Origin: Nautilus pompilius
Taxonomy: Eukaryota; Mollusca; Cephalopoda; Nautilida; Nautilidae
DNA: 64,000 bases
Assembly: GCA_018389105.1 (NCBI GenBank)
Contig: JACATO010001085.1
Location: 372,001 to 436,000 of the forward strand
Reading direction: 5' to 3'
The position numbers and the translations under genes are program-made. Below, piece by piece: positions 1 through 64,000 of the stretch. Position 1 is the stretch's first letter. Every line of letters begins with the position of its first letter. Under the pieces are notes generated by a model that worked only from the letters and a program-made list of their open reading frames with translations, was not told the origin of the DNA and did not search any database.

Positions 1-157
1 GGTCCTGTGCTGATACTGGCTGTCCATCCAGAATTTCCAATGTACGGATGTGGAAAATCACATACAAGCGTGAATGAGGTAGTTCAGCCATGGGGTTGTC
101 AGTTACACTGACCTGCATGATATCGGAAAGGGATTTCAACCGAGTAACTTCACTTAG
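1..157 (-). CDS. CNTRL: Centriolin coding exon 4 (LRR cap), cut by window edge
   Basis: The acceptor TTTTGACAG ends at 158, and the exon opens in phase 0 with LSEVTRLKSL. It encodes the last LRR and the C-terminal LRR cap (DNPMAELPHSRLYVIFHI, then LEILDGQPVSAQD). This corresponds to the vertebrate stretch that ends in LEGQPV. The exon continues past position 1. Confidence 0.85.
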
Positions 158-3100
158 CTGTCAAAAGTAAGAGAATAAAAATATGCAGAGTCAGATCATG
201 GTTATAACCCTACTACTGAGAAAACACTAAATTAAGTTTTCCAAAATAAACAAAATAGAAACAAGTTCTAATATATAACAGCAACATATTTTGAAATGTA
301 ATTTTTTCATCATTTAAATGAATAACCATACATAACATACTGACATTACATGCATTTAGTAGGCATAATTATGTCTTTTTTGCAAATTATTTGAATATAT
401 ATGTATAAAAATGTAGTGCATACATTAACATGTACCATTTTTGAAGTTCAGATTTTTATCTACAAGTTGTGTATTATACACAGAAATGCAAAATAATTAT
501 TAGCAGGTGCAAAATGTTTCAGAATTACTTCAATGCAACTATTTGAACTTGAATAAAATGTGCCTACTGTATGCACCTTCATCACTCTAGAAATTTTAAT
601 ATAATGTATTACAGCATTTCTATAACTAACACAAACACAATTGCTTTATTTATAACATACACATTGAGTAAGTAGTAACAGAACATAAAAATAAAAATAA
701 CATTAGTCAGCTCACAAACTTCACTTACTAAACTGAGGTTATTTTTTGCAATTTTAAAAACTTGCAAGGCCTTCAGTTTCTTTCCAATCCAAGGAGGAAT
801 GTGTTCTATTTGGTTCCCTGTCAGGTGAGCACTTGCAGTCTGGTCAACAGCTCCAATCCTTCAATCTTTCCAATGCAGTTGAAAGACAAGTTCAGCTCCT
901 GGAGATACATCAGTTTCTCTAGCTTTTCAATCTTCTCTATCACATTACAGCTGAGGTTCAATGATTGTAGATATTTCAGCTGATCCAAGTTTTCAATATA
1001 CTGAAAACATATTTAAACTGTAATCAAATCTCAATATAACACTGCAGATAAAATCAGCTTTTTAGATCAGTTTCATTAACCTCCTCCATCTGCATCAAAA
1101 TATTCCTTTGTACAGTTTGAAATTAAACTGAAATGGCAAAATTTTTACCCTTTTTTGTTAGGTTATTGTTGTTCACAGAACAGATTCAGTTAATGCTCAC
1201 AATATATAATATTTAAAACATCTATATTAAATTTTTAAAAATTGTGAAGAAATGCATCTTACAACCCTCTTTCTCCAAAAATCATTTTCCAGAATATTTC
1301 TAAAATTTCTTCCTTTTCCAGGTTAATTTTTTTTTAATACATCATAATCTAACATAGCAGAGTAGGGCAGGGTCAGTGCATCTTCAATATCTACGAAATA
1401 ATGAAATATAATTATAACTAGGAAAACCATTTAATTTTTTAACTTTTTGTGATTAACATTTATTTCATGGAGAATATAACTTTCTGTATAAAAATTAAAT
1501 ATTTCTTTTTTAAAATAAAACAAAATATCCCAAAAATATTTTTTAAAAATAGGACAGACCAACAAGATAGTGTTTATGACAAAAATAACAACTTTTTTAG
1601 TAAGTGCAACTAGAAAATATGCTATAGATACTATACATATAGAGGTTGTCAGAAAAAATGGAAAACCCTTTGATGGTAATTTCTATCTGCCTTTTATTAA
1701 ACATCAAGTATCAGAGTCTCTAGTGAAAAACAAGTTTATACATCACAAAACAACCTGTAGTCCTCAGTTTTAAGAAAGAAGCAAATACAAATATATCCAT
1801 TGTTAATAAGGTGGTCATTTTACTTGTGTTGAAACAAGTCAATGGCAACGTTCCAAAGCAACATGTCAAAACACCTCATTCATTTGAATTCTCTTAATCT
1901 TATCCAACATAACATAAATCTTAAACCTTTTATATGCCAAGTCAATGCAATAACAAAGGAAATTTTGGGAAGTTTAGTCCGACCCTTACACAAGATAAAA
2001 GATAAAGATTTATTTGTAATACAAAAAAGATTTTTTGTTTAGAAATTTTTTTAAAACTATTGTGTGTGACCTCTAAAAGCCTGGATTTAATTGAGAAGAA
2101 ATGCTTCGAACCATAAAATAGACACATAAAGTTTACACTTATAGTAGATCCATTGGCACTTGGCTTTTTTTTTCTGTTTTTTTATCACTCACAGGCAACC
2201 TGAACACAAAGAACCAATAGTAACAACCTGTATCATACCTTTATTTTTTTGCCACTATCCTTGGAAAGTGTGAGATTGAGGCTGGCAATCAAGTCCAAGT
2301 TACTTTCCTTACATATTTTCTTTATCAGATCTACCGTGATATATCGGATCCCAACTTTTGTTGCTTGAAAAATAAAAATATATAAAGTATTTATTCTAAA
2401 AATAAGTACTAATAAAAATAATTCTAAAAACATACTTTCAATGCAAAAAAACAGAGTGGAATACTAGATTTATTAGAGTGGCTTCCACAAAGCCCTAACC
2501 TTAATGTTACTGAATGTGTATGGGACTACTTGGACAGAATTAAAAATGAACAATCTCAAAAACCAAGAATTCCAACTGAAATTATTTTTAAATTACAAGA
2601 GAGTCTTGCAAGAACTATTAAAGCAGTTAAGAAAGAAAAGAGTGGACACACTAAATATTAGCATATATAATCTTTATTTTATCATTTTCATCTTGTCTAT
2701 AATACAATATTCATTTATTAAATTGTATGTCTCATTAGCTTTTAATTCCTTTTACAATTGAACTTATGGAATAGATTTCATAAGACCTTTGCACAGTACT
2801 ATAGATTGAAAATTTCCCCTTTTTTGTATTATATTTTTGGACTCAGAATTTAGATAACCACCTCCCAGTCAAGCAATTTTTCACCTTTAATATGGATAAA
2901 GTACAAAATTTACTTTCCCTTAATGTTAGAGGGACCAAATGCAAATTACATTTTGATGTTTTCCTATGCTACTTAGATGAAAATAAAATAGGTGTAGCCT
3001 GCTTTCAAGAAGTATGTCTCATAAGTTATTCAGAAGTAGGTACTAACTTTGCCAAATGGAAAGAAAAGAAGTTCTTTAGCTTAGATACCACTGGATGATG

Positions 3101-6100
3101 ACAAGGTGTATTTAATAAATAATCTTAGCTAGCATAAAATTAGAAAACCAAACAAAGGTGCTCGTAGCTTTCATCTACACTCATAACATTTTGAGGAACT
3201 GTATTGAGTTTTTAAATCACCTCAAACTAATCTTAGAGTAAGAATCAGAATTGTACCCTGCAGATGATAGCTATGTGACAGGTTTTTTTAATGCATTCCA
3301 TACCATGAGTTAGATAGGCAAAGGCAGGACATTAATCACAGGAGGCATCTACCGCAGCTCAGTTTGGTAGAAACCTTTATAACTAAAATATCCTCAGAAT
3401 AGATCATACATGTACTACTCAAATAAATATAGTATAGCAACTAGGATAGATAAAGTGTACATTGGCACTAAACCTAGTATTATCCTCCAATATGTAGTTC
3501 ATGAAGCTATCTCCTGGAGCAACCACCACTTTGCAGTTAGGGTTAGCATTAACAGTAAGGCAGATGGAAGCTAAACAACACAGTTCTGACTGAGTCAAAA
3601 TATGTGGAATTCCTGAAAAGCTTCTAGATTGATTGGAGAATGCAACAAAATAGGTTTACTGATTTACTAGAATGGTGGGATATAAATAAACAAAAGCTAA
3701 AGCAGATCAGCATAGAATACTGTCTAATCAAGAGTGTGCTTAAGCAAATTAATTAATTTGGCCTTAAGTGAGACTTTAAACTAGAATTTAACCAGGAAGC
3801 TTTATACTTTCCTAATTCAAAAGGGATTTATGCCATAAAAAATAGCTAATAAAATTAGAGAAAAATCAGAAGGTGCTAGAATTAGGACCAGGGTCCAGGC
3901 TATCAAAGAGAAAGAATGTAGCAAGGCCTCTGTTGATTACACAGGGTAACAACCAAAAAATCGTCAGGGGTTTCTCAGCTGATTTAGACTAATTTTGGTG
4001 TTCTGAGTCCGAATATCACATTGATTTTGCTCTATCAGGTCAACTTTTTAAGATACACAGCCATAGCCTACCTGACGAGCTATACATATGCTAATATCAG
4101 GGGTTTTGAGTTCAATCATATTTTCTTTGAAGAATATATCGAATAACAAAATTAACTTATTTCTCTAAATTAGCTGCATACGTGTATGTGTGATTGCAAG
4201 GTTACTTAATTAACCCTTTCGCGTCGGCACGTAGTAGATATGCAGTCTCCATTGTGAAATTTTTAATGCGCCGCTGTCAAAATAAACTCAACTCGACAAT
4301 TTCATCTCAGGCTACCGGCAAGAACAATAAGTCTCTGCCTTAGACATTCTAGTGGATTATTGTCTTGCGTCAGCACTGAATTATTGATTGATTCGGCACC
4401 CCGAAGAGTATACAAATCACTGCGCGTAATGAACAGACGCTTCCGCTGCTACCGATTGAATAGCCGACGCGAAAGGGTTTTAATAAGCCAATCAAATTGA
4501 TTCTAAATTTCATTGGCTGACAGTCAGCTGCATCCTGTTATTACATATTACATATATTTTTTTATATTTTTCAGGTTATTGATATGGCTTCGGCGTGACG
4601 GCCATGCAGGAATAATCCTGACGTTTTTTCTGCTACATCTGCGGGAATACACGCTGTCAGTGGACAGGAAGAACATCACAGGATTTGTGAAGGCGCCATA
4701 CCAGGCTTACTTTGAAGTCAAGCTGGGTGACCAAGATAAGTCCTGGGCACCGCACACGGTGTGCAAGATGTGCGTGGAATACCTCCGGCAGTGGACGAAG
4801 GGCGCAAAAACTTCACTGAAGTTTGGGATTCCGATGGTTTGGAGGGAGCCGTTTGACCATGCATCGGATTGTTACTTCTGCGCCATCAATACTACTGGCA
4901 TCAACCGGAAGAATCGGCACAGCCTCCAGTACCCCGACCTTCCATCTGCCCGCCATCCAGTTGCTCACTGCGAAGAAATTCCTGTACCAGCGTTCAGAGA
5001 GCTTCCTGACAGCGACGACGAGGCCACCACTACAGACGAGGGAGGAGATACAGAAGAGGAGTATGGTCCGCAGCCCTTTTCACAAGGTGAGCTTAATGAT
5101 CTGGTTCGGGATCTCAGCTTGTCGAAGACTTCCTCCGAGCTGTTGGCCTCCAGACTCAAAGAGAAAAATCTACTTGGCGAGGACGCGCGTATCACTTTCT
5201 TTCATAGAAGGCATGAGGACTACATGGGCTACTTCTGCCAGGAGGAAGACCTCGTGTACTGCCGAGATGTCGCCGGTCTTCTTGTTAAACTCGGCGCTCC
5301 TCAATACGATCCGAGAGATTGGCGACTCTTCATTGACAGCTGCAAGCGCTCTTTGAAGTGTGTGCTCCTCCACAACGGGAACCAGTTCGCCTCAATCCCT
5401 CTTTGCGCACTCCACAACTATCGAAGAGAAATATGAAGCAGTGAAGTACGTGCTCGACAAAATCCAATATGAGCAGCACCAATGGATCATCTGCGTCGAC
5501 CTCAAGATGGTGAACTTTCTACTTGGTCAGCAGTCCGGGTTCACAAAGTACCCATGCTTTATATGTATGTGGGACAGTCGAGACAGAGCCCAGCACTATG
5601 TAAAGAAAGGGTGGCCGGCGCGAGAGCAGTTAGTACCTGGGGCGAGAAACATCATAAACGAACCTCTTGTTGACCGGGAGAAGATATTGATCCCACCGCT
5701 ACACATGAAGCTTGGGTTAATGAAACAGTTCACGCGCGCTTTGGACAAGGATGGGAGGTGCTTCAACTACCTGTGCCGAGCCTTTCCTCGACTGACCATT
5801 GAGAAGCTGAAGGCCGGCATTTTCGATGGCCCACAGATACGGCAGCTCATCAAGGACACAGAGTTCCAAAACTCCATGAACACGCTAGAGTGCGCCGCCT
5901 GGAAATCGTTTGTGCAGGTGGTGAACAACTTCCTGGGGAACACGAAGGCAGCAAACCACGCCAGACTCATCAACAGCATGATAGAGGCCTTTCAAAAACT
6001 CGGGTGTTTGATGAGTATAAAGATGCACTTCCTATTCTCACACATGGAGAAGTTTCCTGAAAACCTTGGGGCGATGAGCGACGAGCAGGGAGAAAGGTTC

Positions 6101-9100
6101 CATCAGGACATGCGCCAAATGGAGGAGAGGTACCAGGGGAGGTGGGACGCAGTCATGATGGCGGATTACTGCTGGTCGCTGAAGAGAGACAACCCAGCAG
6201 CTGCTCACGCACGGGAATCGAAGAAACGCCGATTTATGCCGTGAACTCTGAAATTTTGTGTCACGTAACGTTCATTTAGAAGTATTATAATAAATATTAT
6301 TTTATTATTCTTATACTAATATTATGATAATTATGCTTATCAAATTTGATGGAGTAAATAAAAACTGAATGAATTTGGATACGTTGACTTTTATTTCTTG
6401 AGGAAAACGGAAAAAATCGTCAGGGGTTTCTCAGCTGATGATCCGCAGAAATTTGGTTTTTTTACGAAAAATCGATTTTTTAAAAAATTTCTGTTGCGAA
6501 AATCCTGACCTGATTAAGCAAAACCAAGGTCATTTTCGGACTCAGAGCATCAAAATTAGTCTAATTCAGCTGGAAAACCCTGGACGATTTTCAAAAATAT
6601 TTTTTTGTTACCCAGTGTTATAATCTAGCTATGTTGGTAGGCAAACTAATGACTAGCCCAAAGACTAAAGATGATCGCACTGTCACTAACAGAAGGCATC
6701 ATTAGAATGAAGTTCAGTATTATAAAGAGTCGTTCAGCTGTGTACAGACTTGTCTTGGTGCTCAGGAGAGTTTAGAAAGTAAACTAAACTCCCTAGATGT
6801 TGAGAACTGTAAAGAACCACTATCAGGGAATTAAATAATGATGAATCTCCACGGAGCAACAGTCTTATGCCAGAGTTCTAATTGGAATCCTTATAGCTAG
6901 CAATCTGACAAGAGTAGCTAATAGCATGTAAAAACAAGGAAAGGGTTCTCTCAGTTAGCTTGTATAGCACCAAACTCATCCTACTGCAAAGGTGATCAGG
7001 GTCTCTGGATAACTGGAGATCTATTAGTCTCCTAAACTATAAAATAATATTAATAGCTAAGGCATTGATGAATAGGCTAGCTAAAGTCATGAACAAGATC
7101 ATAAATGAAGACCAGACCTGCTTGGTTCAAGGATAAGAGAAATAATGCATAAGATAAACACAGAAAACTCTGAAGCAATTCTGCTAGCCATCGATCAGAC
7201 TAATGCTTTTAATAGGGTAAAATAGATTTTTTCTGTTCAGGACATTAAAACAATATAACTTAAGGGAAGATTTAATCTGGTAGATTAAGCTATGTTAAAT
7301 GGATATCCAGACAAAAATTAGTCAGAATAGTTTTGCGTCAACTTACTTTAAACTCACCAGAGGAATACAACAGAGCTACATTCTAATCTAAGCATCATAC
7401 TATATGTCCTGGTAGAAGCGATGGTGTTTTTGCATAATTCAGAAAGAGAAGAAAATTGTAGGGATTCTAATAACTGATAACTAAAAAACTAAAATATTAC
7501 AGTATGCAGATTACACTGCAGTTGTACTATTAAACCACCAAAGCTTGGATGGAGACTGTATTTTCTGTGCTTAAAGTCTACAAGAATGCATATGATTCCC
7601 AAATTAATCACTCCAAGACATAAGAAGCATACTTGGGATCTCTCCAAAGAATTCAACATCCTTCCAAAAGCCATGGAATTAAGTGGGTTAAAAACAAGAA
7701 ATTAAATTGTTGTTAAAAACAAAATTCTGGGTTTATTTTTTTCCCTATATAAAAAAAAATAAACATAGATAGGACAATTGACAAAAACCAATTCATGATA
7801 TAAACAGAAACTAAAGAAATGGCGAGTTCATAACCTTACTTATGTAGGTCAGGAAGCAGTAATCAATAACATAGTTATCCTCCAGATATAGTATAGGAGC
7901 AAAGTGATAGGAATGCCAGAACGGGTGCACACTTCCATAGAAACAGAGAGGTGATAAACTTTGTATGGCAAGAATGCAAACATCTGGCAAATAAACAGAT
8001 AGTAGTTCACCTTCCCCCAAGACATAGGAAGTTTAATCATAACAAACACAGCAAGCAAATTAGCGGCCTAAAAGTTAAAAGCTAGACTAAAGGAAATAGA
8101 ACCTAGTGTAGTACCGGAAAAATGGTAAATACCTTTTGCACAGAAAATAGCTAAGGCATTTAATACAGATAATGGAATAGTTGTCCAATGTAGTCAACTT
8201 AACATCTACCAAACAAAAAATAAAAATTTTAATAAATACCATAAAGATAATTTAACGGTAAATAATAAGAGAAAAATAACCCTTATCAGGAACGCGATTA
8301 AATTTAGGAACACATAAAACCCATAGAGTTTCACAATGAGACTTGTACCTCCACTTAGCTATAAACCTAGCCACTAAGCCCTATTACAAGGAAGTCTAGC
8401 AGGAATATCTCAATTGCAGCCCACTTCCTTGGTGTAACTTTTATAACAATGAAAAAAACTGTCATTTAGACTATTTTTTTTCTTTGTCGTTCACTGGAAA
8501 TCATCCACCATGTAATCCTTATGAAAGAAAATAAGTTCAAATGAAAACTTATAGACTTCCCGAAATACTTTCTTTGTGAAAGGCAGGAAAAACAGCTAAC
8601 CATGGCACCTTTCACTGCTTGCAGCAGAAAGTGCTCTTAGACCTAGTCCAAGTTTTGATTCAAGGAATAAACAGTTGCCAGCACAGACTTAATCTGTACC
8701 AATGCACTGTTGGATTCACTTCACACAGTAAAAAGAATTGCCTTTCAAACTTCCTGGTCTTCACTGCTCAGCAGGTTGCCTGGAATAGTCACAGGGCTTA
8801 GAGAACAACAAATCTACTCAAACCAAATTAAACATTTGAAATTTTGCAAGGTTTAGCTTATACAGATAATATGTGATCAATAATTTCAGTCAGAAAGACA
8901 AAAGGGACTTTCTGAACAGCTGGTTGATCAACAAAACTCTCACTCAGCCACCCGAATGGCCAGGACATAATTTTACATATTTAAGTGTTTTAATCAATGC
9001 CCTCACCTGTCTTGTATGTCAGACCTGTTGCAAATAAACTTCTTTTTTCAATAGCAGCCTGAGTCACATGACCCTTCCCAATAAGTAACTTATCAACCAG

Positions 9101-12100
9101 ACTCAGGCAGTGACTTTGTATTAACTATCAACAAATCTTCAATGGAGAAAGAGAAGGATGAGAACTATCTTTAGTAAAACTCATCAATATCTTGTTTTTC
9201 AGCTCAAAGGGAATACATGGAAAGTAAACTCTGACTCTGAGACAAGCCCATGGCAAATTGCACTTCTCCTGCCCCTCAGGTAAAAGTTAGATAAGATAAC
9301 CATTTATCTCATAGCCTTATATTATTTTCACAGGTGTAGGAGAAGACTCACTTATAAACAGCTATGATAGTCAAATGTGGAACCAACCTAGTTACACCTT
9401 ATACTCTCAAAACTTTATGCCACAGAAAGAAATATTCCAATATTGATTAAAAATACTAAAAAAAAGAAATCAAATTGTGGTATTGTTGCATTTATCTTAT
9501 TCACGGGTGCAAACATAGAGTTACTGGTTAACTAAAGTGCTTGTGAGAGCTGTTTAGATTGTTGCATTAAGCACCAAATGAGATTATCTTTTGATAACTA
9601 GGGCTGTGAAATCATACCCTAGCTTGAGAACTACTGGTACAACAGGGTTTTACTGGTAATAAACCAAGCCATTAGGCCAGCTTCAAGACACTTGAGATGT
9701 AGTGGTCTCTGGTGGTTAGTACACTTCCAATGAATGCCTTTATGGTTAAAAGAGCAGGCTAATGCCTATTTATCTTGGAACTCACTGTCATTGATTATGT
9801 CATGATAGGAGGCAGCCTGGGCAATAAAAGTAGTTCAGTTGAGTCCTTGGACTCTGTAAATAAAGTCATTAACATAGCATTGGTTTTGGTGACCAGTGGT
9901 GTGAAGTTGCTGTGTCAAACCACACATGGGAGATCCTATTCTAGTAGATTCAGGGGAAAATTTTATGGAGGGCCCTCTATCTGACAAGATGAGTGCCTGA
10001 TTGAGGTTATGGGATGAAATACTGCCAAACTGATGGGAAAGACACCTTTAGTTGGAACATGGAGAGCATTGGTTCCCAAAGGAACATGAATGCAAACTGA
10101 TCACTATTATGATGCAGTTGCAAGAAGGCAGCAGTCATGGCTACATCAGTGACAGTCAAAGCAGTTCAAGAGACACTGGTTTCTGTAACTTTCTAGTTGG
10201 TTTTAACCAAAATTTGATCATGCCATCCAGAATCCTCTGTTGAAGACATGTCTGTGAATTTAACAGTATGTTCTCAAACCAAAGCAACCAACATTGATCA
10301 GGAAGTTAGTCAATGTTTGCAAATCAAAGCCCCAAGTGGTTTGATTGAGGTAAAGACATTTTCTTTTCTTATCATACAGCACTATAAAAACTAAATCCTT
10401 TGTACTTTAGGACACGCATTGGTACATGCAGGGCATACTAGCCAGCTCAATGTTGTACTGATGAAATCATGAGCGGTGTGGAGATCTGCAGAGATGACTT
10501 AGCTGCGAACATGCTATCTAGAATTTTCCTAGAAATAAACAGCATGAGTTATGATCTTTGTGGCCTAAACCCAGTTACATGAGTAAAAGTATGAAGTCTG
10601 CTACTCAATGCTCTACTGGAGAACCATGTGAAGACCATAACAGCTTTCAAAGATGATAAATTACCTAGATTTCCCTTTCTTTCCAGACAAAACTCAGGGA
10701 AAATGACTATCACCAAGCCAATCCATAGATGCCTTCAGGGTACGGTGGATAGCATATTTTACAAAATGAATGTTCTGTATCATGAGCAACCCAGGATAAA
10801 TTCTTTCTGCCAGGAATGTAAGATGCAAGGACACAGCATTAACTCCTTTTTGGTGGTGGAAGTCAAAAAATAAGCTAGGAAAGTTGAAGTACCAATCAAA
10901 AAGCTACCCAAACCCAGACCTATGGGTGATAACGGAAAACAGTCAGAATCCAACTTATCCAATGGTATCTGGAAGATTGTCAGATGGAAAAAGAAGAGGA
11001 AGAAAAAGAGTGGTTCTGGAAAAATGGTGGCAATGACAGCATCCTCATCAAATACGCCAACCTCAGGAGTAAAGTCCAGAAAAGAAATACCTGCTTCCAA
11101 GGCAAATACAAGTGTAGAGCCAAAACTGAAGTAGTGGAAAACATAAGGATGAAATCCCCTTGTGTAAGGTCCCATTCCAAAGTCCCAGAAAAACCATCTG
11201 AGATGGAGTCTATCAAAGATGATGAACTCTCAGAAATTTCATCATTAACAGATGTAGGTTTGGTACCATCCTTCCTCATACCATATTTTTGACTATAAAT
11301 AATGTGCACAGACTTGTGCTTTATTAAATTTCCCAATGGATAAGATGTCATTAATTATATCTTTCTTAAATGTACAGGAAACCCTATGTAAATCCAACTT
11401 TGATTCAATCTCAGGAGATTTGGATAGACAAAAAAAAAATAATAGATGTCTCCTGTTTGCTAATGCTCTACTTCAAAAGCCATAAATAAGTAGTGATTAA
11501 ATTTGCCTGTAGAAAAGGTAAAAATCTCTTTAGTCTAGATACCACTGATTGTAAATGTGGTAGAGACATACAAGTTTATTCTAAAGGCCCAGCTCAAATA
11601 ACACATCCCTAAATTGATAACAACAAATTAACAATCTTAGTAAACATAAAGTTAAAAGGTAAAACACAGGTACTCACAGGCTTGATTCACACACCCAACA
11701 ATCAGAGGGAACATAAAGAGTTCTTTGATAACCTCAAGACTATTTCAGAATAAGAACTAAAAGCATAATAGTGTCATAATAGCAGAAAACTTTAACTGCA
11801 TCCACAACCATGGGCACAATAGAAAGGGGCCAGTTACTAATCATAAGACACATTTTTGCAGATAGGTGTAGCTGAAAAATTTATGCACAACACTTCAACT
11901 CATGGATGCCTTTAGAACTAAATATACTGAGGTTAAATTGTACACTCATTATTCAAAAAAGTACAATATAGCTACTAGGATAGATATGGTGTACCTTAAG
12001 GATATTACCCATGAGAGAGTGATCATTCTAATAGAGACAAAATATGCTAAAACAATCAACAACTTCTGGAAGTATTGGAAATACAAAAAAACTAGACTTA

Positions 12101-15100
12101 TGGACCTTATTTTATGGTGGAGACATACAGTATTGGAAATAATTATGGAAACACACACAGGATACACACAAATAATGAGTAACTGAAACTGACAGACCTA
12201 AATAATATACACATTTTCTGTAATACTGCACAATACAAAAACAAAATGTATACATTGTACAGTTCATTAGTATTTGGTATGTGAGCCCTTTACTTTATAT
12301 AGAGCATGTCACCTAATTTTTAGCCTTCCATACAGATTATCAATGAATAACTATGGTTCCAAATATCCTGTAGCATTTTCTACAATTCATCCATGGTGTT
12401 TGGTAGCCATTTGACTTTCTCAGTACCTATATAAACCCCATATAGCCACAATGATGTTCATATCAGGATTTTGTGCAGGCCAAAGCATCTTTCTTTGTGT
12501 TCGTCAGCCATTTTTGTTTCAGATAGTCTTTCATCACAATGGCTGTATGCTCAGGATCATTGTCATGTTGAAAAAGAAATCCCTATGCAATAAAATAAAT
12601 TCTTGAGGAAATGGCATGATGGACGAGAACCTGCCTTACCTGTCACCAGTCAGTATACCATTGATTTTATGAAAATTCCCAATACCCTTAATTGATATGC
12701 AGCCTTACACTTGTATTCATCCATCTCCATGCTTCACTATAGCTGTTGTACACTGACTGTTAAACAAATCCTCAGGCTGCCTTCAAACAAACTACCTTGA
12801 TTATCGCCAAACAGTTCAAACATGGACTTATCTGTAAAGAACACCTTTTTCCAACTTTGTCATCTCATTCTTTCATTTCTGCTTCTCTTTTCAGCCTTGT
12901 TGTTTGGTTGCCGCTATTTGACAAAGATTTTCAGGCAGCTACACATCCATTGAAAACAATTAACAATAATGCATGTTTTACTGTTCTTGAAGAAGCATTA
13001 ACACCCATACTTGCAGCTAGGTCATTCACAAAATCTCTACTGGCTCATTTTCTATCATGTAGAGGATATACCCCAAGGTACTTAACATCACATGTGGAGA
13101 ATTTGGGCTTTCTTCCTCAACCACAACTAGTTCCATGTATTCTTCTCAGAGTATTGCATACAGCTCCTTCTGAAACATGAAGTCAAGCAGCAATCTGCTG
13201 CCTGGAGTAGCCTTTACTAGCTAATAATTTGATTTCTATATGTTTGTCATGTGATATTTCCTTCCTGGAAACCATAGCATTCGCAACACATTTACCACAC
13301 TATAATGATATTGCTGCCTACACTTTTATAGTCTTGCAGGTGTGGCTGAATGCTTGCATGACAACCCATCAGTGCACTAAATCAACACATGACTGTACTA
13401 TAGAGTATTTCCTTTTTTACACTTGATATGCAATTCTATCACATGTTATTTGCATTTTATACCCAGTTTTTCCTCAGTTTCCATAATTATTTCCAATACA
13501 TATTGTAGGTAAAAGGAAGCTGAATAAAATCAATATAGAACACTGCCATGTGCAAAATGTATTTAGCCAGGTTAGAGTGCACTCCCGAATCTCAAATTTG
13601 AAAGCAGAGTTCCATAATATTTTGTGAGGTTCTCCAAACATAAAGATTTATGCCATTAAAACAGAGCTAGGAGACAAACATTTTAAAAAACCAGGGTACA
13701 GGCCATAAAGGATGATAGGTGTGGCTAAAGACAGAGGGACACCATCACAGAGATAGGGGATAAACTTAAGGTGGAAACTCAGTATTAGAAAGAACTATTC
13801 AGTAGCGAAGAGACATGTCCAATTGATCAGGACTAGTTACTAGATAGCTTAGAAGCAGAGCTTTGAAAAGGTCAACTAAACATCAAAGAAATAAAAAAAG
13901 TTACATAAAGGAAAAAGTCCAGGAAGTGAAAGCCTTATGCTGAAATTCTATAACAGATTTGGATACTTATGGGAAGCTAGCTATGCATTTGAAACAGGGG
14001 CCCTCTCTCCTAACCAGTGCTGAGCCACAATCATTGTACTTTATGAGAAGAGTGATACGAAATACTTGAATAATTGGAGGCCAATTTGTTTGTTAAAGTA
14101 CGCCTTATCAAACAGACTAATGAAAGTATTGGATAGGATAACAAATCAGGACCAGACCTGCTCGGTGCAAGGATAGTCCATACAGGACACCCCACCCCCA
14201 ACTGGTCAGAAAATTTTGCACAAAGTAAATACAAATACTCTGCTGCAGCCTTCCTAGTAATAGACTAGTCAAAGGCATTTTAAAGGGTATATCGGAGTTA
14301 TTTACTTGACACATAAAACTTTCAACTTTGAGAAAGACTCTATTAAAAGATAAAGCTATGCTATACCAACATGTAAACAAATATTAGTCAGACCAGCTAT
14401 GAATTTACATACACATTAAACCCTTCAGAGAAATATGACAAGGCTTTGGCTGCCCTCTAAGTGCTATACTTTACAAGTAGTATAAAATAAATTAATTCAA
14501 AATGCTAATGATGCAAAAATAGTAATATGTGACTCTGGCAGCAGCTCAAATAGGGAAGAAATAGTTGGTGCTGCAAAGGCTTTAAACCCTGTCATGACAG
14601 GATAGATGTTGGTGTGTGCAGGGCATACTAGCTGGAATGCTGCTGCGCCATTAACAGTATTATAAGTGTGTTCTATTTCTTCTAGATTTAGCATTTGTCA
14701 GCCGCCCACTAATCGTTTAACAACAACCTAAACAGATTTCATAAAAATAGCATAAAAGCATGAAGAAAGAGTAAACTTGGCCCTTACTAGGAATTCATGA
14801 AAAGTTAAGGACCATGCTAAACAATTAAGGTTTCGCAGTGAGACATTTATCATCATTTCTTAATTGAACATAAGAGTAAACTCCTGATACAAAATTGGAT
14901 GGCAAAGGCACCTAAACTCAGGATCTATACCTCGGCGCAACTTGTGAAAAAAAATGTTGAATTCACAACCATACATCAGATACACGTGGGAATGTAATTC
15001 ATGATGTCCTCCCCAGCATAAATGACAAATTCAACTCGAAACTAGTAAATTCACCTAAATGCCTATGTTATGGGAACCAGATGGCATGGTCGCCCTGCTG

Positions 15101-18100
15101 TCTTTGTCTGTCCACAGGTACAGGCAGCCTAAGACCTAGTCTAAAACTTGGCACAGTACATTACAAGTCATCTGTTCAGTAGCATTTTTGGCTTTTCAGC
15201 ATGAAACAATCAGTACCACCTTTTAAAACTTTTGATCTTTTCGGCTCAGCAAGCAATTTTAAGTAGCCACAGGGCCTTAGAGGATAGGAAATCTGCTCCA
15301 CCTGAATACATCTTTAAGAATATTTGCACGAGAATTTGCAAAATTACAATGAACTTTAGAACTCTAGTGCTATTGACTGAGGAGACTTTGTAATCAGCAA
15401 TGCACCAGGCCACATTAATTCCAACAATAAACTATTTCTGTATGTTTAATTACAGACTTACAAATCTGCAATTGGCCCAAGAACATCTGCTTCTTAGCAA
15501 CCAGGAGAATCATTTCTTTATATCATTTCAGAACAGAAGACACCAAACCAGACCAAACGGAAAACACTGTACAAAGACTCCTAGAGTCCCTCCTTCATTT
15601 TTTTCAATTGATAGGGAATATATGGAGAGAATACTGTTTCTGAGAAAAGCACTTGAGTTGGGTGGCCCAGAACCTAATAGGCAGCAAATTTTCACAGGGG
15701 TATGATAATCTCACTTATAAACAGTCAAGACAGCCAAACATGGAACCAATCTAGTTATAGCACAAACCACAGTTAGAACTATTTTAGTACTTAATAAAAA
15801 TCCTTTGCAACACTGCATTTAAAAATTAAAAAACGAGTATTTGTTTTAAAGGGAAACATTAAAAATGGTTAGAAATACAGTGGACAGTTATTGATAGGAT
15901 AGAGTGGACAGTTACAGACCCAGGTGAAGTCAAGTCTAAATGCAAACAAAAGTAAAGTTTCTTGGTTCTAGAGACAATTTCAAGTGCATGGAGATATTGT
16001 CCACAAGCAAGCTGAAGATCAACCAAGGATCACAACTCCAGCAGATAATTGTCTCCTCCTTCTGGCTCAGTAAAGCAAAACTTCAACATCAACCTAACTT
16101 GTATTTGATCTCACTCTGGCCAGAGGAAGGTTGGTAACAGCCCTTGAGCCGCCACCATAAACTGGTGCTGTGAACATGTTGTTTGGACTTACTGATGAAT
16201 GTGTAACACAAACAGCATAGATGGGGATTACTATGGTGATGGTCTGAACAAGAATTTTATTTGGTGGGCATATAGACCTGCATGTGTTTCAGGGAGGTAC
16301 TCTAACTGCAATGAGGTATAGGGATGAGATTCTGGATCCTGTCAGACCACACAGAAGTGCAATTGAAGATAATTAATTTTAATGGACAATAACACATGTG
16401 CATTTCCTATATGATATGGCCAGCGTGTTCTCTTGAGCTAAGTCTTATGAGGATGTTTTGGATGCTCTAGGAAGACGTTGCCTCCCTCCTATCCCTTCCA
16501 AGAACTGTAAACTCCTCTGATAAGACAATGGACTTTATTGCCCACTGCTCTCATTGAAAGGGTTATAAGTAACGTGCATTACGTTTTGCTGTCAAGGAAG
16601 GGGAAGCACAATTTTACATGAGTACTTCTAATTGATTTTTAATTGCCTTATTTATTCTAGAATTCCTTCTTGTTTCCTGATTTCATCCTGATTGTTTCCA
16701 TTTACACATCTAAATTTTTTTGTAATTTATTAGGTTGTTAGAAGTTTTATTGGTTTTTATATTATGTTAATTTGGGGTTCATTTTTTGCATGCCTGTGAA
16801 AGTGTATGTAGATAAGTTATCTATTGTTTTGTAGCATGTCCTTTGGCATACATTATGCAAAACCTACCTTTTTTAAAAATCATAAAATGGATGCTTGTTT
16901 CAGGGTTCTCAGTGAAGCATGATAGAAATGTTTTTCGTGCCATTTTGCTTCACAAATTCAAACCAGGCCACAAAGCGAGCGAGGCAACTTGTAATGTTAA
17001 GCAAGCATGAGATGAGGACACAGCAAATGAGTGCACAGTACAACAATGGTTTACAAAGATTCGATCGGACGATGTGAGCCTCGAAGATAAGGAACGTAGT
17101 GGATGTCCTTCCAGCTGTGATGCCGACTCTCTGAAAGCCTCGGTTGAAGCCGATCCAAGAAAAAGTGTGAGAAATTGCTGGAGAGCTTAACATAAGCACT
17201 GCAACTGTTTCCAGGCATCTTGACACAATCAGCAAAGTGAAAAATCTTGACAAGTGGGTGCCTCACGAGTTTAATGAACAACAACAAAATAGTCGATTGG
17301 AGATCTGCTCTTTGTTTGTCATAAGAAACCAAAACAACCCATTTCTTGACCAAATCATTACATGTGATGAAATTGGATCCTTTACCACAATCACAAATGA
17401 TCAGCACAATGGCTCAACAGAGACAAGGGGTCTAACCACATTCAAAAACCAAGCCTCAATCCAAGGAAGGTCATGGTCACTGTCTGGTGGACTGCAACTG
17501 GTGCCATCCACTATAACTTCTTACAACCTGGCAAAACCATCACAGCTGAAAGATACTGTAATGAATTAAACATTGTTCATCAGAAACTCTCCCAACGACA
17601 GCCAGCATTGGTGAATTGAAGAGGCCCAATCCTGCTCCACAACAATGCTTGTCCTCATATTGCAAAAGTGACTCTTCCGAAACCAAACAGGTTGCGGTAC
17701 AAAGTTCTCCATCACCCAGCCTATTCATTCACCAGGCCTTTCTCCCACAGACCACCACTTTTTCAAACACCTTGACAGCTTCCTCGATATGAAATCCTTC
17801 TCCAACCAAGCAGCAATTGAAACTGCCTTCCAACAGTTTATCGACTTTAGAAATCCAGATTTTTTTTAAAATGATATAAATGCACTTGTAACTTGTTGGC
17901 AGAAGTGTATTGATTGTAATAGAATTTACTTTGATTAATAAACTTCATGTTTAGCAACAATATGAAGTCTCATTATTGAGGTAAAAACCTACAAAACTTT
18001 TGTAACAACCTAATACATATTTATTCGATAAAAGTTGTTACATGAAGAGAAGTTTGTGTTGAATATTTGGTGAATTAAAGTTTCACAATTTGGAAATATT

Positions 18101-20046
18101 TTTATTTTTATATTTGTTGCTTAACTTCTGGAAACCAGTATAGTTCATGCAATAATTACAATTTGAAAATTGATTGAATATTATTATTTGCTAATTCCCT
18201 TTTTCTAATTATTTACATCATTACAACTGTAGATTTTTCTTATAGTATAAAACAGAATTTGTAAACTGATAAGTGCATACAAAAACTGGGACAGGTTTAT
18301 ACAAGGAGATTAGAATGGCTTACCTGAAGCCTCCAAGGCAATAAAAATACATTTAGAATGTTGGTATCTTTAAAAAGTTATATTTTATTTCAAATCAGAG
18401 ATAACAGGAAGACTAAATCCCAGTTCTAAAATTTTTGGAATTTGATTTTTTTTAGATGGATAGAGGATGGAAAAGATTTTTAAAAAGATGGGGTAAGTAA
18501 ACAAGTAAAGAAGCAATAATGCTTAACACTGAAAATGAAATAAAACCTGTAGATATTAATCAGCAATAAACAAACATAATCCCCATCTATTTGCTCATGA
18601 AAATGAATTAATTCCTTAACATTAAGAATGTGTTTCATATGAGAATCAATGCATGCAGCTCACTCAAAATGAAATCTTTGTGGTGTGTAATTGATGACTA
18701 GATTCCATAGATCCATCTTTTAACCAAAGTGTTTTGTAGTTTTGGGGAATGGTTGAGAGGCTATGATATTTGTTTTGCCAGTTGTTATGTTTTGGATGCT
18801 GCAGTCATGAGTTGAAACCCACAGTGTGATTACATTAGTTTTACACAAGAAAATTAATTCCTAAAGAATACCCTGTTTGGGGAGGGGTTTAGCAATTTAC
18901 ACAGAAAATAACAAATAAATTCAAAACTTAAAATTGTAGATCAAGCATATGACACAAATCTAACAAGAAATTTAAAGACATATTAGAAAAGTTTTCAATG
19001 ATAGCAAATCTCATATTTTTATAAACTCCATGTTTTACTAACTGAATTACCTATTCCTTATCATTATAATCACAAAGGTACAATAAGTAAATCTAAAATT
19101 ATCTGAATGATCAAAAAAAACCAAAGTAATTAGAAATTGCAGATATTCAGAAACACAATTTACAATAGCAAATTTTTTTTTTTAATTAAAAAGGAATTTT
19201 TTCCCTTGCTTATATTATTAGGAAATTGGACAGTGGCATTAAAAGTGGGTAAGAGAAGCTCCAGTGCATTATCTTAAGTGGAAACAAGCGAGTCTTGTCC
19301 AGCAACACTGTAGAACATTTGTTACTTATTCCAATACACTGTACATACATCTATGACCTTGAATGATCAGAAAACATTTAGAACCAAAGTTGACCTTGCA
19401 GGACTGGTGTTCTGCAAATACTGCCATCTAGAGAACATTTTTGGTCAATAAAACAACCATAGTGAGGAAGAGGCTTGTTAGACAGGCTCTCTTACTATCA
19501 TGCACCTGCTAAAGTCATTTAGAACCCTCAGCTACATCATGATTTCCACTAGAAAGTTGCAAATAAGTCTTTCATACTTTATGCAGTTTGAGTGCATCAC
19601 AACACAGGAAAAATTAAACAAATTTGCAAATGCAACAAACTAGAGAATTCTATCATTTTATTTTTGCTCTCAAGTTTTGTGGCTGGTTAGTGTGCAATAT
19701 GGAAAGGAAAAAAATAAACTGTATTTGGTTGAAAATGTAAGTTACACAAAAAAGAGATTATATATGCAGTGTTTCAAGACGAAAGCCTGCCAAACAACCT
19801 TGTGCAGTGAAACAATAAAAGCAGTAAAAAATTTAATTCAAATCTACCTTGATATGATCCTGGTGACATAGCCCTTCTGGGCATCAGCTCTACACTCCCA
19901 GTGACACTGAGCTGGACTTTACGTGGGATGTCTTCCGCTGACCAAGCATGGCTTGCTTTAGTCTTGTGCAAAGCTTTAGCTACAGCTGGGCTCAGCCTTG
20001 ACCCTTTTGGAACAGGTAGATGAGAGGGACCCTTTGATTTCTTCAT
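1..20046 (-). CDS. CNTRL: Centriolin, N-terminal LRR part (spliced, 3' end outside window)
   Basis: Centriolin is a large centrosomal/midbody protein, with N-terminal leucine-rich repeats followed by a long coiled coil, that acts in centriole maturation and late cytokinesis. Four minus-strand coding exons are seen: 20046-19848, 2363-2239, 1000-729 and 157-1. All introns are GT-AG, and exons 1 plus 2 total 324 nt with matching phase (G|CA across the junction). The product starts MKKSKGP. It then has the family segment IRYITVDLIKK, LRRs such as LNLSCNVIEKIEKLEKL, the marker GNQIEHIPPWIGKKLK, and a post-LRR cap with FHIRTLEILDGQPVSAQD. This order matches my memory of vertebrate centriolin. The acceptor at 20066-20067 lies 19 nt before the ATG, so a noncoding exon must lie upstream. 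Exon 3 carries a 1-nt deletion. The coiled-coil part is off the left edge. Confidence 0.88.
158..728 (-). other. Centriolin intron 3
   Basis: AT-rich intron between coding exons 3 and 4. I see no further gene, RNA or clear repeat in it. Confidence 0.6.
729..1000 (-). CDS. CNTRL: Centriolin coding exon 3 (central LRRs) with a 1-nt deletion
   Basis: Acceptor TGTTTTCAG ends at 1001; donor GTAAGT starts at 728. The exon encodes YIENLDQLKYLQSLNLSC, then two further LRRs and GNQIEHIPPWIG. The frame breaks between about 821 and 832: the reading LTRLQVL ends in one frame and LTGNQIEH continues in another. The exon is 272 nt where 273 would keep frame with both neighbours, so exactly one base is missing. 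The rest of the exon is clean. Confidence 0.85.
1001..2238 (-). other. Centriolin intron 2
   Basis: AT-rich intron with homopolymer runs. Short open frames here have no codon-like structure or recognisable product. No transposon could be named. Confidence 0.6.
2239..2363 (-). CDS. CNTRL: Centriolin coding exon 2
   Basis: Acceptor TTTTTCAAG, donor GTATGA. The exon encodes TKVGIRYITVDLIKKICK, followed by LIASLNLTLSKDSGKKIK, the diagnostic start of the centriolin LRR domain. Entry phase is 2 and exit phase 0, which fits both neighbouring exons. Confidence 0.85.
2440..2815 (+). mobile_element. Tc1-like transposase, 3' fragment
   Basis: Plus-strand translation from about 2475 to 2661 gives LEWLPQSPNLNVTECVWDYL and, at the end, KSGHTKY followed by a stop. 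The first is the Tc1 'WPxQSPDLNPIEHxWD' block that contains the third catalytic acidic position. The second is the common C-terminus of one Tc1 clade. The 5' half of the element is absent. An approximate 3' end lies near CACAGTACT at about 2800. It sits about 80 nt upstream of centriolin exon 2 and opposite in strand. Decayed copy; the end coordinate is approximate. Confidence 0.75.
2892..3939 (+). mobile_element. LINE copy A, endonuclease part (L1/Tx1-type, decayed)
   Basis: From 2892 the frame reads LLSLNVRGTKCKLHFDVFL, then GVACFQEV. This is the start of an APE-type endonuclease (cf. 'LNVRGL…FLQET'). Further on, about 3433-3465 reads IATRIDKVYIG, the usual endonuclease C-terminal motif. 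Stops and frameshifts are frequent. The copy is split at 3939 by the DNA transposon 3940-6617 and resumes at 6618 in register, reading ASVDY then NLAMLV across the junction. It belongs to the same family as the LINE at 11.3-15.8 kb. Confidence 0.7.
3940..4055. repeat. Left terminal inverted repeat of the CACTG element
   Basis: Aligns, inverted, with 6500-6617 over about 115 bp, with a gap of roughly 10 nt after the first 13 bases and a scatter of substitutions. The TTA at 3937-3939 is the target duplication. Confidence 0.8.
4214..4477. mobile_element. piggyBac-like MITE nested in the CACTG element
   Basis: A 264-bp segment with perfect 15-bp inverted ends: CCCTTTCGCGTCGGC at 4214 and its complement ending at 4477. 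TTAA precedes the left end; TTTTAA follows the right end, as if one copy of a TTAA duplication had mutated. CCC…GGG ends at TTAA are typical of piggyBac. There is no coding capacity. The interior is GC-richer than the intron. Confidence 0.65.
4584..6244 (+). pseudogene. Probable DDE-type transposase ('uncharacterised' multi-copy protein family), damaged
   Basis: One long gene fills the element. From memory, this family is scattered in many copies through arthropod, cnidarian and mollusc genomes as an uncharacterised protein. N-terminal CxxC pairs are visible: CYIC (in a shifted frame near 4632), CKMC and DCYFC. An acidic linker follows, then a catalytic-looking half: ICVDLKMVN (about 5488), KYPCFICMWD, PPLHMKLGLMKQF, DEQGERFHQDM (about 6078), ending KKRRFMP. 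I read VDLK, the LH block and GERFH as a D…H/D…E set with an inserted CxxC, as in CACTA-type transposases; this is inference. Damage: an in-frame TGA five codons after the ATG, small indels near 4625-4645, and one extra T near 5400-5404. About 550 residues if intact. Confidence 0.6.
6411..6440 (+). repeat. Subterminal copy of the TIR core
   Basis: About 29 bp identical to left-TIR positions 3954-3982 (core TCGTCAGGGGTTTCTCAGC) and in the same orientation. It is therefore inverted relative to the adjacent right TIR, and the right end can fold into a long hairpin. Confidence 0.7.
6500..6617. repeat. Right terminal inverted repeat of the CACTG element
   Basis: Inverted partner of 3940-4055, ending GTTACCCAGTG at 6617. 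The TTA at 6618-6620 is the target duplication. The outer end is the intact CACTG form, whereas the left end reads CACAG. Confidence 0.8.
6618..8470 (+). mobile_element. LINE copy A, reverse transcriptase part (decayed)
   Basis: Resumes directly after the CACTG element. Around 7017-7133 the plus strand reads NWRSISLLNYKI, ALMNRLAKVMNKIINEDQTC and LVQG. This is RT block 'NWRPISLLN…IxxDQTxFVxGR'. At 7177-7210 ILLAIDQTNAFNRV matches the 'DxxKAFDRV' active-site strand. At 7501 YADYTAVVLL is a mutated YADD box. Many stops and frameshifts show an old, dead copy of the L1/Tx1 type. Confidence 0.75.
8471..9769 (+). mobile_element. 3' flank of LINE copy A, shared with copy B
   Basis: No coding frame. 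Several blocks recur downstream of copy B at 15.1-15.8 kb. Examples are CACAGGGCTTAGAG (about 8791) against CACAGGGCCTTAGAG, and CTCACTTATAAACAG (9348) followed by AGTCAAATGTGGAACCAA against the same at 15,711. I take it as the LINE 3' untranslated region or an attached repeat. Confidence 0.5.
9770..11300 (+). mobile_element. Possible LINE copy B ORF1-like region (decayed)
   Basis: Broken plus-strand frames lie ahead of the copy B endonuclease. Near 10,790-10,845 one reads RINSFCQECKMQGHSINSF, a CxxCxxxxH zinc knuckle with its last Cys lost. Downstream frames are very basic (KKRKKKSGSGK) and Ser/Glu-rich. Position and composition fit the nucleic-acid-binding ORF1 of an L1/Tx1 element, but I cannot place the whole region. 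Confidence 0.4.
11340..12125 (+). mobile_element. LINE copy B, endonuclease part (decayed)
   Basis: Parallel to copy A. At 11,960-12,000 the frame reads YNIATRIDMVYLKDITHE, the counterpart of IATRIDKVYIG in copy A. Nearby blocks on the asparagine-rich phosphodiesterase side are also shared with copy A. Interrupted by the Tc1 copy 12126-13507. Confidence 0.6.
12126..13507 (-). mobile_element. Tc1-like transposon, family B, decayed
   Basis: Both ends share the inverted block TATTGGAAATAATTATGGAA (about 12130) and its complement (about 13480-13497). The minus strand carries transposase remnants such as KVFFTDKSMFEL near 12,830, plus a terminal region with a degenerate 'GLHKILI' at about 12,480. 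The frame is full of stops. It is the same family as the copy at 42.5-43.7 kb: the inner ends (AAACTGGGTATAAAATGCAAA) match. Inserted into LINE copy B. Confidence 0.7.
13508..15050 (+). mobile_element. LINE copy B, reverse transcriptase part (decayed)
   Basis: At 14,065-14,175 the frame reads NNWRPICLLKYAL, NRLMKVLDRITNQDQTC and SVQG. This is the same RT block as copy A (ACCAGACCTGCT is shared DNA). Near 13,690 CCAGGGTACAGGCC parallels CCAGGGTCCAGGC in copy A just before its interruption. Confidence 0.7.
15051..15900 (+). mobile_element. 3' flank of LINE copy B
   Basis: Homologous to 8.6-9.4 kb (see copy A 3' flank). No protein-coding signal. The 3' limit is uncertain. Confidence 0.5.
16130..16560 (+). 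mobile_element. Tc1-like transposase fragment
   Basis: In one plus frame at 16,262-16,370: GGHIDLHVFQGGTLTAMRYR followed by DEILDPVRPH. This is the Tc1 block 'GRTDLHVFxxGTLTAxRYRDEIL'. A little further the frame resumes with DVLDALGRRCLPP, the 'xxWDALGRRI' block. Only the central-to-C-terminal part of a dead copy remains. It is a lineage distinct from family B. Confidence 0.75.
16730..18013 (+). mobile_element. mariner transposon, full length but dead
   Basis: A 1,284-bp element with inverted ends TTAGGTTGTTA (16730) and its complement ending at 18013, flanked by TA on both sides. The length is normal for mariner. The plus strand encodes a broken transposase from about 16,918 to 17,870. Recognisable blocks are DKWVPHEFNEQQQNSRLEIC, NPFLDQIITCDE (first Asp region), VMVTVWWTATGAIHYNF (shifted frame), and near 17,735 the 'SPTDHHFFKHLDSFL' region. 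Several frameshifts and stops make it inactive. Motifs match the mariner proper (D,D34D) lineage, as in SETMAR relatives. Confidence 0.88.
18014..19847. other. Rest of centriolin intron 1, unassigned
   Basis: AT-rich, with homopolymer A and T runs. No gene, RNA or nameable repeat was recognised. Probably old repeat debris. Confidence 0.5.
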
Positions 20047-20065
20047 CACTTCTTTTTATTCTCTG
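19848..20065 (-). CDS. CNTRL: Centriolin coding exon 1 with start codon
   Basis: The exon runs from an acceptor (TTTTTTTTAG, ending at 20066) through 19 nt of 5'UTR to ATG at 20046, then 66 codons plus one base to the donor AAG|GTAGAT. The protein is basic, Ser/Pro-rich and without recognisable domains (MKKSKGPSHLPVPKGSRLSP), like the disordered N-terminus of known centriolins. The link to exon 2, across about 17.5 kb, rests on matching phase, the resulting 324-nt sum and the family-like order, so it is an inference. The GTG just before the ATG is not needed as a start. Confidence 0.7.
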
Positions 20066-20870
20066 CTAAAAAAAAAGTACTAACAATTTGTTTTGTTTTA
20101 TTCTTTAAATATTTCATAACAGATAAGTAAAAATACAAAGGACATGGCAAAAGCAAAGAGGAACTTGCCTTAGATGGCCACTAAGACAATCCAGAGTGCT
20201 CTTTCAAGATAATACGAAGACTTGTAGCCAACTAAAAATGTCTATACCTAAACAGGTAACCTGCCAATAAAGTGCTGCATATGTAAGTTTTAATATAAAT
20301 TTTGATCATAAAATTTAGCTTAGTAATTTCAGCAGAATGATTTTATAATTAGTTGCTAATAAAAAAAAAAAACTTAAGCAGAATTTAAAAATAAAAACTC
20401 ATTAGTAAATCCCTAAATGCACAATCATTGTTCTAAAAGCAAAGCTAATAGCACCCTTCTCTTCATACCATTATAAAATCACAAGCTTACAATCACTGTA
20501 GAATATCTGCAATCTAAACTTGGAGAGAAGGTAGTATTACAAGTTTTAGCTTAGTTAACTTCTGTCATCCAAACACTGCTAACATTCCTTAACAACAGAT
20601 CTTGGATCATGCAGCAAATAGCTGAAACAAAAATAAAATAACTAAAAAAAAAAAAAAGTTTTTTAAAAAACTGCTAAATTCAAGAATATCCCATTTCTTC
20701 ACAACACCTACAGTAGCAACACATAGGGAATTAATTATAAATAAGACCCAGCTTTGTGCCATTTAACAAACTCCAACTGGCAATCTGCTGGACAAATAAT
20801 AGCCAGCCATCACAAATTTTATTTGAATTGTTCACATAAATTATGCTGACAAGATTGAAAGTTAACTTTA
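20066..20870. other. Upstream of centriolin coding exon 1, unassigned
   Basis: AT-rich DNA. It must belong to a 5'UTR intron if the acceptor at 20066 is used. Nothing else recognised. Confidence 0.45.

Positions 20871-20906
<36 letters not shown>
20870..20906. repeat. (AAT)n microsatellite
   Basis: About twelve uninterrupted AAT units. Confidence 0.95.
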
Positions 20907-20907
<1 letters not shown>

Positions 20908-21459
20908 TTTTTACTAATTAATTGATTTACTGAATTAAAACTGTATGAATAAAACCCAAATACAGATCACTAAAAAAAAAAACAAAAGAGCAAAGAAAAC
21001 AAACAGAATACCAAGACAAATAAGAAAGATAATATATGTTCATATCAAAACAAGATATTTATAAATAGATATGTCATAAATAGTGATAAAATTATAAGTA
21101 TAAAAATAGATAAATTTTTGATTATGAAAATCAAAATATATATTGCCTTTAAAATAATGAATAAACTTTGAATAATAAAATAACCCTTTCTTAAATATCC
21201 TAAAAGGAAGAACATATACTATCTTAAAAAAGGATATATAAATTAAAGTGTTTTGAGGATTTTTGTATTTTCTTTCCTTATTAGCCAAATTGAGACATGT
21301 GAAAGTAATTTATCAAAAATAATTTGTATAAGAAACTTTGCTAAAAATAAGCGTGTAAAGCAGATCTAGAAAATTCTTCCAAATTGCAGAGTACTAAGCA
21401 TACTGTTGTATCTCATTAAATTCTAATTTTTGCAGAATTCTTTGTGAAGTTAATATATA

Positions 21460-22220
21460 TGACACAGAGAGAAACAGAGACAGAAAAACAGAAAAATACA
21501 GAAACAGACAGACAGAGAGAAATAGAGAGACGGTAATAGCAACAGAAAGACGGACAGAGAAACAAGGCAGAGAGAGATACAGAGACACAGAGAGAGACAA
21601 ACAGACAGAGACAAAGAAGCAAACAGAGAGACCTAGATACAGAAACATAGAAAAAGACAGAAAGTGACAGAGACAGGCATGCAAGAAGAAAGAGCAACAA
21701 AGAGAAATACAGAGAGACAAAGACAGACAGAGAGAGAAGGACAGACAAAAAGATAGAGAGACAAACAGAGACAGAAAGATAGAAAGAGAGAAATACAGAG
21801 AGGCAGAGAAACAAAGACAGAGAGTAAGATACAGAGATACAGGAAGAAAGACAGAGACAGAGAAATAGAGAATAAGACAAAGAAAGACACAGGTATAGAA
21901 ACAGAGGCAGAGGTACAGAGAGGCAAAGACACAGAGAAAGACAAGAAGAGACAGAGACAGACAAAAAGAGAGGAACAGACAGAAAAATGGAAAGAAAAAG
22001 AGATAGAGATAAAAATAGAGAGACAAAGAAAGACAGGGAGAAAAGAACAGGAAAACAGAAAAAGAGAGACAGAGACAAGAAAAACAAAAAAGGCAGAGAT
22101 ACAGAGGCAGAGAGAGACAGAGAAAGACAGAAAGATACAAAGAGAGAGAAGGACAGAGAGACACAAAGACAGAGAAGATACAGAGGGTAGAGATAGAAAG
22201 GAGAAAGAGATAGATTAGGA
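21460..22220. repeat. Purine-rich (GACAGA)-type satellite, ~760 bp
   Basis: Imperfect tandem array of ACAGAGA/GACAGAAA hexamer-to-octamer units with almost no T or C-pair runs on the plus strand. The minus strand stays open in several frames as Leu/Ser/Phe/Cys strings purely because of this composition, so no protein should be called. Confidence 0.9.
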
Positions 22221-23955
22221 AAAGAGAGAATATCAGTTTCACAGTTTTAACCCCATAAAGATGTACAAAATCAATAGAAAATAAATATTCAATTAATTTA
22301 AGTTAAACTTGAATTAACAAATTCTAATCATCACCTGACATTCAGTTAGCCTAAAAATACATTATTCAGAAGAAAATAAATTTGTACTTAAATATTATAC
22401 ATATATTGTAATCTAGAGACATACTTCACTACTTTTGAATAAGAAATTAATCTGTATTTTTGGTAGATGATGTTATTTACAGAATGGGATGGAAGAGAAA
22501 GCTAATGCCGACAACAAGGATGGGACTTTATCCTTGTTCCTCTTTTCCTGTAGATGGTGGTTATCATCTGATATCACCCATGCTACAGGCATGCTTTTAG
22601 GTCAAGATTGGGAAATCACATTAGCCAGATTAACAGGATGTTGTCATCACAATATCATTGGCAGAATGGCAGATATAAGTCTAATTTGAAATCCAACTAT
22701 TTTTTTTCTTTAGTCTTTTTAACCAGAGAATTTTTTCAGAATTGCATTTCAATTTTTTTTTTAATGTAGGAAATGAAAAAAATTTTTAAAAGAAAATTAC
22801 AGAATGTTATTAATATGAAAGTGAGGCTTGAGTATTTTGTAAATATTTTTTCCAAATAATTAATTTATCTCTTTAGTCTGATAATTAAGAAAAAAAAAGA
22901 ATCATTTAAACAGATGTTCTAGGTTAAATGCATTGGCATAATAACTAAGTTAAAAATGTGCTACAATTTGATTGCAGAGCTGTTCTAAATTAGTTTTTTT
23001 TCACTTGAATTTTTAAACTTGTCAGAACTAGTTAAGTTTTCATCTGATAAGCTGACAAAACAGCTTGTTTTCACTATTTATTTATGTTATGTGGTTCATC
23101 TTGTCTGGTCCTTTTTTTTTGTTTTTTGATTTATAAAAATATAAAAAAATTAACTGAGTATTATATTCACTTATGATGTTTAATTAAAATTTTTCTGATA
23201 ACTTAGTTTTAATACAGTTAGCTATATAAAATCTAAAAACAATATCTTAGTTCTTTATTAAATATTATCAGATGTTCGTCCATCTGTTTTCAAAGTATTT
23301 TGATTAAAAATCACATAAAATCATCTGATATGATTTTCTAGACACATCAGATATTTAACTGTTCAAAAAGATGTCAAACTTTAGTTCCACACTCACATCA
23401 ATTTAAAGACCAGGGTCTTTCATTTTATGATCACAAAATCATTAAAAAAATTTTAGTAAGAGTAACATCTTCCAACTGTCCTCCCATATTCCCCAATACA
23501 TGCTCTCTGAATAACCCAGTTCATCTTTTGTATTAATTAATGCAAGTGGTATGGAGTCATTAAAAAGAATGTATCCCCTACTATATATTTTTATTTTACC
23601 TTGGATCTACTCTTTAGATACACAAGTTTTTTTTCCTCCCCTAAAAAGGCCACAAACCCATCCTCTTATGATGAATGAATCAAAATGCATTATCTGCATC
23701 AGTACAATTATGTTGCCCACATTCTCTATTACGGCTTGTATTCTTTGGAGCAACTGGAAATCTTGAGGTTGTCACGTTTATTTACGTAGGAGACCGAGGG
23801 GAGATCTGATTGAAAAATTTTTAATATTTATTGAATAGGTTTGAAAATGTAAATGTTTACTTTTTATTTTTAAAACGTAACAAATGATTGCTGCTGTAAT
23901 AGTAGTAGGCATCACCAGCTTAAGTTACTTAGCAGATTGGATATTTCTGTAATTT
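22221..23955. other. AT-rich intergenic/intronic DNA, unassigned
   Basis: No recognisable gene. A 66-codon open frame at 22,489 (plus) has no known motif or splice context and is not called. Confidence 0.5.
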
Positions 23956-24175
23956 TTTTTTTTTTCTTCATCAATAGGGCAATCAGCACATGGAAAGATC
24001 TTCCTGGGTAGGTAGTCAGGTCAGCCTCAGTAAATACGTTTAAGAATGGATTTGATAAACACTTTGGGTTTACGAGGGTTGTATATGTCTCAAGCTTCCT
24101 GTTCCTTAGCACACTATACTATACAACAGGAATACTACGCCATAAGAATTTTAGCAATAGCATTTTTCCCCTTAA
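23956..24175 (+). mobile_element. C-terminal fragment of a second type of non-LTR retrotransposon
   Basis: Plus-strand reading from about 23,976: NRAISTWKDLPG, a stop, then VVRSASVNTFKNGFDKHFG. This matches the conserved C-terminal block 'R..xxWNxLPxxVVxAxSVNxFKxxLDxH' of CR1/jockey/RTE-type LINE ORF2 proteins. Only this end remains, with an internal stop. Confidence 0.6.
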
Positions 24176-25360
24176 TTTACCTGGCTGATTTATATTCGTA
24201 TCTTTTTTCTTTCCGACTAAAAATTCCAAAGCTTAAAATGTGCATTGTAGGTACTATTCGAATACTCATTTATTTGATTTTAAATATTTTCGGTTTTACT
24301 ACAAATATCACCACTACTACTAGTAGTGATAATCTGTCCTGTGGCTTCGACGTTTGACTTAGTTGAGCGTCCTTTGGCGCGAGTGGATGCGTCAGGTTCT
24401 GCAAAGGAAGTCCTTTGTACACGTTCTTCGTTTATAACTATGATCCTCTGGTCTTACGAGAAGCTAAAATACTTCAGACTTCATTTAGGACGATTTCTCT
24501 TTAGTTATGACCCTCCACCCGTGACTCAGGATACGATGCAACAGGCTTGTGTTTACGTCTTCGTACCGCCTACCACGTGACCCTCTATAACAAGAGAGAA
24601 CTGGGCTGTATGCAGCAAATCCAATTCTGGACCTAAAACCCACATTTACTCTTTTGCATACATATTTTTTAAATTAATGTAATGAACTAATAATCGAATA
24701 CCAATAAACATAATTTTAATAGTGGATTTTTTCTTTATTTGAAAATTTTTAAAACTGGTACCAGAGTACATGTTGCTATGGATACTCTTCCCTAGTCCAA
24801 GGATTAAGAGTAAATTCAATAAATTCGCAGTCTAAACCATAAATATACAACGAGAATGTTTTAAATTATTTTCGATGTGTAATGAAATTGACGAAATTTC
24901 CCACAAACATCTAAAAAATAAACAAGAGTTTACCTCGATGACAGAAACCCAGTCCTACTAAGTCGCCATGTTTGTTTACGCCACGCTCTGGTAGCAATGC
25001 GAACCTACTATTGAGAATTTTTGCAAATGGTTTGCAAACAGTTAATTCTGTTTTATAACATTATTACAATATTTCAAAATATAAAAATGCAAACAATAAT
25101 TTTTAAAGGCATATTTTATATATCACCCCCCACTCACTATTCCCACTTTTCGTCAGTCCTACTTCCCAGCTGTTGACAGACGCTGGTAATGTTAGTTTCA
25201 TTTATGTTTGAACCTGTTTTGCTGTTCTCTTGTTAGAGCTGTATGTATATTGGTAGGAACGTTATCATTGTCTTTTTTGGTCAAAATCACGTAGAAAGTT
25301 CATACATAATCTGTCTTTTTGTTCTTTGTATTATTGTTATTATAAACAATTCATTGAGCG
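24176..25360. other. Mixed non-coding region upstream of HDHD3-like gene
   Basis: Contains a short (ACT)n tract near 24,308. It also has a locally GC-rich patch (24,934-25,260) with CpGs and possible 5'UTR donor sites on both strands. Otherwise unassigned. Confidence 0.45.
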
Positions 25361-25370
25361 GTGCTATTCT

Positions 25371-25758
25371 CGACGATGTAAGAAATAGCGACTAGGCGCA
25401 GTCATCATTATCATCATTATTATTATTATTATTATTTCATCATCATCATCATTATTATTATTATTAGTAGTAGTAGTAGTAGTAGTAGTCGTCCACGATG
25501 TAAGAATAGCGACTAGGCGCAGTCATCATTATCATCATTATTATTATTATTATTTATTATTTCATCATCATCATCATTATTATTATTATTATTATTATCA
25601 TCATCATCATTCATTATTTATTATTAGTAGTAGTAGTAGTAGTAGTAGTCGTCCACGATTAAGAAATAGCGACTAGGCGCAGTCATCATTATCATCATTA
25701 TTATTATTATTATTATTATCATCATCATCATCATCATCATCATTATTATTATATAGTA

Positions 25759-25801
<43 letters not shown>

Positions 25802-25855
25802 CCACGATGTAAGAAATAGCGACTAGGCGCCGCTGTCATCATTATTACTAGTAGT
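25371..25855. repeat. Composite minisatellite with nested triplet repeats
   Basis: The core TAAGAAATAGCGACTAGGCG (one copy lacks an A) recurs four times, within blocks starting near 25371, 25494, 25654 and 25802. Between cores run CAT, ATT and AGT triplet arrays of changing length, giving unit lengths of about 120-160 bp. The first three full units keep the order core, (CAT/ATT)n, (AGT)n. Confidence 0.9.
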
Positions 25856-26291
25856 AGTATATAAAGTAGCAAGCAATCGAGGCTATTGTACTAGTAGAAG
25901 CAAACAAAGAAAAATTACTCGGTGTAACACTACAATATTTAAATAGCTGCTACACATCAAATAATAATTCTGGTATGAACTTTTGATTGCACTAAATTTT
26001 TTTAAAATATACATTTGTTGTGAAATCCGTCTTTTTCTGTGATCCCGCAAAACTCCTAAATGAACCTGTTGTTAGTTAGACTCTCTTTACTATGATTTCC
26101 ACATTAGTTGCAAGTTTACGTAATCGCAGCATTTTTTCCTGTCATTTCAATTTGTTTTCACAGCTTCGACAATTTTTTTGTTAAAAGCTTTCTATCTATT
26201 CAGTGATCACTATTTAAGCTCATAGACATTATTTAGCCTATGAACGAACACTAGGAAGAGTGGTTTCTAAAGATGTTTGGTCTACTTCCAG

Positions 26292-27005
26292 ATGAGTGTT
26301 TGCCGACTTGTTACCTTCGATGCGACCAACACATTGATCCGGGTTCTTGGAAATGTGGGAAAGCACTACGCTGATGCTGCCACTGCTTATGGACTCCATG
26401 CAAAAGCCTATGAGCTTGATCAGGCCTTCAAGGTCCAGTGGAAAGAGATGAACAAGAAATATCCTAATTTTGGATCTACACAAGGATTCTCTTCTCACAA
26501 GTGGTGGACCAATCTTGTCAGGAACTGTTTTAATTTCATTGGGTATGATCCAAATTCTAACATAGTAGCTGACATTGCTGATCATTTATATTTGCATTTC
26601 TCAACAGATCAAGGTTGGGAAGTTATTCCTGGTTCCAAGAAAGTCTTGGAGAACCTGAAGAAAATGGGACTGCTCATTGGAGTGATTTCCAACTATGATG
26701 AGCGTTTGGAGAAGGTGTTGCTGAGTTTAGCACTGAGACACTACTTTGATTTTATCATTGTTTCTGCAGTAGAAAAAGTTGCAAAACCCAATGAGGAAAT
26801 CTTCCAGCGGGCACTATGCAAAGCTGGTGTGAAACCCGCAGAAGCCATACATGTGGGAAATGACATTCTGAATGACTATTTAGGGGCTAGGCAAGCTGGG
26901 CTGATACCTCTTCTTCTTTCCTCAGAACAAAAGGCACTACACAAGGAAGTGGATTCTAAATTTGTTATAAGAGACATAAAAGAAATCTTCAGTTATATTA
27001 AATGA
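26292..27005 (+). CDS. HDHD3: HDHD3-like HAD-superfamily hydrolase
   Basis: A 237-residue protein of the haloacid dehalogenase superfamily, a soluble Rossmann-fold hydrolase whose physiological substrate is not known. Motif I is VTFDATNTL (nucleophile Asp kept; the usual second Asp is absent, as I also recall for human HDHD3). Motif II is GVISNYDERL, motif III the Lys in EKVAKPNEEIF, and motif IV HVGNDILNDYLGARQAG. GYDPNSN and QGFSSHKWW match the cap region. Full length for the family. The ATG follows a strong acceptor (CTACTTCCAG) directly, so the 5'UTR is probably spliced and the whole coding sequence lies in one exon. ATTAAA at 27035 is a likely poly(A) signal. Confidence 0.88.
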   Translation: MSVCRLVTFDATNTLIRVLGNVGKHYADAATAYGLHAKAYELDQAFKVQWKEMNKKYPNFGSTQGFSSHKWWTNLVRNCFNFIGYDPNSNIVADIADHLYLHFSTDQGWEVIPGSKKVLENLKKMGLLIGVISNYDERLEKVLLSLALRHYFDFIIVSAVEKVAKPNEEIFQRALCKAGVKPAEAIHVGNDILNDYLGARQAGLIPLLLSSEQKALHKEVDSKFVIRDIKEIFSYIK

Positions 27006-27034
27006 TGTCAGACATTACATTTCTGAAGATATTA

Positions 27035-27040
27035 ATTAAA
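27035..27040 (+). terminator. Probable poly(A) signal of the HDHD3-like gene
   Basis: ATTAAA 30 nt after the stop codon, the second most common animal poly(A) hexamer. Confidence 0.5.
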
Positions 27041-27539
27041 GATTCTTAAAAACAAAGTACTTGTGTAATCTTTAATATAAATATAAAATATATGTAGAAT
27101 ATCATCTTCATGCTTTAAATAAGTCACACCCACTATTGCATTCATTCTTACTTTAGGTGTTAAATTTACTAAAACTTTCACCATTGCTAGTTAGTTTGCT
27201 AGGAACATCACCGTTTGGTAACACACTAATAATCACCAGAACAGAAAAATGAAGAAAAAATTAAAGATGGAATAATTTTAAAATTAAAATTACACTTATT
27301 AAATTTGGGTGCCTTAAACCAAGAAAATAAATAATCACAAAAGTTTTTATTTTTTAGAACTTGTGAAAGAGCCAGGATGTAAACACTTAAAGTAAAACAA
27401 ATTTCTGATTATTGCAGCTGAATGTCATATTGTTGAAAGATTTTGACAATGCTATTCTAGGTATTTGAAATTTCCATTCCATTATCTCTATTTGTGATGT
27501 TTAATTGAAGCAGTATGTGTGGTTTTTTAACAGACAAGG
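27041..27539. other. Intergenic, convergent gene ends
   Basis: AT-rich DNA between the HDHD3-like 3' end and a minus-strand terminal exon candidate. No feature recognised. Confidence 0.5.
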
Positions 27540-27762
27540 TTATTTATCATCTTTGGTCCTTCCAGTTTTGTGAACTCGTTTAGCAGCAGCTGAAGATTCA
27601 TTACTTTGGTATGTGGCCTGTCCAATAAGTGTTCTTAAACTTTCCACATTTACTAGCTTTCTCGGGTTTATATTTTTGTCTGTCTTTTGGTAGAAATTAT
27701 TCAGTAGGTAGCTCACCATTTTATTCAGCTCTAAAATACATTTTTGTGCACTTAATCTACTT
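27540..27762 (-). CDS. Candidate terminal coding exon, unrecognised (possible histone-fold, CENP-W-like)
   Basis: On the minus strand an acceptor (TTTTCACTGATTAG) is followed by 73 clean codons and TAA. The peptide looks real: SRLSAQKCILELNKMVSYLL, NNFYQKTDKNINPRKLVNVE, SLRTLIGQATYQ and a Lys/Arg-rich tail. A long amphipathic helix, a loop and a short helix (KLVNVESLRTLI) resemble helix 2, loop 2 and helix 3 of a histone fold. The spacing fits vertebrate CENP-W as I remember it (LN…VIN-E-V), but the similarity is weak. No upstream exon was identified. A minus-strand donor-like site (AAAAAC|GTAAGT) lies at about 27,964. Confidence 0.35.
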
Positions 27763-28858
27763 CTAATCAGTGAAAAGTAATTAAAAGCATAGTTTATTTA
27801 GTTTTCTTATGATAACTATTCCTTTTGTTCAAATGTGACAGCCATTAAAAATACATTTAACAAAATAAGATTGGCTGTAGGAGTGCCTCAAAACGTTGTT
27901 GCAGTGCTATCTATTCCAGATGAAACCACCTAAGTTTGTCTTTGAATATGGCGTATACACTTACGTTTTTCTAGCATAGCATTAGTTAGAATCTATCTAT
28001 TTTTGCTCACTCCGTCATAAGTTGAATAGTAAACAAATGACTCTCTCTCTCTCTCTCCTTGTTCAGCAGAAAGAAAAGCAAACTTTTATATACTGTTTAT
28101 ATTACTATTGCGTCACTTAGTTTTAATCACCAGCTTTGGAACCTGAAATAATCATCATCATCATCATGATGCAATTAATTAATTTGTATAATAACAATAA
28201 AGGGAGATAATTCATCTTTTAAAACTTTGTGTGGAGAATGAAAACAATGAAATAATCACTATTTTCGTTCGTATTATTTCCAAAAAATCATGGTCCACCC
28301 ACCCTAGACATCATTACGGATAAAACCGTTTATATGAGGAAGACTGGATGCTGGTTGATTTGTTTATTTAGAAGCGGCTTTTCCGCGCTCGCTGCTAGCT
28401 GAGTACATACCCTGCCGTACGCACCTGCCTGTAGGCAGCACGTTCACTCATCAGTATCCTCTGCAGCTTGTACCACGAGACTACGAGCCCACTCCAGTGG
28501 AAAGGATTTCTCACGACGACAATGACTCTCTTTTGTGTGTATCGATGTCTCGCAGCCTGGTGTTTATGTTCTGTATGTAATTATTTATCTTTTCTCTGTT
28601 GTGCAGCTGTCGGGTTCAGAACTCATTCAACAGATCTTGTTCCTCCTCGGCACACCACAGCAGCCGGCCAACAAAGCGGGGGCCCGCATCCCAGAGGCGG
28701 AGGAGGGGGGCGACGATCGTATTCAAATATATTGATTTTTGGGTGGTGGTTTAATTTAAAGAAGCCGAACTGAAAGCGGAATGAGATTCGGCGAAGTGTC
28801 AGCAGAAAAGCGGCTGTCGCCATCCCAGGTGTGAAGTAGACCGGGGCCGGAAAGGACC
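27763..28858. other. Upstream region/5'UTR of the CAP gene
   Basis: Includes a short (CT)n run at about 28,039 and then a GC-rich CpG-containing stretch (28,380-28,850) just before the CAP gene ATG. This may hold its promoter and 5'UTR. No TATA box was convincingly placed. Open frames here are not supported. Confidence 0.45.
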
Positions 28859-28935
28859 ATGTTTCTCTGCACACTTTTACTCACCTGTGTCTGTGTCGCC
28901 TTGGCCGAATATGTGGACGCCGGCGTGAGTAGTGA
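28859..28935 (+). CDS. CAP/ShKT gene exon 1 (signal peptide)
   Basis: ATG in the context GGACCATG, followed by a hydrophobic leader with an Ala-x-Ala cleavage site (VALA|E). Three overlapping donors exist (GTGAGT, GTGAGT, GTAAGT). Only GTAAGT at 28936 gives the phase that exon 2 needs. Confidence 0.75.
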
Positions 28936-31900
28936 GTAAGTACCGACGTAGTTCGAAGTGCGGGGTTAGGGTGCTGGTTTCGCTAACGAAGATTGTAGGG
29001 GTTGGGGGAGAATGGGGCCGGTTGCCCCAGGAGGGGAAGTTGATCTACTCCTGTCTACCTGGGGAAGGATCTGACGTCTGTGCGCTATCGGCGAGAAATA
29101 ACAAATGAGCGTAAGTGAAAGGGTAAACACCATGAGGACGAAGTGTAATCGAACATGGGTGTAGATAGGAAATCAACAGAATACCCAAAACTTAGACGTA
29201 ACAGGTTCTCGTTGACCAATCGGGCAAAGAACAGCCTGGAAATGACATCAGACAAAATATGGCTTACCGATGTAATGCTCCCCTTATCTCAAGGTCCACG
29301 GAGCGCTCGTCCGCTTCTCCTGCCAGATGGCATTTAACCAGTCTATCCGGCCCGTGATAGAGACACGCAGGTGGGACGAGAACGTGCCCTGTCTTGGTTC
29401 TCACCCACAAACACGGACGCTGTGTTTGTTTTTACATCAACACGTGAAAATAGCGATAAAAAAATAATCCAACAAGCGGCGAGAAAGGGTTTTTCATTAT
29501 TTCTTTAAGATATAGAATAATATGTTCTGATAGTACCCGAGGAAAATTGCAATGGGATGACTGTCGTGAGCGCCCCAACAGTAAGACTGGCAGGTCAGAA
29601 CCAGGTGTTTCTCGCTCTTGCCTGCCTGTTTACCTGGGCGTAGGGATGAGGGAGGGTAGGCGATGCTTTCGGTTATGAAAAGGGACCGTCGTCGACGAAA
29701 GCATTATAATGTCGTTGTTACTTCTAGCCATAGCAAACGTTCTCAATTAGAGATAGAGACACGTTTGTTAGTTGGTGCCTGTCTGGTTGAGCCATCAGAC
29801 GGGGAAAATGGACACAGCTCTTAAAAATCAGTTTCCGTTGTTGGAGGGGATGTTTATGTTTCAAAGAACTTGCCAGCCTTCTGACGTCCCTATCATTTTA
29901 TTTATTATATCATCTCTTGTTGGCGAGCCTCGTCCTGGTTCTCAGGACATCTCAAGCTAGAGGAGGGACGCGTTGGTATCATCAGCCTCGGTGACTGGGC
30001 CAGTTGTTACCTGAGTACAGGTGCAAGCCGGTCGAGAGTCACCGGATGAACCACCACCACGTGGCCATAAAATCCTAACAGAACAATTTATTTTTAAGAT
30101 GTGGGAGTAAACCTACGCGACCGGCTGATGAAGAAGGGCGAGAAGAAACCCTGGCATGGAGGTACGCCAAACCGACTGGGATTCGAACTTAGGCGCTCAA
30201 CCTAGTAGCTTATATAACTCCAAAGCTATTATCCTCGTTACTGCGTATTTCATTGAAAAACTAGAGAGAGAGGGAGAGTATGTTTAAAAAAAAATAAAAG
30301 TTTTCTTGTAGGAATTTTACAAAACACAAAGGAGAATTACATAATGTGAAAAGGGTTATCTTATTTTAGAATTAGTGTTGTCTGTTATTTAGTCTCCATG
30401 AAGCTGACAATATTGAAAGTTAGTGCCTGTGCAATACTAGTCCGTATAATGTCACAAATAATGTTTGTAGCTTACTTCCAAAACACCTCTTCTAAATCAG
30501 ATAGATTTAATTATTGGTTTGGCCTTGATTTAGTTAATTTATTATTACAAGAAGCCGGGAAGCCATCGATGGATTACGTATAATGTTTCCAGGAAAATTA
30601 TCATCGCATTTAACCACCACAGCCGGAGTTTTGTGATAAACTATCCCAGTATTCGTCCACTTTTCATACTGCGCAAGCAACGAGTCCTTTTTTAAGTGGA
30701 AAAGTATTCAGCAGAGATTCATCTGAATATTCTTAAAATATGTTGGATATGCTGAAAGCGACTAAAAATTATTTAAAATAATTTACCTAGTTTAAGAAGA
30801 GACCTGATAGGGTTGTTTTAAGTAATTAGGAGAGCTTTTTTCCCAATACTAGTGGTCACGATTGTAAATTGGTAAAGGATTCATCATGGGTAGGAAGGCG
30901 CTTCTGCTTTCTAGGGTCCTTGAATAACCCTTTCCCCGTAGAAGCCAAGCTAAACTGTTGATAACCGAAAGTTGCTAATGCTTTCAAACCGGAAACACTT
31001 AATCATTTTGAAAGCTTGTATTAGCCTTTGTCTACAATAGAGTAGGTAAATCTGATACTTTTACTATTTCTGCGAACAGTATTGATCTAGAAATCTGCAA
31101 AGTCATAATTATGTTTCACAAGATTTGCGAAGACTGGTGGGAACAGGGTATTGTTGTACGTATATAATAGATCCAGTTTTTTGCCGTGGCAAGGTAAACT
31201 CATTCCTTTCTTGATATCTCCGGAGGACAACAACGAAAACATAAACTTCCTCTTTGGTGAGATTCCTAGGCTCAGTTCTCTTGGCGAAAGTGCGGTACCT
31301 GTACAGAGTTACATAAAACTAGCCGCGCTGTTTGTTTAGGAATGTTACCAAACAAACAAATTCAAACGACTGGCTTCCGATCCTCGAGAAATATCAAAGG
31401 ACGGAGACAGAGATCAGTGGAAATCGTTGGTTCCAGTACTTCTTCCCCTTCTGATCACCAGGCTTTTGAACTCAAATGAATCAGAAGAGTGCCAAAGCTA
31501 ATGCTAAATCAGACAGATGGCAAATTCATTTATCTATTTACCAGAGGTTTGCTTTTATTTTAAATTTAATCCTTACAAAATTGCCTTCATTATTCTATTC
31601 TGTAGCTGGTAACATTAGTAACAAAATACAATTTTAGATAATGTGCCTTATTTCATCATTTAATTTTATAACAGTTTCCTGAAATCAGGTTTCTATAGTG
31701 TGTTCTCTTTTTTGGTGAATGTCGTAGAAGTTACATGCTGCTGTAATTTTTTTTTTTTAAAGAGTTATTAAAGGGAGATAATTCTTTGACGATATCCGTC
31801 TTTTATTTCTTTTGACTAACGCGATTGCACTGTATACGTAATAAGAAAAAAACACGCTAAACCAGACACGGGAGAAGAGAAGCATCAGAAAAGCTGCCGA

Positions 31901-34900
31901 TCGGCCTTTGACGAGCAAGCTTCGGCGATTATAAAACTGATGGACTGTCAGTCGCATGAGTGGAGCGCGCACACCAGGTTAAAATTGCCAATAGTAGATA
32001 GCCGTTAGACATTTGTTTTTACTGGAGGCCATGGAAATCCCTAAGTTCTATAAAGAGTATGAGTTTAGAAAAACAAACAAACAAATAATAACAAAACTAT
32101 TGGGCAGTGCAAAAATGAACTTAATCATGCCAATATTTATTAAGGGTGAGCTGACGAGAAAAAAATGGCGGCCGGTGGTAGACTACTAGCCTGCCATAGC
32201 TGTGGGGCCGAGTTCGAATCGTCTCCATCAGCCGGTCACGTGTTTCCTCCCGCACCTAACAATGAAGAGTTCTAGTAAGTTTTCCGGCTACACGTAATGG
32301 AGAGCTGCCCCTCCAACCGACCACCGTGCCCGGGTAACTCGCTCGGTCCCACACCACCACCACCCCCCCCAAACTGGTTGTGAGACTGGACGGTCGCGAC
32401 AAGGGTTCGACAAGAGGCAGCATTAAGAAAAGATCTGGCATTTTAGGGGTTCGTGGTAAATATCGCATGATTTGTTAGAAGGTTGCTTGCTAAATTGACA
32501 AAGTCTTTTTTTCCCCGGTTGGTGGGTAGTGGGAGTCGGTAGTACAAGTTTTGACGTTGGAAATCGAAACTATAAGGGAACAGTAACGAATGGCTGTTGT
32601 ATACACAAAATAGGAGAAAGGTGGCGAACAAACAGACACGAAATCTTTAGGCGAGATAAATGTTGGGCTGAAAACTCAACCTTGTACATACTGACACATT
32701 TATTTTTAATTAATTGCTTTTGTAAACAATTCGCCGTTTTAGTGGCATCTTACCCTTCTTTGTAGTTTTATCTTAATTTACCAGTTTAATACCCCTTGAA
32801 CAATGCTCATCTGACCAGTGGGTTTAGATTTTCCTTCGCTGGCTCTGTCGCCTTTCTGCTCGCCATCCAAGCTGCTGGGACGTATTTGAGACAAGCAAAT
32901 GAATGGGAAGAATGCCGCCGGGTATCTTGTGAACAGAGTCAAATAGCGGGGAAATCCATGAGCAAACATCTCCAACTGCTCGTTGACACGTCGCGTTTGC
33001 TCAACAAATGTCCTTGCGCGAATGGATTTAGGGAAGCAGAGAGTTTGAACAGAATAAACCTATATAGCGTATGTACTGTTTAAATAGCCGGCATGATGCT
33101 ATAATAATGGAGGCAGCACCAAGAGCCATGCACGACAAATTAGCTGAGTGAGCTACGTAGACACCTCCCTGGCCCGTATGATTTCCAGTTTTATTAAAAC
33201 TCGGTTCTTGTGCGTTTTAACTGAGTTTATGTGGTGGTGACTGACTCTGAGAGACAGGGACTCATTAAACAAATAATAATAATAAAAGGCATCAACGTTA
33301 GTGAATCGCACGTCAAGCACGTGACAGGCTCGTGACGCGCGCGTGCCGGGTAAAATACGAATTTCCGTGAAGGTGAGATAACATGGCCGGATATTTGAAG
33401 CCCGTGGTGAGGTGAAGAGTTCCAGACTGTTCTGAGCTGTCTTGATATTGCACCAAAACTGCCGTGATCGTGCGAATTAAACAATGATATCGCCATTCGT
33501 GCGACTGAGAAGTATGTCGCAGGCTGAAGTCACCGGTTACTTTAGTGCGTACATGTCAACTATTCCGGCCGACACCTGGCCAGCAGTTTAAAGGTCAAGG
33601 CCGAAAGCTCAGAAGTTGTTTTGGAAGAGGATGCCCAAGTTCTCTTTGGTTGTACCTGGATTATCTATGAATTCTTTTCTGCCCAGTCACCGTGTAAGGA
33701 GACCCGTAAAAGTTTCCCCTGCGGTTTCAGCAACAAGGGATGGAATAAGACTCGACCCTGCAATTCTTCAAAAGTGATCTGAGAACAAGAATAATCTCGG
33801 CCTCGTGCTGCGCGGGGCAGCTGGCACACGACGGTATTTCTGTACCTGCGTGTGATTACCGAAGTGTCTGCGAACATCCTGAAAAGAATCGGGGTAAACC
33901 ATCCGGTAAAGATGTGCACACCATACACGTTTACACGAGGGCGGCGTGATGGGAGATGAGAGAGGAACAGACGGTACCCGCAAACTACCGTAAAACTAAC
34001 TTTAGAAATAGCAAGCGTTCCGAAGGTAGTAGTCCGGCAGGCAGCCCTTTTGATTTAGTGGGAAGTAAATGTCTTTTGAACGAGGCCTTTACCCTATAAC
34101 GATGGTTACAGATAAATCAAGAAAGTGTGCGGTGTGCCGGTCGTATCGGGTGGGCTTGTCCGAGCTGCTGAAGCCATTTACAAGTTAGAACCGTCTGAAA
34201 CGGTTTCACGGACTAAAAATATAGACTTTTAAAAGAGAAATTTCCGTATTTTTGTAAATTTCCTTTTACCTAGAATACACGGACGAATCTTCTTCTCGAA
34301 CTTATGTTTTGCTTTTATTTTAGCCCAACGTCCCGTCAAATGCGCGGATCTCTTCGGGCCAGCCGAAAAACGTCAGAGATTCAGAGACAAATAGCCATTT
34401 TCCTTCCTCAAATATGGACAAAGAAGGCTGGGATTTGCGACCGGATATTATCCACGGTTAAAGTTAACCATAGCGGCTTTGTACTCACTTCTAGACAACA
34501 GTAAAGGCATTTTGCTAGCTCTTGAACGTTATAATTAGACACTAGGATTTGAGAATAACTGCGTTTTATTGTACGGATGCCCGCACAAAGATTCGATCCC
34601 AGTAGTGTGGTTTGTTACTGTTGATTGTTTGTTTCAAACACACGTACATTCCTAGCTAGCTAACACCCTATACACCCTCCCCACAGAAATATTTGTTGCA
34701 AACCGGTTGCGCAGTATACACGTGCAAAGTTTCACATAAAAGCAAACGTGTTTTTATTATTTAAAAATGTGCCAGTAGCCTAGTTCATACCTGTAAACAT
34801 TTATCAATCGCATGCGTATTAAGCTAAAAGGATATAATTCCTTAAGACAGACTGTTCCACGCATCACTATATTCTTTTTTTTAAAGGTTTTTTTTTTTTA

Positions 34901-36888
34901 AATCGGTGCGAGTTTGTGAATTTAAATAACTTGGATTTCCCATCAGTATAAAATATTTTTGGAGTAATATTCTTTAACCTTATTAGTTTTAAACAAAATT
35001 CTACTATTCCTTCACTTACCCGTCAGATACCTTTACTGCAAACTTAGCAAGTCAAAATTTAAAAAAATTCTTCGTTTCTTACAAAAGATCTTAATTCGTT
35101 TTCTAACTCTTTTCAAAAAAGTGTTCACACAACATATTTCAGATGTGTATAACCAAATACTTTACACAAAGAATTACTGAACGCGAAAAACAAAACTTTT
35201 TTTGTTAAAATTAAATTTTAAGTGAGGAAATATTCCCATAACACTACTGTTATTTTGAATAGTATTTTCAGATAATAACTATAATGGAAGAGGCGCATCT
35301 CTGATTGTCTTATTTGTTAGACAGCAAAAAAATTCAATTGACTACTAGTGTCCACATTTGGAATTTGCCAATTGAATATTAATGTTCGTCCATGATTATT
35401 TTTAAAACAGATTGAATCAATATTGGTTTAATACTTATTTGTTTATTTTATGTACCGCTATTATTTTTTGTTTTATTTCACAGATTTTTAAAGAGAGGTA
35501 TTTACAGCGTACGGTTTCCCGAAGACGGTAGCCTGGTAAAGGCTCTGCGGCGCAGCCATATATACGGACGGCTTTCTCCTTCTAAATTAAATAGGACAGA
35601 AAAACAGCGGATCTTGGAACGACATGTTGGGTACAGAGAGGCTGTAGGAGGAGCTAACCTCTTGCTCATGGTAAGCTGGCGTAACTTATAAGTTGAATGG
35701 CTGAACTAATGTACAACATCGTTTCGATTTCAGCAACAAAAGGGCCATTCACAGGATTATCTTTGAAAAACTAAATAATGTTAATTGCTATATATTTGCT
35801 TCGCGGTGCCGTTACGAGTCCTGGAGATCTTATGAAACTAGATTTAGAGCAGGCGGCAGACAGGGCTACGCTAATACACCCAGACTGGTCAACTCTGTTT
35901 TCTTGCAAGATGTTATCAATCCTTGGTGGGGTTGTCAATGACGGTGCTTCACGCCCAATCGACGCTGTTGTTGGTGCGGTTGTCGCGGGCGTCGACCTAT
36001 CAAATGACTGGGCTGGTCCTCTGAAGGAAAATTTAGAATTGTCTTCCCTAAACTAGTTACAAGTTAAAAAACCCAAAAGACGCCAGAACCTCACCAACTG
36101 ACGCTATAAAGAGACGTCAGAGTCCTTACAGGTAAAACTACAAGAATTGTAAATTTTCCCAGCAGACCTCTCTCTTTCCTCCGACTTTGCAATCATAGTA
36201 AACCATTGACTCCCTTATGAGAGAGCGATTGTATGTCATGACTCTGCAAAACCTAGAAAATAATTTTAAAAAATCTTTTCTTAAGCTAAACTGTTTCTGT
36301 GACGTGTCACACTTCTCGTAGAATAGCAAGAATACGTTTCTTTTATTGCTAAAAAAAATACGAAAATGAAATAAAATAACGAAATGCAAAAATAAGTTTT
36401 CTGATTAGAAATTAATTTTGCTTACTTGTTTATATATTTTAGAAATGGGATGAAAGTTTGGCATCCTTAGCTCAAGGACTGGCAGATACATGTGTATTTG
36501 GTCCAGACAACCTTTTCTTGTAAGTTTAACGTTGTTTCTTTTTATTTTAAACACAAATCAGGCCAGATATCATTGTTAACTGGGTCGGGAGAGAAGAGAA
36601 AGTGCAGGTACCTGATGTGACCTGTCCCAGTGGCTCCGACCTCCAGGAGAAGATCGGGCCGCTAAACTAAGAACCGTCTGGAAATTCACAAGAACAGTGA
36701 TTATCGACTCAGTCAGCAATGGATGACCTGACAACATGGCTGCAGAAAGTTAATGTGAACACCCAGCCTATCAACCACCACCCCCCAGAAATAGCATCAA
36801 TCAGAGGTATGGTACATCACCATTGCGAGAGCAGCCCTGGCCACTTCAGATACTTGCTGGCCTTTGTTGTCAGCACCACCACAACCAC

Positions 36889-36921
<33 letters not shown>

Positions 36922-36923
36922 GA

Positions 36924-36954
<31 letters not shown>

Positions 36955-39900
36955 TTCTAGCCTCAACGGTACAAATGTGGGGCAGACCCAAATCGCCATT
37001 CTCGAGCGCCATAAAACAGAAGAAATAGTAGATCTATGGCATCTACAGCGTCGCCATTACAAATACACGTCCAACACGTGCCACGAAGGAAAGGCCTGTG
37101 ACGCTTATACTCAGGTCTGTATGAACTTACATTTATTTACCAAAGAGAAAACAGCTTTGCAAACCAAGCGAAATATTTTCTCCCTGTTTAAAAGTGCAGC
37201 ACCTACCTGTAATGGTGGTTACGATATAATAAGCTGAGTTCGAATGCTACTGAACATCTCTGACAGACGTGACGTCAAGCTTCCGCCTCTACGGGTTGTT
37301 CCTGCCTGCAGGCGCCATTCCCGTTGCAAGCTGCTGATGGGTGAGTGGTGCGATGCTCGCAATCCTAAAATCGTGGAGATCTGGGCAGTCACGTCCTTCT
37401 TCAAGGAGCCTGATGACTGCCTTGCAGCTGTAAAGCCTGGTGAAAGTCACATTGCCGTTGGAGAAGTAGGAGAACGGGCGCAGATTCTCCTGTTCGCCGC
37501 ATCTCCTATCAAAACGCTTGCACCCGCCAAGTCTGGTCCGGGCCATCAGCAACGCGTGACTCGTCTAACAAAGCCACACGAGTCCAAAATCTGCCATGTT
37601 GGGCATTCACACCTGTGTAAAATTCTCACCTGCATGACAACGCCGCTGTTTAGTCAGAACTCAGTTTGTGTTGTCCGCGATGATGACTGGATTTCATTGC
37701 ACCTAGAAAGGAAATACGCACCACCAAGTCAGTCTACATCGATTATATTCGCCATTTGGGTCAACAAGCGCAATGAACTCTTACATAATCATAAGATTTA
37801 AAAAAAAAAAAATATTATAGTCTGCTAAGAACTGAAAATACAGGAAGGCAAAATTATACAATTTTTTGAACGAGGCTAAAAGCTGTTGCGGATGGTAGTA
37901 GTGTCAGCTCGATTTAAAAACCTTTAGATAAGCCATCTTGTAGCTCATGTATAACCCACGATGACTTGCTTAAGATCTCTTTATTTATTGCATAATAAAT
38001 ACCATAATTTGGATATAAAGTCCACCGGTTATTGATATTTAGTACTATCTATCGATAATTATTACCCAAAGATATTTTCCAGTAATAATTATCCAAAATT
38101 ATTTAGTAACAGGAGAGCAGCGGGTACTAACTTGACGTCTCCCGACCCTCTCTCCTTAGGAAGCCAGACCTGCCAAAATAACCCATCCATAATTATCACA
38201 GGAATCGTTGGCCAGTATTATCCAAAATTTTGTGCGAATCAGCATCATCTGGAATTATTCGCCAGCATTTTCCGGCAAAGGTAAACTAAAGAAAATGGTT
38301 GGCTGGTAATTTAGCAATAAAAAGTCATTGCCTTCAGAGGAACACTTTTCTACTTTAATAATAATAGAGGAATATAACTCTCTTCTAATGCGCAATGCTC
38401 TCTAAAGGTAATAAAATCGTCCAGCATAGTTTAATTGCAGCATATGAATATTCCTTCGTAAGTACGATACATGTTGGCGGAGACCATTCCCTTTCGTTAA
38501 ATCAGCCAATCCTTCGAGAGGCCGCTCGCGGCACGCGTCAGCCAGCCGGTGCGACATGTCGGTGACAGAGAGATCATCGGCGATGAGACGGGGGGGAGGG
38601 GAGAATGTCGGGAATGGCTTTGCTGCGACGGGAATGCCAGGAAGCCAGGCCGAGCGCCGGCTGGGGTACGCCATCTAGAATTTAGAGCGGCCCCGGCGAG
38701 GGAGGGAGGAGTGGCAGCAGGAAGGGAAAGGCTTCACACCGCGTACTGATTCGGCTCCGGTCAGCTGTTCTTCGTTGATTTCTGGGCGAAATGAACCAGT
38801 ACGGAAACAGGAAGGAAGCCATTTCATAAGCGGACAGGCACAAGCTAACCGCAGTCCCCTCCTACACCAGTAGTTAGCCCCCCCCCGCGAACCCGTTATT
38901 ATGTCAAAATACGCGCGCGGTTTCTTTCTTCTGTTTTGCAACGTTTCAGATGTTTCCCCGCCCCCTAACCCCCTGACCCTAGAGCGGGACCCACTTTAAA
39001 CCGTAAAGGAATATCCGTGTACTTCCAGATCGTCTGGTACAAAACCGACAAGGTCGGGTGTGGGAAGCAGTTCTGCGAGACGCTGACACTCCGAAACGGG
39101 ACGCAGGTGTCCGGGTGGTGGCTGTACGTCTGCGACTATGCTAACCCGTACGTACGTTAACCGTTTGACGAGAGGAGGAGGATTTCAGTAAATATTGTTA
39201 CCGTTTTAATTCGAGCTCTAAGCGCCTCAATAAAATTGGGTGAGTTACGGCAGATTTCCGGTTTAAATCCACAGGGTCGGACGAAAGTCAGCCAGTGTAG
39301 GGGTTTAGCCTATCAGCGCGAGCCGACAACAGTAAGGTATCGGCTGCCCGGAGCGTTTTCCCGCGCCGGGCCCTGACTGTCTGAAGAATGGTTTTATACT
39401 TTGATTCATCACACCCACGTCTTTAGTCGGGTAAATCTGACTGGAAAGTTCTGTCCAACAATCGGTGTCATCCTCCTGGGTCCATCTTTTATCTGACAAT
39501 TATAATAACAGCGCGAAGCGCCTGTTCTGGACTGGATCCCGGCTCATCCCGCGGGGCTGATTTTTGCACTGAACTATTCTCCGTGGAACTTTCCCAGCTG
39601 ATTCGATTTCTAATTGTGACTAGGTTATGTCGAGAAATCTCTAAATCTAATCTCTCGCTATTTAATTTCTAATTTAATTTTTTAGAGGAAATTACCCAGA
39701 GCATCCATATCTGCCGGCCACGTATGAAGCCTGTGAGCTGTGCAATATTAGTCCCGGAACCAAATGTGTCAGAAATCAATGTGGTGAGTAACGGACAGAG
39801 GCTTGTCTTCAAGTCTGATATGAGTGGTAGAAGCAAAATCATTGCAATAAATCATTTGGTGCAACTTACTGGACACCGAACGGGATCAGGATAGGAGAAA

Positions 39901-42900
39901 ACTTCTTCGGCACGTAGCCTGAACGATATGAAAGCCCCCATATTTACCAAACAAAAATGGTAGTAAGGGATTTATTCAGATGAAGTCGTTGCACCGGTCG
40001 TCAATAGTAGACTTGGCTGAATATATCAAATCAAGCCGCGTAAAGGCGGAAAATCGACACAGTCGATCACCAAAGCATCGAAATAGAGACAAGAATACGA
40101 TGTCCATGTTCGAGGCTACAATGGCGTCATTGGAGAAACAAACAAACTGCGAAGCAAAAAGCACGGACGGCCAGTTCCAAGGGACCATGAAGAGAAATGG
40201 CGTAGTCATAGAAATCATTACTATCTGCTGCTCGAGACCAAGCAATTACCACCACTAAATATTACGAAAATAAAACAGTGAAGAAAAATGTTGAACCAAA
40301 ATGGCGAATGTGCTATGAAGCTCCAGAAATCTCTACTTGAAGCGTGTCTACTTCTACAGACCGTCTTGAGGGACCGGGCAGTGTCACCAAGTATATCCAC
40401 ACGATTCTATCGATGTGTTAGGTACGAACATCAGCCCCTCAAAATGACTGGGAACAAAAGGGTTAAACCGTAAAGAAATAGCACGTCATCTAATCGATAT
40501 CGCTATTCCTAGTGACGGTAATGTAAAGAACAAAGAACGGAAGAAAGCGCAGAAGTACATAAACATCCAAATAGAAGCAGAATGTGCGAGCCGGAAACAA
40601 GCTTTGTGGCCAAACATCATCGTGACCACAGGAATGAAGCCAAAATCAGTGGACTGAAAAATACCAGGATCACAAAACATACATCGCATCCAAAAAGCTG
40701 TAGTTCTCAGCACTGCGTGGGTCCTGAGAAAATTGACGTCATTTGTGATTCGAAAAGTAGCGTATGGTTTATCGGCCATTGCTAATATAGTACCACTCTC
40801 GAAAGAGTTTCTTTAAAAAGAGAAAATAAAAAAAACGAAAAGTAGAAAGAAAATAATAGAAGAATTATAAAAAATCTTTAAAGTTTCCTATTAGTTTTCG
40901 TAATATAAAAAGTATTAACTTTAATTTGAATAGGGTTCTGAATAAATATACTCCACTTAACTATCCTTTCTGAAAATAATATATGCTTTTACTATTTTTA
41001 AAGTATTATAAATCCAGGCTCCAATACGTCTGGTTTGGGGGGGGGGTTATAGCGAACACACATAGAACTGTGGCTCTTCTTTTGAAAGCTCTCGACATTT
41101 CGCGGGGGAAATAAAACAACACATTTCTGTTTGCTTCGGATGAAACCGATAGTAGAGCGTGTGGAAGAAAGATAACCAGCGGACGGGCTGCTGTTTAGCT
41201 GGATGTGCGCGTTTATGCCATACATTGGCAGACCCCGAGCCCCAGCCAGTCCTCGTGAACGGTCGCGCACTAGTGCCCTCTGTCGGACAAGCGGGGATGT
41301 TCATCACGTCGGTTTTTAAAATTGATTTATATTATCGTTATTAACCGTATTTACTGGTAATTTATTTCACCCATTAATGATTCTGGGTTTGTTTTTGTTT
41401 TCAGTATCGTGCGACCCTGCAAACTCGTTTCCATGCCGTGAGTTGTTACTTCTTTTTTCTTTCTAATTAAGAAGATAAAAGCGAGTTGTAAATAAATTAT
41501 ATCAGAGAGCATCAGCGGTGTCCCCGGCATCCGCCTGAGGACCATGGGATGGACAGTACATATCATAATAAACAACAACAACAGTATTAATGATAGGAAG
41601 GCGCTGCACGCTTGGTGTGGCCACTCTATAAAACAACCCAGGACCATGGGATGGACTCGGCGATGCAGGAAAAAAGAAGTACATCTGTAATAATAATAAT
41701 TATTATTATTCGCTATGAAAGCAAAAAAAAATGAATACTATTAGTATTTAATAAAACAGTAAAGTGTTTTGATTAGCTGAATAAATTAATCAGCAGTAAA
41801 ATCTGTTACTAATGCTTACAAAAACAGAATAAACTACTAATGCTATGCATAATTTACCGACAGGATCATTTAACGACATGCTATGCCGATCGGACAAAGA
41901 TCCATGCTGCCTGAACTGGAACAAACTGTACTGTACCCCAGACACAGCCTACTTCAACTACATGGCGTTGAATTGCGGTGTCACGTGCGAGTAAGTTCTT
42001 CCACATTAGCCGCCTTACTGTTATAGTCAGGGTTATTTCCCTTGAATTATTCCCGACGAAGAGAAGACAGTGCGGATGGTGGCATTACATTTACTCTAAG
42101 AAATCATTTTGTGCAAAATATTTTTTTTATTATTTTAGAGTAATTTTATAGATATTAGAAAATTATTATTTATATATTTTAATGTTGCTTGTGTAATGAA
42201 TATAAGAATTTTCTCACAAGGAGCCGGTTCGCCATAGTTTGCGTGTGCGCGTGAGCAGAACTCCTGAAGTATATCGCCAAACCAGCAGGAAATGGCCGTT
42301 TCCCAGACCGTGACGCTACCCTCGAAGGAAACCGGTTAAAAAGAGATGCAGTGAGAGAGAGGGGAAGGGGGAAGGAGTGAATTATTAAAGGAAATCGTGT
42401 TGTATATAAACGAGATGCTCACCTAGAGATGGTTTTGTCAGTTTTTATTTATTTGTTTGCTTCTTTGCTTGTAAATTTATTTTCAATTTCTTTATTTAAG
42501 TTTAATGTTATCTACACATTGGAAATAATCGTGGAAATGGAAGAAAAACTGGGTATAAAATGCAAACAACACGAGGCAGAATTGCTTTCGTGTGTAAAAA
42601 TGAAATGCTCCATAGTACAGTGTGGTTGGTCGGCATGCAAGCAGTCAGAAAGTGGCACACCTGCAGCACTTTAAAAGTATGGGCAGTGATATATCCCTGT
42701 AGTGTGGTGAATACTATGGCTCCTGGAAAGGAGATATCACATAGCAAGTGTATAGAAATCGGTCTTAGCTAGTGAGGGCGACTCCAGGCGGCAGATTACA
42801 CCCAAACTTTACGGTTCAGAAGGAGCTATGTGCAAGACTCGGAGGCGGATACTGTTGAAAATAAACGTAACTGCACCAAAAGCGATGCTAAGTACTTCGG

Positions 42901-44272
42901 GGTATGTTCTCTAAATGACAGCAGGCGGTGAGCGAGTAGGGATCTTGTAAATAACCTACATAGCTGCACATACAGGTGTTAACGTTTCTTTCAGATGGTC
43001 TCGATGGACGTGTGTGTGTAGCTGCCCTAAAACCTTTGGGAGGAGAGGAGATCAAACGGCGGCGAGGCTGAGGGATGACGACCAGGCCTGGAAGAAGGTT
43101 CTCTTTACGGATGAGTGAACTGTTTGGCTCTAATCTAGGGCAGCTCGTTCGAGGGCGGTCCAGGGAGCGGTGTAGTGAAGCGCGGGGTGGACCAATACAA
43201 GTGCAGGGCTGCATATCGGCCAATGTCAGGGGTGTGCACATACCCTGACTGCCGACAGGTACAGGAGGCAGCTCCTCATCCACGGGGCCACTCCCTCAGG
43301 ACGACATCTCATTTGGCGAGAATCCACTCTCCGACATGACGCTGCTGGCCCCGAGTAGACAGGGTCGGGGCAGTGAAGAGCTGCCTGTACGGTAAAGAGG
43401 CTGGCCCTGGCCTGCACAGTCCTGATGTGAACGTCGGTCGTTGGGGCTGTACGGGGTTTGAGGGCTACCGACCGAGAAAGTCAGACGGCAGCCAAACACC
43501 TCGGAGCAGCACCCCACGGTGATACACCGGTGGTCTGCGTGGAAGAGAGGCGTCGGGCCTCGTACAGAGCATATCTCTGACCTGTCTGTGCAGCCTAGTA
43601 ATTTGGTTCTTGCTTATTTTCTGTACCAATGCACTGCGTGTGTTCTCTCAATTTCATTTATTATTTGTGTATATCCTGCGTGTGCTTCCATAATTAATGT
43701 CAATACTCTGTGTGTGTGTGTCGGACGTATATTTGACATTGCTCCCTTTGGGTTACGAAGGGAGATACTAACATAATTGCGATTCATTGACGTATATTTT
43801 AAGAAAGAAAGAAATACAGATGTCTGCAATTTGAATTATTAGTGATAAAGATTAGTTTAAATGTACATAGTTGTATTCCATATGTATATTACAATTACTA
43901 ATATCATTCCCCTCAGATAAAAAGTGCTAATATGCTACAAAAGGTATTGTGTGTTTACCTTTATGAATCATTCACATGGTTGCTGCGAGCATACAGATCC
44001 AATTATTAATAACGACGTAATATGCACGAGTAAATTCATGAAGATTTTGTTTTGCTGAAGTATTTCGACTACGAACTTCAATATTTTCACAGAACAAAGC
44101 AAGAAAAAAAAGATTCTTAGAGAACTGGTACATTAAAAACGATGCCATTACAGGCTTAGGATTTGTTCAAATGTTAAGTATCGTATTCTTTATATTCTTG
44201 GTTTAGTTTTCTGTCTTCAGCTACAATTGCTTATTTTCCTCTGTTCACAGTTCTTACATGTGCCTGTTCTGA
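28859..44272 (+). CDS. Secreted CAP-domain protein with C-terminal ShKT domain (9 exons)
   Basis: Exons: 28859-28935, 35484-35670, 36443-36519, 36961-37114, 39029-39147, 39686-39783, 41405-41437, 41864-41990 and 44251-44272. All junctions are GT-AG and in phase, and the lengths sum to 894 nt (297 aa plus stop). The signal peptide is MFLCTLLLTCVCVALA. The CAP domain covers about residues 70-215: ILERHVGYRE, MKWDESLASLAQGLA, YTQIVWYKTDKVGCG, YVCDYANPGNYP. A Cys-rich hinge follows, then an ShKT-type domain ending CGVTCDSYMC. The usual HYTQ His is Ala and the usual Glu of the W-x-E segment is absent, so the classic CAP metal site is probably lost. The architecture recalls molluscan CRISP-like secreted proteins, some of them venom components; nothing here shows a toxin role. 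Protease and inhibitor activities in the family are disputed. Confidence 0.85.
30140..30245 (-). repeat. tRNA-like SINE head (possible)
   Basis: The minus strand contains AAGTTCGAATCCCAGTC, a good RNA polymerase III B box, about 45 nt after a weaker A-box-like stretch (ATAGCTTTGGAG). No cloverleaf could be fixed, so a SINE remnant is more likely than a tRNA gene. Confidence 0.4.
32155..32430 (+). repeat. tRNA-derived SINE copy 1
   Basis: Begins GGCGGCCGGTGGTAGACTAC, with a B-box-like GAGTTCGAATC. The body has ACGTGTTTCCTCCCGCAC and CGGGTAACTCGC and it ends AAGGGTTCGACAAG. The same order recurs at 59.1-59.4 kb and, truncated, at 47.07 kb. Confidence 0.65.
35484..36519 (+). CDS. CAP/ShKT gene exons 2-3 (start of CAP domain)
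   Basis: Exon 2 (35484-35670) encodes a pro-region and the first CAP helix (RTEKQRILERHVGYREAVGG). Exon 3 (36443-36519) continues with KWDESLASLAQGLADTCVFG. Acceptors are TTATTTCACAG and TATATTTTAG; donors are GTAAGC and GTAAGT. Confidence 0.85.
36889..36950. repeat. (AAT)n microsatellite next to a splice acceptor
   Basis: About 20 AAT units with one AAG interruption, ending 10 nt before the acceptor of CAP gene exon 4. Confidence 0.95.
36961..37114 (+). CDS. CAP/ShKT gene exon 4 (middle of CAP domain)
   Basis: Encodes GTNVGQTQ, then EEIVDLWHLQRRHYKYTSN and KACDAYTQ, the middle CAP segment with the Trp and Tyr landmarks. The acceptor TTTTTTTCTAG is directly preceded by an (AAT)n microsatellite. 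Donor CAG|GTCTGT. Confidence 0.82.
37115..39028 (+). other. CAP/ShKT gene intron 4 with an unexplained open frame
   Basis: A plus-strand frame of 185 codons (37244-37801) begins MLLNISDRRDVKLPPLRVVP and has no motif I recognise. It is richer in GC than its flanks and ends just before an A-run, which could suggest an old retroposed sequence. Codon support is weak, so no gene is called. The rest of the intron shows a G/C-homopolymer-rich patch (38.58-39.0 kb). Confidence 0.3.
39029..39783 (+). CDS. CAP/ShKT gene exons 5-6 (end of CAP domain, hinge)
   Basis: Exon 5 (39029-39147) opens with IVWYKTDKVGCGKQFC, completing the YTQ(I/V)VW signature, and ends in YVCDYANP. Exon 6 (39686-39783) reads GNYPEHPYLPATYEACELC and CVRNQC, the usual CAP C-terminus and start of the Cys-rich hinge. 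Confidence 0.85.
39784..41404 (+). other. CAP/ShKT gene intron 6, unassigned
   Basis: Short overlapping frames at 39.98-40.79 kb on both strands give no recognisable protein. Perhaps a decayed repeat. Confidence 0.35.
41405..41990 (+). CDS. CAP/ShKT gene exons 7-8 (hinge and ShKT domain)
   Basis: Exon 7 (33 nt) supplies two Cys in SCDPANSFPC. Exon 8 supplies most of the ShKT domain: MLCRSDKDPCCLNW, then YMALNCGVTC. The Cys spacing and the D…W…M…C…C pattern fit ShKT. Both boundaries keep phase. Confidence 0.8.
42512..43710 (+). mobile_element. Tc1-like transposon, family B second copy, decayed
   Basis: Ends ACATTGGAAATAATCGTGG (left) and the inverted CCATAATTAATGTCAATACTC (right). The inner left end, GAAAAACTGGGTATAAAATG, matches the copy at 12.1-13.5 kb, so they are one family. 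A plus-strand remnant near 43,090-43,130 reads WKKVLFTDE then a stop, the Tc1 'KVLFTDE' block. Lies in the last intron of the CAP/ShKT gene. Confidence 0.7.
44251..44272 (+). CDS. CAP/ShKT gene exon 9 (last residues and stop)
   Basis: After the acceptor TTTCCTCTGTTCACAG a 22-nt exon completes the phase-2 codon and adds SYMCLF then TGA. This supplies the last Cys expected of an ShKT domain. AATAAA at 44299 follows closely. A tiny exon is easily missed, but phase, the extra Cys and the poly(A) signal agree. Confidence 0.65.
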
Positions 44273-44298
44273 TCTGAGAGGCTCGGGAGCGGTTGGCA

Positions 44299-44304
44299 AT
44301 AAAT
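44299..44304 (+). terminator. Probable poly(A) signal of the CAP/ShKT gene
   Basis: AATAAA 27 nt after the proposed stop codon. Confidence 0.55.
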
Positions 44305-44818
44305 CAGTATTCTATTAGGACAAAAATGTGCAGTATCGACACGACATTAAAATATTTTAAGTCGGCGAGACTTTTGTTGTTGGTTTGTGGTAAGTTTCTC
44401 TCTGCTGGTAATTAGATGTTCCCACAATACAATACTACGCTTGTTTGTTTGTTTTTAATTATTGGCGATTAGTTTTCCAATTCCATATACTTCCTCATCA
44501 AAGAAACAATGAACTTGATAAATAGACAAAGCGAAAAGCATTGAATATAGCTATAACTACTCACTTGTCATTAATTTCAAACAAATTTCGCACATTTAAT
44601 CAAATATGCATAGTTGACGCTCTCCTATCAAGAAAAGCACACAAAAAAATTTCATGTGCGTCATAATTGTGCTTATTGCTGTACAGCAATCGGTTTTCGT
44701 CATAGCTGTGCAAAATTGGGTGCTTTATGGCGTTCATATGGATGGTCTCTAATGTTTCTTTATTTATTTAATTATTTGTATAGCATTTATTATAATTTAA
44801 TAATAAATATCAGTTACA

Positions 44819-46477
44819 CACTGGCGTTCAAAATCATGAGCACACCTTACTAAAACATTTATCTTCGTTCCAAAGGTCTATTGTTAATAAATATGTATTA
44901 TTCCAGAAAAAAAAAAACATGAAAAATCATATAAACCAGGTATCAGAAAAACTTCAACCATTAATTGTGATTCTGTTATCACCTCAAATTTTCTTCATCC
45001 AAATAATCCCCTTTCAGGTGAATAACTGCTGCGAATATTTCGAGATTCCTGCTAAGTATTTTTTCAAAATATTGCATTATAAGTACCCCCCATTCATCTT
45101 GCAAATAGTTCTATAACAGGTTGTCATTAGTTGGACATTTCTTGTTTTTTACTATTCAATCGAGTTTATCTCGCGAAAGTTCAATGGGGTTCAGATTTTG
45201 AAATTTAGGGGGTTAAGCCATGATCTAAGGTATTCTTGTGTCCAGGGTGGTGCAGGGTGTAATGCATAATGTGAAAAGGGACAAGACGTACATACAAGTG
45301 CTTTATTACATACCAGTCAGGGAGGGGCCCCTTTAAAGATCCAGGTCAGTATGACAACCATCATTTTCGTGACACAAAATCATCTGGCACCATGTCCTAT
45401 GGGAAATTTTGCGCAGCACAGCCTTGTTGATTTGTGTAAATGCGACCTGTTATTGTCCACACTTCTTATTAACGATATCTGAACATATTACTTCAAAGGA
45501 AAGTGTGGGGGTGACAAGACTCTCGGACCACCCTGTGTTGCGCTTTGCAGTGTGTTTCAGATCAATATCTTGTTGCAGTATAAACCCATCATCTATTAAA
45601 CGATGAACTGTTGAAATTTCATAGTGTCGCAGAATATTGCGATATGTCTTTAGTGGGAATCCCATGAATTTGAATTAAGTCACCAGTCGAATAATCAGCA
45701 AAACAAACTTATACTTTCGCATTTCGATCAACATGTTTAATTGTAGTCATACTGTCAGTTCTTTGAACCATATATTTCAAACCTGCTCTCATCTGACCAC
45801 AATACTTTTCTCTAAGGTGTAGTTCTGATGTTTAACTCAAGAAGACGCTTCCTTTTGTTATCAGGTCTAAGCAAGGACTTTCTAGCAGCTACTCGGCCAA
45901 TCAACAAACTTTTAACCGTCTCTTTTATAGCAGACGTTGAGATGCTGATTATTCCAGAAGAATTGTGGTCAACAGTTAATTGGCTACTTGTAAGGAGAGG
46001 ATTTTCTCCCCAGAAACTTTCGCCCCAGAAACCCGTTTTCCCATTTTGTAGTTTTTCTCTTTCTTCGATCTTGAAGCTCATAACTGAGCCAGTTGATTTC
46101 ATTCTATCACTGGTTGTGCGTTTACTACCCTGTAACTCAATCTTCCTCCTCAATTCTCCATGAGACTAACCAGCTTTATGAAGGCCAATAACGGACAGCC
46201 TTGTTTCAAATGGAAATTTGTTGTTCCATTTCCATTTTCGAAATTAATAGCAGTCATCGGCAATGAGGTCCATTAACATTTATATAAAAGCATAGCACGA
46301 GCTAATAATTATTCAAATTAGTAGCAAGAAACGCTATCGGACGAACATAAGCCTCATACTTTTGGTATGAACCTCAATATTCTGAGAAATAACTTACTGG
46401 GTCTGTATTATGCAAAAAGCTTGAAATGACGCCAATATGTTTTTCGTATAGGGGGCTCGTAATTTTGAAAGCCAATA
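44819..46477 (-). mobile_element. Tc1-like transposon, third family, decayed
   Basis: Inverted ends: CACTGGCGTTCAAAATCATG at the left, mirrored by CATTTTGAAAG-type sequence ending near 46,477 (TATTGGCTTTCAAAATTACG on the minus strand). Minus-strand transposase remnants include STSAIKETVKSLLIGRVAAR (HTH/linker block, about 45,880) and DGFILQQDIDLKHTAKR (about 45,570), the 'fQQDNDPKHTA' block with the second catalytic Asp. The reading is broken between blocks. About 1.66 kb. Confidence 0.75.
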
Positions 46478-46740
46478 TATTAAAATGGAAAACTTTAATG
46501 TAACTGCATTTATTGATTTACTCTTTTGAAATCTTACTAGTGCTTCTGCTAGTCTCTCACCTCTAAAGTCTTTATTGAAAACTAAAACTTCTTGAATGTT
46601 CAATAGTTAAAGGATTAATACTTCTAGAACATTCTAGAACCACAGTTCATCCGAATCCAGTTTAAAGCTGAACATCCACAATAAGTTTTTGCCTACTAAA
46701 TGAAATTAAAGCATTGCTCCACTTGGCGCAATGATAACCC

Positions 46741-46763
46741 ATAATAATAACAACAACAACAAC

Positions 46764-46800
<37 letters not shown>

Positions 46801-46846
46801 TATAATAATAATAAAATAAATAATATATAATAATAATAATAATAAT
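46741..46846. repeat. (AAC)n/(AAT)n microsatellite
   Basis: AAC then AAT triplets, interrupted by TATAATAATAATAAAATAAA-like variants. Confidence 0.9.
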
Positions 46847-47059
46847 GCGAAAACTTCCAATTCACACTTTTGCTAACCCTGTTCTCTTTTACAGAACAGG
46901 CAGAAGGATGGCAGTTCTCCTGTAAGGCCGCTTTCCATGTACGAACTTTCTTCATTAATGCTTGCAAACGTTCGATAATTAACTGATCGATCTTTACTGG
47001 CTAGCTGACAGTTGCATTTCTTCCGTCAGAAAGGTATTATCTGAATATACTGCTCTTCA

Positions 47060-47175
47060 GGCATTTCGGTTTCCTCCCACATCTAAAAATGAAGAGTTTT
47101 GGTAAGAACCACCCAGTAGATACGCGCACGATCCCTAATCCCTCAAGCGGTCAGTCCCGTGGCGTAGTAGATATC
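47060..47175 (+). repeat. SINE fragment, copy 3 (body only)
   Basis: GGTTTCCTCCCACATCTAAA, then AATGAAGAGTTTTGGTAAG, match 32.24-32.30 kb. The tRNA-like head is missing. Confidence 0.55.
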
Positions 47176-50100
47176 GCGAGCGAGAGGACGCAGACTCTCT
47201 TCTCTGGGAAAGGGAAGACGTCAGGGAGGTTTTCTTTATCGACACGCTTCTTCCTACCTGGCAGTAAGTAGTTGGCGGATCGTTTTCCGAGCTAACCGCC
47301 ATATTCGGTTACCAACGGTGGCCATGATTAACCGGAAAATTGTATCGATGTAATTATATCGAAACAGCTTATTTTTGTTTTTAAATTTATTTTCGGTATT
47401 CATTTATTGCAGTTATGAAAGTAGTGACTTTGGTAAATTACTTTTAGTACCGGTCTTGGATATATGACTTCTCACGTAAATAGCCCCGGTCGCGTGGATC
47501 CTGACAGCAGTAACAAGCTTGGAGTTTCGTTAGAACCCTAACCAACATTTAAGTGAAAAGTATAAATAGAGATTTGGGATTTTCGTGGACGAGTGGAGCA
47601 CAGAAAACGTTCAAGCTGTGGTCGGGCTAAAGACGAGATGTGTGAACATCTGCTTTTGTTTTCCAGAAATCTAATAGCAAGATTTCAAATTGACAATAAT
47701 TTACTTTTCTAGCTTTATAACGTCTTTTGTAAAATTTTAGTGATGTGGAAAACCCTGTAGGTGGCCATGAAACAAGAGAACTGCTTTCGTTTGGGAGGCT
47801 CCGTGATGACGTCACTGCGGGAGTCGGTCTACTACGTGCGTAATCGGAAAAGAAAGGAGTCGTACCGGCATTAAAAGCGTTAAATCTCATGGATGTTATA
47901 GTTGCTTTTCAATGTTATTTTTAATTTTCCCTTTTAATCAGAAGATGTATTTTATAAAAATATCAGTTTTCAGCCATCTCGACGTGGGCGCTGGCTCTGT
48001 GTGTGTGTGTGCGTTTTAATATGTCTGGTCATAGCAGACGCTGGCCAGAACCTCGTCTTTACCGACTTTGTAAAGTCGTCTTTACGTATCTGCTGACGGG
48101 AAACAGAAAAGGGCTGCGGAAACCTTTTGTTTAAGGATTTCTCCTTTTGTTGCGCGTAGTGGCGAAAGCTTTCTTTAAGTGAATAAATAACTGTATCCGA
48201 CATCAGCTGGTTTAGGAAAGCCCTTCCTCGTGCGCGCGGTTACATAAAACCAGGGCAGCCACGGATGACAGCTGTGGCTTGGTGTATGGCGCGTTTCGCT
48301 AACGAGCTCGCGCGAGCCACAGAACTGTAACCCCCCTCAGGGGCCGTACGACCGAAGCTCAGGCATCCGGCTCCTAGTCCTTATAAGGCGATGCTTTAAA
48401 CGTCTTCCTCCTCGGTGTCGGCGGAATTGTTGCGTGGCAGTAAGGATGTTAGCACGTGTAGAATGACGGGTCGGGCGGCTGAGACGGTATCAAGACCAGT
48501 ATTATATCTTAACGGGGTTCTTTGTTGTTGTTTTCCAGACAAATAGTCAACTGCGGGGAGGGAATCTGTACTGCCATAAACGAGCCCTAACTAAACCAGG
48601 GTGAATCATACGGGGGAAACACGTGCCGGCATCTGTTGATCGGCGCGGCGGACCAAATGGGACCGTGTAGAGTTTCAGCGACAGCGATGAGTGAGACACA
48701 TGAAAGTCATCTTTTTGCTTGGCGCCTGTATCTGAAAACCTGGGCGACTTATTATTTTTTTTTAAAAATAATAATAATTTAAAATATGGAAGAACAAAAA
48801 AATGCGATTAGATTTACTTTGAAAATAAAATCTATTAAATAAACGGCATATATCCTTAACATTAACCCGGCCGTTCTGTGTTCGGCCGAGAAGCCCCAGG
48901 GTCGATGGTTTTACAGTTTGTCTCCCTCTCGGTTCTCAGCCAGAACTTTATCTGTCGTCTGCCGCTGGCCTCATTTCGCTCCAATGCTCGCCGGTAATAT
49001 TAATTAATTTAACATTACACAGTTCATTAAAAATGATTTACGGTCTAAGAAAAGAGAGCGAGGAAAGAATATGCACATCTGTTTGTCGATTATTTCTGAA
49101 CCATCAAAAAAAAAAAACTATCGGTTGACTTTGGCGAAGATCCTTAGCGATTATTTAATGGGAGTTGACTTTCCTTGGTCTCTCTCTCCGTCTCCACTCA
49201 AATAAATCTCCAAACTTCTGTGTCGTCGTTATAAATCTGGAACTAAAGAACCAGCTGATGGAGTCATTGCTCTATTGGAGTCTATACCTGATTTCACCCC
49301 CCACCTTTTCCTTCTTAATGAGATGCAAACGATTTCATCTTTTAGTCATCGTAACTGGTCGGCGTCAGGGGTCGATAGGCGAGAAATGACTTTGCTGGAA
49401 ATTCTAGCCTGAGGGGATATTATTATAAAAAAAGACAGAAACAAACCTTTCTTACAGACTACGCGTCGTGCAGTAAAAATTCTGATGTATTTACCTATTC
49501 TTTGCAGTTCTGATTCATTACACAATTCTCTCTCTCTCTCTCCTGCTCACACATAGACATAACTTTCGTTTCGTCGTTTCTCTGTCTGTCAATACGCGTC
49601 GACCAATCAATCTTCTATGTACCCGCTTGATTCTTAACCTTTAATTCACCCATCGACCACAAGCTATCTTTTTAAAATATATTTAAAATAGTTTTGATTA
49701 ATCTTCTATTGTTAACTACTGTATACAGCACTTTTAACCCTTATTTCAACTCGTTTCTATCTAGGTTACATATATCTGAGGGTCAGTATAAATAAGGTGT
49801 CTCTAGTGGAGCCACTTCTCTCACGCCAGTCGGTTTTTTGGTTCTCTTTACAACCTCTACACTGCTGTCTGGTTCTGCCGCTTCTGTTCCTATTTTTTCT
49901 TAGTGTAGGGGGCCGACCTGTTTTACTTGTTTAAAAAAAAATTCTGTCAAAAAAACGTCAAATCTGTGAAAATTCGTCCATCTTTCTTCGATTCATCGCT
50001 TTTCCCCCCGCACATCTTTGAGTCGTCTGCTTTTATATTCACTTGGCACTCGAGAGCGCGAAAGGCCATTAACCAAATTTATCGCTGCTGACGAGGGATT

Positions 50101-51395
50101 TATTTTGAAAATAAACAATGGACGAAGCTTATATATATTTTTGCAAATTTACTGAATTTGTGAGTACGTCAGATTTATGTCTGTCTTTACCATAGCAAAA
50201 GTACAGTGGAATGGGAGAGAAGAAGCCATGTCAGTTACTACATATACGAGAGAGCTGTCATTTTGTTTAATGCTTCGTTATTTCTGCTGAATAGCACAAA
50301 GCACTACCACTAACAACACACAAGAAAACCTATGTTTTCAAATTTACTAATTTTAAATATTAAAGAAACTTTTAAAAAAAATAAACAAACCATCGCTCTT
50401 TCGTTCTGGCGATATAGCGAGACTGGCGGTGAGTGAGTGTATAGCGCGCGTGCCATGGGTGAAGGGTCCTGAATCTTTGTTTTGAGCATGTTTTGACCCC
50501 GGTTTATGGGCTGTACGACTTTTTAAACTATTCAAATATCAGATGCAATAGTGCTGCAAATGTTGCTTTTTATATGCACATTATTTGATATTATTATTAT
50601 TATTTATTATATTATTAAATGCTACGTCTTTGCAAAGAAATCTTTTCAACATTCAGCTTTCTTAGGTTCAAATATTTGTTTTTTAAAATCGATTTTATTC
50701 AGGATAACTTTTCATTTATCTTAGTAATGGACCTAATTTATATAAATAAGACGATCAGATAAAGATAAATGAAGAAGCTGAAAAAAATATATATCCGTGA
50801 GTGGTAAGTGATTATCCTGTACGACGGCATCAGATTCGCATCCGTAGCATTTTTGTCGGGTTTCAGCAGCAGTGAATTCGAACTAGATTACCCAGCCTCC
50901 AAATATGGAGATGTGAGCACGCCTGGGGCGATAACTCTTTGCACTTCTTTGACTAAGCATAGCTGCTTTAGTGCGGCCGACAATCAACCTTTTTTCTCTC
51001 TCTCTCTCTCTAGCTGAAAAGTGCCAGCTCTTACGGTAAACGAGAGTGCTCCGTGCACCAATATGAAACCATTCCGCTGGCTACGTGTAATAAGACCTGT
51101 TGAGTTCTAAGTAGTACCAAAGTTTTTTTTTGTTTTTTTAATGATTAAACTTGCGGAATAGAGAGAGAAGTTCTTTCTAAATGTGTGTTTAGACATTTTA
51201 GTTTATGCTTTAAATCAAGTATTGAGTGAAATACCGTTAAACTCAAAAGCAGTGTTCGGTTTCAGAAGCGAACGAGCAGACGGTTTAATTTTAATGAGAC
51301 CTGTCCAGCTGCAACTTTCTCTTGGTCGTGAATGAATTTGTTTGGAAATATGTCTGTTGTGCAGTATGCTGAAAAACCATTACCGAAGGACAGGT
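47176..51395. other. Intergenic DNA, no gene recognised
   Basis: Contains short (GT)n at about 48,000 and (CT)n at about 49,528. A TATAAATA at about 49,787 lies ahead of a pyrimidine-rich stretch, an unproven core-promoter-like site. No coding exon could be supported on either strand. Confidence 0.45.
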
Positions 51396-51399
51396 GGGG

Positions 51400-51556
51400 G
51401 CGTTATATAAGAGAGGACTCCGTGTATTTGCCGAAACTATGCTGGAGACGGTTCTAATTTATTCTGACTTTTAAAAAAAACTATTTTACGAAACGATTGT
51501 CATCGAGGAAGACCCCCCGTCTGGCCTCGAATTAGAACATGGCGACGAGAGTCGGG
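51400..51556 (+). promoter_or_regulatory. Possible TATA promoter and short first coding exon
   Basis: TATATAAG at about 51,404 lies 135 nt before an ATG in good context (AACATGGCG, 51,539). It is followed by five codons and a donor (GG|GTAAGG). This is the layout of a small first exon, but no downstream exon was found before the oppositely oriented actin gene. Confidence 0.25.
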
Positions 51557-52714
51557 TAAGGGATATTGTTTGGCGTCGACCTTTTCTACCCAGCCGGATC
51601 CGTCTTCAAATTAGTTGACGGTTCAGCTTATCGTAATTTTGTTCCTAGTTTATATATTAAAAACAAATCGGCAAATTTTAAAGGTGACTGATTGGCTGAG
51701 ATATCGTGCGGAACCGAATTCGTTTACACGGAATCTTTGAACCTGCCCACGAAGGAACTGCGCAAAGGGCAGGCAGGGTGAACTGTTATAGTAACAACGT
51801 TCAGAGAGAGACCTGACAAGTACGACAGCTTATTATTAAAGACAGCGAAGCCGTTGTCAGCTGCTAGATGTCGCCATTCTCGTGTTCATAATAGATGTCA
51901 AAGAAAAAGATTGATGTTGACCAGCAAAGCGACTGTGGACAAGTGTTCGATCGGCGCTAGTTAATGAAAAAATCCTTTGATAGATTACGCCTCGAGGCAC
52001 TAGTGCCCCCTGTCGCTGACTAGCAGAAATTCTCTCAAGTGGAGAGTACTCTCCCCCCACCCTACGCGCGTTGGCCTCGGTAAAGTTACTAGTTTTTTTA
52101 AAAATTAGATCTCTTCATTGCAAATGGAATAGTTGACTTCTCACTTTCATTAGTCTTTTCTACATTTTTAACTCATTTTATTTGATTTAGCAGAAACTAT
52201 TATATTGTTGTCTCCTAATAAATGGCGGGTAAGAAAAGGAAAAAAATTTAAATATTGAATAAAAAGACTGCTCAATGTCAATGTGTTGGCGGGAGCGACG
52301 GCGGTTTGTTGGACGATAACCAGTGGTCAGCACCAACTGGCAGGCGGCTGGGTTAGGATTTGTCTGTTTTTGTTAATGAAACCGTCGCGTTCTCACTTAT
52401 AACAATAACTGGACATCTTCATTTGCACTTTAAAGATAAAATGTATAAATATAAATATATACTGAAACCTCCATCTCCACAGTGGTTTGTATATTTGAAA
52501 AAATTATAATATTCATTTCATTCGATTAAGTGTTAGAATACGGCAGTACCCCTTGAAAAGTTTAAAATCATCCGCCCCCCTATTAGAGAACTTCCCATTT
52601 ACACCTTTAAAGTGCTCCGATATGCCCGATTAAATATATAACTCCAGCTTACATTAAATAATGAGAACGCATGCATTCCAAATTAAACAAAACACAATTC
52701 AGGGAATTTCAACA
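51557..52714. other. Intergenic DNA between candidate exon and actin 3' end
   Basis: AT-rich with mixed short GC patches. Nothing recognised. Confidence 0.45.
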
Positions 52715-52720
52715 TTTATT
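52715..52720 (-). terminator. Possible actin poly(A) signal
   Basis: AATAAA on the minus strand, about 530 nt after the actin stop, giving a 3'UTR length usual for cytoplasmic actins. Confidence 0.4.
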
Positions 52721-53251
52721 GATTTCGGATGCTTGATTTTTTTTTTTTTATACAACGTTTGAACACGTTGACACTTAATCTCAAATTTCAGAGACATGAT
52801 CCGTTTTTAATTAATGAGAAGACATATACAGCTGTGTTCCATGCCTCGATAAGTACGGCAGTTCAGGATAAGGAGTTAATATAGAACCTAAATTTGTAAA
52901 AAAAAGAAAGTTATAGAAAAGTGGCAGTGTAATTGTTGCTATCCCTAAATTCATTTTGCGTTAGTTCTACACCGATTGTTGACTTGAAAAGGAAAATTAT
53001 GCCAAGAGTCCTTGGTTGCGGCATCCCCCCTGATGTCAAAAGAAATTGCAAAGTTTGATTCACAGACAGCTTGCATACCAGACGTGTTTCCATAAGTTGT
53101 GTTTCCCCAATCCAGTTTGTTTCGTTTCAAATGTTAGCATTAGCCACGTCCCTTCTGAGGTGGTGATATAATCGCTGTGAGGGTTTCTATGGTAACCAAG
53201 CACGCATTCAATGTAAAAATTGTCCATGGCAGTGTGGGAGAGGTCAGTAGT

Positions 53252-56096
<2,845 letters not shown>

Positions 56097-56198
56097 TCAC
56101 AGAGAAAAACTTCGAAACCTAACTGGTATGGGCTGCTGCCTGAACCTTTACACTGCGCTGTATCGAGCAACTGGCACCCTGCTCCAGCCAACAGGTCT

Positions 56199-56267
56199 CT
56201 TTTATCTGCCGAGGGTCTAGTTTTCCGGGAAAAACGGGCAGTCAACGCGAAGCATCGCCATATATGG
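56199..56267 (-). promoter_or_regulatory. Actin promoter: CArG box and TATA-like element
   Basis: CCATATATGG at 56258-56267 is a perfect CArG box (CC(A/T)6GG), the binding site of serum response factor, which drives actin genes in animals. Toward the gene, AGATAAAAGA (minus strand, 56199-56208) is a TATA-like element about 125 nt before the ATG. An approximate half match, CAAATATGG, lies at about 56,281. Start site and factor binding are inferred. Confidence 0.6.
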
Positions 56268-56289
56268 TCTGGCCCGCCGACAAATATGG

Positions 56290-59100
56290 TTGCGCGCTCT
56301 CGGCCGCCAGTCTGCGACTAATTCAGCGCTCCGCTCACTATCGCATTCTGCTAGGCGGGAAGGCCATGGCCTGTTTTGGTTATTAGCGCTGGTTGATTTG
56401 CGAGGATTACGGAGACCGAGGATGAATGGTGGGAGCGAGCGAGCGTCTAGCTATACTCGCTTTACTGGAAAAAAAAAAACAAACTGTCTTTCTGTCTCCG
56501 TTAGAAAATTAAGTTTTATTGTCGTGTTTTTTTAAAATGTCTTTGTTGTCTTCTTCCCGAGCTCGCTGAAGATACTAACGGTGTCAGCAGTTTCTCCTCA
56601 CGTGCGGAACTAGGTCAGTGAAAGCATTTCCAGAATTCAATGGTTTGAAAGAAATTTAGAACTTCACAAATGTCATCAGTGATTGCGAGATTCTCTGCTC
56701 TTCTTTTTCGATGACACACGGTCGTACCGGCGTCATTGTCTCGTGGTCGCGCCGTGCGGGATGACCAGGAAGAAGTTGCGTTTGTCGCTAATTTTCATTC
56801 CGCTGTCCCCCGCCCATCCATCTCCATCTCTCCTAAAACATTTATCTTTATAAATCACTTTAAAACTCAGAAAACCCTATGCCCAAAGATACACAGCCCC
56901 GCTGACAATAAAACAAACAAGAAATGTAGGAAACTTTCAACCTGATTTTGTTAATTATCCACAAACGTGCACCAAAAAATTCCAACGACAAATTCTTTAA
57001 ATTGGGATTAAAAAAAAAAAAAATTCTAGTTACTGCGGAAAGATTTACCCGTTTTAAAACTTTAATTTACTTTGATTCGTTTCTAAATCGTACGTAGATG
57101 ACTGTTTGGGACAAAAGACTTGAATTTAAAAAAAAAAAAAAAAAACTACAGTTAATTATTTCGCAAGATTTTAGAACGAGTCCGGCTATTATTATTATTA
57201 ATATTTTTATTAGTTTAAAAATGTCGAATAAATAAGGAAAAAAAAAATATTTCAAAACGCTTCTCTTGCAGGACGCAATCCACCAGCAGCAAAATGATGT
57301 AGGATTCTTCCCCGTGTATGTCGCCGAACTGTCATTATACACGATTTTCACACACAATAATTGTTGTCAAGCTTTTCATCTAGTTATCTTATCCTCCTCT
57401 CTTTTCGCATGTGCACAGAATTAATATTTTCTGTTAAATTCTAAATTCTTCTAAAATAATAATACTTTTTTGTTGTCGTTTAAGAATAACTCTGACGAGT
57501 AATAAAAAATAAACAAGGACAGGATAAAAAATAATTTAGTTTTTTTTTGCGTTTTGTTTTTAATTATTTTTGGGTTGGTGGGGGAGGGGACAGGAATTCT
57601 TTTACCACAGAACGAATCCTTCCCGGTTCACTGTTCGCAGTCGTAAAAGGTTTACGTAAATAATCGAGTCCGATCAGAGCGGGCGATTGTTTTGCTACAC
57701 AAATATCTCGAGTTATCTCCCCGTGTATTTCGTGCTTGACGAAGGATCTGTCTCTCTTTGAAAAATTTTTTTCTTTGTTTATCTAAGTACTTTAAAAAAA
57801 AATTTACTTTAAAAAATATTTGAATAAAAAATTTAATTTACAACAATAATAATAATAATAAACTTATTCATTTAAGTTTATATCTAAAAATGAAATTTTA
57901 AAATCTTCCAGGAAAATGATGAATTTCAATTATAACGAATTACTTTTTTAATGAATATTTAAGAGAAATGTAAAATATGAAATAAATATAAGTAAATTAA
58001 AGTTATTTATTATTGATTAATTAACAGTATAGCCTGACTCACTCCTGGGAACTAATCCATCTATATTAAAAAATTTCAGACTGAAAATTTGTTTGAAATG
58101 AATACAAATGTAGACATTTTATAAACAGGTTCTTTATAATATTTTTCAGTATGTTTCATATACAAACTAAAAGCCATTTATATTTTCTTCTGTTTGTAGT
58201 GTGCCATCTCTTGGTCAAGACAGTTTGTATCACATGAATTCCATATGTAAATATACTTGGTTTGGTTTAGCGTAATTAAGACGACAAAGTGGCAAGAAGT
58301 CTTTATGCTCGCTACTTCCCCAGCTGCCTCAGTAAAATAAAAACAATCTATCCACACTGTAAACACATGGCCACACCTGGGACCAGATGATAATACCTAC
58401 TTTTGTCGGGAAATACGTAGATGGGAAAAGTTATGAAAAGCGCCTACAACACATTCAGTCAAAATCTTTGTATTTTAACAACACCATTTCTTCTTATTAC
58501 ACTCAAGAACAAGATCTACTGTAAATAAATTTGACCAGAAAACTTAAGGTTTACAACTGTGGCTACCGTTTGTTCTAGTATTTGGGGGATGAAGACGAAC
58601 CAAGTTTTCTTTGAAAACTTTCGTTGTACTTTTTAATGTGATGTCTTTGCTCGTCTCCATTTTGGTCTCATTGTTTTTGTTGAAGTTGAAAATCTCTTCT
58701 AGAAATTTAATAATAATTTAGTAATACAATCTATTTTTTTAAGTTAAAAAATAAAACAGAGTAATATAATTATGATTGACAAAATCATTTACGGCAGGAT
58801 ATGAGGCTATTGACTAACTCGAGGGTAACACAAAAAGAACAAAGAAACAACATATATAGCGCGTTCTTTCTCGTGTATTCACCGGAACTGCTTCAAGCTT
58901 TCTTTTATAAGAACACTGAACTATCTTTTTCTTTGATTGTTTCAGGGTTCCGTATTTTACATCAGAATATTTACGAATGTTAAGGCAAGCTCAGTAATAG
59001 AATTCAGTGCTTGAATAAGCTTAATATTACATTTAAAAATCTAATGTAAGTAAATTAATCTATTCGCATTTATTACAAAATTGGTTTCATTGACTTAAAT
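56290..59100. other. Intergenic DNA upstream of actin
   Basis: Poly(A) runs (for example at about 57,129) and short (AAT)n near 57,848. No gene or transposon recognised. Confidence 0.5.
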
Positions 59101-59104
59101 ATTT

Positions 59105-59380
59105 GGTGGGTGGCCGGTAGACCAGTGGTAGACTACTGGCCTAGCATGGTCGAGCGGCCCCAGTTCGCAATCCTTATCGGGACCGGCTCGGTTAGTTGTA
59201 GCTCCCCGTCATGGTTTCTTTCGCTCTTCTTCCACAGGCGATTACGTGTTTCTTGGGTACATATGTTGGACGGGCCTGACCCTCGACCACCGAAACCCAG
59301 GTAACTCGCCAGGGCTTACTGGTACCCCCGCACCTCCCCCTACTGGCTGTGTGACGGAACAGGGGTTCGACAACAATAAT
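59105..59380 (+). repeat. tRNA-derived SINE copy 2
   Basis: GGTGGCCGGTAGACCAGTGG opens a tRNA-like head with B-box-like CAGTTCGCAATCC. The body has ATTACGTGTTTCTTGGGTAC, then CCAGGTAACTCGCC, and the tail GGGGTTCGACAACAATAAT. Same order as the copy at 32.16 kb, with a slightly longer middle. Confidence 0.65.
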
Positions 59381-62300
59381 TATTTGATAAAAATGAATAT
59401 GAAAAGAAAAAAACTTTTTAACTTTTTATTTTATAATAACAAAAACGAAAAGCCAACTGTTGGCGACAATAGATTAATTAGTTTCTTCTCATCTTCAGTG
59501 GAACGGATAAAGATTTGGTGGTTTTTACCGTCCCCGTGGGAGGGAGTAATAGTAGGGGAATCTGTAAGAAGAGATGAAATACGGCGTAATTAAAAAATAC
59601 CAAAGGGAAAGGATGGATAGAGAGTAGACGGGATTACAAAATAAAATCTTTGGTGTATGCCTATCGTGATGGAGCAGGGGCGGGTGGTGGATAGAAACCA
59701 GGAAGGGAGCAGTGAGAACCAGCATTTACTAAACAAGACACCCGCCAGTGCTCCATCTACTGCACTAGAATTCTCTCGATGATTTGTTCGCATTCACCAA
59801 TAGTAATTTCATTATAATGGGACAATAATGTAACTACTACTATCAATAATAATAGTAACTGGAAGACAAGCTTATTTCCTCTAATTCGGTGTGCTAATTC
59901 TCGTATCGTTGTTTTATTTGGATGTATCTGAACAAAACCCAGTGAAGTGTAGATACTTTTCTGTTATTGGAATTATTTTAAAGAATTAAATAGATATTAT
60001 AATTTCTTCCTTTTTCATTTTTCTAATGTGTACCCACATCTCCATCAACAATAAAGGCGTTTTCTCCGTGATAACAGATTATGTAGGCAGAAGTCGACCC
60101 GAAGCCAATACGGAGTGGAGTCAGATTGCACCTGATGACCCGGCCTTCGAAACAACGGAAGCTAACTGAGTTTATTGTTCAGATAGAGACGCGTGTTAGA
60201 AGGGGGGTTGGTGGTGATTGGAAGAAAACTAAAGCACAAGTGCCTTTTAGATCAAACTATAGGGTTATTTTTGTTTTTTTAATAGAGTGAAAACGGAAAA
60301 GCTTTACTTGTTTTCGGAAACCATATTTCTTCTATATTATGTTTACAAATCTAAATTCGTATGAACTTATAGGGATGTATATGGCTAAAAATATACTTAT
60401 TATTATGTAACTCATGCCGTTCAGCTATAACAAACTGCAGGTGCAAACTACCGCAGACGAGCCTTATACAGGTGCTACTGAGCGGGAGTATTATCTTACC
60501 CCAGTCGTCGTTCGCCCATTCGATACATGGCGGACAGACACAACCTATCTCCACCCCCAGGCAGGCAGTCTGGTGCAAACGGCGCTCTCTACCCTTCTTT
60601 CTGGTGGACTAGTTGGCTGCATTGTTTGCCGTTCCTGGAATCCCTGAGATTCCTCCCAAGAAGCCGGACCCGTCCGCTGCCATCTCTTCTCTTCTCTTTT
60701 GACATCTTCACCTCGCCTGTGCCATAAATATCCCCCCTCTTCTGGCCTTTAACTCGCGAGAGGCGAGCCGGACGGTTAGATACAGAATTTCTTTGAAGTT
60801 TGCACACCTGGTAAAGAATAACATATTTAATGAACTATGTGGGTGGAAACAGACGGTCGGTCGGTCTTCTTCCCGTCTCATGCAACAATTAAGATAGATA
60901 ATGAAGTGGCGTCAAAAAACTTATGTATGTATACATAAGTAGATGTTTATTTTTCCTCTTAGTTATGGCCTACAACTGCACTATTTTGTTTCTCACTTGA
61001 GGATGAACTGGTCAGGGTATAGAAATGATATTTTTGGTTAATAAATCACTGACGAGTAAGGGTTGGATCAGTGTTGACCGTAATCCACTTTGTCAGGCAG
61101 TGGAGTTTCGTCTACCCCGGGAACAGGTACACGAGTAGATTTACATCTATAATTTGTTCCCCCAGAAAAAAAAATGATGCTTTTAGAACTAACATAATCA
61201 ATGTTAAGAGGGGGGAATACGGAAGAGATGAGATTAAAGTCAGAAGGGCAGGAAGAGCCTGCTTCAAAGCCCATTTTAGCTTCAAGAATTCTACTGAACG
61301 GAGTATTGCAGAGCGATATGTGTGTGTGCGTGCATGTGTTTTTATTGGGGGGTACATTAAATAATTCTTGCTGCGATAACGCAACGCTGTAGCACTAGAG
61401 ATTAATCCATTTTAAGTATTAGACTCAATTTCAAATTCACTAATAAAATTAATTCTGTACTTGAACGCCTTCAAGTCTGTTAGAAATATAACAAAAATCT
61501 AATATAGTAAAGCACTGAGAAGCAATTACTTTCTAACGAAAGGGGACATTTTCATAGCAGACCAATGTATACATATATTACATTATCGACACGATCCTAG
61601 TCCAAGTGTATGTATATTCGATCCGTATCATTTGTATATTATGTTAAAAAAAGAGGTTTATTCCTGACGTCAGGTCGGAAAAGCGCTTTAAAAACTTTAG
61701 TAATATATTTGATATAGATTAAATTTAACATGGTAACTTTACAAACAAACAAAATCATCCACACTTCTGCATTATTTCAAGAGAGGACTCTGGCGCAATA
61801 ATAAAATTTTCATACTGTATAAAATAAACAGCACCCAATTGTAAAAAAAAGCCGAAATTGCAACTTTGTTAATTATAATCATTTAAAGAAACTAGAAGAT
61901 ACTTTTTAGAAAGTCGTTTTTGCGCATGGCATGACGTCACATTACGCGCATCCACCCAACCTCGGCAATATCAAAACGGATTCTTTCTAACTCAATGGCT
62001 AAAGCTATTTGATTTCATCAAGAGCGCTGAGTGTGCCTTTGAATTTTCATTCGATTACCTTATGCACAAATTGTGAGGGCGGGTACACACAGAGTTATTG
62101 CCCTTGCTGTGGAACAAGATTTGGCAGAATATCCCTGTAGTACCCCTCCCTCCATAGAAGGGGTGGCCAGCTTGGCTCTTTTCAAATACAACATCTAAAA
62201 TTATCCTAACACCCAGTTAGACAGATGTCAAAAGGTTCAAAGTCTTTCTCACACCTTCAAATCCGATATCACCAAAATAGTAATTCAACCCAAAATCGAG

Positions 62301-62846
62301 TTATCGTTGTTTTGTATTAAGTTTTGGTCTACAGTAAAGTGCCCGATTATTAAAAATAAACACTATCGAGCCGATTATATTCGAAAGATTTTCACCTCTA
62401 TCGTCGACTTTCTCGGTTATTTCACAAACAAACTTGTATGAAAATAATGAGTAGTGATTTAGGTAGCAGACATCTTACACCTCACACACACGCGCTGCTT
62501 GCTTAAACTATATTCATAATAAGACCAATGAATGAGGTATCACATTTAAGTGGGAAATGTACGAGGAGAGTATGAACAAAGAAAAAGTGTAGATTTGCCC
62601 TTCTGAAAAATATGCTTAGTAACAGGGCAAATAACTAGGTCAATTGGTATAATTATTTGGGTGGATTCGTGTGAAATGTATACAAAAGAACGATGGCAGA
62701 ACAAACATAAATAGACAGGTAAAAATATGTAAAAATAAGCATTCCAGCGCGGAAATTACAATGATAGAAAAGCAGTTGCTTGTTCTTTTGATTGACGTAC
62801 ATCAACCTGACCGGTAGTAAATATTTTGCATACGCTCGCTTTTTTC
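59381..62846. other. Intergenic DNA, no gene recognised
   Basis: Chance frames only. A (GT)n-like run lies near 61,320. Confidence 0.45.
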
Positions 62847-63933
62847 ACATTATAGCGGAATTTCATGGCGGCAAAAGTTTCAGAACGAATCAAAAATTCA
62901 AAATTCTGTCACGAAACCCCATTCTTAGAGATCAATGGGTCAGGGAAGTATTGATATTTGGTCGCATACCTACAATCATAAATTACAGCCGGACAGCGCC
63001 ATTTTAATAGTTTTGTCCATATTGTTCCAAGGATTCTTCCGGAATTTTCTGATCTGTAAGCTACTAGTTGATGATGGCGGCCGAATGATTCGGACCGTTA
63101 TCGTGTTGGAAAATCCAGTTAAGAGGGAGGAAGTCCTCAAAATATGGTTCAATCATATTGGTAAAATGTCCAGTTAAACAAACCGATCCATTATTCCCTA
63201 GATACGATGAACAGAGCCTGTCCCCTTTCGGGAGGAATAGTCCCTACCATAATGGACCCGTCCGCGCCTTTAATCTTCGGACGGAACGCTTCGCTGAATC
63301 TTTGCTGCACATAAGTCCGACCATCCGATCCAAGCCTATGGAACCGTGATTCATCGGACCAGAGCACTCCTACCTACATTCTCAGGGTCAAATGAGGATG
63401 GTCCTCGGCAAACTGAAGTCAGGTCCTTCGATTCTTTGAAAAAACAGGATTTTTTTTTCTTTTTTTCTTGGCAGCAGGACTTGTCAATTTGAAATCACAA
63501 ACCCGCCTCTGAAACAGTTCTCGCAGGGTGGTAGGAACTCCAAATCTCTTAAATGTGAACGGACGTCTTGTCACAGTCCACTTCGAGCAGACGATTGATT
63601 TTTTTTTTTTTTTTTTTTTTCGATCGGTCTGAGCATCATTTTTTCGGGGTCTGCCACTTCTCACATCCTTCAGGGTAACCGCAGCTTCTAGGCCGCTTAC
63701 GAGCCGTTTTACTGAAAGTGGCGATCTCGGAACACGAGAGTTTCCCCTCGCACGACTCCACGTTCCGAGCACTTTTCGTTTGGACTTAGACTGGATTTTT
63801 TTACCCATTGTGGAAAGTTTATAAAGCTATGCATTAGTTTACTATCCAAAAAAAAAAAAAAAGGCACTTACAAATATAAACTGTCGACGTTGGAGTTCTT
63901 AGACTTTAGCGCCGTGAAATTCCGCCATTCTGT
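62847..63933 (-). mobile_element. Tc1/mariner-type transposon, fourth family, decayed
   Basis: About 1.09 kb. Inverted ends: GCGGAATTTCATGGCGGC near 62,854 pairs with GCCGTGAAATTCCGCC at 63,911, continuing inward for roughly 45 bp (AAAGT…AGAAC on both sides). The minus-strand transposase starts near 63,808 with MGKKIQSKSKRKV and has an HTH region ending SGRPRKNDAQTDR. The central block NWIFQHDNGPNHSA lies near 63,080-63,120. Stops and a poly(T) expansion (about 63,600) break the frame. Near intact in outline but dead. Confidence 0.8.
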
Positions 63934-64000
63934 AAGAAATGCGAGTGTATACTAAATTATTTAAAAGCAGGAAGGGAAAATGGTAACATTGAGTGGCCCA

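Follow-up and report, generated by a model that had tools for sequence, protein, structure and literature searches.

In a 64,000-nt window of Nautilus pompilius DNA, a single gene lies between inverted repeats, and its product belongs to a large protein family without a transposon name. The question that this locus raises is what kind of mobile element carried the gene, and whether the family is an orphan. We conclude, with a probability of about 0.92, that the element, once autonomous and now decayed, is a cut-and-paste transposon of the Chapaev3 type that sits in an older L1-like LINE, where the assignment to Chapaev3 is set by published descriptions of the group's traits, and not by comparison with Chapaev3 sequences.

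Borders of the element and its insertion site

The element spans positions 3940-6617 (2678 bp) and has terminal inverted repeats at both borders, reading CACAGGGTAACAA at 3940 and, on the reverse complement, CACTGGGTAACAA running to 6617 (Table 1). Aligned over 103 bp on the left and 112 bp on the right, the repeats share 89 identities and score 116, compared to maximum scores of 29 for shuffles of the right end (n = 500) and 39 for random 2678-bp intervals taken from position 7000 of the window onward (n = 1000); the core that aligns without gaps is 93 nt long with 83% identity. The inverted repeats of ~115 bp around one gene, as described by a first-pass annotation, are thus real, with a score above all controls. 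A pattern scan alone proves nothing, since CACNGGGTAACAA with up to two mismatches occurs three times in the window, which is no more than expected by chance (mean 4.25); its exact matches in the window are the element's two ends only, and the third match carries two mismatches. The junction letters, A-TTA/CAC and GTG/TTA-T, contain the TTA duplication that the same annotation had reported, a 3-bp duplication at this one insertion.

Table 1. Coordinates of the element's features within the window
Feature	Position	Strand	Details
Target-site duplication, left copy	3937..3939		TTA, preceded by A; read from the sequence
Left terminal inverted repeat	3940..4042	+	103 bp, starts CACAGGGTAACAA
Possible nested MITE	4210..4483		17-bp perfect inverted repeat, 4212-4228 / 4463-4479
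Transposase, N-terminal part	4630..5433	+	CKMC 4762, CYFC 4870, FIDS (most likely first catalytic Asp) 5329
Transposase, C-terminal part	5402..6241	+	VDLK (most likely second Asp) 5495, C(2)C 5555, LH 5699
Transposase, C-terminal part, continued	5402..6241	+	H(4)H 6026, SDEQGERFHQD 6077
Subterminal direct copy of left-end 3955-3983	6411..6439	+	29/29 nt
Right terminal inverted repeat	6506..6617	-	112 bp, finishes ...TTGTTACCCAGTG
Target-site duplication, right copy	6618..6620		TTA, followed by T; read from the sequence

Part of the element's length may come from a nested MITE. Its inverted repeat is AACCCTTTCGCGTCGGC, TTAA lies close by on either side, the two ends are slightly asymmetrical, and we take its look to be piggyBac-like. 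Subtracting this possible insert (~270 bp) leaves an element of about 2.4 kb. Elsewhere in the window, no further DNA copy was seen, and the literature matches listed for the letters of the element's terminal repeats looked unrelated, by title. Among viral contigs (73 pattern stretches) and prokaryote genome contigs (59 pattern stretches), there were no relatives, and the phage and plasmid collections had no match to the element; because these collections are not of animal genomes, they are poor places to look, and their negatives are uninformative on the family's spread.

Both flanks of the element are rich in stops. Translated with X at the stops, the right flank matches LINE-1 ORF2p in the PDB (8c8j, E = 1.0e-4; 8uw3, residues 462-584, E = 1.8e-4), and the left flank has no PDB match. 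In Pfam, six ORF pieces from the flanks and their neighbours matched no LINE family and gave one chance-level match (E = 0.028), and the two read-through flanks matched no family whatever. A second L1-like LINE copy, located at 11626-14175 of the window, matches pieces of both flanks with their order and orientation kept. As a paralogous empty site, this copy was rejected, because ~1.2 kb of extra sequence separates its matched pieces, compared to the insertion locus. From the ORF2p matches of the right flank and the co-linear second copy, it follows that the host relic is most likely a decayed L1-type LINE, as the initial description of an insertion into a LINE had it. That description also had the LINE's frame resuming on the other side of the element; the same relic does continue there, though with flanks so stop-ridden the wording is loose.

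The window contains other features. An actin coding sequence on the minus strand (53255-54257) is divided between two frames that overlap (Pfam Actin, 1.9e-82 and 3.8e-44) and is either a processed pseudogene or affected by a frame error. On the plus strand, 26271-27002 is a 244-aa open frame for a haloacid-dehalogenase-like hydrolase (PF00702, 2.7e-21), and the pieces at 17171-17566 and 2428-2661 presumably resemble mariner and Tc1 transposases, as judged by their motifs; these two pieces have no Pfam transposase match.

The broken gene and its intact relatives

The gene in this copy is broken into two open frames, 4507-5433 (family-like from ~4630) and 5357-6241, where the frame of the 4630-5433 part breaks close to either end and, near 4640, the CYIC segment of the N-terminus has lost the frame. 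Its nearest relative with an intact frame is P0186, which is 556 aa long and has 91% and 95% identity to the window's two protein parts. Lengths within the family are narrowly distributed, with 104/127 of the relatives of at least 530 aa measuring 550-575 aa. Searching with the C-terminal part found 1762 proteins, searching with P0186 found 1731 matches, and a profile of 14 sequences found at least 2938 clusters with E no higher than 1e-3, when scoring just the candidates that shared most words.

Among the matches listed, members come from Caligus, Penaeus, several insects, Hydra, Helobdella, Tachypleus, Clavelina, Rhineura, Ranitomeya and others, and those in crustaceans, insects, Hydra, tunicates, leech, frogs and lizard have no transposon name. 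The names given to listed members are 'uncharacterized', 'hypothetical' or 'unnamed', with two exceptions: P0001, a Chionoecetes gene model whose name is taken from a fused pyruvate dehydrogenase phosphatase subunit, and P0254, a record labelled as a bacterial MAG, which we attribute to contamination. A literature search for 'LGDQDKSW' together with 'uncharacterized' found nothing.

Between animal phyla, identity within the family is about 50-60%. Hydra P0189 and P0141 of the worm lizard Rhineura are 77% identical over 551 aa. Judged from these sequences, their likeness would be above expectation from descent, and it fits the horizontal transfer of Chapaev3 documented in passages of Zhang et al. 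(2014, PMC4079192).

Conserved residues, predicted fold and proposed mechanism

The first-pass annotation had read the protein as having a DDE-type catalytic core and had named, among its checks, conservation of the catalytic positions and structure prediction. Within the relatives of at least 530 aa, D255 (in FIDSS) is kept in 127/127, and the C(2)C, LH and H(4)H motifs and the DDE residues are kept in 126 or 127 of 127; the full set is also present in the window copy. The reading as a DDE-type core is supported, with a change in its parts: the first aspartate, most likely that of FIDSS, had been missed, and VDLK most likely supplies the second. Candidates for the final catalytic glutamate are E504 and E507.

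Structure prediction also yielded an RNase-H-like catalytic core, in a model whose residues 165-556 align with RAG1, HzTransib, the P element and Hermes. The P-element transposase is the only Foldseek match below 0.001 (1.3e-4), and RAG1 is ranked at the top only once Foldseek's candidates are realigned. A sequence profile searched against the PDB gave two chance-level matches, with RAG1 absent. The cysteine pairs that had been pointed out are conserved near the N-terminus, and this cysteine-rich region is probably a zinc region; zf-AD is matched by 52/78 members in Pfam (best 3.5e-5), and the RAG1 N-terminal family PF12560 by 2/78 (best E = 0.011, below the cut-off). Together, the predicted fold and the conserved residues support reading the protein as a putative DDE/RNase-H-like transposase of a CAC-ended, 3-bp-duplicating transposon, kin to CACTA, Chapaev and Transib.

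From the observed ends, duplication, gene, conserved residues and predicted fold, we infer an element that once moved, and whose protein would bind zinc and DNA and carry out the chemistry of transposition. Its one recognised gene would encode a transposase of ~556 aa, composed of an N-terminal cysteine-rich region and a RAG1/Transib-like RNase-H core. If it works as RAG1 and Transib do, the transposase would bind the ~105-bp inverted ends as a dimer, cleave at their CAC termini and join the ends to an A(TWA)T target cut with a 3-bp stagger, which would create the TTA duplication.

Chapaev3 and its kin compared

EnSpm, Mirage, Chapaev and Transib are grouped by common motifs, and Chapaev3 is a Chapaev sublineage, in the part of Kojima (2025, PMC12730594) that treats them. 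The window element and its relatives share a series of traits with Chapaev3, as described in passages of Zhang et al. (PMC4079192). The terminal repeats have CAC/GTG ends, a trait of Chapaev generally. The duplication measures 3 to 4 bp across Chapaev and is TWA between A and T in every Chapaev3 element examined, and the one insertion here has TTA with A before and T after. The C(2)C, LH and H(4)H motifs of Chapaev3, present with the DDE residues in the window copy and its relatives, go back to Yuan and Wessler 2011, quoted here via later papers. The hosts are animals that include Hydra and Helobdella, both named in the Chapaev3 tree legend, and the Caligus genome paper, in a passage on repeats, counts 7607 CMC-Chapaev-3 copies (PMC7878743). 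Passages of Kapitonov and Koonin (2015, PMC4411706) trace Chapaev3 to a 2008 Repbase report and credit it with the Chapa zinc domain of the RAG1 N-terminus; in the present family, Pfam's RAG1 N-terminal model is matched weakly and by few members, as given above.

The window duplication is 3 bp, and there is no 4-bp repeat (ATTA versus TTAT). This differs from Chapaev branches other than Chapaev3, which have 4-bp duplications.

Within Chapaev3, the comparison with the Garfield/Merrow branch is divided. P0186 has the length of the Garfield transposase (78+478 aa, 556) and nearly that of Merrow (78+484 aa, 562), and length varies within Chapaev3, with 461 aa in Conan_ET (these passages of PMC4079192). 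In contrast, the window element is longer than full Garfield and Merrow elements (2678 versus 2092-2455 bp), and its frame 4630-5433 is open, without an intron, across the site after ~78 codons at which their two exons are divided. The lack of an intron counts against Garfield/Merrow, and not against Chapaev3, because most other Chapaev3 elements appear single-exon (PMC4079192, in part).

Our Chapaev3 link is made by traits, and several separate CMCT lineages (CACTA, Mirage, Chapaev, Transib) are listed in a portion of Kojima (PMC12730594), which would suit a sister lineage in this clade that has Chapaev3-like traits and lies outside Chapaev3. We consider it very unlikely, as the motif set, the A-TWA-T target, the length and the overlapping hosts coincide with Chapaev3. 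Equally slim are the chances of a CMCT lineage apart from Repbase Chapaev3 that combines a RAG1-like N-terminal zinc region and core with horizontal spread between animal phyla.

Placement in CACTA, the initial proposal, was near right as to kinship, but Chapaev3 fits the features better. An element of CACTA/EnSpm in the strict sense agrees with the CACTG right end and the 3-bp duplication, and C(2)C and H(3-4)H motifs are common to EnSpm and Chapaev, according to the section of Kojima on these groups (PMC12730594). It is less likely still: for 78 members, the 25 Pfam families listed out of 30 include no EnSpm transposase domain, and the A-TWA-T target, the Garfield/Merrow length and the RAG1-like N-terminus are reported as Chapaev3 traits (passages of PMC4079192 and PMC4411706). 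A domesticated transposase, serving as a host gene and flanked by repeats by chance, would explain intact open frames elsewhere, such as P0186, but has a negligible probability when the gene is bounded by terminal repeats and a duplication, the window copy is broken, and a single protein cluster (P0238) has 378 member sequences.

Returning to Chapaev3, the match of features implies that the supposed orphan family is most likely already placed in the transposon classification. The claim of an orphan thus stands for protein annotation, in which the family has no name, yet its class and an assumed mechanism probably already exist. The analysis ties a large family to a known group, which is useful for annotation cleaning, and provides a confident model with a RAG1-like core, which helps in choosing intact copies for testing. 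The result is hardly new in kind. Chapaev3 has been known since 2008, when the group was reportedly described by Kapitonov and Jurka.

Chapaev3 is a distant relative of RAG1, the recombinase of antibody genes. For the family protein, sequence identity to the RAG1 core and HzTransib is only 10-14% over the aligned part. The target site differs as well: Transib, ProtoRAG and RAG-type transposons create 5-bp duplications, whereas the window element has the 3 bp of TTA only.
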